Assembly: GCF_023343835.1 (NCBI RefSeq)
Contig: NC_064439.1
Span: 30,047,933 to 30,111,932, forward strand
Direction of reading: 5' to 3'
Source of the DNA: Lagopus muta
Taxonomy: Eukaryota; Chordata; Aves; Galliformes; Phasianidae
DNA: 64,000 nucleotides
Below are positions 1 to 64,000 of the stretch, piece by piece (positions within the stretch are counted from its first letter, which is position 1; each line of letters begins with the position of its first letter). The notes under the pieces are model-generated. The model saw only the letters and a program-made list of their open reading frames with translations, did not search any database and was not told the origin of the DNA. Made by a program: the position numbers and the translations under genes.

Positions 1-3000
1 TGCTTTGGAGTGCTGGGAGGCTCTGCTCTTCCCAAGGATATGTGTGAGCAAAGGTCAGGTCGCCTTGACACCAGGAGCAAGATAGTCATATTGGTGGAGT
101 TCTGTGTTTGGTGTTAGTAGGTAATCAGCACCTTATGTACAACGTCTTGTGCCGTTGAGTTACTTTGCTGCCTACTTTGCTTATGTCAGAGACCCCAAAA
201 GAACACAGTTGGCTGCTGCTAATGAAGAAAGCATCAAAGTATTTCACCTTCATGCTCACTCCTCACCTCCATCCTTGCATCAGGAAGAATGATCCCTGCA
301 AGATCCCATGCTCTGAACATCCTCTTCCTGGGCCAAGGGCATTCTGACTCCTAAGCCCTACGTACAGGCTCTGATTTTGATGATGTGATGCTCTGAGCTG
401 GTTTCTCCGTGACAATTGTCCCTTCACAGTGTTACCCTATGCTGCACACATGGCACAGATCTGTCTGGAATGAGCTTTACTGAGCAGCGTGGAGATGTGC
501 CCCCTAAGACACAAAGAGTTAACATGGTGTAATTTTCCTAATAAAACTAAAGGCAATGCATCATTTTTTTATAAGCTATGGCAGGCTGTGTGACACCATG
601 TAATTTTTGAAGAATCTTATACTTTGCAAGAAAAACAACAATGCTCACTGTCTTCTTAAGACTGTTTTTTTGCTGCCAAAACATCCATTTGCTTTGTCCT
701 GATTGCAGTAGTAAACACTGCAGAAAAGACATCTAACAATGGGTAGAAAGATTCTTTTCTTTTACCATCCATAATGGCATTTCAGAAGTTTACTGAGCAT
801 ATTCAGTGAAATCTCAAGTAAATGAGAAACAGTATACGGGGCAGATGTGCTTGGATAGACCTACAGGAACACAACAAAAAAGCAGTAGGCAGCATTAACA
901 CATGCGAAGTATCCCTATCATTACTATGGCATATTTGGTGAGTAAGTATCTCTGGTGTAGATGGGTGAAGGTAGGAGCTATCATCACACCTCTTAGTGAC
1001 AATGTGCAAATGATAGACAGTGGAAGTAACTCCCAGCCCTAACTCTCCCATGCTGACTGGCACATGTTGAGAACAAGTGGCATCTCTGAAGATGGAACAG
1101 CAGAAGATGCTCTCACTTTGCAGATGCTCAGGAAAGGATCCCAAATAAAATCTTACTGCTCTTTGGAATATGATTCCCTTGAGGTGCTACAGATGAGAGA
1201 ACATGACCAGGTATCAGTCCTTGCACATAATCATGTCTAAAATTAGGTCCAAAAAAAAAAGAGTCAGGGCTAAAATGCACTGTGATCTTCAAAAAAACCT
1301 GACCTACCAGAGCTGCTGCAGAGCCTGGCCACAGAGCTACAATTGCCAGGACCAAATACTGCAGCTCATACTGCAGTTGTGTCTCTGCCAGATGATGGGA
1401 AGGGCAAAAGTTCTTACTCTCTTTTGATGTTAGTTTATTTGTTTGCTTTCCAGAACCACCATCTCATCAGCTACTCTCAATTATACTTCCATCAAACTTA
1501 TTTTTCCACAACTCTCTCGGAAGCATAAACCTGTTTCTTTGTTCTGTGTAACTGATTTAAGTGCTTGCTTTTCTAAAGCATTATACATTTAATGGAAACC
1601 GTGACTACTACTGTATATGCTAGTTATTGCTATCACTACATTGTACTTAAAGACATTTTTAAATTATTTTCTTATTGATGGATATTTCAAGCTATTCTTT
1701 CATAGCTATAAAGGATATTGTCAATTTTAATAAACTAAAGTAAGATAGATTTCATCTTTTTAAGAACAGGATAAGAAAGCACATCTCAATACGCACTCAG
1801 ATTTTGAAATGATGGACTACAGGCACTAGTGTCTCATGAGCCTGAAGATTACTGGTGGAAAGGATACTGGTTTTATGCTGTATTCTTCAAGATTACATTG
1901 AAAGAGCAATGTGCAGTTTTTTCACTCAGTGCTACGTGCTTAGGAACAATATACAGGTATATATAAATCTGTTTTGATAGTTAAACGTGATTTTCAAAAA
2001 TTCCAAAGTAGATTGTCATTCTTCTGTATTTGGTGAGGTATATAAGTGGGTACCTGGTGGCACCTTTACTTATCTAAAGACATATTGAAAGCCTTGCTTA
2101 TGTTGTCAAACCTAAAGAGAAATTTATGGTAGAGGAGCTTTGCTGAGTAGCAACAAGGAACTTTCAAACCCTTGCTCACCCTTTCCTGGAACATACTAAA
2201 TAAAATTAATAATAGAGAGTTTGAGATTTTTATAGACAGGAAATCAGGTGATACAACATAAGGCAATGAATTGTGGCTTGTGTAAGGCAGAATAGAAGTT
2301 CAAATGAAAAGTAAAATAGGAATAGGATCTGTTTCATCATGCTTTGGAATCCTTAAAAGTGAACCCTTGGGATCAAAAAGATGAGATGATAATCCATTTG
2401 CTACTTGCCTTGTTGTCTCTGCTAAGTGGTGCAAATAAATATGATATTCATTATCGTATGGCTCCTGAAAAGGACAAAACATTTTTTTAATCTAACCATA
2501 GAATAAGAAAGTAGATCCATAGTTACTAATGGTCTTGGCATGTAACCCTGTTTGACATGCCTCCTACAAGCATGTGTTTCCTAGCAAAGCACTGTTTGAG
2601 CCAAACTTAAAACAAAATAAAACATGAATGTATTTTTTAAACTTCCGGTCAAAAATGTATTATAGTCCTTTTTATTTTTTTACAGTCCATTTACCTTTCC
2701 CCTTTTTTTCTTCCAATTAAATTGCAGGAAAATTGCACATTTTCCTCATGATCTTTTTAAAGCGTAAGGACTAAGTATATACAAAACACTGGAAAACACT
2801 TTGTATTTTAAGTTGTCAGAAAAAAAGAGGCACCTGAAACTCTGTGCTAATTACAAGCTTTTTCACTCACTGATGTTACGGTTGATGTGTTGAGAAGAGT
2901 AGGACTACCAAAAAGTATTTTAAGTCAATTTCTGCTCTAATGTCGTGCTAGAGAATGAGATGGAAGAAAATATTATAAGAGGAAACAATGCAATTCATTT

Positions 3001-6000
3001 CATCTGAGAAATAGCAGTAATAGAGATATCCCCCAGGAGGTGTATCATAAGGAGCATAAGGTCAAGAAGAGTGATTACGTGGAGTATTAATGCCAGGTGC
3101 AGAGGACCTGAATGTTGTATACATTTCAGGTGTTTAACTTTTTTGTTCTGGTTTGGTTTTAAATCTGATGTGCTCTAGTATGATCATGTGAGCTGGATGT
3201 CCACTAGCAGATCAACAGTAGCTGTATTTCAGCTCAGCTAATGCTTCACCAGTTTTATTCCACTCTAAATGAATTTGCTGTGCAGAGATTGCACCTGGAG
3301 GAAAGAAAAAGCTTACTGATTGATGACTGTGTGGACATTCCCAACAACGCACATTCTAAATCTCAGTTAATATGTAATTGTAACACCTTCTGACCTACTG
3401 CACAACTGGGAAAAATCCTCCTGCTCAAGACCTCAGCTCTGAGAACTTCATGTCTTGGGCACTATTTGAAATATCAGGATTTCATCTGAGTATTCTTATT
3501 GCTAGGAGGCTGAAGTTTAAACACTAGCCTTACATATAAAAGACCTTCTCTCATGTGATTATATGGCACCTTTAAGGGCTTTTCCTTCATTATTTGAGCA
3601 TGATTTGTGAGTGTGAATTAAGGCATACGCAGCTAGGGAAGAGGGTGTGGTAGAAGTATGCAACCAGAATGATCATTTCTATTACCTTTTGCCTGGTACT
3701 TCTGTGGGTAGTTACTGTAGGCTTATAATCAACATTGACTGATAGACCTGCTCAGAACTTCCACACAAGATGTGTCAGTTTTTGGCTGGGAAATACAGTT
3801 GTAGAGTCAGCAGTGCTTCTTCAAGCTTCCTCTGTTATTGCCTGGTGGATGTATCCATACTGGCAGACCATGTAAAGATGGACGTTACAGCAGTATGGTA
3901 TGCAGGAGGTTTAGGCAGTGTTTCAGTTTTAAAACAGTTCTTTAAATAACTTTGGAAGAATCTCCCAATGCTGATTGGAAAAAGGGATTATGAAGAAGTT
4001 TAAAAATCATGTTAGAATTAAAGATTTTTCTGTGACAGGTTCCCCCCTCTGAGGCACAAAGTAGGTAATGAGTCAGGTAATCTCACACAGCTGCTGAGGG
4101 GACCTGGTCATTAAAACCCAACATCCTTGTGCTGTAACTGACTGTGTAAGCACTCCACTGTGGTTCAATGCAAAACTGAAAAGGAAAACTTAAAGCATTA
4201 TTGAAACACATAAGAAGTGCTCACAGGCTTAGATACAGCTGGAATTTTTCTCTGTCCATATTCTTAGACTGTCACGGCTGCAGTTCTTTGGCTTCTGTTG
4301 TCAGCAAATGGCCCTCGCTGTACGGTGTAGCTCAGGGACACAGCAACAGCAGGATTTGGATGACACGAGGTCTGATCTCTGATCTGAGCTAACTGCATAG
4401 TGTAGACATATGTTTTGATTTTCTACGCAGCATGGCAATAAATCAGGAAAACAGCATTGATGCTACTGGAATAAAATGAATGTAAAGTAACTGTAAACCA
4501 CTGGTGATTAATACCTCTTTGCCTTTTAACTGCTCCCATTTTTTTCTCTTCTGCATCTCATATTTAGACTGTATTTTGCTATCGTGATGTGGAGTAGTTC
4601 ACTCTCTCAAGGAGCTTGAGTTCCAGTCTGTTTTCTGCTACTGCTGTTTTTTCCTTAACACTAGTAACTCTGAAGAGTTTTTTGATTGTGAAGTAAAACA
4701 AAGTGAATAACTGTACCTACTTGGAAGACAAATGAGTTTTGTTCCACTAGTGAAGAGAAACTAAACACAACAGAAATGAAGTGAAAGCATTTGACAGTGT
4801 TGTATTCACGTTATTTCTATCTAATTTGAAAGAAAGTGCCTTTTGTGCTGACACAGAGGTTATAAGTATTATAATTAAATGTTGTATTAACATGTGACTA
4901 TCCCACTATAGTAAACACTACTTGAGTAGGAAATTTTTGCAGGGCTATTCAGTTCCATGGCATTCCCTCTAATTCTGTTTATTCTTTTCATATCAGTTCT
5001 ACATGTTCAGCATTCTTTTCACTATGTCTATTCTTAAGGCTTTAAAGTTAGTGTTTTCTGCATTTGCTTTCCTTTGCTAATCTATTTTATAGTATTGAGA
5101 GTATTAATATTTTCTGATGATGGTAACTAATCCTATCTCAGCTAAGAACTGCTCATATTGGCAGTAGTACCTTACCATGTTTTCCAAAATACATAGTTTA
5201 GATAATTCTTATTGTAGCTTACTTGGCATAAGCAAGAAGCAAAAGGAGAGGTATTTAATACTTTTCCATTCCTTTTTGTTGCTCATCCATATAACAAAAA
5301 ACACCTCAATGAGGAGCGTCTGTACCTCACTCCTACATTTTTTAAGTGTTTATTTGAATCTTTTTGAAACTGACAAAATATTTCACATCATTACTTGTTA
5401 GAGAAATTTGAGAGAGTGGAATAAGATCTGCTTACCCAAATAATAACACCAAATACACCAATTCCGAAATTGCATCTGGAGTATTTCCAAGGAGATGACC
5501 AGGTCTGGCTCCATGTGTTGAAGATCCAAATAGCTGCTGCGAAGGTCAAACTGAAATCTGAGCTTCATGATGCAGGATCCGGTTCTCATTCCATATAAGA
5601 AATACTGCATAAATTCAACTTAAAACAAAACTTGTTGTCTTAGTGACTCAGTCCTTCCTTGGGAGTTATTTGGAGACAGTGACCAGCAGACAGCCAAAAT
5701 AATGTTTATTTGAAAAGTGAGGCTCTTGAAGTGAATTTCCCTCTTATGATGTTGCTGACATAATAAATTCAGGTTATGTATTCCAGCAAACTTGTGAGGA
5801 ACAAGTTCTAGTACTTCTAGGAAATTAAGATCCCAAACTCTGAAAATAGAAAGCACAAAGTGAAAGGCATATCTGTTCAGATTAGAGAGCTTCAACATTC
5901 AAAGCTTCTGAAAAGTTAATTGGTGGCAAAGATGGGCACCCAAGTACTTTTCATTTCACCTTTTAAAACAGCATAGTCACCCCTCAAAGTAGCCAAAAAG

Positions 6001-9000
6001 GCAGATCTTCTATCGAAGAAGTAAGCGACTGAATGCTGTTCTCTTTTCAAGTCATATTACACTTCCTTGTTGTTGCTGTGTGTTCAGAGATCTGCTTCTC
6101 ACACTGAAGGAAAAGAAAAAGAAAACCCACTGAAGAAAGCCACCCAAGAAACAACTAAACCTAATGAAACCAAACCAATACAGAACAAGAATCTCTATCT
6201 CTAAGAAATACAATATTGAACCACATTACGTTGTGTCTGAATGTCTCCTACCTTCTGTTGAAGTAATTAACGTTGCGTAGAATATTGTGTTTCTTCATCC
6301 ACTTACTGTATAACACTGCTATTTGTAATGGAAGTCATAGTTACTTATTAAAGTCAAGTAAATCTGCTCAACCTATGGTTTGTGATGGAATGGGTTAAAA
6401 AAATAAAGCAGCCTCAATATTAAATTTCATAGATTATAGCCTTGCCTTGTTGAAGTCAATTAAAATTTTGCCATTGATTTCCAATGGTGAGAATGTTCCA
6501 CAGTACAGATTTTGACTGCAAAAAAATGAAAAATAAAAAATAAAAAATCAATACTGTTTTAAGATATTTACTGGTTGAATTCTATTTATTTTTAATTCCC
6601 CTTCTTCCTTTACGTAGACCAAAATAAATTCATTCAGAGAAATTTTTAACTGATAGTTTAATGCATGTGGTTTAGACATGAGGCAATAGCCTATGTCATA
6701 TGGCACTGCTTTCAGATTTCAAAAAACTTCCGTTTTATAATGAAGCTGAATTTTAGCAAAGCAAAATGAAAAAATCACATACAAGCTCATACAAGCCCAG
6801 GAATATCAAACATGATGAAAAAGACATACCAAATATTTTGTTGATATGATTGTAGGGTTTTTGTTGTTGTTTGTTTCTTTCTTTCTTTCTTCTCTGCTAA
6901 CACAAAATATATAAATACACTTTATATATGTATTTCCTCTCTATATTAGAAAATGAGAAAAGTGGGATGTTTTAGAAGAACGTTCAAGAAACTGCAGTAC
7001 AGAAAATCAGCCTAATGGCTGAGGCGCTGCCTGTGAGGTTAGTGCCCAGGATCATTTTCCTCAACAAACTTAAGAATCCTTGAAAATATAAGCTTAAGGG
7101 ACATAGTGACATCATGCAGCTATACATGTACTTCACTAAGCTGCTATGAAATCAAACGTATTTTTATTTTACAGTGCACTAATTTTCAGATTTACAACAG
7201 TCTTTGAAAAAAGCAAAACAGTTTTATGCCTGCTTTTAGTTTACAGGAGATTATCCAGTTCACAACAGCATTGCATCAAACAGGTTGGCTAAGCTACAGC
7301 ACAGCATTTGATATGTCAAGATTACTTCAGGTGCTGTTTGTTATTATGCGTATAGCTTTAGAAAACTAAAAGGTAAATTTTAAAACCTAAAGATATTTTT
7401 TGTATAAATTTGCTTTTAATTTCTAGAAAAAGTCTGATTATTTGCATGTATTGTAAAGTAGAAAGAAGTATGGTTACTGGCATTAAATACAGTGCAATAT
7501 ATTTTACGTAATTATGTGTGTGTGTTGTATTTTAAACTGTGCTCTTCTTGCATAATTTCTGCACATTATACACAGTATTCCTTGAAGAATCAATATATCC
7601 AGCATATTCAGAACACACATGCTTCAAATATTTAGACTGCTAGGAGATGTTGAGGAAGCTGCTTCCTGAAACAGGTCACACAATTTCACTTTTCTACAAA
7701 AATTAGGTGGCACCTTAATTAATGCCAAACTGCAGTGGAATTCCATGTAAGTACTTCTGACATTCACTAGTCTGAACAATGAGTTACTTGTGATCAGTGT
7801 TATTACAGTGAAAACCAAATGAACTGATAATGCAGGCACACTTATAAAGAAGTATTAGCAAGGAGAGCAGTAGAACACATATGATTAAATACTGTACGAT
7901 GAAAGGCATTACGTGCTCAGCGGGAAGAAGCAAAATTCAGTCTCTGTAGCTCCACACTTGTGAGCACAGTGTTGGTTATCATTGCACAGGTTTCGTATTT
8001 GAACAAGTCACATGCACATGTTCTTACAGGAGCAAGTCTTTAGGATCACTAATTATAGTTTAACTTTCCAGGTAGAGAAAATATGCTGTACAAAGAAGCA
8101 ATATTTTGTGACAACATTTGGAAGGTCTCCTTCTACACAGTGAGTCTTTCTGGGTTCCTATAATGTTAAAACATCTCACTGACAGGAGAATGGTGATGGA
8201 AAAAGCATCCAATTCTCCTAGAACATGCTACCCTGAGTGACGCTGCCTTGCGCCAGACACTGTGGTCTCTAGCTGGAATGAAACTGAAATGCAGCAACCT
8301 GCCAGTAGCTAATAAATTACTGCTTTGTAACCTTCCGAAGATAGCCTGCCTTTGCCTTATTGAGAGCTTTTTGCTTAGACGTAATATTCTGCAACAATTC
8401 AATAGTTCATATCTATTACAGATCTAGGAAGATGTGAAAGCATACATAGTTTTAATTCAATGTAATTATTTTTATGCCTACAACTCAAAAAAACACAGAA
8501 ATTAATTTATAGTTATTTTGTAGCCTGTGGGAATTATGTTTATAAATATTGAAACAGCTGTTGGCAAATGTGAAAGTTAAAGCAAGAAAACAGCTTCTCT
8601 CTTCTACTTATCTGGTTTGCAAGCAGGAATTATTATTCCAGGTTGTCATCCACGCACATTTCTAGCAGCTCCACCGAAATCACTCAATTCATTCCACATT
8701 CAGGGAAAAGAAATAAGAATTTGCCTTCTAGTCTTTGCCTAGTTCTTCACTGTCTCTTTTATTGTCTGCAACTACAAGCATATTATACAGTAATTCTCTG
8801 GGTGATTAATACAGATTAATGAATAAAATGAGGACTTACTCAGTTCCTTATCTCCAGCCAGAAATGCCTATACAACGTAATGAAAGTGCACCCATCTTTA
8901 CATGTGCCTCACATGCTCAAAGTTTTGTTGTTGCTGTTTGTTGAACAGCATCAAGCACGTGCTAAAACCTGTTTTGGTGATTCACTTCTGTGTTTTCCAA

Positions 9001-12000
9001 GGCTGGAACACATCACTACTTTCCCAAGTCGATTTTTTGAGTTCTTAGAAAGATCGTTCTACTTTCTACGAACATTTGCATGCTACATCAATGTATGTTA
9101 ATTCTACATGCAGTATTCCTGTCAAGTTCTCATAGTTCCCCTTATATTTCAATGTCTCAGTTTACTTTGGATTGACAAACAAAATAATTTTGCATTTTTT
9201 TGGTGTTAAATTGTTATTAGATTACTGCACTCTATTTCAATGCATTCTAGACTAAATGGCTCTAATTTGCTCTTTTAAAAAATATCCCTTTCAAGTTTCT
9301 AATTTAAATGTGATGATTTTGACTTGGAAATAAATGAATGACAGAAAATGAAGTTATCTGTAAAATCAATAGCACAACACAGACTGGTGCCAGGAAACTA
9401 ACCTACTCATGACCTGGAAGAAATATCCTGTATGGAACTACAGTGGTATCTGACTTGTCTGACCTTGAGATATTCGGAGTCATCATTTTTAAACAACCAG
9501 CAAGAGTAAAACTCCCCATCACTGAGTAACAGCACTTTTAACTGAGTGTATGTTACAACTTTTACACGTAATTTACAATTTTGAAGATGTAACTAAGAGC
9601 TGACACAAATTTAATCCTAGTATCTGACTTTACCAAATGATGGGGTTCTCTTTCATTCTTGTACTCCGTGTTATTGTAGAAATGAGTAACATTTCCAATA
9701 AATTATAGATTGACCAGTACTAAAGACTCTTCGAAAACCGTATTCAGTTATCTCCTACTCAAACCTTTAGGTTTCTATTAAGTTCCTTTGAAAACCATAG
9801 AGTGCCCTCTGTTGATCAAATAATATTCCTTTAACAGATTAAAGCTCTTCCACAGAAAATCTCATATTTTCACCTTTTCCAGTGCTTCAGTAAGAAAAAT
9901 AATGCAAATTTTGAAAAAGTGAAGGTATTCACTTATACAGACTGACATTAATATAATGAGGTATAAAGAAAAAATGTAAAACACAAAGTGATCTACTGCA
10001 TTACCATATGTTTACTCATAATCCTGATGGTAAAATGAAAGATAAATACCAGGCAATGTTAGTGGAAAGCAATTGCTGTCTATGCATATATGTGTGTACA
10101 CATGTGTTCATTGTTTCTTATGGTCCAAGACGTTTGTGTACATTTCTATTAATATTATTTAAAATAGCATTTTTTCAAGACTTGATGCAAATACTGGTGG
10201 AAAATGCCAGAGAACACAGTGAGCAGCAAGAACTGCTTTGTAGATGGTAGTTACTCAATCCTCCCTCCTATCTTCTCCCAAAAACTAAAACAGCTGAGCA
10301 CAGATTTTTTACTCCTGTGTTGTCTCTGCATGACACAGAAAAATCAATGTTTGCTGGCGACTCTTTGGAACTAACTCCCAGTAAGTCTTGATAAAACAGT
10401 AAATTTTACTATGTTTTTTTTTCTTTTTCATTTTGAGCAAGAATTCTTAGAAGGGTGAAAGTGGGGGATTTCTTTCATCTTTTCTCTTTTCTCATTTGTT
10501 AATTTATTAGCTGAGTGAAAGCATTTTCACAAGGCCTGTTTCATATGTTCATTGGTTGAGGATGTCAACACTGAGAGATTTGCATCTAAAAAAATATAAA
10601 ATAATGAATTTTCATATATTTTATTCAAACATTCAAAATAGGATCACACTCTATCATGAATGTTGAGTTAAATAATAGCATATATTTAATATGCTACTTA
10701 ATTAAATAGCTCAATTTATTTTGTGCTTCTATGATTGTACTGATAACTATTCACTTGAAGAAGTAATTGGTCTGTGCTATTTTGTAATGAAGGAGGGATG
10801 ATTTCCATTCTTCTGTAGCCATTTGAAATGTAGTTAAAAAAAAAAAGAATAATTGTGTAGCCTAATTTCTTTTACTGTATTATGCCTTCAATACTAAGTG
10901 TAAAAGAAACAGTAACTAATGCTGAATGTCTGTGTATTGAGCAATACAGGGGTACATATAAAAACATGCAAAAAATATACCTTTTGAAGTAGGATAGATT
11001 TCTGGTAAATACAGACAGAAAATGTTGTACTAACATTTATTTCCTAATATCAAATATATAAACATCATTCAAAAGTCTGGAAATTAAAGAGCAGAAATAC
11101 AGAACTCTCGTTCTTCAATAATGTGGCCTGCTTTCTTGATACTTATTCTCCAAGTGTGTTTTTTTCTAATGCTATAATTAAAACATATATTCATGAAACT
11201 GAGGTTTTATTAAATTGAGAATATGGTAATACACAACCTTTTTAAGTACATTCATCATACCATTTTTGCATATAATCTTGTTTTTGTCAGGTCCATATAT
11301 TAAATCTGTTTCATCTGTGAACAGAAACAACTCAACATTTAAAATATATTTTTGTGGAGGGGAAAAAAAAAAAAAAAAAAAGAGGAAGAAGACAGAACAA
11401 ATATCAAAAGAAAAAGACACAAGAGTTTCTAAAATTAACATTCTGTAAGCACTCACAGACCTTTTTATTTATTTCCTTTGAAGTCTTAATGATTCTACAG
11501 TCTCATATACACTTTGGTAAATATTATTGAAAAATAAGCTAAACGTTAAAAATAGTATTTTAAGATATACATTAAAATGTTAATATATTAATATTTATAA
11601 CATTTTTTAAAAGAGAATTCTCAATTTCATCAAAAATAATACAGTATTACATCGCCTGTGTGGAAGAAAGAAATGCTTCGCAGTGTGTATATGTCAATAA
11701 GTTTCCATTGGCTTACTCAAGTAATCTTTAAAATTTACCTCAAAAATAATGGAATTAATGTGTAGAAAACACTTTCAAGACAGAAGATTCTAATTGCAGA
11801 CTATTCCCATGACAACACAAGATGTCATATTCCTGTGTTTTCTATGTTTCCCAGCAGCCACGAGAGGGCACTCTGCTTTTGGAACTCGGTGCAACGCTTT
11901 CCTACAGTATAGCTGAGTGCTTTTACAAGCAGTATTAAACTATTCTCCCATTTCAAAGAAAGGAAAATAATTTTAATCACTTATTATAATGAAATGATGA

Positions 12001-12158
12001 AATTCCAGAACCAATATCCTTAATGTGTGTCTATACTGTCACAATTTTACTCAATCAATGTCAGTGAACGTGTCTCTATAGTTGCACTACTGCCACAATC
12101 ACAAACACGTTTTCTTCTGCTGAGTGCATATGATACATCTAAAAAGACAACTGAGGAG

Positions 12159-12204
12159 ATTTATTTATTTGTTTATTTGTTTATTTATTTATTTGTTTAT
12201 TTAT
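12159..12204. repeat. TTTA/TTTG tetranucleotide microsatellite
   Basis: A run of about eleven tetranucleotide units alternating TTTA and TTTG, reading cleanly without interruption. It explains the Y/L/F-V periodic peptide seen if the region is translated, so that frame is not a gene. It is probably length-polymorphic. Confidence 0.9.
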
Positions 12205-13340
12205 CTGGGGAAAGATTGAACTCTAGGTCAGCATTAAACAGAATGGATTCACTCTTCTGAGTCTTGCTGAAATGTAATATTACATGTATTACTTAAATAA
12301 CTTATATTGCCTTCTACAGTATCTGAGAATGGAGACTATGCTAAAGGAAGATGGTGTAATCATACCTCCAAAAAAAAATGTCATTTTTGTTCCCAGAAAT
12401 AGTGTGACTACAAAATGTTATACAGAAAACAGCTAGTTGTAGGATATACTCCTTATACTGAAAACATCTGCAGTTTTGCATCTGTTCTATTAGTCATTTC
12501 AAACACGATATGTAGCTAACGAAACATGACACATTTTAATGTGTTTTCTGCTGTACATTATAAGTACGGAGTGTTAACAAAAGTTAATAGATATATATCT
12601 AAGCTAGACACAGAAGTCTGCTTTGTTTTCCAGTATTGTAGAGTACACGTATCTTCAGACTACATGAGACTAATTTACCTAGATTTCTAAGTACAATTTC
12701 CAGGAAAAATGTTGTTTCCAGGAGAAATGTTTCCAGGAGAAGCATGAGGCACACATTTTCGTGACTACGTACTGATAAGCATTACTCCTTTTCAGAAGCA
12801 CAGAATGCTTTTCCCTGTGAGCCATATCACAGAGAGCGAACAAATGTCTTCCAAGTCTCCAGCCATCATTTTTTTGCCAGCCAGTCTCCATCTGGATGGC
12901 CTTTGTTCACACTTTATCATCATGCTCTTATCAAGCAAGCTCTGCCCCATAACTGAGTGTTGGCATATGGTGTACAACATGAAGACGAATAGCATTTAAT
13001 CTGTGTTTGTGGTTTATCTATGACATATTTTAGATGTTTACCACCTTTGCACCAAACCTCAGTTTGATGATTCAAGACAGTGAGTAGGTTTTCCCCAAGG
13101 AGTCATACCCTCTGGAGACCTTCCAAACACTTTCCACACCAACTAAGTAAGTCTCTGGTGTTAGATCTGCTTTTTCAACCTTAAATTGCTTAAAGTTCAA
13201 TCTTGGATTACATTCCTCAACAAGGCACACTAGGTTCTGCATACAAGAATTTCTGGCACAGTCTGTTAGAATAGCAGCCTATGGAGTTCAGAAGGTGTAG
13301 GAAGGGATTTTGTATAACGACAACCAACCAAGAATTGGTT

Positions 13341-13371
13341 GTTATCAAATTCATATCATGAATTTGATAAC
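13341..13371. repeat. perfect 13-bp inverted repeat (hairpin)
   Basis: Arms GTTATCAAATTCA (13341-13353) and TGAATTTGATAAC (13359-13371) are exact reverse complements around a 5-base spacer. A second, shorter inverted repeat (ACAACCA ... TGGTTGT) lies immediately to the left, around 13321-13342. No function can be assigned; the stem is AT-rich and too short for a typical miRNA precursor. Confidence 0.9.
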
Positions 13372-16300
13372 ATAACTGGTGTTTTCTACTTGAAAGCAGC
13401 ACATCAGTGATTGCTATTTGAGAATCTTATTTGAGACCTCAAGTATTTACAGACTATTAAAACAAAAGTATGATGCCTTCGCATCGCTCCCACAATGGTT
13501 GTATCCTCCTGTTCATTGCATGAAAAGAGAAAAGGGTACTGGGATTTTCATGATCATATTAGTTTTATACCTGTGATCAACTCAATTGTAAGAGAAAGAA
13601 TTAAAAGCACACTCATTCAAAAATGGAATGCAAAGAGGCATCCATCTCCTGACTCTACCACAGTCATTGCAGATGTGCGTCAGGCTACCACTTTTGTAAA
13701 GCATTTCACGTAATTGGTAACCTAAAGTAGGTCATTTTCCCTCTGGAAGAGAAGATAAATTATGGTTTTGATTTGGTTTGGGGCAGATTTAGAGGATTAA
13801 GTATAGTTTTAGCATCAAAGCAGTTAGAAGGTCAAAATATATCAATGGTTGTTGGGTGAAGCTAGACTCATCCAGGTGTTCCTCTCTATCTCTCTGTAAT
13901 TACATGTGGTAACTCACTACCCAGCAAGTCAGTCATGGCAGGAGGTTACACGAGCCCAATGCTTCCACTGGCAGAAGCTGTGGAGATGAAGTCTCTCCAC
14001 CTGCCCAGGCAAATCAGCAGCTGTGTGCTGGACCTTATTGCACATTGGCAACGCTTTGTCAGCCAGCTGCTGTCCCAGCCTGGTATCTGTGTTCCTCTAA
14101 TTTTAAAAGTGACCTTTCTCTGAATTATAGACAAAAGAGAACAAGTAGCCTGCAAATAGGAGCAGCAATGGAACTAAAGGCAGCCAGTGCTTACTGAAGG
14201 AATATGGTATGATTTGATTTTCTAAAAGGTCACACTCCAGGCTAAGTGCCTTTTCCTTCACCTTGCGAACAGAACATACAGCCAGAGGATTGATTTCCTT
14301 CATTGCAAAGCTTATCACCTGCACTGGTCAGGGAGGAATTTCTGCTGAGCTATTACCACTTCTTGTTTAAGTATGATTTTGTATTCTTTGCTAACTAAAT
14401 TATCTGGAAAGGCAAGGCCTGCAGCAATGACTGCAGGGTGGGTGGTTACTTTTGGAAGGTGTATGCTGAATCTGATGGACCAGATCGTTACTTAGGCAGA
14501 TAAATCTATTCTCTTGTTTGAAACTAGAAACTACAAAGTTGAAAATTGCCCCTGACTCTAAGTAATGAAAACACAGAATTTTCTATTCATGCTGAATCCA
14601 TCAAAGGGTAAAAGTATATTAAGTCTCAAGTCAAGCAACTTCCCAATTAGCCAGCAAGGTTTGTATTCATGAAAAATGCAAATTACAGATGAGTGATGAG
14701 ATCTTGAATGTGTTATTATTTTGCAGCCTCAGACTTTTTAGCTAGAATGTTAGTAATAAATAATCCTTCTGAGTGCTCACACTGTGAAATTGCTTGCTGT
14801 TGTGAATACATCTCATCGCTATCTGCAGGTGCAGCATGAAAGTACAGGCACTGTTAATCAGCCCTAAAGTGGTGAAATAGGAAAGAAGGGAAGATCCTTT
14901 CTGTCAATGTTTTCCTGAAAACGCAGCAAATTTGGACAACGTGTTATGCTCAGGAACTTAACTGTGCACCTGGACACAGGTGGGATATGTCAGATACTGC
15001 TTCCTCTGCTATAAGCCCCTCACTCTCCTCCTATATTTCAGAAAGTTTTTCACTTGATTCAGGAAAGAATAGTGACATTTTTTGGAGTGAGCAGGGAAAG
15101 GCGTTATCACATAGCTACGTGCAAAGGGACCAACCCTACAAGTTCTAGGTAGTTCTTCCCAGCAGGCAGCTCAGCAATTATGCCTCTCTTTAAGGGCATC
15201 AATATGCCAGCCTTGAAATGCAGGTGTGCTTATGGTCTACATGCATCACTTCTTGGAGAAAAAAGTTCTTTTTTTTTCCCTTCTTGTATCCATTTTATGC
15301 TTTGGTCCTTTGTGACATATTTAAGTCCTTCTAAATTTCAGACATTTAAATTGTGTTCACTGGCCATATTTGCATGCCAATTTTTGGATTACTCACTGTA
15401 TAATTACATTTTAAAATAGTGTCTAGCAGACCTCTTAGAAGTAATTCAAGGATTCCCTGGGGAGCTGCAGACTATCCCAGATGATGTCTGTATCCTTTGT
15501 TATTCCATTTATTTTCTCCTTTAGAGAGGGGGGGTCATGCAGAACTTAGAGTCAATCTAATTTTTGTTGCAAGTATTTATGTTACACATAAAATACTGCA
15601 AATATATATATATACACACAGAATCACACAGAATATAGTTGAGAAAAAGTTTCATGCAAGTAATTTTGTCTATATTTCCTTCAGTTGATAATCTCTGTAT
15701 GACTTTCCAGTTAGTTTCACACCACTGTCTAACCCATACCCTCTTGTTTTATGCTTGCTTTCAGAGTTGTCAGAGTGTAACCCGTGTGGCTGAGTAATGC
15801 ACATCAAGATGTTTGACAAAAGAAGTCTTACAGGTTTATAAGGAACAATACAGCTTAGGAAAGCATATTCCAGTAGCTCTGTCTGTGTTTTCCAGTTCTA
15901 TAAAAGAAAAGTCATATATAATTTGCACATTATTGTATATTGCCATTTTCTTTTCATATGACAATCTTTGTCTAGCTTGCTACTATAGGCTATAAGCTGG
16001 ATATGTCAGGTTTCTTCCTTCCAGGTTTAGCAGAAGAGCAGATGATCGTGATGTAACAGTAAGTTGTTTCTTCCCTTTGTGAAAGGAGAGAGGGCTATTT
16101 GAAAAAGACAGGAGTCTCAGCAAAAGGCACAAGGATTTTGAAATATATGTTAGTTCTTCTGGCTCTTACATGTTCCACTTCGTAGCTCTGTTTTATAGTT
16201 CCTGTGGAGTAATATGGGGGCAATAATGTCAGAAGCCTAGCATATAGGTCTGGTGAGCTTTCTTTCACTCAGCTTCATGAGGTTCTCTGAGAACACTGGT

Positions 16301-17443
16301 GGCATCAGTGAAATGGAAGAGTTTTTTTCCTTTCTCTTTATTGTTATTTTCACTGGAAATCACAATGCTTAAATAAAAATAATTTACATTCACTAAAAAT
16401 AAGGAAAATAATGGAATATTTTGCAATTTAAATTGCTTTCTGTTTGCCAAAATCTCAGCAATCAGTCCTCACACATATAAAAATCATTTGTCAAATCCAT
16501 GACAGTTATGCAGTGAGAAATCACTGATCTTTCACACAGTTATTGTTATTCATTTAAAACACTTCTGTCAGTTGTGTGCAATAACATCTCACATCTACAT
16601 TTACTGTAGTAAAATAAAAAAAAGAACTAAATTATCTACATTTCTATTACCTTGAGATCTGTGGTGTTTTTTTCCAACCCTCTTATTAAGCAGAATAAGT
16701 CTGGTTTAGCTGCGGGGTTAGATATCTTCATCAAAACATTTACCACTGCAATAGAGGTTGCATGTACTGCATGATCTTTTCTCTTTCAGCCAATGCTATC
16801 TTATTTTTCAAGTAATGCCAAGACAATTCTTCCCTGTTAGACTTCAGGTGCACTGCTTTGACAAAGTTACAGAACTGAAATATTAACATCTCTTTTGTGC
16901 ATTCATAAAAATCCCGAGACAGTTTCAAGTCTGATGTTATAGGTATGACTTCACTGTGCCTCATTTCCAGATAGTGAATTCCATTCTTTGTATCTTCGTT
17001 AATTGCTGGCTCCAACTGACTTCAGCTGCTGTTTTCAATTTATGGTCTGAGGTCTAAGGAAGTATGGACCATTTCTGAGACTTCCAAAGCTAAATAACTT
17101 TGTCATGAGATTAAAATATATTTTGCAGACACCGACATCTTCAATGGAAGACATGAGGAGATAAATTGAAAAGGGTTAAAAATCACTGTGATATAGAATA
17201 TTGAGTCAAATTTAGCTTGGTACTGTATCAGATTTAAACTGCACTCTACAAAGCATTTTCTTCCTTCACAAAGATGAGAAAAGGAATATGATAGTATTTC
17301 AGAGTAAAGTCCTTTAAATCCATGTGATTAGACAGCCACCATATTCAACCCATGGCAACTGAACTTCAATAGCATACAAATTCAATTAAGGAGGAATCAT
17401 GTAAATCTAGATCGAAGACTAAGGTACCATAAGAGTTTCATTC

Positions 17444-17708
17444 CAAAGGGGAAATGATTTTAAACTGAGACTGGGTAGATTTAGGTTAGATATGAGGAGA
17501 AAGTCACCACAGAGGGTGGTGATGCACTGGAACAGGTTGCCCAAGGAGGCTGTGGATGCCCCATCCCCGGAGGCATTCAAGGCCAGGCTGGATGTGGCTC
17601 TGGGCAGCCTGGTCTGGTGGTTGGCGACCCTGCACATAGCAGGGGGGTTGAAACTAAATGATCACTGTGGTCCTTTTCAACTCAGGCCATTCTATGATTC
17701 TGTGATTC
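17444..17708 (+). mobile_element. CR1 LINE fragment, 3' end
   Basis: A truncated chicken-repeat-1 non-LTR retrotransposon in + orientation. It carries the end of the reverse-transcriptase ORF, with the typical peptide HWNRLPKEAVDAPSPEAF and the following FKARLD region. This is followed by the 3' UTR and the family's short terminal repeat (ATTCTATGATTCTGTGATTC). It is 5' truncated as almost all CR1 copies are, and stops and substitutions show it is inactive. The boundary at the 5' side is approximate. Confidence 0.93.
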
Positions 17709-19716
17709 ATTTTACCGTCTAACAGTATTAAAATGTGGCTTGGCCTTAATCTTTATATGTTAATTCTTCTTATGAATGATGCATTTCCTATGCCATTTGC
17801 AATGAAGCTTGGTCATATTCCCCGAGAAAAAAAAAAAAAAGAGAATAAAAATTTTATATGTTTTATTTCAAACTGATTACTTCACTTGTTTTTCCATTAG
17901 GATTCACAGGAGCTGAGGCATCTTTTCAGAAGAACTGGAGGTTTGTGGCCAGTAATCTGCAATAAAAACATTAATTAACTGAGGAAAGCAACATTTAAAA
18001 AGATATTCAAAACTATTTTCTGCTAGAGGCATTTCTTTGGCTACTTTACAAATCATCTGAGGAAAGCAATCTATTTTCAGTGATTTCTTTCTTAAGAAAG
18101 ATTTTCCCATACTTATTTAAAAATGTTTTTGAAGTGAGAGGAAGAGGACAGGAAATCTGCAGATATTGTCAACATTCTGTTTTAAAGACATGAAGAAATT
18201 TAAAGGAAATAGTGCTGCCTTCTATCAAACAACTTTTTTTTTTTTTTTTTTTTAAATTAATAGCATTTTTTATCACCTTGAAGAACTTCTGGAGGTGTCT
18301 GATTGCCTATATTTCTAAGGCACCAAAAGTTCTGTTAGGACAGACAGAAGACAAAGTTTTGTCAACCTCACAAGGAAGATGTGGGAGCTGGAAGAGATGT
18401 GTCTTAGAATACAACTGGTTTAAATTCATTTGAACAGCTAGCTCCTGAGTGCCTCACTATTACTGTAGAGAACATAAAAGTCTCACAACATTTAAATCAC
18501 TTTCTTTTTTTAATACTGTTATTTTAATCAGTCTTTCTTAAGATCTCTCTGCACTAGAAAGTTAGAATTAAATATGCGAGGCTTTGGGTTTCAAATGGAA
18601 AACATCATCTCCCATTTGATATTATTTTTGAAACTAGACCATGCTAACATTTAAAAAATCAGTGAGGATATCTCTACATTTCATTGAATGTGAGATACAA
18701 ACTTGACTAAAATTCACACTTTGTCAAAATGAAACCAAATCAAAATTTGTCCTGTTGCTGAATTCCTCCAGGATTTTGTATTTAGACTCTGTAGTTTGCA
18801 GATGAAATTACACTGCTTTGGGTTGTCTCCGTAACATACTTACAGCTTACATCATACAATAGATTCCTTTCTACTTGCAGATTATTCATGTCTAAGATGA
18901 AGAGCTTTTTCATAATATTTGCTAGCTCTTCTTACATATATGTACATGTGTGTGTAATTTGCAGAGATTGATGATGCAGGCAAAGGTATACAACAGGGCC
19001 AATGGTGCATTTTCAGATTTTTGCATTTTATTATTTTAGTATTTAACAGGGATATTTCATTTCACTGAAATTCTTGTCAACATATTCAACATGATTTAGA
19101 CCAGCCTTTCAGTAACTTGCATGAAAAGTTAAGCTTGAAGGATTATAATGTTCTCTAAGTTCTTTCTTGCTGGAGGGAAACAGATTCAAAATATCTGGAG
19201 GTTAGTAACATATAAGGAGTAAAACAGGCTGACCAATCCCAAGTGAACTTGAAACTGATTAAGTTTGTCATCCAGACACTGAAAAAAATGAATCTTCCAG
19301 TTGCATCCTGAGAATAGAAGCATTTACTCATTTCTCACTCCTTGGAAATATAAATAATGGGTTTTGAATCATTCAGTCTTCTATTCACGACTTCAGTTCA
19401 GACTTTTCCCCCTCAGGTCTAGCTCCAATATGCCATGAACTCAATAACCTGATTCATATAAAGATTACCTAAATCACCAGTATTGTTCATGAACAGCTGT
19501 CAAGAACATGGAAATACTGCAGTGTATTTCAATCTGGGGAAACAGTTACTTTCCTTACAGACTGTTTCTTCGTTGTACAACAATATTGGATAATGTGTAT
19601 GTATGAGTATTTACTTAAATCCATCTGACCTACGATAATTCATGTTCTCTACATGGCTATTCAGAGTCTCCTAACCACACAGTGCCTCTTAGAGCTTGAA
19701 AATCCAATTGCATCCT
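17709..19716. other. intergenic, no gene seen
   Basis: AT-rich sequence between a CR1 copy and an LTR-like repeat. It contains an A run near 17827-17840 and a T run of about 20 bases at 18234-18253. Open frames are at most 73 codons and look random. I see nothing else. Confidence 0.6.
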
Positions 19717-20062
19717 TGTATCGGAACTGTTGAATCATGGCCTGAACCACTGATTGATCACCAGAGGCAAGTACTGATTCAGCTGCAGGAGCACAGGTAA
19801 AGGTAATTCAGCTGTGTGACTGGAAGGGGTGGAGCCTGGCTGCACCTCTCCTAAACCCATTTAAGGGCTGACTGCCATTAGGGATGGCTCTTTTTCTGGC
19901 GATTTCTCCCTTTGGAGTTCTTCTGAAGCTTAGGATATGGGTGAGTATTTTCATTTATTTTCAGTTATCCTTTTTCACTGTGCTAATCCTTCTAATTATA
20001 TGACCTGTAAAATGCCAGTGTTACTACTCCACTCTGCTAGTTGTATATTTGTTGATTGTAGA
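19717..20062 (+). mobile_element. solo-LTR-like element, copy A
   Basis: This block shares clear identity over most of its length with a second copy at 55055-55377. Both start TGTATnGGAACTG and share GATTGATCACC, a CACCTCTCCTA block, a TATA-like CCATTTAAG and a GGAGTT block. Copy A starts with TG and its 3' end aligns with the CA-ending terminus of copy B. The flanks ATCCT (19712-19716) and ATCAT (20063-20067) look like a 5-bp target duplication with one change. Size, TG...CA ends, internal TATA-like box and short target duplication suggest a solo LTR of an endogenous retrovirus. The family name is not known to me, and no gag, pol or env sequence is adjacent. A non-autonomous DNA element is the alternative. 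Confidence 0.65.
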
Positions 20063-21280
20063 ATCATTTTTCAAACTGAACTCAGATTATATCTATAAAC
20101 TGTACTAGCAAGTCACCATACTTTTGAATTCAAGTTAAATTCCTATTTTCTACCTTTTCATGTTGCCACTTTTTATAAGAGCTAGCAAAAGGTTTCTGCG
20201 TAATTAAGTTTCTGCATCTCTCTTGCCCTTCTGGCTACAGTGTGCAAAATATATAAATAATTAAGATGCAGGAGAAAAAAGCCTCTGTGGGAGGCTACCG
20301 TCATGAAATTTTAGGACTCCATTGTCATTCACAAAATGAATGACTTGCAGAGATCAACTGGTGCATCACATATGCAGCTACACTTACATCTCCATTAGCA
20401 AAGCAAATTCAGTAGGATGAATTTATATTATCTCTAAGAAACTTCAACAAGGCTCACAGCCAAATCTTCCAGTGAATTTGAAAGAAATTCCAACGTTCAG
20501 TTTTGTGCTGTGAATTCACTAAATGTAAAGGATTCCAGGTGATCCACCAGAGATTTCATCATTTTAAAGCCACCCATAGTTATATTTCTAGAGTCAAATA
20601 TTTGACTTGTGATCTGTGCAACATATAAAATACTTAATATATGCTCTGTTTTTTTTAAAGGCAGCTCATAAATTTATTGCAGTCTTATGGCATACCATTC
20701 AGATTGATTTATAGGGCACAGCTCAGATTTTTTATAGCTGAATTACCAAGCACAAACCGGGTACACCATCCCATTAAAAATGAATTTACTATGGGAACTG
20801 CACATTGAAAGTTAAATAATGGCTTGATTTTCAAGCTGGAACTGAAATATTTGCTTTTCTGCCAACTAATCCAAAACAGTCTATGAATAATTACATTACT
20901 TTTGACTTCAAAATGTTATTTATTTTCACTGAAGGTCATAGTCTTTGGGGGAAAAAAGGCAGAATAATGAGCATTTCTTTACATACCATGACCTGCAGTG
21001 TCACCACTGTCACACCTTTTCACTGTAGGGTATGTCTATCCAGGAAAAAGAACTCAGTTATGCTGTTGTCTTTTTTAAAAGGTGCATTTAATTTATTTTA
21101 AAAGAAATTTTATGTAGGTATGCACACATACTCATGAATAGCTGCAATGCATATAAACTGGGAAGTTACAAATGAGTTCTAGATCAATAAAATCTAGAAC
21201 AAAAACATTCTTAATCCCAAACCACATCACCACAAATTATGCTTTGCTTACATTTCGTAGTAAGTAGTGTTAGTAAATAC

Positions 21281-21282
<2 letters not shown>

Positions 21283-21313
<31 letters not shown>
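21283..21313. repeat. poly(A) run, 31 bases
   Basis: An uninterrupted run of adenines. The upstream 300 bases show no ORF, no CR1 (which lacks a poly(A) tail) and no recognisable processed pseudogene, so this is scored only as a homopolymer. Confidence 0.95.
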
Positions 21314-21315
<2 letters not shown>

Positions 21316-24312
21316 AAAAAATAATGTGGTTCTTTTTTTCACATTCTTTCTTCCACCTGTCTGATAGTATCATAAATTCAGCAGTACAGACCTTTAAGGG
21401 AGAAATAAATGATCATAACAGGATGTGGAATGTTATAAGGATGCCCAATGTAATTATTTCTCAATGTTTCTGTACTACAATCTACGTGGATAAATGCAAA
21501 TACTTCAGAAGAAATACAGGATCCCTGTCTTCTCATCCAGTACAGACTCCATTTTTATTTCTAAACTTTTCTGAGTGTTAACTTCATGATTTATGTAAGA
21601 TTGAAGAAATCTTTTAAAGGCGTTCTATATAGGATTTTTTTCATCATGTGACATAGAAACTTTTCATTACAAGAAATGATCGAAGTATTAAATCATCAGA
21701 TATAGTTGTATAGTGATGCCTATTTCAAGTTTTTTAAAATTAAAGGTAAACTAATCTCCTTTCCATTCTCAGCTATTGGTAATTATTTAACTGGGGGGCC
21801 TTCTAAATCTGCAAACAAATTCTGAGAATAACTGAAAATTTAAACTTTTTAATCCATGCTGCTATGTGAAGTGACCAGTTGACACAGGCTGTGTTGGAAA
21901 AGATTCACGACATACTTGTTCACTTCTTGTGAATTGAAAAGGAATCCCTCACTTTCATACATACAGGGTCACACTTAGTTCATTCACACAAAGTTTTGGA
22001 AAAGCAGGGAAACTCATTATGTGGTTCTACTTACCATAATACATGGGCAGTATGTATTTTGATTTGGTTTGGTTTTCCTCTGCAGACTCTCTCCTTTATT
22101 TTGTTATTGTTTTTTTTTTTCTTTTTAGCACAGAGGTTCATTTATCCATATATGATGTGAATTTCACTATCATAAACTCCTCCTACATCACTTTAAAGCA
22201 CATGGTGCTTGTTGACAGCTTATCAAGGAAAACAAGTGCCGGCTAAATGCAAGAGGACAAGTTTCCTCCTCTGTTTGGAGAAAATAGAACTGAATACTGA
22301 AACTGCATTGAGCCAATAGTCAGGTGAGTGACATTCTTATGTATTTTTGCTGTGCTCTTTGGATGAAGTGCTTACACACCACAGGACTACTGGTTTCATT
22401 ATATTTTTTCTCTATCCAAGATGTAATTCTGCAGTAATAGAATGTTTTGGGTGTAGAGGAGGACAATAAATATGCTATGTGGAAAGATCAAGTTTAATTT
22501 TTGTGGGTTTTATCACATTTGAAAGAAGCATATTAAGAAAATGCAGAATTAGCACTTCCTGATCAAACCATGATTGTTTCATTCAAAGTTTCCTCATTTT
22601 TCTCCAGAGTAGTCACGTTCAGCTGTGCTTTGGAGAAGGTTCTGCATTACCCAGGGCTGTGGTCCTACAGCCAGATATTGTTGATTGCTGAAAAGAAATT
22701 TTCTAATCATCTTTCTAATGCAGGGTATGGAATGTAATTTATATATATAATTTTGCCTAGCAATCAGCATGTTATTTTGAAAGGAGACTAAACAGGAGCC
22801 AAGAAATTTTATGGTATAAGACTTGAGAAGAGAAAGCTACTTGGCAATGAGCTCCATGAAAAGACTCACCTGTCTCTATCTGCAAGTAATACATATAGAG
22901 AAGAACATTTATAAAAAGTGTGTTATGTCCATGCAGAGTACTGAGTGCTTCTACCAATACACTTGATAGTAGTTCTTCAGTAATGGATTGTAGCTGCTAA
23001 TAATCATTTTAAGGTATAATTGGAATGAAAATAAGACTTCTTGTTAATCTGGCATGTGTGACAGATTATGGTAGATATGAATTACTAATCGTGTTGTGAG
23101 ACATCATGATTGGCTAGAGGTGTAGTACATGATGTGAAAGATGCACAAAAGTGAATTATTTCTTACCTTCCTTTATAGTTTTCCAAGTGTGGTGACAAGT
23201 AACTTTTAAACGTAATTAGTCTTTTTTCAAATACTAATTTCTGAATTTTTTATTTCCTAAGTAATTAATGGCATCAAATAATAAATTAAACTCAAAAGTC
23301 AATTTAAGGTATGTTAGTACTTACAATTTATGACAGTTTAGGTCTTAAGAATTGTTACTAGTGCATTCTCTTCTGGTTATGAAATCCTTCATGTAGACAG
23401 AAATTGTAAATAAATATTTCATAATGCTTAATCATTGTCATTTGAGCCACTTATCTGGTGAACCTCATGATTTTTTGGGGATTTTGAGGCCCCAATGTTT
23501 GTCAGTCAGTGAGCTTAAGTAAGTAGTGTGTGATAATCTGCTGAAGGTCAGAGATCACACTTAGCAATGTGGAAATAAAGGTTAATTTGTGCTATATTTT
23601 CTAAACTTCCCTCTCCAAGGCTTGTGGAAACATTGAGGTGGGAATACCAAAGAACAAATATTGGGAGTGGAGAGAGGAGATTGTCTTTGAAAAATTGATA
23701 CAGGGTTCAGTGTTAATAGGAATAGCAGATTCTTGCATGTCCAAAGTTAGAAAAAGCTTTCAGGTATTTCATCTTGTCTTTGTATCTCTGCTTACACAAA
23801 TGCTACCCTGGAAAAAGCTGTAAAATATACTAAACAATGTAGTAAATTCATGTCAGAATTAGATATGTAATTACTAATCCCAAATATCAGTCTAGCCTTG
23901 TACCTTCTATCATGAGATAGCAATCTTCCTTTTTGAATTTTGTTTCCCTACCATGAGAAGAAAGATCAACACAGGCAGTGAAAGATAATGGACACAATAC
24001 AGGACACAGAATTTATGTTCAGAAAATGAATAGCTTGCCTTTATAGAACTAACATGTATCAGCCAAGTTGCTTAAGGAAGAGATTATTTTGTCCATTCAC
24101 CTTTTTCCTTTTATCGTTTTGTTAGATATTTTCCAAAAAGGACCCATCTTCTTTAAAAATTTCAGGTTATTCTCAAAGCAGCAGCCAAGGATTACTCCAC
24201 ATGGTTAACACTGATGCAACTCAATTTTACACACACAGCTGCCAGTCACGAGAGGAAGCATCTGTTTTAGGATATGCCAAGTATCAGAACTTCTAGGTAT
24301 CTTGTTTGTTGA

Positions 24313-24335
24313 TTTTTTTTTTTTTTTTTTTTTTT
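24313..24335. repeat. poly(T) run
   Basis: About 23 consecutive thymines. The downstream sequence on the opposite strand gives no sign of a retrocopied gene, so it is treated as a homopolymer tract. Confidence 0.95.
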
Positions 24336-27300
24336 AAATGAACATGGTAATCATCACCAATAAGGGATAGAGAAGGAGGGCTGGGGGAAAATTACTACTT
24401 CTCAAATCTGTTCCTAAATCAGAGGAAGAGAGTGACTGTTTTCTTTGTTAAATTTTCTAGTTACATTTTGGGCGCTCATTTCATAAACTGGCAGAAAGTT
24501 CTACATTTTGTTTTCATTTGCTACTGTCTCTGGTTAGTTTTCCTTACATGCTATTCATATCCTATGAAGCATTTCCCAAGGGGTAGAAACTGTTAACAGC
24601 ACAGCGTATTTACAATCTATAAAAAGAGGCAAATATTTCCCTAAATTAATAATTCTGCTTATTAATTAGAAAATCAGAAATCATTTTGAAGACTTTCTTT
24701 AGATGAAAGCAAATTCTTCTCTTCTTTAGTTTACTTGAAGTCAGAGAACTGGTCTTTTCCAGTAATCTCAGATCTGTCCTTACTGTGACAGTGGATTTCT
24801 TTCCAGGACCATGGAGAGTGCTTCCACGAGCCCGGAGGGGCATCCCTCCACTTCCTGTGTGCGAAGGAATGTATTTTACTATTAGTATTAAGTATTTACA
24901 GGAAATAAAATCGGATGTGTGGATGTATGTGGATGTTTATTCATCTTCTTAAGCTGAAGACAAGACAGGTGAGTGTGCTAGTGATTTATGAGTGAAATTT
25001 CCCTCAGGGAAATGTTTTATTTTTCCTGAGTTCTGCATACACTTCATCCCTATTATTCTTTGTCTGCAATGAAGAAATGGTTTACTTAAGAATAGACACA
25101 CCAGTTTTTATGGATTTTTAAAAATAATATCCAGAAATAGGAATGTAAAATATTTTGATTGCAGAAAAATGTATCCGAGCCATCCTTTCCCCACACTGAT
25201 GACTGCACAGAGACACTTTGCCTGCTGCTTACCTTTGTTTGTATTGTTTACATCTCCCAACTGTGGTTATGCAACTTTCTCATGGCAACAGCAGAAGTTG
25301 AAAACATGGACAGAATTTTACAGGAAGTACTTTTTACTCTACTTCACTAGACTGGACAGGCCTCTTTTAGGATCACTAAAAATGCTGTAGCATTGAAAAA
25401 TTTTGTTTAAAAACTTTGATTAAAATAAAAATGGGCTCTGGAATCTGTTCCATTTTGGGGGATACTTTCCCCAAATGATTTTCCTGATAGTGTTCAAGTA
25501 GTTTTAAATACTGTACTGCAATGGTATTATAGCCCTAAAAAAATAGGAAAATGTGTTAGCAGGTGTGTTCAGTAAAGTACAATGAGTTTTAAATCCGGTA
25601 TAATTCAGATCACTTTTCTTCTTGCTGTTCCATTGTGATGATTAGCTTTGAAAACTGAAGTCTCCCCTGCTTCTCAATGTTTTACAAAAAACAGTTAAAG
25701 CCAATCCACAATGAAACTCCATTCAATACCTAATCAGAAGACAAATCCAGACAATATCTTATGGGAACTGTTAGTCCTCACTGTCATACAGTGCTGAAAT
25801 TGCTTTTGGCATTATCGTGTGATTATACTCAGAGAAATATGAGGTGAGCAGAGAAATGTTCAAATGAATATTTCACTATAACTGCCAAACTTTTTTAATT
25901 TAGATGTCATTTCTATCTCATATGTTCCAGAAATGTATATTTCAACAGATATTCCTTAAGAAAAAGCACTCTGAGCAGGATATAATTGATTTACTTAGGT
26001 GTCAAATGGCTGATTGTTGAGAAACACACACAAAAAAATACTAATTCTGAAAAAAGTACCCCTGTCAAAAGCAAAACAGGAAAAAAAAATACATGGTCTG
26101 AAAAAAAGCATTTATTGTTTGTGTGTAACATAGAAAAATGCATTGCATTTGAAAACATATATATAAATTGATTGGTATGTGTATTAAGGTTGAATGAGAG
26201 AACCACTTTACAATGTTCCAACTTTCTTCCTCTGTATGTATTAGTGGATGTATCCATGCATAAAATATTCTTTTCAAATAAAGATAGAAATGACACACAT
26301 TAGTTGCAGGTTATTAGTGATTTGAAAGGGGAGGTGTAACACTGGACTCCAATGGCAGCTGCAGAAAACATTTTTGAGGGAAAAAAACCAAGTGCTTCTT
26401 TGCACTAAAAGGCAGCGGATCTGAAAAAGCTCCAAAAGAATACCGGAAATTCCAGATCCTTTCCTAAAATCTTGAGCAAAAAAAAAAACTTTATAGTTGC
26501 TGGCATTAAAGAAATGCTATAGAGCTTGAGCAAGCTTAATACTTCTGTTAAAGACTGTCTCATAAGGATGAAACTTGCTAAAAGATTAGATGTAATCTGT
26601 TTTAGAACAGAAATCCATTTGTAACAGGATTCCTTTTTATAGTATATGCTATTTAATATTATTGATTTGGGCGTTACAGTGCCCAAAAGCATGTCACCTA
26701 CTTGAAGAGCTCTGTAATTCCTTTAGTAAGATGACTGTGAAGAAGCCCCTTCCCTCTGTGATAACTGACTCTGAGGATATTACCGAGTTCAAAGAGAAGG
26801 CACAGATATAATTTTCCCCTATAAAGGCAGTTTACATAGAGAAAACACAAAGAACCTCACTTTATCCCCTCAAATAGGGAATATATTGATTTAATATATA
26901 TATTTATAAATAAGATTTCTTCTTCTGAGCTCTTGATTTGAGTTTCCTTAAAGGGTTTCTTTGTTGTTCCTGCAATTTTTTTTAAACAGTGAACAGATAC
27001 ATAATTCTGGTTATCCTTGTAATTATTCTGCTATTTTAATTATTTCAAGAATTCTTGTCTTCTAGAAGCAGTATCTTGGTAGCAAGTAATATATTTTAAC
27101 TTTTTTTTTTAATCTGTCTTTTTTTTAATAAAAATTCTCCTATTCATGCCTGCTAGGTTTTAACCTTTTTTTCAGTCCAGGCATTTGCTAATTTGCTATT
27201 CTCATATATTTCCATCCTGAATACAGTTACTATTTTCATTTTTTGCCACCAGTCATATCTCATGATCTTGCCCTAAAGTGATGCTCCCTGACTACCCTGC

Positions 27301-29421
27301 CACTGTCCATGCCTTCATTTTATCTCCAGATCCACTTGCTCAGTTTCCTGCTATCTCCACTAATAATATCCACTTATTTTTTTTTTTTAGTTCTTTCTTT
27401 GAGAAGTTTATCTTCAAAAATGCAGCAAAAAGAAACTCTTTGCATTTATAGGTTTAAAATAATGTTTCCTCTGTTCAGTTCTCTAACCAGTGACCCTTAA
27501 ATACCTCATACAGGCAGCACTGTGACATTTAGACTCCTCAGGAGCAGGTGCTGGCACAGGTGAGATTATCACAGATCTCCCATCTAGCCCTACTTTCTTA
27601 TGTTTCTGTATTACAAAAATGATAAGATATTTATAAAATCTGTTTATCAAGTAGTATTTCTTCGTGAGACTGTGTTAACAGTGGCCTGCATTCTTCACCA
27701 TTATAGGACACTGTTTGCCAGGAAAGTGCAGACCCAGGTAAGGAAAACGGGATTCTGGTATCTCTCTCTAATTCAGGAGGGAGTTTGAAGCTTTCATCTG
27801 TCAGCTTGCCATGCATGAAGGTTGAATTACATGAAATAGCAATCAAAAGTACTCCTATATTAATCCTTCAAAAAGAAAACTTAGACAGGCTTTCTCAGTA
27901 AAGATCAATCTCCATCACACTGTAAAACAACTTCCCACCTACAGAAAATTAACTAAGACCTATCTTCAGCTGGCCAGGTCAATTTCAAAGTTAATATCAT
28001 TAGCAATGGCAAAATAAATATTACTAAAAATAGCAAAGTATAAACTAAATAGAAAACAAAACAACAGCAACAGGAAAAAAAGCAATGCAACAATAGACAA
28101 AAAAAATCAAGAACAAAAAAAAAAAACCCTGAAACAAACCTGAATGGCCCAAGTGCTATAAAAATACATCCAGGGGAAATTCAAATTAAGTGATCATACT
28201 CTAATCATAGAGATAAAAAAATAACTTATGTCCAGTTCTGTGCTAATTATAACAGAAATATATATATATATATAAAGTGTTTGATTAGGTTTTGTGACTC
28301 AGAAGGATGATTTAGGTTTTCTAAGGTGAATTTTTTTTTTTGTTTGTTTGGCTGGTCAGAAGTCTGCTTACTACATACAACTCAAATTTATCTTTTGTCT
28401 GGTAGTAAACTTCATGAGGCAGTGAAAGGTGCAATGGCCACTTTTTTTTTGCCCATGCATGATTGCAAGTCTCTTCTACTTACTGTTTTTTTTATGTCTA
28501 CGTAGGTGAGACTATGAACAATGTGCCAAAGGCATCCTGGCCGTTTCATTTAACTCTTCACAATCAATATTGATATCTGCCAAGGCAGTAAAAGGCAGTA
28601 AGTTTCAGAGTAATATTGAGAGCCTACGGGAACCATATGAAGAAACTTGAGGATTGTTTTATTTCAGAAGTTAAAATAGAGCATCAACATTACCACTTCT
28701 GGCTGACACAATGAATATAGCAGAAAGACACTTCAGAAAGAGTGCCAGACTGGAACAAGCAGACTGAATGCATGAAACTCAGGAGTTTCTAAGTAGCCAT
28801 CTACCCAGCTAGACTTGACTAAAAGAGAGAAGCACGTTCTCTTCCCTCTTTGTGCTTTGAAGACAGGTAGAGTGTCGCAAATTGATATCCTGCCTTGGAT
28901 GTCTGAATATCCCTCTATAGCCCTGTCTCTTGTTCTTTTTCTGTTAATCAGTATTACATATCTGTTTGTACAGCTTTACCATAATGGCAGTAATAGCACA
29001 TGGAGCAAAAATCACGTCTTCTTTCAGCACAACAGATGGACAACTCAAGTTGTAACATTTTGAAGTACCAGTATAAGCAGGTTTGTGCTTCCTCCTTGTC
29101 ATTGATAATTTTTTAGTCATCAAATGATAGTCAAATGGCACAAGAAATAATTTCTCCTCTTGCTTCTTACAACTATTTTCGCTATCCAGTGCTTTTGTTA
29201 TTCAGAAAGTGAATAATAAAATATAGCCAAGCATGTGAATCAATTAGCAGAAATTTAGAGATTTAATTTTTAAGAACGATTATATTTTTTTAAGCAAAAA
29301 GCTTTAGGATTATTTATTTTTAAACTAAATTCTCAAATTTAGTCATTAATTAGTATCCTTCTATGCCTGAGGTTGTTGCAACAAGATTAGCACTGTCTGT
29401 AAAGATCTGGAATATCAGTTA

Positions 29422-29472
29422 TTCCATTTATTTCTTATTGATACTATTTCATTTATTACTTATTGATACTGT
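29422..29472. repeat. imperfect 26-bp tandem duplication
   Basis: Two adjacent copies of a unit reading TTC(C)ATTTATT-CTTATTGATACT, differing by an indel and a substitution. It is a local duplication in AT-rich DNA with no visible function. Confidence 0.85.
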
Positions 29473-32400
29473 CTTCCATCACATTCATCTCTCATGTATA
29501 CTGAAGTTGAATGAAATTAATTACAATTGAGGACACAAGATTTCTACTACAGTTCAAGAGCGCTACTCAATTTCAGGTTATTAATATTACATTTCAGATT
29601 TTTATGTTGGAATTTCTAGGGACTTCATTCCAGATTTATGCCAGAGAATAATTGCAAAAACACAGCATAAGTAATTTTCATCTACATACTAATACATCCT
29701 GGTTCTAAATCTCATCATAAATAACATATATTGAATATAGTATTTAAAAAGCTGCACAGCAAGTAAATTTTTCAATGGCTAAGTGCATTAAAATGCTTTC
29801 TGTAAAACTTTCTTTTAAAGGCACATCAATAAGACATTTTCCTACTGTCAAATAATGCTTCTGGCACTATAACCATTTCAGGAAAGAAGGCAGTATTATT
29901 TCAAAAGGCCATATTTTCAGTTTTAATGAGTATTAAAGATTATATTAATACTATGCTACAAGTTCGTTGACTTTAAGGGACACAATCCTCAACTAAGTGT
30001 TGAAATATTACCACCACCACTGTGGTGATAGCAACTTTGGAATCTGGTGATTCTGGGATTGAAGTGAACAAAACTCCTCACTTCACCATAAACTCTGTAA
30101 CCTGGCTCAGTTTTTGATCCTCTCCACAGTGAGGCAGAAAATCTTCTATTTCCTTTAGAAAAAGGACATACAAGGAAAAGTCCTGTTACATAACAGCCTC
30201 GGTTGTTAAAATGAGTTGGACTATACTTCGGCACCTCCTGAAATTTATCACTATTTTCCTATTCACATAGAATTTTATGGATTACAAAATCCCCAGATAG
30301 AGTTGTCAAATTACTGTGTATGAGTGTATAGCTGTCTAATACAGACACCAAACAACAGTGCTGAAGACAGCTGTACAGGTAATGTAAGTGCTTGCAGATA
30401 TTCCTATCCATAGGTGGAGACATAGATCTTCCAGGGACCTGTATGAATTTTGTGCTGCAATTTGGTTTCAGAAGAGCTGAAGTAACACGTTCTTCTTTGC
30501 TCTACAGAAATGACAAATGAGGTGATACTGACTAACTCCTTTTTTCTTCACAGAATTCATCTCATAGTTTGTTTAAAAAAAAAAAAATTTCCAGTGCTCA
30601 AACACGTTCTATTTCTCATCCATCCCACAAGTTTTCTGACCAGAATAAAATGACAGGTTTGTATCATATCCACTTCACATCTTCAACTTTGTAAGGACTT
30701 GTTACAGTTTTCTCAGCCATCACATATTTTCCTTCCTCTTTTCTGTTGCCCTGTTTGGTCCCAGCCTCACAAGTCACATTGGAAATAGTTCATACTTATT
30801 CAACAAGATGCAGACACACTGATATTGCAATCTAAAGCTTTGATAACATTAAATTAGGTGGCAAAATAAAATTTAAGTCTAAGATATACAGCAAAGACCA
30901 AGAAAAATTCAGATGACTAAAGCTAATGCACATGGGCTTGACAAAAGCTAATACATACGGGTTAATCAGTACTGTGACTTTTAAAACTATGAGATTTGGT
31001 TATAGGAAAGAGTTTTCATTCTTTCCTGCTAAAGACTGGAAGAAACTGGCTCCTTCATCTGCCATCAGAGCTTGATAATGACTGGTAAGTTGCAGAAAAA
31101 GTAAAGTGTGACTCCATTACAAATCCAATAGTTTCTTTTTACTTCCTACAATATGTAGCACTTAATTGAATACCATATACTAACTTTCCAACATTACCAG
31201 CTCTTTTTCATGCACGGTTGAAATGCTTTGTGACCTTGCTACATCAATCCTGATCCAGAATTGGCTGATTTTCCTAATTCAGTCTCTGTAAAAGCCAAAC
31301 AACAATATTTAAGAAAATAAAAGGTTAAAAGTATTCAAATTTTCACTACAGGTATGTCATAATAACTGCACATACTTTTGTAACTAGAATAGTATTCAAG
31401 CATGGGGAACCAGACAGTGAATGAAAAGTAAATGCATTTAATAGACAAGTGGGGGATTTTGCCTGAAAGGGTATGGTGTTTTCTTCTTGGTATTTTGTTG
31501 ACACGGTGATCTGCTGTATCTGTCTTCAGTAGGTGGCGTGGTTGTTGATGGGTATGTGTTAGAGCGAGTTTAATCTACTTCTAGAGCTAAGGTTCAGGGA
31601 AAAGTCCAGAAGCTGTAAGTGATGGTTACCATTTATTCTCTTCCACTGTGACACTGACACAAATGCTCAAAAAAATGATTTTTTGGACATAGCAATGTTA
31701 TCTTTTTGCAGAACTGCCTTCCTTTTTCCCTGTCTAAATTTCTCTTTCCAGACTGACTCACTCTTTCTACTTAGCATCTGTCCACAGAGGATATTTTCAC
31801 TCTTGCTTTAGGCTGGTCTTCATTTTTGTGATTTTATTGCCAAGAGATATTTTTTGCTAGAAGTCACGTGTATATGAGATTTTGCTGCATAACCAACCTA
31901 TTTAAAACCACCAGTAACAATAATAAAGGATAACATAAAATGGGAAGGACGACTGAAGCAAAAAATGTCTTATTTTGGTAATGTATTAATGTATCTATTT
32001 TAAAGTAAATTATCTTCCAAATGTAATTCGGTTTTTCAACAGAACAGAGTAGAGTATTTTTAAGCAAAAAAAAAAAAAAAAAAAACACACATGACTTTTG
32101 GAGACTGTCTGCCAAAATTTTACAGTCAAGTGTAGAATCCTGAATCTAGAAAACAATATATCTTTGAAGATAACATAATAAATTTGTAAAGTATCTCACA
32201 CAACAGATAACATTTATGCAGCAACTTTATTTCTTTGCATTCCTACATAAATGAATCCAATTGCTACTAAAAGTTTTAAAAGTGTGTTTGTAATTTAAAT
32301 CCATCACAGCCACATAGCCAACCTCTTTGTATATCAACCTTCCCACACATTACTTAGGATCTTATACTAAATATTTATCACATTAAATAATAGTAATAAC

Positions 32401-35400
32401 AGGTTTAAGTATCTAAATTTACTGGATTTGTATATTTGTTGTGCTGTGTAACGAGTAGGTACGAGACCTGAGGCTGATAGAGAGCATTGTCTTTATATCT
32501 TAAGTGAATTGTGTTATAGCTCTGCTCAGATAGAAACAGTGACAAGTGCCCTACTCCTTAAAAAAGAAAAGCTATCTTTTTCTCACCTGAGTAAATGAAA
32601 AAAATATATACTATTATAAGACACAGTGAAGGTTATGCAGAGGTAAATGTATAAGTTGTCTGTGATGAACTGTCAAATGTAAAATAGCATACAAAGGGAC
32701 ACGTTTAATGACACTGGCTATCATTTAATTTTGGAACAAACTTACAATATTTACACTGCTGAGAATCATGAAAAATACAGAAAATGATAAGATGGCTTCT
32801 GAAAAAGAACAAATAATTGCAGTGAAATTATCCATCATCTTTCAGTATACATACACTTGTGACATAGCTTTCCACAATGCACCCATGCTATAATCGTGTA
32901 TTTATATAGACTAAATGATTCATGTTTTACCATCAGCTTATTACTCCTTTAGCAGTTGAGAAAATGTTGTTACAGAATTTGGTTGGAAATGTGTTATTCT
33001 CATCTGTGGTCACGTGGTTCCTGTGACAATGGAAGTACCAAATAGTTTCTGAATGTTTGTGTTACAACCTGGTTAAAGGAGAATAATCCCTCCTTCATCT
33101 CATTGTCTTCAGTTTCTTTTCTTCATATGCCATGGAAGTTCCAGAACTGCAAGAGGTAAACATTCTCACTTGAAAATAGGCAGAAATGTTTGAGCATGTC
33201 CTCTCAAGATGTCTGTCCTGCATCTGGGTACTTCAAGTGGCAGGTATATGTTTCCTTTCCTTGCAGCTGTAACCAATACAGAGCTGTGGCAATAAAAGCT
33301 GGACAGACCACCTTGCTGAGGAAAAGATGGAGAGCATAAGGGTAAATTGTGGTTATCAAAGAATCCCCTGCCAAGTTTGCACCAGAGGGAGTTTCCCAGG
33401 GCAAGATCACCACAGTTCTGTGCCTCTTTCTCCCCTGGGCACTTCCTCATCCTTCACCATCAGCCCTAAGTCCCAACTCAAGCCTACAATTACTGTAAAT
33501 GACTATGACTTTGGTTATTGCTTTGCATTTTGCCTAACCAGTATAAACAGGTTGCAATTGGAAGCCACAAGAAAGCTGTACACTCCTTTTGATTCTGAAC
33601 AAAATTTTTATTTCTGAGGCAAATCAGAACCTATGTCAGTAACTGTGCTGGCATCACAGCTTGAGATGACAATGTCTTTTACCTCCCATTAATCACACCT
33701 CATTGCTATTCTAAGCCTGAGCTACTTTGGAGAGTATGTTTGAGTTTGAGTAAAGCAAAGAAGCACTGACAAAAATGTAACATAAAGAATTACTTTAAAA
33801 TAATTGATAAGTCTTCATATAACTTGTGCAAGCACTGCAATGTGAAACTGAATGGAGCTTGAGGGATTACAGCAACTATATTTCTAGGAAACACTGCTGA
33901 GTTGGCTTTGGTATTTCTCATTAGAGAAATCATCTTTTGTATTGTTTGCAATATCATATACTTTGAACTTTCCGCTTCTTCACAATTGTTCTCCACCTCA
34001 CTAAGCTAACAGAAGCTCATCATTCTCATTCACTCTTCCTTTTAGAAGAAAGGCAGGCACGCAGAAAAGTAACTCCTAATAAATGCAGAAGTACTTGATT
34101 CTCTTTTCAATGCTGAACAGAAAAGACACGTTTTTTTTTTAATTCAAAAAGCACTGTTTGTTATTCTTTCCCCTTGGCTCTTATTACACATACTTACAGC
34201 ATCTGACAGCCAGAAGTGACATTACTTACGGTCTTTTGAAGCTTGCACATCTTGATAGTTTTTATATCCTTTTAACTAAGTGTTCTTAAAAAAGAAAACT
34301 GCCCATTTGTTAACAGGACTTCATTTCTACTAAATGAACATTTTTGGATCTGCAAGTGTTGTTTCTCTATAAACCTAGCTCCTCCTTGCAACCTTTTTAG
34401 AGTCTGGAGACAGAGGAGCCAGTTGGGTTGACCTCAACTACTTGTGCCAAGGGTGTTGCCAGGGATGACCAACCACTCCAAACCAATGCTTTCTCTCTGC
34501 TTTGTTTTCATGCCTTTGCTGGCCTGTGCCCAGTCTTCAGCCCTGCCTACAGTCATAAGAGGCCTTCAGACCAAGAGAACATGACTGGCTGTCAGGGAGG
34601 ATGGGTAGAAGCCACAGTTCCTAGAAGCCAGAGAAACTGAAAAATAGTTCTGCTTCATGGCTTTCTCATGATTTCTCTTCCCTGGTGCTCTGAGCAACAG
34701 TACTAGAGCAAGAGGGAGGACAGAGCTGTGCGGTCACAGAAGTGCTTGCAGGAAAGATACTTACAAGAAGGTCTTAGAACATAGCAAAAGCAAGAACTGG
34801 ACTCCTTGTGTGGCAGTGAGCTGCTAGAAAAGCCCAGGGGCCTATGGAAACACACTCTGAAAAAATTCATCTTTTTTATTTTTTTAATGCATCAACGTTT
34901 ATTTGTGTGAATCTTGCCAGTAGTAACACTAACGAAAAGGAAAAAAAAAATACAGTGAAGGTAGATATGTAACATTGCTAGAACATTATTAAACTAGGCA
35001 TACTGAAGAACAAAACAAACACTGCATATGTTCAGCATGAATTTTCCTTTTTTTTTTTTTTAAAGTGTATGGCTTCTTTCATGCCTTGTGTGTTCAGATT
35101 TCTTTTGTTGCTGTTTCAAGGCTACCTAATAGCATCTGTCTTACATTCTTGCATTTAAATCCAATTTTCACTTATTAAATACTGTTAATGTCCTGAAGAG
35201 AAGGACGTCAAGAATAGAAAATACATTGTCCATATGATCACTAAAATGACATTCATATACTAATTTTCAATACAGTCTGCATTTCATAAAAATGGTTTTA
35301 TTAATAATAGAAGAAAACAAAAATCTGATGAAAATAGAAAGCTAATAATTATGTTATGACAACATAAGCAGGTGTATTGAGCTAAAACTTATTCTGTAGA

Positions 35401-36814
35401 CTGCGTGTGCTGTCTAATTTGTCTGATTAATACTTTCACAGTGAGATAAAAATAGCAACAAATAATTACATGATTATGAAGAGCCACAGGGCAAACGCCT
35501 ACCTAGAAGTTTGAAAGTGGCTTCCAGCAGCCATGAATTTGGCACCCTTCACCTGCTACCTTTTCATGGATGAAGCTGGTTCACATGAAGCTTGGTAACA
35601 TCCATCAGCAGCTCTGAGCTCCCTGAGTAGACAAACCTTAAGTAACCTAGGAACAAATTTAAAGGGGCAAAGTAGATGTATCCATGCATATATCTGCACA
35701 TCAAATCTTTGCTGGGGAAGGTCATTAGCTGCTCCAAAGTCCTGTTCTGTTCTCAGTGATAATTTAAAGTCATATATATAAGGCATATCAGAATAATGTG
35801 TATTCCAGTTTTTAAATGTCACTAGTTAGAATTTCAACTTTTTTGTTGCTGGTGTCCTACAGCCAGCACAGGAAATGAGAGGTGACACCAAGAATTCCTT
35901 TCATATCAGAGAAAACTCCATTGGAAAATACTTGTTTAATGCTTCATGCACTTCCATTTTAAAATCCCTTCCTTAAAATATATGTAAAACCCCTCTAAAT
36001 ATCTCAACAAAAATGAATTTATATAAAAGAAAGCTTCAAAATTTAGACTTATGATTATATTATATTCACAATGTAGACTTAATCTTAAAACTGTTTCTTC
36101 TTCTTTTATGTGTTGTGTTTTCCAAGCAGGTGCACAGAACATCACCAGACCAGCTTTCTTAGTAACACCAAAGTAATGCTAAGTCTTGGTTTTATTCTTC
36201 AGAGGTATTCCTTCACTTCTCTGACTTCAGCTCCTCGGGGCATCAATAGAACCCAGTACTACTTATTTTAAGCTTGTTTTGGATGTCATAGACATGGAAA
36301 CTCTATGCATCAGCAGCAGTTTTATATCCTTCCCCCCAACCAGGATCAACATTCAAAACTCCTAGAGTAGTCTAAATCCAGTTTTAAATGAACGATTTGT
36401 TGCAAGCACAATAAGACAACAAAGTTCAGTAGTAAGGGAAGTACTCCTGGATTTGAGGGCTTAGGTACAGTGCCTGTTCCACAGAGGCTTTTCTAAATGC
36501 CTCAGGCAAGTCATCTAATGATATCTATGCAACTAAGTATACTCTGTGAATATGGACGTTAGCATCTCTGTTCTTTGATATCCCAAATCTACTGGAGCTG
36601 GTAAAACTTCTTGATTTTACTAGGGTGCTGTTAGCATGCAAATACTAAAAATCAGACGTACAATAATTTTTCAGAGGTAAGATCCTTTTTCAGAGTCCCA
36701 TGGTGTTCTGATAGTTGAGATCATTATAGTCTCAAGCAGAAGTTCAGAAAGCATATATGTACATATGCACACACTTTTATGAACAACAGAAAGACCCTCA
36801 CTAAATTCTGATCC

Positions 36815-37232
36815 AAAAAAGGGAAGTATCTACCCTATGAAGAAATGCTAAGTGAACTGGATCTGTTTAGCCTTGAGAAAAGAAGACTGAGAGGAGACCT
36901 GATCCAGGTCTATAAATATCTGAGGTGTGGGGGGCAGAGCGGCGAGGCTGGACTCTTTTCAGCAGTGCGTGGAGACAGGATGAGGGGAAATAGCCAGAAA
37001 CTGCAGCATAGGAAGTTCTGCACAAATGTGCACAAGAACTTCTTTACAGTGAGGGTGACGGAGCACTGGAACAGGCTGCCCAGGGAGGTTGTGGAGTCTC
37101 CTGTGGACATATTCAAGACCTGTCTGGACACCTACTTGTGCGACCTGGTGTAGGGAACCTGCTTTGGCAGGGGGGTTGGACTCAATGATCTCTGGAGGCC
37201 CCTTTCAACCCCTACGATTCTGTGATTCTATG
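36815..37232 (+). mobile_element. CR1 LINE fragment with readable ORF2 C-terminus
   Basis: A 5'-truncated CR1 in + orientation. A 102-codon open frame (36845-37153) reads through without a stop. It gives LFSLEKRRLRGDLIQVYKYL, later NFFTVRVTEHWNRLPREVVE, and ends in LCDLV with a stop, which is the normal C-terminal end of the CR1 reverse-transcriptase polyprotein. The 3' UTR follows and ends in the ATTCTGTGATTCTATG terminal repeat. The lack of frameshifts in this tail makes it look younger than the other CR1 copies here. It cannot be active because the endonuclease and most of the polymerase are absent. Confidence 0.95.
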
Positions 37233-40200
37233 CAAAATGTGCTATATATTAATTGCATTAATATAAGCAATAATTTGAATAAACTGGAAATTGAATATCT
37301 AGCAGTGCACTTTTTACTCTTAAATTCATTATTCAGTGCTACAAATTACTTAAGATATCTTCAGAATTCCACTTATGCTTTGACTGTCATTATTCTATTA
37401 TCAGTGCTGTATTTGCAGCTAATGAAAACCTGGGGCTTGGATAACATTCCACTTCTAGCTTCTGCCCACATTAGCTGCTGTAGCAATATGTTTAACCACA
37501 GCTTATAGAACCTTCTTGGCAGGTATTCTCACCACCTTTGCTTGCAAGACAAGCTGTTGAGCCCCAAGTAATGGTTTCACAGCTCTGATGAGGTGAATTA
37601 ACAGCCTATCACAGCTGACACCCACATTGCTTCCCCCTTTTCTGCCCCAACACTAGCCATTCACTCCTGCCTACAGCACAGAGCTAACAAGGTGTTTCTG
37701 TGAGCCAGTTTCTTCCATTAAGCAATAAAAAAAAGGATATTTTTTTCCATTGCAGGGTAAGTTATATCAATTAACAGAAAAGCCTGTTGATAATCCGAGC
37801 TGGAACAAAAAAGGGAGGGGACTTGAGATAACAGGAACATATAGATGAGGAAAAGCAGGAGAAAGAAGCTGGACAGTAGGGCTTTCTTGGCAATTGAGGT
37901 CACTGTAATTCACTGTTAACTCTTGCCTTCTGTGTGTTACCTCTTTAACATAAGTACAAGCTAAAAAGATCAGAGGGCAGCATAGGCATGTTCCATTTAG
38001 TGGTTTTTCTCTGAAATGTGCTTGGTATCTGCTGATGACTCACATCTCAGCCACAGTCTTTGATTTCAGGGTCTTTTAGTGTAGCCTATGACCAGACACC
38101 TGGGCTAACAGCAGTCTTGACAGATTGTCGTCCAACTGCAGGCACAGCTAAGGGCACAGGTATCCTGCACCCAGATGCCAACCACCAGCATGTAGCAGTG
38201 ATTGTCCTTAACTGTGTGGCTGGGAAGCGCTGGGATGGACAGGAATTGATTTTCCTTGAAAAAAAGTAACAAAATGTCTGTAATAATAAAAAATAAGTAA
38301 GTAAATAAATAGAAGCTGTCAGATTTCATATTTAAAAGTCATAAATAATAGGAAATGTTCAGTCAAGCAGGTTTTGTAAATAATAGCATACTTTAAGAAC
38401 TGTAAAACCAGTGGAATATCTAGTTCACTCTGCTTAGCTTCTGGCATAAAAAAAGTTAGCTGAGAGCAAGGTCAAGGAGCTACTGGACCAGCCATGCTCA
38501 CATGGCTGTGGTAGATCTCCAGAGAATGTTGCTGTTCTATTAATTACAGCAGTGACCTCTCCTTGTAAACATCTGTATCAGTGATGGTAGACAGGTGAAA
38601 AACTTTCCAAAACATTTTCAGAAGTAGCAGTAGTTTTTTTCTATTGCTTGTTTTCAGGCTAATCCACATGTGGTATTAAATTATATATATCCTTTAAAAT
38701 CCATGTGAAGCCTTCTTATGTCCTGACACATCTGGTATTCCACATCTCAAATTCTGGGCTTAATTCCCCATTATGCATAACTTAGGCCAACTCTGCCCCA
38801 TGTGAAGAGACAGCACAGTCAGATGTAAAAGCTGAAAAAGCTGAGAATAACACCTTTTTTTTCTGACTGTTTTTTCCCAGGTGAGTTATTTGAGGTTTTC
38901 TGAGTCACTGAGCAGCCATACAAGTGCCAGCATTGCCATGAAGGAGTCAGTGGCCACAAGCGCTGGAGAAAGGAGACCTACCCATCCTGAAGTACCTGGA
39001 GATGGCTGTGAAACTACACAGCTGCATGCCAGCCCATCACAGGTAGTTATGTGGCTGTAGGTGAATCAGCACAAAGTGAAGTGACTAACTCTCAAGATGC
39101 TAATTAGAGTGTAGTTAAGTAGTGCTGCAGCCGCTAATGACCTGCAGTGCAATGACAGATAAGACCAGCATGCAACACTGTGATGAGCAAGATGAGGGTT
39201 TTTCTGACTGAGTGCTCTCAAGTACAAACAACCTGAGAGAAAGCATAATGTTACAAGTTTCTGGAACCTTTGTTACTCTATATAACAATTATAAACTTTG
39301 GCAAAACAAGAATAATTTTTAAATAAGAACTGAAACTAAGAAATCCTAAGAATTCCTTCTGGCTTTCTGTAACATTTCCCTTCCCAAACTGTTTGAAGCA
39401 GGATTAGTAGGGATAGGAATTCTAACTGTGGTATTATTTGCTGTCAAGCTGACTAAGTTGTTTAGCTATTCGGTGCCAGATCTTCCATCTGCACCCTTGT
39501 GTGATTGCAGCAGCTGCTGCCCAGCTGTTTGCTGGCCTTACCTCTGCCTACTGATTAAAAACGTGCATTCCCACAGAGAGAGATTTGGTGGTACCCAAAA
39601 GAGCTTGGATCTCCATGAAAGCTTGTCAGTTATCTCAGCTATGCAGCAGAGCAGTGCTTACCCCAGAGCTGTGAGGTGCCCCTTATTGAAGCCTTGGGCA
39701 GACCTCACATCAGTGAGAACCTCTTCCATTTTTTAATATCTAAAATATATACATTAAAATAGAGGGCTTATATCTCTTTCTCTAAATCATCTATAAATTA
39801 TTCTGCTCCAAGTAGGTAAAGAGAGAAATAATTTCCATGTTATATTCTCTTAGTCATTTTCTAGCAAGTTTAATGTTCCACCCCAGAAAAAAATGTCAGA
39901 ATATAAAGGGTATCTTTCACTATCTGGTAAGTGAATTTTGCAGTGCTCATACATTCTTCACTACAAATGTGTGTTTCAGCAGGAAACCACATGAGACAAA
40001 TTAGATTTCCTGTTCTGCTCATGGAGAAGCAGAAGGCTCCTGATGTGTCTAGCTAGTTCAGAGTTCTTATCTACCCTTACCCGAGACACAACTCAGACAT
40101 TAAATTCTTCAACAGTTCTCTCTCTGAAGACTGACATGAATGGGTTGAATGACATCAAATGAGTGCTGTCCACTTCTGGAAACTGCTTGTTGCAAAACAT

Positions 40201-40939
40201 ATAGCTACCAAAGTGCCATAAATTTGCAGCCTTGGAAGCTGAATTTAATGTCAGGCAACTGTATCTGAACTCTAAAATAAAAATCTAAACATACAACTAT
40301 AAGTTAAGGTGCTTTTGTAAGTCAGACAGAGAGCTGCTCGTAGCCACATTCTTTTGCCAAGCAGAAGAGTCGAACTCTCTTATAGCAACAGCATCTTATA
40401 GCATCGTGTAATTCCAAGGAGAATCTCAAAGCAGTTTACTTTTCTGTTTCATGTAATAACTACAACTTGATGAAAAGAGAGGACTTTTGTTATGATTTAG
40501 AATGAAACTTGTAACAATTTGGAGGTTAATCTCAGCAATGTGCATGAAGCGCTATAAAACAGAAAGCACTTTTTATGTTCAACTCAAAAAGATAAAAAAT
40601 ACCAAAACAAAATATCACTTATGCAATGTGTCTTCACTGATTTGTTGACAATTTTTCTTTAAAAGAAAACAAAGAACAGATTCAAACAATAGTGGGACCC
40701 TCCACAACACCTAAAATCAGTTGGGGATAGCTATGCTTACAAGAACAGTGGTGTGGGGTTGCTTTCCGCAAGGTTTAAATTTCATTTTTAAAAATCAATT
40801 GCATTTGAAAGTTTCCAACTATATATATATATTTTTGTGTGTGTGCATTTCCACGTGATACTAAAGTAGATGGGACTGTGTAGGAGGAAGGATTAGAATT
40901 CAAAATAATTTTGATAAATGAGAGAAATGCTCAGTAATC
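37233..40939. other. intergenic, no gene seen
   Basis: AT-rich sequence with scattered short frames. A 139-codon frame beginning at 37089 starts inside the CR1 and runs by chance into this region, and is not supported as a gene. I see no RNA gene or mobile element of known type. Confidence 0.6.
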
Positions 40940-41150
40940 AATAAGATGAGATGCAATGAAGACGAGTACAAATAATCTATTGAGGCAAGAGAAAATCAAA
41001 TGCATAAATACAAAGTTGATAATAGCAACAGCACTGTAGAAAGAGACCTGGGTGTTACAGTAAGCCACATATTGAAAATGAGTGAACATTATGAAGCTGA
41101 TGCAAAGATAGAAAAATTCATCCTGGGGCATTTTAATACATGTGTTATAT
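40940..41150 (+). mobile_element. old CR1-like LINE fragment (internal ORF2)
   Basis: Translation of 41000 onward gives YKVDNSNSTVERDLGVTVSH followed by MSEHYEADAKIEKFILGHF. This matches the general pattern of the CR1/L2 reverse-transcriptase region (acid-S-T-x-E-K/R-D-L-G-V ... M-S ... A-K ... I-L-G). It is diverged and ends before the next CR1 segments would follow, so it is an old internal piece. L2 is a possible alternative family. Confidence 0.65.
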
Positions 41151-41236
41151 ACAAGATACGGTTACTAATTGTTTTCCTTAACTCACCTCTCTGAAGCCTT
41201 AGTTTGGTGTAATTTAATAGGCTAATACAAAAAGAG

Positions 41237-41240
<4 letters not shown>

Positions 41241-41276
<36 letters not shown>

Positions 41277-41320
41277 AGAAGAAGAAGAAAATATTTAAAG
41301 ATATTTAGGAGATAGAGAAT

Positions 41321-41356
<36 letters not shown>
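41241..41356. repeat. paired long poly(A) tracts with GAA repeat
   Basis: A 34-base A run (41241-41274) is followed by a short GAA repeat, about 35 bases of AT-rich sequence and then a second A run of about 32 bases (41325-41356). The lengths should be treated with caution because homopolymers of this size are error-prone in assemblies. No retrocopied coding sequence is visible upstream. Confidence 0.9.
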
Positions 41357-41360
<4 letters not shown>

Positions 41361-41823
41361 ATGCTTGTTCTAAAAACTAAAGCCTGATGGCAGCTGTGGC
41401 AGTGTATGATAACCTTCCAACATGTAGAAGGTTCCCATAAACAGGGATGCTGCTGACTGTTTTTTGTGACGTTGAGAACAAAACAAAGACAAACAAAAAA
41501 TTGACAGGTGTCAATTGTAGAAGGAAAAGCTCAGGCTAAAATAGGGAAAACTTCTATAGACAGAAATAGATTGTAAAGATGTAGTGTGAGTCTCCACCAT
41601 TTAGGTTTTAAGAACAAGTTAGAAAAACAAGCATTAGAGGTTCTTCATTCCTTGGAAGTGGAGAAAGGCAGTACGAACTCTGCAGTTTTTTCATTCTAGC
41701 TACTGTTGTTAATAGTGTCAAAGAAACAGAAATCTTGTAACTTAAATGACCTCTTTTATTTTGATACCATATGTTTTCATAACAATTTCTAATAATGACT
41801 GCACTTTTTTATCTACAAAAATA

Positions 41824-42095
41824 ATCATAGAATCATAGAATGGTTTGGGTTGGAGGGGACCTTTAAGATCATCTAGTTCCAACCCCCTGCTATAGGCAGG
41901 GACACCTCCCTCTAGACCAGGTTGCTCAAAGCCCCATCCACTTGGCCTTGAACGCTTCCAGGGAGGGGACATCCACAACCTCTCTGGACAATCTTTTCCA
42001 GTGTCTCACCATTCTCACAGTAAAGAATTTCTTCCTGACATCTAGTCTAAACCAACCCTCTTCCAGTTTTTAAAACCATTTCCCCTTATCCTTGC
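41824..42095 (-). mobile_element. CR1 LINE fragment, 3' end, reverse orientation
   Basis: The left edge is the terminal repeat in reverse complement (ATCATAGAATCATAGAATGG). It is followed by the reverse complement of the CR1 3' UTR and the end of ORF2, reading away to about 42095. It is the only clearly minus-oriented CR1 in the window. The right boundary is approximate. Confidence 0.95.
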
Positions 42096-45000
42096 TTCAC
42101 GCATGCACCAGTGGCCTGCTCCCTGTAAATACAAACATCTGCAGAGGGGTTAGATCTGCTGACTTTGAGCCAGTCTCTCAATGTAGCTTAACATGTCTCC
42201 TGATGCCTGCACGTCTTTTATTCCACATAATTATCTTTATTTGGATTTATTTCTGGCCACTTGCAACTAAGGTTTCCCCACTCAGCCTCCCTATACACAT
42301 CAGATCCAGAATTCAGTCCACGACACCTCCTGTTAACATCACTGGCACTGCTTTTACCTCCAGGTAGACTTATGTATTAATTGAGTAAATTATCTAATGA
42401 AACATGTTTGAAGTTTTTGTCATCCTGCTGTGGCATACTTTAATAGATACCATACCCATTTTAAGGATCTTATTTTCTTAAATACTTCTAGTTTTGTGTT
42501 TTTATGTCTTTGGACACAGGGCAGTTAGGATCAATATACTAATCTTCACTATCTTGCAGCTACTGTGACAGTGAGATTCAGCTGTAATTACTTCTTAAAT
42601 CAAATCTCATTTGTTACTTAGAACTAAATCTCTAGCACACCAGCAAAGCTAAATACTGCCTAAAGCAGACATTTGTGGTAACACGAATTTACTACTTTTA
42701 CTGTGACATATGAGCCACCAATCTTGGGTAGCTGAAATAATCTGTTACCACTAGCTTACTTCCATTTGCATCTTCGTTCATTTCTTCTTTTACAGTGGTT
42801 AGTCTTCCTCCACCAAATGCACTGACACTTGCACCCAGACAGAAATGGAGTCTCAGGCTCATTCTCAATTTTATCACCTGAGAAATTTCATTAAAGCAAA
42901 ACTGTATCATAGTGAAGAGTGAAGATCAATGAAGGTCAAATATGTTTATACTTGAGAATTTGAAATTTGCTTGATTTGTTCATTTTCTTTTCTAGAGATC
43001 AAGGGCAGAAGTTCCACCTCACATTTGTCTCCCACACCTATTGTATTTGTGGACTTAAATTTACAGGTATATTGATTGATTTTGCCGGACAAGAAGCAGT
43101 ATAGTTACGGGTACATTCCTCATGCAGCATGTTTTGCATTTATTATTACCATATTTGTGCAGAACTCAGCCACTGGTAGCATGTATAACATTTGGTTTGC
43201 ATGTGAGCATGAACTGCAAATTACACAGAGTGTAGGATATCCTCTTTACTCTTACTATGTATTACAGGCGTATAATTAGTCATCCCAGGTTAAACTGAAT
43301 CCCAGTTTCTGATCTTCTGTTACTCTGTAAGCTGCTTGCCCTGTTTCACTGCAGGTAACATTGGATAAGGAGCATCCCACTGTTACTGAAGCACTCAGCA
43401 GCTTTCAAAAGCTCATATAAAGTACTACAGAACTATCACCACATCCATCACCACAGCCTCTGCATTCTTGCAAAGTCTTTGCAAGACAAACTGAGCAAGA
43501 AGCATGTGTCTGGGCACGACAGTTGTGCTTTCAGTGCAGATGCATGCAGACTTCCTGACCCAGAGGTGTCATTTCCTGCAAACAACTGGCTGCATAAAGT
43601 GAAACAGCAAAGCTGAAGTTACATCAGGTTCAGCTTTCAGTGTAGTCACATAATGTCACTGACAAAGACAGGATTCCTTAGAGTGTCACATCTGGCTCTG
43701 TGAAAAGAGTTCTGCCAGCACAGATGAAGCAGTTGAGCACTGCAATGAGATTTTTAGCAGTTAAAAGTACAATATTAATGGCTGATTTGTGATAAATTCA
43801 GCCTTTTTTTTTTTTTTTTTTTTGTAAGATAATGCTAATACATCTTGATCAACGTACGGGGGAGGACAACTTAGTCACGTGTTGACCCAAAGCATACTTC
43901 CGCAATGCTAGTGCTCTCACAGCGTGTCAGGATTGGAAACACATCAGTAAGAAGAACATTTTTGGAAACAAAAGTAATCATTTTGTTAAGTGGTAGTAGA
44001 CTTTTTTGAGATACTTTTTCAACAGCAGCATCACTAACTGGAAAAAAAAAGTCACTCTGTACATTCAGCCCTCCAAGCTCTGTATCAAAAAGAAAGATTA
44101 ACTGTGTTGCAAGCTGTTGTAGACTGTGGAAGACAAAACCACTGTCAGGTGATTTGGTAAGATGTGGGATGTACAGCTCCTCAAGCTCAAAAAGACTTTG
44201 GGTAAAACTTTCTTTCAGTTTCCAAGCACACAAAAGATTGCACATAGGAAAGCACACAGTAGAGAACAGTCATCTTCTTAACGTATGCATGTTAATTCCA
44301 TGCTGGATAATGTGAGTCTGGATGTTGAAAATGGACATCTTTGATTAAACCAGGATAAGTAAATTAAAGGCTGCCCTGGAACTGATAAGCACGTTTTATC
44401 CTTAGATTTGCGGCAGAGTAGCTGGGCAGCAGCTTGACCTGATGTCCTGAGTAATGTCAGATGGATTTCGTTTCTATATCCTAAGTTAAAGTTCACTTCC
44501 ACATTGACTGATGTGAAGTTCATTAATGGTCAGGGTTGATATGGCAAAGGAGTGGGGAATGAGGGAGCCTTGTCTAGACTGAAGTTATTGCATTAATTCT
44601 GTTTAGAAAAAAATAAAGGATTGATTCAGTGTCTCAGATAGAATTATTTTCTAACAATTACTGCGGCATCATTATGATATGAAAAAATGCTTGGGAAAAC
44701 ATCAGGCAAAAATCAGGTGCAGTGGGTACAGATGTGGTAGGAGGAAAGAAGAACTTTGTGTTTCAGACTTGTGTAAGTTAGGGTCATGACAGTCAGAACT
44801 GAAATATTCATTTTTACCATTGGCTTTCCTGGCGGGAGCATTCTTGACCCAGTTCTGTGCTGTTTGGAGTCCCATAGGCTGATGCATCTGCAAAGAAATG
44901 ACACAACAGACAAATTCATTCCTTGAATTCCCATGGTGGTTTTGATAATGTTTTCCACAGACTCTCAGCAAGTCAAATACCTCTGAGTTGGTCCACTTGG

Positions 45001-47370
45001 GATCACGTGGAGCAAAGCCTAGGGAGTGAGCTTGCCAAACACATGATTTCCCCTGTGGCTCTGATCCAGGCTCTGTCTGATTGGTAATGCTATGCTGTCA
45101 CTGAATTCTTCGAAGCTACTGTTTTTGGAGCCAAGATAGCTCACAACAAAACACTAGATTCCAGGAAGGGCCCAAATAAGAGGAAAAATATGCACCCGAA
45201 CCTGCATATACACAAGGAAAGCAACTTCCTGGAAACATTCAGCTTCTATGACAAAACAGCACCAAGAGCATTAGGAGAGAACAAAAAGACTGGCAAAAGA
45301 AACTTTGGGCTGGCCAAAGAAGTTACTTCAGAAATGCAGATATCTGATACCTGATCTTGCATAATCCTGCCAGATGAAAATTATTCCCTCATTTATTTAT
45401 GTATGCTTACCACCAACACCTACCTTACATCAGAATGGTTTTATACCAATCTAGCATTTTGTGTTTAAGGGCTGCAGCATTATCAATCCAACCAGCTGCC
45501 CTACAACCAGATTTACAGTTTTCTGAAGTTTTTCTGAAGCCACCGTCTCATTCTTGTCTCTGCTGCTTACAGCTGCTGGCCTCCCAGACCTTTCTGTCCA
45601 AATGCAACCTATGTAAGTACTGGCAGATAGTGGAGAGGATAACCAATGAAACTGGAGCATGCAGCCAGCTGTCTCACCCTCCCCCTTCACGCCCCCATCT
45701 TTTTTTTTTTTTTTTTTTCTTTGTAAATATATTTAGGTGTTACTCTGTTCAGTGTGACAAGCCTTGCTGTGCTCAGCAGAGAAACTCCTAAAAGTTTAGA
45801 AATCTAAAACTGTTTGGTAGGCACAAAATCAATGCAGGCACTAAGGTATATTTTAGAGAACAAAACAAGAGTGACAAAAAATAGGATATAATTTGAGACT
45901 AAAAAGAAGAAAAAGAAGAAAGAAATGCAAAAGGAAGGAGGGAGCAGAAAATAATGGGAAATACAAGATTCAGGGAAGTAAAGTACAAAGAGGAGAAATC
46001 TGGGAAAAATGAAGAAAACAATCAGAGTACTATGGAAACTCATCAAAAGAGAGAAAGGCAGAAAATTTAGGACTGATAAGAGAGAAAATTGTACATGTGG
46101 ATACAGAGATGGGAGAAATAAAAAATTAAAACAAGGAGCTAAATCCCCACTGGTTAAACAGAACACTGGGAGAGGTGCCAAGCTGAAAGTCAATTTTATT
46201 AGTTTGGGCCCTAGTTCAAACTATGCACCCCCTTCTGATGTGATGCCTGAGCTACACCTTTCCAGGAGCCTTACCCTTTGTTGGGCCTCTGCTAATGCAG
46301 GTTGTGCTCTGTTTGCAGATATCAACACACTTTGAGCCTGAAAGGAAGTTATGATGAAAACTTTTTGCTTAATTTTTCATTTCTGACACTCTTCCTTCAT
46401 CTGTCCCAACAGCAGATGGGAATCCTGTGTCAGTGAACACACATGAGTTGTAATCTCTTTCAACAGGTAATTTCTGCTGACTTATGTGAGAATCTGCAGG
46501 GAGCAACAGGTATGAGGGGTGCACAGGGTGAGCACTGGTTCATATGGGAACAATGAAAAAAGAGGCGTGCTCAGAATGCTTACACTGGCAGGAAGAATTT
46601 GAGCAAGAGTGACATTTGAAATTGGGAAAGAGTAGGTGGTATAGGAGTGTTACTGTGGATAATAAAGATATAAAAGTCGCAATGCCCTACTGAAGCCACC
46701 TACACTACCACCACCATCTTTTATCCGCCACTTCAATCCCATACTGAGCTGAGACAGTGCTTTTACACCTTAGGGCCACATTTCCGAAACGAGTACAGAT
46801 TCTGAGACATCTGTCTCTCATTGAGACAAAGATGAGTAGCCTGGCTAACTTATCCGCCCATTTCTCATACAGACTCTCATTTTAGGAGGTGAATATGGCA
46901 CACTGTGAGGTATTGCTATTAGGTCATATGGGTGCAAATCACCGTGCTTGTAAGGTTACTTCCTGATGCATCAGTGTGTGACCTCCATGTCCACAGCATG
47001 CACCACCCAGTAATAGCTTGGGCACTTTTATTTCTGATTATTTCCTTGGTCTGTGATGGAAAAGCTCAATATTTTGACATCTTTATTGCAGAGGATGCAC
47101 TGGAGGGCTGAAATTGGAAGCTGTCATTAAAGATTGGCATTGCTACCAAATTCCTTCCAAACTGAAATGGGGTCAGCAAGCCTAGCCTGGCTGTCAGTTC
47201 TTGGGCACTCATCATCTCTTCCAACACATTACATCATGGCCAGTTTCAACTTAACCAGGTATCTTCCAGAAACAGTCATGGGAAAGTGGGGAATGCCACG
47301 GAGACCTGGAAGAAAACCTACTGAGAAAACCAAAGACACAACCATAATTAACGTTTTTATTGTGACGCTG
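42096..47370. other. intergenic, upstream flank of SP4
   Basis: No supportable gene. Three minus-strand frames of 128, 81 and 89 codons follow one another at 43871-44971 but lie in different frames and resemble nothing I know. A T run sits at about 43805-43823 and another at 45700-45718. A purine-rich stretch occupies about 45850-46135. Base composition changes sharply to CpG-rich at about 47,370. Confidence 0.6.
45850..46135. repeat. purine-rich (A/G) low-complexity stretch
   Basis: The + strand is dominated by A and G for about 280 bases, with many AAGAAG, GAGAAA and GGAAGG units. On the minus strand it reads as an F/S/L-rich open frame of 129 codons at 45804-46193, which is a composition artefact. 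Such tracts can adopt triplex structures; nothing in the sequence says it is functional. Confidence 0.75.
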
Positions 47371-47464
47371 ACCAGCCCAGCCCGCCGCAGACACTGCCTT
47401 CCCCTCGCACACCGCCCGGCCTAGGCCCGCAAGGCAGCCGGACGCCCAGGGACACCTGCCGCTC

Positions 47465-47475
47465 TGCGCATGCGT
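47465..47475. promoter_or_regulatory. NRF1-type site
   Basis: TGCGCATGCGT matches the palindromic NRF1 consensus (YGCGCAYGCGCR) at all but the last positions. It sits in the upstream part of the CpG island, 38 bases before the ZNF143-type motif, a common pairing in CpG promoters. Occupancy is not shown by sequence. Confidence 0.7.
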
Positions 47476-47512
47476 CCCCACCACGCGGCAGCCCCTCAGC
47501 CCCTCACCCAGG

Positions 47513-47531
47513 ACTACATATCCCGGCGTGC
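47513..47531 (+). promoter_or_regulatory. ZNF143/Staf-type site
   Basis: ACTACATATCCCGGCGTGC fits the long ZNF143/Staf motif ACTACAATTCCCAGCATGC with four differences, keeping ACTACA, the TCCC core and GC at the end. A CCAAT box follows 27 bases later. The group lies about 1.1 kb upstream of the SP4 ATG, so it may mark an upstream or divergent start site. Confidence 0.7.
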
Positions 47532-48474
47532 CGCGCGCGTCCCCCATCGCAACTGAGCCAATGAGGAGGTGGCTTGTTCCCGCCCCCTCGCCACCGGCTG
47601 TGGGAAATATGCCCGGCAGGTGGGGAAGAGGTCCCTGCACGCCATTCCCCCGAGCAGTGCGCCTAGAGAGCGTCAGCTCCACCAGCCGGTGCAAACTTGG
47701 GGAGGGAGAGCGGACCTCGGCTTCCCTACGGAAACCACGGAAGTCTCTCGGAGGAGAGGGGCCAGCGTGGAGGGCGGGGGCCCCGCCACAGCGAGAGCCG
47801 CGCCGGAGCTTCCCGCGCGCTGTCAGTTAGGGGAGCGCGAGGCGGGCGCGCACAACCTGGTTGGTCAGTGCGGCGCGCGGCCCCGCCCACCGCCTCGCTG
47901 GATTGGCCGCTGGCGCGCACTCGCGCGCTCCCCCCTTCCCTCGGCGCCCGAGCTGCGGCGGGCAGGCCGGCAGCGAGGTCTCGGCCTCCCCCCGCCCCTC
48001 GGTGCCGCAGGCCCCGCCCTCCTCCCGCCTCCCTCCGCCCCCCCCACCCATCCGCGCTGTCAAAGCGCCGCACGAGCGCGCGCGCCGTGCAGCCCCGCCC
48101 CCCGCCGCGCGGCCCGGAGACGAGCGGGAGGAGGAGAAGAAGGCCGAGGCCACCCTTGTGCTGCCTTGCCGCCCGCCGGGCCCGGCTCGCGTCCCGCCCC
48201 CGCCCCGCCTCCTCAGCCTCCGGCGTGGGGAGCCGCGCTGAGGCGGAGAGAGCGCGAGGGGCGGCCGGGGGCTGGCGGCGGGGCTCGGTTTCCTCCTCAG
48301 TGGGCGGCGGTTGGGCCCCGGCGGGCCCCGCCCCGCCGCCGCGCGCCCTCCCCCCGGCGGCGGCCGCCGGCCCGCGACTGTCACTCAAAGCGGCGGGGCT
48401 GAGGCCGGCGGCGGCGGCGGGCGGAGAGAGAGGAGCTACGCCACAGCCCAGCGGCGGCCATTCGTGGAAAAATA

Positions 48475-48900
48475 GGCCGTCCCGCTCCTCCCCGCTCCGG
48501 CTGCGACCGGCCTTCTCCCCGCTACCCCCACCCCACCCTCCGCCTCCTCCTCCTCCTTCTCCTCCCCCCTAGAGCGGCGCCTCAGCGGGGCATTAATGCG
48601 GGATGAGCGGTATGTAACCCCCTCCCTCCTCCCTCCCGAGCACACCCCTCCCGCCCTCCCTCCGCTCCTCCCTCCACCCTCCGTCCCCTCCATCCCGCCC
48701 TCCCGCGTCCCCCCGTTTCTTCCCCGGGTCCCCCCGCTCACCCCGCCCTTCCTCCCGCGCCCCCTTTCTTCTCCTCCTCCCGCCGTGCCGCCCTCCTCCG
48801 TTCCCCCTTTCTTCGCAGCCCTCCCTCCCGTGCACATCCCTCCCTCCTTCATTTCTCTTTGCCTCCCTCCTTCCCTCCCATGCACAACCCTCCTCCTGCC
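48475..48900 (+). repeat. pyrimidine-rich tract across SP4 exon 1/intron 1
   Basis: From about 48475 to 48900 the + strand is dominated by C and T (CCTCC, CCCTCCC and similar units), so the template strand is G-rich with many GGGAGG-type runs. The SP4 ATG and first splice donor are inside this tract, in the one short interruption. The strand asymmetry just downstream of a CpG promoter could favour G-quadruplex formation on the template strand. Reading it as protein gives proline/serine-rich frames that are artefacts. Confidence 0.85.
48603..48609 (+). CDS. SP4: SP4 coding exon 1 (7 coding bases)
   Basis: The coding part of exon 1 is ATG AGC G, giving Met-Ser and the first base of Asp. It is followed directly by a good donor, GTATGT, at 48610. 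The start is fixed by an in-frame TAA at 48594-48596 only two codons upstream and by the spliced N-terminus MSDQKKEE, which matches the known SP4 N-terminus. The 5' UTR part of this exon extends upstream into the CpG island; its beginning cannot be placed from sequence. Intron 1 (48610-49220, 611 bp) is phase 1. Confidence 0.9.
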
Positions 48901-48966
48901 CCCTGAAGCATCGACGGCCACTCAGTGGCCGATGCTTCGGGGGGCAGGAGGAGGAGGAGGGTTGTG
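48883..48966. repeat. 84-bp near-perfect inverted repeat in SP4 intron 1
   Basis: Left arm 48883-48922 and right arm 48924-48966 are reverse complements around a single central C (48923). Differences are a 3-base insertion in the left arm (ACG, 48914-48916), a 6-base TCC-type length difference and one T-G wobble position. The core GAAGCATCG/CGATGCTTC and the inner GCCACT/AGTGGC are exact. In RNA this would be a very stable hairpin. It sits about 275 bases after the first splice donor, at the 3' edge of the CpG island. It could be genuine or an assembly/fold-back artefact. Confidence 0.93.
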
Positions 48967-49220
48967 GGTGGTTTTCTCCTGCTGTCTCCGGGAGAGGAAA
49001 CCAAACCTCCCCTTTCTGGGTGTTAACTCTCCAGCCCCCATGGGTTGGGTTTCAAACCACGTTTCTCAGGACTCGGTTCTTTTGTAATAATGGTTTGCGC
49101 CGTTGTTTTTACGGAGAGATACGGGCGAGAAGCTGGGAACCAAAAAGGATACGCTTGTAGGTTTTGTTATTGTATAAATGAAGGTGAATAATTAACCTGT
49201 TACACTTGATATTTTTGCAG

Positions 49221-49321
49221 ATCAAAAGAAGGAGGAAACTATGCCCACAGAGGGAGAGAAATCTCCCGAGGCAGAGAATAACAACAATAATAATAAAAAA
49301 GGGAAAACTGGAGGCTCACAG
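49221..49321 (+). CDS. SP4: SP4 coding exon 2
   Basis: 101 bases after the acceptor TTTTTGCAG (49212-49220) and before the donor GTAAAG (49322). It finishes the split Asp codon and encodes residues 3-36, starting DQKKEETMPTEGEKS and ending KTGGSQ. The segment is hydrophilic with a run of six Asn followed by Lys-Lys (AAT/AAC repeats, 49276-49299). From knowledge of the mammalian protein, the long Glu/Ala run found near the N-terminus there is missing, so the bird N-terminus is shorter. The exon ends in phase 0. Intron 2 is 49322-49784 (463 bp). Confidence 0.92.
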
Positions 49322-49784
49322 GTAAAGCACGCGCTCCCAAATTGGGAAGTGCACAAACTATTAGCGTTTAAAATTAAGTGTTCAGCTAGCAGCATTCCCT
49401 GCTGAGGGCATCTTTCTTTGGATTGGGTGAAGCCTAGTTGTTGGAGTGCAGTATTTTTACTGTCTTGATGTACTTCTTGATTGCGGTATACAGCAATGAG
49501 CTGCTTTCCACATAATAGAGGTCCTTATAAAATTTGCCCTTATTTTTGGAAAAAAACACTGGATGAGCAAGCACATATGTTGTCACGTACTCATTGATAA
49601 TCATTGGCTTGTATTTAAAGATTATTTACAGAAACATATACTTCCTTATTCAGAGCTGTATCATTGGTCTCTATGCAGAAGCATGTTTTTGTCTGCTTTC
49701 TGTGTAAATCTGGATGCTTACTTTTGATGGTTAATGCCCATGCTTTTCTCCTGAATCTGTTCTGTTTTCTCTCTTTCTGGGTAG

Positions 49785-51342
49785 GATTCTCAGCCTTCAC
49801 CTCTTGCTTTGCTAGCAGCCACTTGCAGCAAAATAGGAACTCCTGGTGAGAATCAAGCAACTGGACAGCAGCAGATTATTATAGATCCCAATCAAGGGTT
49901 GGTGCAGCTTCAAAATCAGCCACAACAGTTAGAATTAGTAACAACTCAGCTCGCTGGAAACTCTTGGCAGCTTGTTGCTGCATCTCCTTCTGCTTCAAAG
50001 GACAATAATGTTGCTCAACAGGGATCTTCCGTTGCCTCAAGCGCACCAAGTCCCTCCAGCAGTAACAATGGGAGTGCATCTCCTACAAAAACTAAATCGG
50101 GCAATTCTTCTGCAACAACCCCTGGACAATTTCAAGTCATTCAAGTACAAAATCCAAGTGGTAGTGTCCAGTATCAAGTGATACCACAGATTCAGACAAC
50201 AGAAGGTCAACAAATTCAAATCAATCCTGCAAATGCTACTGGTCTACAAGATATACAGGGTCAAATTCAGCTTATTCCTGCAGGAAATAATCAAGCTATC
50301 CTCACGGCTTCAAATAGGACAGCTTCGGGAAATATTATTGCTCAGAACCTAGCAAATCAGACGGTCCCAGTCCAAATCAGGCCTGGTGTTTCCATACCAC
50401 TGCAATTGCAAACCATCCCTGGTACTCAGGCACAAGTGGTGACAACTTTACCTATAAACATTGGTGGAGTAACCCTAGCATTGCCTGTGATAAACAACAT
50501 GGCAGCTGGAGGAAGTTCAGGTCAAGTTGGCCAATCCACAGAGGGTGGAGTTTCCAATGGAAGTCAGCTGGCATCTACACCGGTCACTTCTGCCTCTGTT
50601 AGCTCAATGCCAGACTCTCCTTCTTCATCGTCCACTTCTACGACCACTGCTTCAACATCTCTAACTAGCAGTGACACCTTAGTAAGCTCTGCAGAAACAG
50701 GCCAGTACACAAGCACAGCAGGCGGCAGTTCAGAGCAGCCAACGGAAGAATCTCAAGCAACTGCGACAGACTCTGAAGCCCAAAGCTCCAGTCAGCTTCA
50801 GTCAAATGGATTACAGAATGTTCAGGATCAGTCAGGTTCCCTTCAGCAGGTACAGATTGTAGGTCAACCTATTCTACAGCAGATACAGATCCAGCAGCCT
50901 CAGCAGCAAATTATACAGGCCATTCCTCCACAGTCATTTCAGCTCCAGTCAGGACAAACTATACAGACCATCCAGCAGCAGTCTTTGCAGAATGTTCAGC
51001 TGCAGGCAGTAAGTCCAACTCAGGTGCTCATCCGGGCTCCAACTTTAACACCATCAGGACAGATCAGTTGGCAGACTGTACAGGTTCAGAATCTGCAAAG
51101 CCTTTCAAATCTTCAAGTTCAGAACGCTGGGTTACCCCAGCAACTCACCATTACCCCTGTGTCTTCAAGTGGTGGCACAACCATTGCCCAAATTGCTCCA
51201 GTGGCTGTTGCTGGTACCCCGATCACCCTGAATGCTGCCCAGCTTGCTTCAGTACCTAATCTTCAAACAGTAAGTGTTGCCAACCTTGGTGCTGCAGGTG
51301 TTCAAGTTCAAGGAGTTCCAGTTACTATTACCAGTGTTGCAG
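49785..51342 (+). CDS. SP4: SP4 coding exon 3: Sp box and transactivation domains
   Basis: 1,558 bases with no stop, between acceptor CTGGGTAG (ending 49784) and donor GTGAGT (51343). It encodes residues 37-555 plus one base. In order: the Sp box SPLALLAATCSKIG (residues 41-54), the glutamine-rich A region (about 57-294) rich in QxQ and IQVQ patterns, a Ser/Thr-rich segment (about 295-350), and the glutamine-rich B region (about 373-544) with QQIQIQQPQQQ. SP4 is a nuclear Sp/KLF activator that binds GC boxes. The Q-rich regions contact the general transcription machinery, and in mammals it is prominent in neurons. The sequence is SP4-specific rather than SP1 or SP3 (for example GQQQIIIDPNQGLVQLQNQP). 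The DNA-binding zinc fingers are encoded by later exons outside the window, so the gene is partial here. Opening the frame at the TTG at 49809 would be wrong, since the exon reads open back to its acceptor. Confidence 0.97.
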
Positions 51343-51462
51343 GTGAGTGATCTGACAAAGTGTTGCATTGGTTGTTTTTTGTTTGTTTTTGAAATGGTGG
51401 GGTTTTGGTTGGTTCTTTTACCATGGTGAAAATGCTAGGCAGTTTTTAATACTTTCAAAGGC

Positions 51463-51474
51463 TTTTTTTTTTTT

Positions 51475-51521
<47 letters not shown>
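51463..51521. repeat. poly(T) run followed by (TG)n microsatellite
   Basis: Seventeen T (51463-51479) are followed directly by about 21 TG units (51480-51521). They begin 120 bases after the exon 3 donor of SP4. TG repeats can take the Z-DNA form, and GU repeats near donors bind splicing factors such as CELF proteins and TDP-43. Any effect here is inference. The length is likely polymorphic. Confidence 0.95.
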
Positions 51522-51523
<2 letters not shown>

Positions 51524-53047
51524 TAGACTTGAAATTTCTAACTCTGAGACTTTATCACTGAGATTCAGATTTTAAAATAGCTAGCACCTCTAGGCATTGA
51601 GCTAATATTCCACTTATTCCACTAAGTAGAACTACTTGTATTTGCTAAGACAGAGAAAAGGATCATTTAAGGATAGTTTATAAAAAACCTGTTATGTTTG
51701 GGAGGGAATACGAGACTTGAGAGATATTATATGTTTAAAAAAAATTATTAACAACTAGCAATGCAGAATCTTTTTCCAGCAATACTACTTTTCTGCACAT
51801 GGGGAAATGTAGGATGAGGAAAATGACAGTAAGGGAAATCCTGTGTCAGGGTACACATTTATGTTGAAATTCATTATATTCTCTACTAACTCCTAACGTT
51901 GTGCCCGCAAAAGTTTGAGTTTTATAAAAAGATTGAATGGAATGAGGTATGCTTACTCACAACATGATTTCAATGACTTAATCTTTGTTTTAAGAAAGGA
52001 AACAAAAACCTTGTAACTGTATATTGATACTTGATGATGATGATGATGAACTTTTGATATGCATTCTGAAATACCTGCTTGGTTATGCTGGCCTAATCTT
52101 GGGGAGGAAGCTATTAAAAAGTTCTGGGCTAGAATAGAGAATTTAATCATAAAGTTCTGCACAAGAGCACTGCAGAGACCCACAAGGAAACTTCATATGT
52201 AAAATTTGCAAGCTTTCAATTTAGGGGCTCTCTTTGCCAATTTGTAAACTCCTTAGAAGAACTTGATTTTACTTCATATAAGCAGAGGTCTTCTATTTTA
52301 TTACTTCTAATAAACAACCTTTTGTCAGCAACCCAACTACAATCTGTTATATTATGAAACTGTAAGGAAAAGCTTCTAGTGTCCAGTCTACGTGAATAAT
52401 GTTGCACCATATTGTCTCGATCTTTTTTTTTGTAGTCATGTGCTATGATATAAACAAAGGATTGTACCCTTTGATTTAAGTACTTCTGAAGAGGCTAAAC
52501 ATATGCTGATAATGAGAAGTTTGCTGTTGGAAGAATTTTGTCAGTTTTAGTGCTCTTTAGCACTTAATGACATGTTGAAATACAGAGAGTTGGGTTGGAT
52601 GCGTTCAACTTGGTCGATTTAAGGAATGTTTTAGAAATGTTAATCTGGGGTTTGAGAATTAAAAGCTTGACCTTGCGTTTGGCTGTAATGCTTCAAAAAG
52701 AAATTTCAGCTCATGGGAATTGACCAACTTCTACAAAATTTTGCGGAATAATTTGCCTTGGAAAATTGTTCTTGATGGGAAGGTGCTGGTTGGCTGATCT
52801 TGCTCTAAAGTAAGAAGGGTTTAGAGGAATGGAAGTCCTGCTTTGAAAGCAGATTTGGGGGTGGGACAGAAGAAATTTTCCTATATGCTCTTAGTAGGTT
52901 TTTTTTTTTTTCTTCTCTGCTTACTAATGGGTTACAAATGTAGCTGTTCAAACAAGGTATTCTGCATATCATCTTACTCAGTTACCTTGTCTGCACCTCT
53001 GATTGTGTGTGGTCTCTTCTGGAGAGTAGATTTGAAGAGCAACTTTT

Positions 53048-53607
53048 TACATCTGTTGCACTGACAGTAATGCCTCTTGTTTATTTCAATGGAAACTAGC
53101 AGAAACATAGAGCACAATGATAGTATTTGGTAAAGCAAATTCTGAGCTACAAAACATTATTTTTCAAAATAATCACCACCATTACCTCTGCATTTCTGCC
53201 AATGATGAACAGGAGCCTGCATACCACTCTTCTAGAAACAATATGTGCCAATGGAGGTGACCTACTGTTTCTGTCACCACCTCTGAAAAGCACTACCTAT
53301 CATCTCACTGTGCTCACTTTCACTGTTTTGTGGCCATAAATGTTCAGCAAGCATCATTCGAATGTCAGTGGGTACCGTTCTTTTTCCATGGGGGAATTCA
53401 ATTCTGTACTTTTGCTTCATGTGCACTTGCATGTCAGACACCATTCTGTCGGACTGCCCTGCTGCTGCCATCTGTTGCACGCCAACAAAATGTAAGGGAA
53501 TACTGATGGGAAGGCTTAGTCTCTACTGTCATACTACCAGTATCCCCCTCTGATGTCATGGGCCAACATAATAAATAGGAGGCATTATTTTTGGAGCAGC
53601 CCTTGTA
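53048..53607 (-). mobile_element. mariner (Galluhop-like) element, internally deleted
   Basis: The two ends are inverted repeats. The right end, reversed, starts TACAAGGGCTGCTCC and continues to AATGCCTCCTATTTATT. The left end, TACATCTGTTGCAC, continues to AATGCCTCTTGTTTATT. This is the end sequence I associate with chicken Galluhop/mariner-1. A minus-strand frame (53274-53480) gives AAAGQSDRMVSDMQVHMKQ and resembles the transposase start region. At about 560 bp against roughly 1.2 kb for full copies, the catalytic part is missing, so it is non-autonomous. It lies between TA dinucleotides inside a CR1 copy, as mariner insertion requires. Confidence 0.85.
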
Positions 53608-53895
53608 CATGATCTGAGATTGACAAGGGGGAACGGCGTTAAACTTGAAGGCAGGTTTAGGTTAGATGTTAGGAGGAAATTCTTTATGCAGAGGGTAGTG
53701 AAGCACTGTAACAGGCTGCCCAGAGAAGTGATGGATGTCCCATCTCTGGAGGTGTTCAAGGCCAGGTTGGATGTGCCCTGGACTGCCTGATTCTAGATGG
53801 TGGCAACCCTACCCATAGGGGATTGGAGCTAGATGATCTTCAGAATCCCTTCCAACCCAAGTCATTTTATGATTCATTTTATTCTGTGATGATTT
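53608..53895 (+). mobile_element. CR1 LINE fragment split by the mariner element
   Basis: A CR1 3' end in + orientation, with the AGGTTAGATGTTAGGAGGAA block, a CTGTAACAGGCTGCCCAGAG block and CTTCCAACCCAAGTC near the end, then degenerate terminal repeats (TTTATGATTC, ATTCTGTGATG). Joining the bases just left of the mariner (GCAACTTTTTA) to CATGATCTGAGATTGACAAG restores the normal CR1 order, so the mariner landed in this CR1. The left remnant is short, about 53025-53049. Confidence 0.9.
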
Positions 53896-54829
53896 AGATT
53901 TGTTACTGAGGATGAAGGAAGGAGAATTAATCAGAAGTGTGATCCCAGAGAAGTGAAGCCTTAGTCATAGAGCGTTTGTGTGTTAACTAAACTTAAACTG
54001 TATTACCATTGAATTCCATACCAACTTAGGTAAGCTACTTCTGTAGCACTTTTATATCAGCAGCTGTGAATCTGCCAATCTTTCCTCCTTATCTGAAGTT
54101 CTATTTCTCCTTCTTAAGAACTGAGGTTCTAATAAAGAACTTTGAGAATGTGAGAGTTAAGTTACAGTTTCCTTCTCTAGTTGTGTCTACTGTGAAACTT
54201 CCTGATTACCAGTTCTGGAGTAGAGTGGCATGGAAAGGAGAGCATGATGTGCAGCACTGTTTTACTGCTATATCAAGTATTCAACTAAGGGATGGTTATG
54301 AAATAAAAAAATTAAGTACTGTGCCTATGTTTGTTAAGTAACTATAAAACAAACCTTTAGCAGAGATAAATCCACTCAGATCAATTAACCTCAGTTAACA
54401 TCATCTTAATATCAAGCTTGGTACTAGGGCTTTGCAGTTAGAACTAAGGACAGAAAGGTTTCTTAGCTTTTTGAAGAAAAAGAAGGTTGTTGGCTGTCTC
54501 TGAGGAAAGATGACAGAATTGGAGCTAGAAACTGTCCAAACCAATGAACTAAGGCATTCAAAGCCTTGGTCTTTCTCTGTAAGTAGGCCTGTGTCTGGGC
54601 AAGAGAAAGAGCAGAGGCTATGATTACCCATGCGGATCTCCAGCCACTACCAAGTATTCTTCAGCAGAGAAAGAAAAAAGTACTCTAGAAATTTCTTTTA
54701 CCTGGCTCCTCATTTTAATAGCCAGATTCTCAACTCTTTAAAATGCTAGTGGCACTACCTGCTTGAGAGGGAAGCCATCTGAATTGCCTCTGACTGCTTT
54801 GATGGCAGGAGATCTTGTGCAAGGCAGTG

Positions 54830-55054
54830 AATATAGGACCCTCTGTTCTGCACTGGTGAGACTTCACCTGGAGTGCTGCGTCCAGATGTGGAGAGACATA
54901 GAACTGTTGGAGTGCCTCCAGAGGAGGTCCATAAAAATGATGTAAGGGATAGAACACCTCCTCTGTGAGAACAGGCTGAGAAAGCTGGGTCTGCTCAGCC
55001 TGGAGAAGACTCTGGAGAGACCTGACTGCAACCTGTCAGTATCTAAAGGGAGGG
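54830..55054 (+). mobile_element. CR1 LINE fragment, 5' part of a split copy
   Basis: Sequence typical of internal CR1 ORF2: TGGTGAGACTTCACCTGGAG, CCAGAGGAGGTCCATAAAAA, then CTGCTCAGCCTGGAGAAGAC, ending at ATCTAAAGGGAGGG. It continues at 55378 after the LTR-like insertion. The 5' edge is approximate. Confidence 0.9.
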
Positions 55055-55377
55055 TGTATGGGAACTGCTGAATCACGGCATGAACCTCTGATTGATCACC
55101 TGAAGTGAGCCATGAGTCAGCCATGGGAGCACAGGTGAAGGCAATTCAGCTGTGCTGCCGGAAGGGGGGAGCCTGCCTGCACCTCTCCTAGACCCATTTA
55201 AGAGCTGACTACCAGTAGGGAAGGATCTCTTCTGGAGATCCCTCCTCTGGAGTTTTGCAGTGAGCCCAGAACATAGGTAAGCATTCTACCTATTCTCTTC
55301 TTGTTGTTATAATCTGCTTTGCTAACCTCTCTTGTTTGTTTCGTAATTATAACATCTTTATATTCCTTGATTATACA
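55055..55377 (+). mobile_element. solo-LTR-like element, copy B, inside a CR1
   Basis: 323 bp running TGTATGGG ... TTATACA, with a 5-bp imperfect terminal match (TGTAT/ATACA). It interrupts a CR1 exactly where that element's sequence would run on, so both ends are well defined. The flanks GAGGG and CTGGG could be a decayed 5-bp target duplication. It is alignable with copy A at 19717-20062, including the TATA-like CCATTTAAG and the GTAAGC/GTGAGT-like position near the 3' third. No internal retroviral genes are present. Probably a solo LTR; family unknown to me. Confidence 0.75.
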
Positions 55378-55680
55378 CTGGGTCTATAAGAAGGAAGGGG
55401 CAGGGTCTTTAGCAGGGTCTGTTGTGATATGACAAGTGGAAATGGTTTCAAACTAGAAGAGGAGCGATTTAGATTGGTTGTAAGAAAAAAGCTTTTTATG
55501 ATAAGGGTAATAAAGCACTGGAACAGATTGCCCAGAGAGGTAGTGGATGCCCCATCCTTGGAGACGTTCAAGATTAGGCTGGACAAGGCACTGAGCAATA
55601 TGATCTAGCTGTAGGTGTCCCTGTTCCTTAGACTAGATGACGTTCAGAGGTCCCTTCCAACTCAAATGATTCTATGGTTC
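55378..55680 (+). mobile_element. CR1 LINE fragment, 3' part of a split copy
   Basis: Continuation of the CR1 left at 55054: GTCTATAAGAAGGAAGGGGC, the GGTTTCAAACTAGAAGAGGA block, the ORF2 C-terminal region (ACTGGAACAGATTGCCCAGA) and a terminal ATGATTCTATGGTTC. The copy is 5' truncated and inactive. Confidence 0.93.
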
Positions 55681-56694
55681 TTTAAACATGCTAACGTCTA
55701 AACTGCTTGCCAGTTATAAAGAATAAGCTGACTTGTTAAGGGCTATTAGCTTCCTCAAATTCATCTTTTTGTTGCTCTTTTGTATTTTTAAATTGAAGTT
55801 TTTGCTATTGTTAACTGAGCAGTTTACTTTTTGAGTACTTTCTGTCATAACATCTGTGGACTGATATTTCCATTCTTTTTTCTGCAGTACCTAAGCTTGT
55901 CAATGTCAACTCTTTTGTATGTTAATTGGACTTTCCAGAAGTGGACCATTTGGTACAAGTGAGCAGTGAAAGTAGGTGCTAGAAATGAGCAGTGTGGAGG
56001 ATGTCCGGAAAGTGTCAGGGAAGAGATTGTGAAGAATTCAACCCATCCATTGATTCAGGTGCTCTAGCTTTGTTAGGAGAAAAGAAGTCTCTCTATCCTT
56101 TGAGCAAACCAAACTGATCCAACCAGCTGATTTTCAGGGGATAATAATAATAAAACAACAATAAGTGTATCTCTGAAATAGCTGTTCTTTTATTTGTGCC
56201 ATATTTCTGTTTTATGAACGTTGTTTTTCCAAATTATTTTACAGAAGGGTAAGGTAGGTAAAGCAATATAACTCTTAAGTAATTCAATGCAAATAACAAG
56301 CTTAGCTTAAAATTAACATGGAAATGTTAAGCTAGAGAACTATGTTGGGAAAACCTGTTTAGATGTTTTGAGGTGTTTTTGGTTAGGTTTTTGGGTTTTT
56401 TTTTAAATGCTGAATTCTAATAGGGACAAATCTCACAATGGGAAGAAAAAAAATTTCAAGTAAAAGCTGTATTTTGGTTAATTTCTCTAAATTTGTTACT
56501 GTTTCCTGTCTCAAGATGTATAGGCTCTGTTGTAAACCAAGGAAGGCGAATAAATGTTTGGTGTTTTTTGTTTGTTTTTAAGTTAAAAGCTCAAGCACGT
56601 TATTTCTGGTAGCTTTTGAACTATGTCAAAAAGCAAGGCAAAAGCAAAGGAGTTCTCATCTGTTCACTTTCACACCCCAACTGAATATTCATTA

Positions 56695-56855
56695 TCAGTG
56701 AAGAGGAAAGTTACTTCTAACTGTGGGGGTGACTGAGTGCTGATGCCCAGAGAGGTTGTGGTGTCTCCATGTGTGGAGATCTTCAAAACCCATGGTCCTT
56801 GGCAGCCAGCTGTAGAGTGGCCTTGCTTGAGTGAGCAGTGACATTGTACCAAGTG
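56695..56855 (+). mobile_element. degraded CR1 remnant
   Basis: GGGGGTGACTGAGTGCTG, a small deletion, then ATGCCCAGAGAGGTTGTGG and GGAGATCTTCAAAACCCATG match the CR1 ORF2 C-terminal region in + orientation with heavy decay. No terminal repeat is visible, so the 3' part is lost or unrecognisable. Confidence 0.75.
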
Positions 56856-59800
56856 ACTTTCAGGCATGACTTCCTGTCCACACCTCCCTAAGGGTCTGTG
56901 AAGTTTTACAGAAAAAAAAATGTAGAAAGTGTCAGTCAAAAGAAGAATTAAAAATAGAAGGGGGCAGGGGGAGGAAGCCGGATGAGAAAGATGTAGAAAC
57001 TATCTATTTGAGCTTTAAAGCAAGATCTGTGAATAGTGATTTATTTAAGAGTTAATCAAACCTAAATGCAATTGTGATCACTTGAACGTGCAGGGATCTG
57101 TATACACCTGCCTTGCTGTGAGATTAGTACCAGTCATAGCCTTTAGGCAAGCTAGTTCTGTACAAAGTGAAGTGCATTTTTGTGTTCTCTGAGTTCATGT
57201 TTTATATGTGATTCCCTGTGGAATGGAAAGTCTGTGGTATTAATCAGAAGTAAAATAGATGGTGACTTCATGAATTTGTCCCAAATAAGCTTGGGTTCAT
57301 GCAGGTAATAGGCAATTCTCTTGCCTTTTTTTCAAAGCTTCTGTTGCGATAGGTGTGGATGCAAGATCAAAAGATTCTCCCTGTCTCTTAAAATAAGATA
57401 GCCTTTGCCTTTTTAAAGCCTATTTTCAATTCCTTTTATTTGCCCAAATGTGTTAATTGACAAAAGTAATTTGTTTTAGTATTAGATGGTTCTAAGAAGA
57501 ATAATTTGTCAAGCCATTTTCTTTTGGTGAACTAATTTACTTCATCCCTCATTGTGTTGATCTTGGAGTATATTTGTACTAACGATAGCATGAGTATTTG
57601 TGGGTGCTGATGAATATGGGGTGAAATAAAACATCAGTTTTATTAAGACCAGTTACACTGTAAGAAAACGGTGACAATTCATGTTTTGTCTGTAAGGGTT
57701 TTGTGTTCTGCCTGTTCTTATGCTGGGGTGGTCAGTAGAGGTCTCAAGCTTCTTTTGAATTTGTTCATTGTTTTTGCTGGCAGCAGAAATATACAGATCC
57801 TCTCCTACTGGTGTGAACAGTGGCTTTACAGAATAACTTAGTTACTTAGGAAAAAGAGTTAATAGGTTGAAATTGCGTCTATCTTAATTACGTTTCTTGA
57901 AATAATTTTGTTATATGATGTTTAGCTTTTCTTACTGAGTTGTTTTTGTTTTCAAAACATGAAGATAAAAGTTACAGCTTTGTTATTTACTTGCTTTAAG
58001 CAAGAGTTCCCAGATCCCACCACCTTGTGACTGAAGTCATTTTAAGATGAGCATTGATGTGGCCTGAATGATGGGGAATTGGTAGTTCGTCCATCAGAAC
58101 AAAATGGAGGAATGGCTTGTGTTCAGTGGAAAGGTTTGCTGCCTGGCAGCACTGCGACTGGGGAGTTTTAAGAGACTTCTATAGGGATGTGCTGTGGATT
58201 CTAAAGCAGTTGTTACTGACTATGTGAGTTCAATACTAAGTGTTGTCATTAGAATGCTTGAAAAAATGTCATGAGCCTCATTCTTTGCTTTCATAATTTC
58301 TAGTAATGTGAGTTTCTAAGGCTTTTTTCCTTCTTGACAACCTACTTTCATTCTGCTACTGTTAGTAGTTGCACAGTTTGCCAGCATCTTAGTTCTCATC
58401 CTGTCTTGTATTTCTCAGGTTTGTCTACATCCATCTTATGCTTTGTTTTCCCTTTGCTTCTTTATTGACTCTTCTTGTGTGAGTCACTAATTCTGACTTG
58501 CTGTTCAGAAAAAGAAGAGATTGTTTACATGTTATTACCATTCTGGTTTAGACTTCGCAGGAGAGTTTGAAGGATTTAGTATAATGTTTCAAATAGGAAA
58601 AAGTATACAAGATTAAATGCATGCAACTTAAAGACTGTGAGTCAAAGGTGTTTCTAATTAAGTATTTAGTTTCTCATCACATCTGATGTTGATTACATAC
58701 AAAAGTAATCGTTTTTCCCACTCTTAAGTGATTTGCTGCTAACATCTTCATGAGCCAGAAGTGCTACTTATACTTGATCTTTGAATTATTTTTCTTCTAT
58801 GAACTTATCCTTTTTTTTTTTTAAGTCCATTTTTTTTTTTACGTGTTCACTGCTTGTCTGAAATAAATACACTGTCTTAATTGTTGCGTTAAGGACCTTT
58901 TATTTAGTGTTCTCAAACTCTTCTATCATGAGAAATTGAACGATCCTTTGGACAACTCACAATCTGCTGTTATCTCATTCTTTTGTGTTAGTTACCAAGG
59001 AAGGGAAGGGGTTTAGCCTAAAGTCCTAGAATGTTACATCTATTTCATTAAATGAAAGTATATTTTCATGACAATGTAATCATTGGATCTCCTTGCTCAT
59101 ATTAGTGTGACAGTGAGTATGTATAGAGTCATAAGATAGTGAGTTGAGCAAGGAGGGGTAGCCATAGGCAGTGACAACATGAAAAGGGTTTAAAATAGCC
59201 ATATTTTTGTAGCTGCAAACTGGCATGTATAATTACCCAGCGTGAGAATCAAAGGAACTAATGTATGGTGATTACTTGAGGTTTTTAGAACAACATCCAG
59301 CGTTTCCCTGGATGCTCACTGGGAAGCAAGCTGTGGCAAACACCTTGAAAGAAACACAAGCTACAAACCTGTGGGATCTGTAATAAGAAAGATAAGTACA
59401 AAGAACTGAGCTGTTTTCTACAAAGGCAGAAGAAATGCAGGATTTCTGCTTAGCTTTTGCAGTTTTTAATGTTACTTGGCTCTGGGGATGTAGTTGGGAA
59501 GAGTATCAAAACTTACTGTACTTCTTCCAAAGTCATGAAAGGTCACTTGCATCTGTTCTCAGGTTGCCTTAGCTGAGAACTGTTGCGGAACCTCAGTGTT
59601 CTGAATGTTCTAGTACTGGTGTTCTTTTCAAATGCTTCAAGGTAATTAGAAGCATTTAGTCTTCTAATGACAAAATTGCTGTGTTGGATTTTCTTAAACT
59701 GAAATTGAAAATAGTGGTAGAAGGAATTTAACGAGAAACCTTGCTGATGACAGCAAATGTTTGAGTAGGCAATGGTAGTTTAAAAATAAAGTATTGATAT

Positions 59801-60996
59801 GCTGTTCTGAACTTTGTGTGAGTGTACAATCTTCCCATTCAGCTAAATGGAGAATAATCTAGTAAAAATGCCTCAATAAAAGAACACTTGCCTTTTCTGT
59901 GAGTAGCAAGGTGTAACTTTATTGCTGCTTCCATGGAAAGCAGGAAGGGGAGGTATTTAAAATACTTGCTTTGCTCATAACTGCAGGGTGAAACAAGTTT
60001 CTAATGAGCTATTTCTATGCTATCATCTTCTAGAATTAGATGCTAGTTCTTAAGCTTTTCAAAGAAAAGCATCGTTAAAACTATTTCCCTATTTTATATT
60101 CTTAGAGTGTTTCAACAATAGAGGTTATCTCTAAGAGTATCAGTTCTTGCCCTTACCTCTTTTGTATCCTGTTGTCAGAAACCAGGATATATACAGCAAG
60201 AAAAGAATAGGCTGAATTTTCTTATTTAGAAACTAGCAAGCAAGCATACAATTATGAGTACTGCACAAGTTCATCAGATTGTTAGTGTTTTAAAGCAAAA
60301 TGGATTAAATACACTTAAACCCATATTAAGCCAACTACTTGTTTGTCTGTTACAGCTGTGTAAAGGAAGAGAAAAAAGAGATGAGAGAGAAATTATACTC
60401 AAAATCTGATTTCAGTAGCTTCCTTGGTGCAATGTGCATTGTCACAAAGTTGCTTCACAAGATTCTCATCGTGGTAGATGTGAGAAATTGGCTCTTATTA
60501 TCTTAGTACATTAAAATGTTGGATGTTAATGATGATTACTTAATATCTAACTATATTATGTAATGGGACAGTGTGTTTTTAAGGCAGAACATTAATTTCA
60601 AGTATAAAAAATATCATTATGAAGAAACAACTAATCTTTCAATGGTCAGTAATTTTTTTTTTTTAATGGATAAATTCAGTTAAAGTTATTTTATTAATAT
60701 GCTATAGCATAGTAGTCAGAGCTATGTATGAAATGTCATTGTTATGGTTGTTTTGCTCTTCTCATGAAATTTTCACCAGGACAAAAGCACTGGACGTCCA
60801 TAATCTTCTGCTGAAACAGCTTTGCTTGGGGTATGTTTAATAGTTTTTCTTAAGAATGGAGTTAGGTGTGATGTTTGCTACTGCTGATGCTGGCTGACAG
60901 CATCGTATCTTGATCAGCCAGTCATTGGTAAGCCATTCTTATCCCAGCACATATTGTCATCTTGATAATTTGGGAGACTAAGTATCATCCTTATTT

Positions 60997-61034
60997 AAAA
61001 AAAGAAAAAAAGAAAAAAAAAAAAAAAAAAAAAA
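60997..61034. repeat. A-rich tract in SP4 intron 3
   Basis: A runs broken by single G bases, ending in a run of about 22 A. No retrocopy is visible upstream. Confidence 0.9.
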
Positions 61035-62868
61035 GGAAATGGCTGCTTAATATCCTCTAGTGGAAAACAGCTTGGCATATGTGTTAGGTACTAGTCTGAC
61101 TTTCTTTAGTTTATTGAATGGTTTCAAGTGCTGATGTGTCCAATTTTCTGAATACTGAACACTGAAAGATATGGGCTTTGGTTGACTTGTTCTCTTGGCT
61201 GTTGGCAAGAAAATGTGTGAAACATCAAGCTCTTCAATTTGTTCTGTATCAGAAAGAAAGAGCAAGTAAGATTTACTTTTACAGGGTAACAATGTTGCAG
61301 AAATACTGGCAGAACTTTCAAAGACTTCTGTCCTACAGATTTACATGGCTCTTAAGATGTAGCTCTCCTGGTCCTTGCCTGATAAAGGCAAAAGATGACA
61401 TTATAAATAAATAAATTGGTCTTCATTGCCAACATTTTATTTTTTTAATTCTGAACAAATTATCAAATGTTGTCTGAATTAGTCTAAAGTCAGCTAACTT
61501 CATTTCTGTTGAAAGGATTTTCCACTTTCCATGTACATACCTGCTTACTAATGCCTCTTGTGCACAGAGGCACGCTTACTTTTATCTTTATCAATATAAA
61601 GATAGCATCACATGTGACCTAAATGTTTACTTCAAGGACATTTATGAATCTGTTAGTCTAGCATGGACATGAGAACATAAAATGTTAACTAGCTAAACTA
61701 TAGTTAAAAGCAAAAACAAACAACAAAAAAACAAAACAAACAGAAAGGACAGGCTACTGAAACCTGAGCTTATTTTTTATTTTTTTTTTTTTCTTCTCAG
61801 CCTCCTTCTGTGCTTTTAAGATCAAACTATTGCTATTTGCATCATAATATTCAGAAGAGGAATCAAGATGCTAAAAACAGACTTGTGAGAAATTCCAGAA
61901 AACAGTATTTTGATTTCCATATGGCGGAATTGTGTAGGATCTGTATGTAGCTTCTTTATTGTTACAGTTAGTCAGGTATTGAGCTCTTCTGGTCGGATTG
62001 TAGAGACTGTCAGCAAACTTTTGCTCTCTTGCCATTCATTTTAAAGTAAAGGGGAAGAGATGCAAGAAAGGACTGAGACGCATTCTTTTGTGGTTATGAG
62101 CTGTATGTAGCTGGGAATTGGGATGTGGTAGTGGAATACAGAGAGATGTTCACTTAAACTTCTAAGGGCTGCGTTTCTTGCATCTACTATTAGTTTGCAT
62201 GCAGCTTACCTGACATTGTGCAGCACTGTTGGTAGTTGGATTTTCAGTTATCTGTCTGCTCTGAGGTTTAGTACATAGGGAACTACTATTTTCCGTCTGC
62301 AGAGAAATGTTCTTGAGCACTTATTCCCAATACGTTTCTTTATTTGATTGTTGGTGGGTTTTTTCAATAAAAAGGAAAATAAGTTTTTCTCGAACTTTAG
62401 CAGTAGGATAACAAGACATTTTTTTTTGATTGCTGCTCCTTCATAGTAAATTGAGCATGTTTTCTTTTCTGTTGAAGCCTGTTAAAATCACAGCAGCAAT
62501 CCAGAATACCGAAGTTCTTACCTTGCTTTGACTGTAACCTCTACTTGGTTGCACAATACCAAGTTTTGTGCAAATGCAGCACCATGTTTATTTTCTTACA
62601 GTGTTCCTGTATAGGTCTTTCTGTGTTGTATTTGACATAGCTCTTTGTTGTTTAACAGTAATAAAGATGAAATAGGCTTTCTGTTAAATGAAAAGTAATA
62701 CTAGCTGGAACCTTTTTCTTCTGTCTGAAGATATTGAGGTGACTTCAGGCTGTGCTAATGCACTTGTAAGAAGCCTAGCAGTTTTTAAGTAATTAAAGTA
62801 TCTTCGTGAAATTTCTTAAGCATTGTATTGTATCTTTGTGTTGCCAGTATTGTGAGGAAACATCAGTG

Positions 62869-62936
62869 GTAGGTGGATGGTTAGACTAGATGATCTTGGA
62901 GGTCTTTTTCAACCTGGTGATTCTATGATTCTATGC
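62869..62936 (+). mobile_element. short CR1 3' tail
   Basis: Only the last ~65 bases of a CR1 are present: GGTTAGACTAGATGATCTTG, then TTTTTCAACCTGGTGATTC and the terminal ATTCTATGATTCTATG. It is an extreme 5' truncation, which is common for this family. Confidence 0.9.
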
Positions 62937-64000
62937 ATATGATTCTTGTACAAAGGGGAAAGCACTTAATATTCTTTAAGGTATTGAAAACTCTTGAACT
63001 ACTTCTGTCTTAATCCTTATACTTTTAAGTGGTATTTTTCATAGAAGCTGCTTAATTTGATGCTCATCATTAATTTTTGAGTACACTATTCCATTTGACA
63101 TGGGAAGAAAGGTTTCTGTAGAGAAGATGCCAAGATTGTATGAATATTGCCAGCTTGGGCAACAGGCAAAAGATAGAAACTTGTTGCATTGTCAGTATAG
63201 GAAGCAGAAAAGAAAGATGTCAGTGCAATGCTGCAGTTTGTATTGGAATTTGTTTCTGCTTCTGTAATGTCTGACCACATTGTGCTTTGATGGCCCATAT
63301 TTCTTGAAGTAGTCGGTTGAATCCAATTCCTTTTTCTCCAAATTGCTTTTCTCTGAAGATCACATGGGTCCCTTGCATCAACCATTGTGCAGTTTCTCTT
63401 CTGGGAAATATATTTCCCATTGTCTATCATTTCTTTATCAAAACTTTATAAATCACTTCTTCAAGGCAAAAGATGAGGCAGTATTATCTGCATACTGTTT
63501 TAGTAATACCAAATAACATTGTCTTCTGTGTCAATACTGAAAGTCACTTTTGTCTCTCTGTCACTGTTTAATTTATTAATTTAACGACTCACCATCTCTC
63601 ATGTTTAATTTAGAGACATGATTTTCACTTTATTCTTCAGTTTAAAACCTTTCTAGCGGGTGATGTTGGAAAAAGAAAGATTAACTGTGAAATATTGCAA
63701 AAACTGCAGTTGGGGTGTGCAGGGGAGAAGAAGAAGTGAGACCTCTTTCTTCCACTGCATTGTCTTGACAAGTTTTTTAATGGATGAGTTGATGTGTCAC
63801 CTCCAAAGCAGCCTGTCATTAACTTTATTTTAGTTGTCCTGTAGTCATACGCATTGAGTTATAAATATCGCTTGCAATCTTCTTCATTTCTGGAGTGTGC
63901 AGTTAAACAATGCCTTGGGTTTGTTTTGGTTTGGTTTTTGTAACAGTAATCAGTCTGACTAGCTACATTTTGCTATAGATTTTGCAATAAGGTTCAGGCT

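Follow-up and report, generated by a model that had tools for sequence, protein, structure and literature searches.

A near-perfect 84-base palindrome in a ptarmigan intron and its probable origin by a fold-back template switch

How does a stretch of intronic DNA come to face its own reverse complement across a single base? The question is raised by positions 48883-48966 of the window, by which we mean the whole stretch of 64,000 bases of Lagopus muta DNA that was analysed (C10:30047933-30111932 of an assembly of 1,026,658,476 bases in 165 contigs). A first-pass annotation, made from the letters only, had described there a near-perfect inverted repeat in SP4 intron 1, with a fold-back duplication as one alternative among its possible origins. 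The analysis confirms that the palindrome is a real feature of the sequence, 84 bases long, and points to a short-range replication template-switch (fold-back) mutation as the event that probably produced it.

The palindrome and its host intron

The host intron extends over 48610-49220 on the + strand (611 bases). Its splice reads ATGAGCG/gtatgt...gcag/ATCAAAAG, and exons 1 and 2, once joined, encode MSDQKKEETMPTEGEKSPEAENN. We take a gene whose product starts in this way to be SP4. The earlier placing is thus upheld for the intron, which has gt...ag ends and a reading frame kept across the splice, whereas the gene name has no support from a database: downstream of the exon 1-2 reading there is a long open frame rich in Q, S and T (49785-51350), and a Pfam search of this large exon found no family. 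When part of the same exon (49785-50700) was compared with the viral_contigs collection, 21 stretches matched by pattern and none of the 21 was confirmed. Open reading frames that we presume, from a motif, to be C-terminal fragments of the CR1 LINE ORF2 are found at 17423-17722 (+), 36812-37153 (+), 41742-42005 (-), 53575-53790 (+) and 55390-55608 (+); their likeness to the end of the CR1 reverse transcriptase fits a bird or reptile host. The palindrome itself is 273 bases away from the 5' end of the intron and 254 bases from its 3' end, so that it touches no splice site.

Centred on C48923, an unpaired base identified both by the fold-back scan and in the folds, the palindrome has a left arm of 40 bases (48883-48922, + strand) and a right arm of 43 bases (48924-48966, + strand), both delimited by their pairing. 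Alignment of the arms gives 37 paired positions, 36 of them Watson-Crick and one a T·G wobble (T48904 against G48939). An unmatched ACG in the left arm (48914-48916, + strand) adjoins CG repeats, at a placement that may move by a few bases between scorings as gap positions do, and the right arm carries two extra TCC/GGA units (6 bases). The places where the arms differ are a stretch reading CG-A-CG-G, a run of TCC units and a single TpG/CpG site. The alignment therefore bears out the first-pass description in its coordinates, arm lengths, centre, wobble, unmatched ACG and difference in TCC copy number, and with 36 of 37 positions complementary around a single base, 'near-perfect inverted repeat' is the right term. 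The centre reads GGCCACT-C-AGTGGCC, a perfect core with arms of 7 bases. Beyond 48883 and 48966 there is a possible weak continuation of the arms (CCATG against CCACC), in low-complexity sequence.

As single-stranded DNA or RNA, the palindrome is predicted to be able to form a hairpin of about 37 pairs. The DNA fold of 151 bases is at -48.8 kcal/mol (z = -8.0), and none of 200 shuffles is as low. RNA folding, a check that had been proposed for this site, likewise predicts a stable hairpin over 131 bases, with -83.7 kcal/mol for the sense strand (z = -7.3) and -78.5 kcal/mol for the antisense strand (z = -6.6), and in neither case does any of 200 shuffles go as low. The predicted folds leave 3 bases unpaired at the centre, where the alignment has a single one. 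As a side observation, the + strand of the right arm and its border (48939-48971) combines a G-run with (GGA)n, so that a quadruplex might arise there in competition with the hairpin.

Rank against chance and copy number

With gaps allowed, the fold-back score of the palindrome is 24.5. None of 500 dinucleotide shuffles of 48601-49220 reaches this value (maximum 11.0). A Gumbel fit to those 500 shuffles gives p = 0.002, a figure that we distrust and do not use because the fit was made to scores cut off by a seed rule. When the two halves are shuffled separately, which preserves a C-rich left half and a G-rich right half, 0 of 10,000 shuffles reach 24.5 and the maximum is 15.5. Within the window this is the top short-loop palindrome found. 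The runner-up, at 15.0, is a site made of two adjacent AT-rich hairpins at 13320-13372 (13320-13342 and 13340-13372, with 15-base perfect arms and a 3-base centre). In a sample of the contig, 20 stretches of 10 kb amounting to 199,837 bases without N, hence a single contig and 0.02% of the genome, none of 255 sites reaches 24.5; the best, a TA microsatellite with a score of 20.0, is the one site that attains 20, and three reach 12. This comparison of scores depends on the base composition of the sample, since the intron upstream of the palindrome has 70% G+C against 38% for the window.

To be sure, palindromes are no rarity at large. According to a review (PMC7999016), the human genome has about 180,000 near-perfect, spacerless palindromes longer than 40 bp, a count that permits mismatches and no spacer as described and so differs from the measure used here. 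The same source has the risk rise with arm length, arm similarity and shortness of the spacer. The first-pass view of this palindrome as unusual and often unstable is thus apt for its score, exceptional in this sequence, but has to be tempered by the abundance of human counterparts.

The searches located the palindrome at one place in its genome. A DNA search with 48850-49000 (151 bases) returned that place and, on the opposite strand, the match of the palindrome to its own other arm, at 87% across 66 bases; the search ignores simple repeats and very common words, and leaves copies made of TCC/GGA only uncounted. When as many as 3 mismatches are allowed, a 24-base core has one forward and no reverse match in the 1.03 Gb of the genome, and its pattern has no exact match in genome_contigs or in viral_contigs. 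The titles and abstract openings listed on template switching, on palindromes of bird genomes and, in a narrow search, on hairpins of SP4 introns make no mention of the palindrome at 48883-48966.

A probable native arm and its presumed inverted copy

The two arms do not sit equally well in their surroundings. The + strand of the upstream intron is heavily biased towards C and T, and a first-order Markov model trained on the upstream flank (48609-48870) favours the present orientation of the outer left arm (48879-48904) by +28.2 bits, while it disfavours the outer right arm (48939-48970) by -47.8 bits, the latter fitting only when reversed. These values amount to a single observation counted twice, because the arms are mutual reverse complements. 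A model of the downstream flank is neutral on direction (-0.3 bits for the left, +2.1 for the right). Moreover, the start of the left arm (48867-48893) belongs to the same local family of direct repeats as an upstream segment at 48817-48843 (+ strand), with identities to the reference copy at 48625-48651 of 78% and 81% respectively. Because of the upstream-flank scores and of this repeat family, the left arm is probably the native sequence and the right arm the inverted copy. The argument, made within a single genome, combines an upstream composition that favours the left arm with a neutral downstream one. It is weakened by low complexity: elsewhere, the best reverse match of the left half (13.0, near 56932-56960 of the window) exceeds its best direct match (11.0, in the intron).

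A template switch leaves a reverse-complement copy next to its source, and such a copy is seen here, with 36 of 37 positions matching across a 1-base centre. Together with the asymmetry of flank composition, this match makes the fold-back duplication first offered as an alternative the best explanation. During replication of the C/T-rich intron, the growing strand would have jumped, exactly at today's centre or close to it, to the complementary or the nascent strand, read about 40 bases of the left side in reverse as its template, and then gone back to its own template. The right arm would have arisen in this way as an inverted copy adjacent to the left arm, the original. The arms would later have diverged by slippage (the ACG and the two TCC units) and by the decay of one CpG. 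The differences do look like this, slippage being suspected because the CG-A-CG-G stretch and the TCC run are both slippage-prone, and it was fair to read the divergence as a mild argument for real DNA. The anatomy, its excess over chance, the one place found and the strand asymmetry are observed; the switch, its direction, the later changes and the neutrality considered below are what we infer from this one genome.

Comparative work reports that template-switch events create hairpins in one step (PMC8794818) and that thousands of short events of this kind occurred in great apes (PMC7954356). In the account of Monttinen and Loytynoja (2022, PMC8794818), the hairpins share with ours a local reverse-complement copy of tens of bases, a near-perfect stem and mismatches thought to be later in origin; unlike those systems, the palindrome here has no link to an RNA gene. 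In the four-point model described in PMC7954356, four switch points account for a cluster of mutations relative to an ancestor or sister, whereas the comparison here is between two arms within one genome. Near-perfect arms, almost no spacer and an intronic place are also found in the eukaryotic quasi-palindromes reviewed in PMC7999016, where the PATRRs are AT-rich and several hundred bases long, whereas our palindrome is far shorter and C/G-rich.

Rival origins, function and meaning

Other origins must be weighed against a single switch. An older imperfect palindrome may have grown or been homogenised stepwise by quasi-palindrome correction, itself the classical template-switch pattern (PMC7954356), and the short perfect centre, with its 7-base arms, is a possible seed. 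We consider this unlikely, as identity at 36 of 37 positions along the full length is simpler with one copy event and base composition points to an original arm and a copied one. An artefact of assembly or sequencing, such as a fold-back read, is quite improbable on the assembly sequence, where a single substitution and two indels, of a natural type, set the arms apart. C/G-rich flanks and hairpins are hard to sequence, a point in favour of the artefact. As for a transposon remnant, a MITE with terminal inverted repeats, its inverted arms would be expected, yet only one place was found in 1.03 Gb and, by eye, the flanks differ and show no target-site duplication. On the single place and the missing duplication this barely credible origin was set aside.

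A further reading is a hairpin that does something, whether as a microRNA-like precursor or as a structure slowing the polymerase or affecting splicing in SP4 intron 1. At -83.7 kcal/mol over 131 bases, the RNA fold is predicted to be very stable, and the site is a transcribed, promoter-near intron; however, the folds have a loop of only 3 bases, the palindrome keeps at least 254 bases from either intron end, and a search of the whole 64-kb window with 4227 Rfam families gave no match at the gathering score. A known RNA family is thereby ruled out at that threshold, although a family match is not strictly required of a new microRNA precursor. On balance a functional hairpin has little probability, and neutral DNA is the most economical view; the palindrome is most likely neutral. 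It is more doubtful still that a newborn hairpin in the intron of a transcription-factor gene would already yield small RNAs or slow the polymerase. If it did, the intron would capture the moment at which template switching gives rise to a regulatory RNA.

Taken alone, the palindrome leaves the views held in the field as they are. It neatly illustrates how a single error of replication may give a 37-pair intronic hairpin, and such hairpins are a proposed raw material for new microRNAs (PMC8794818).
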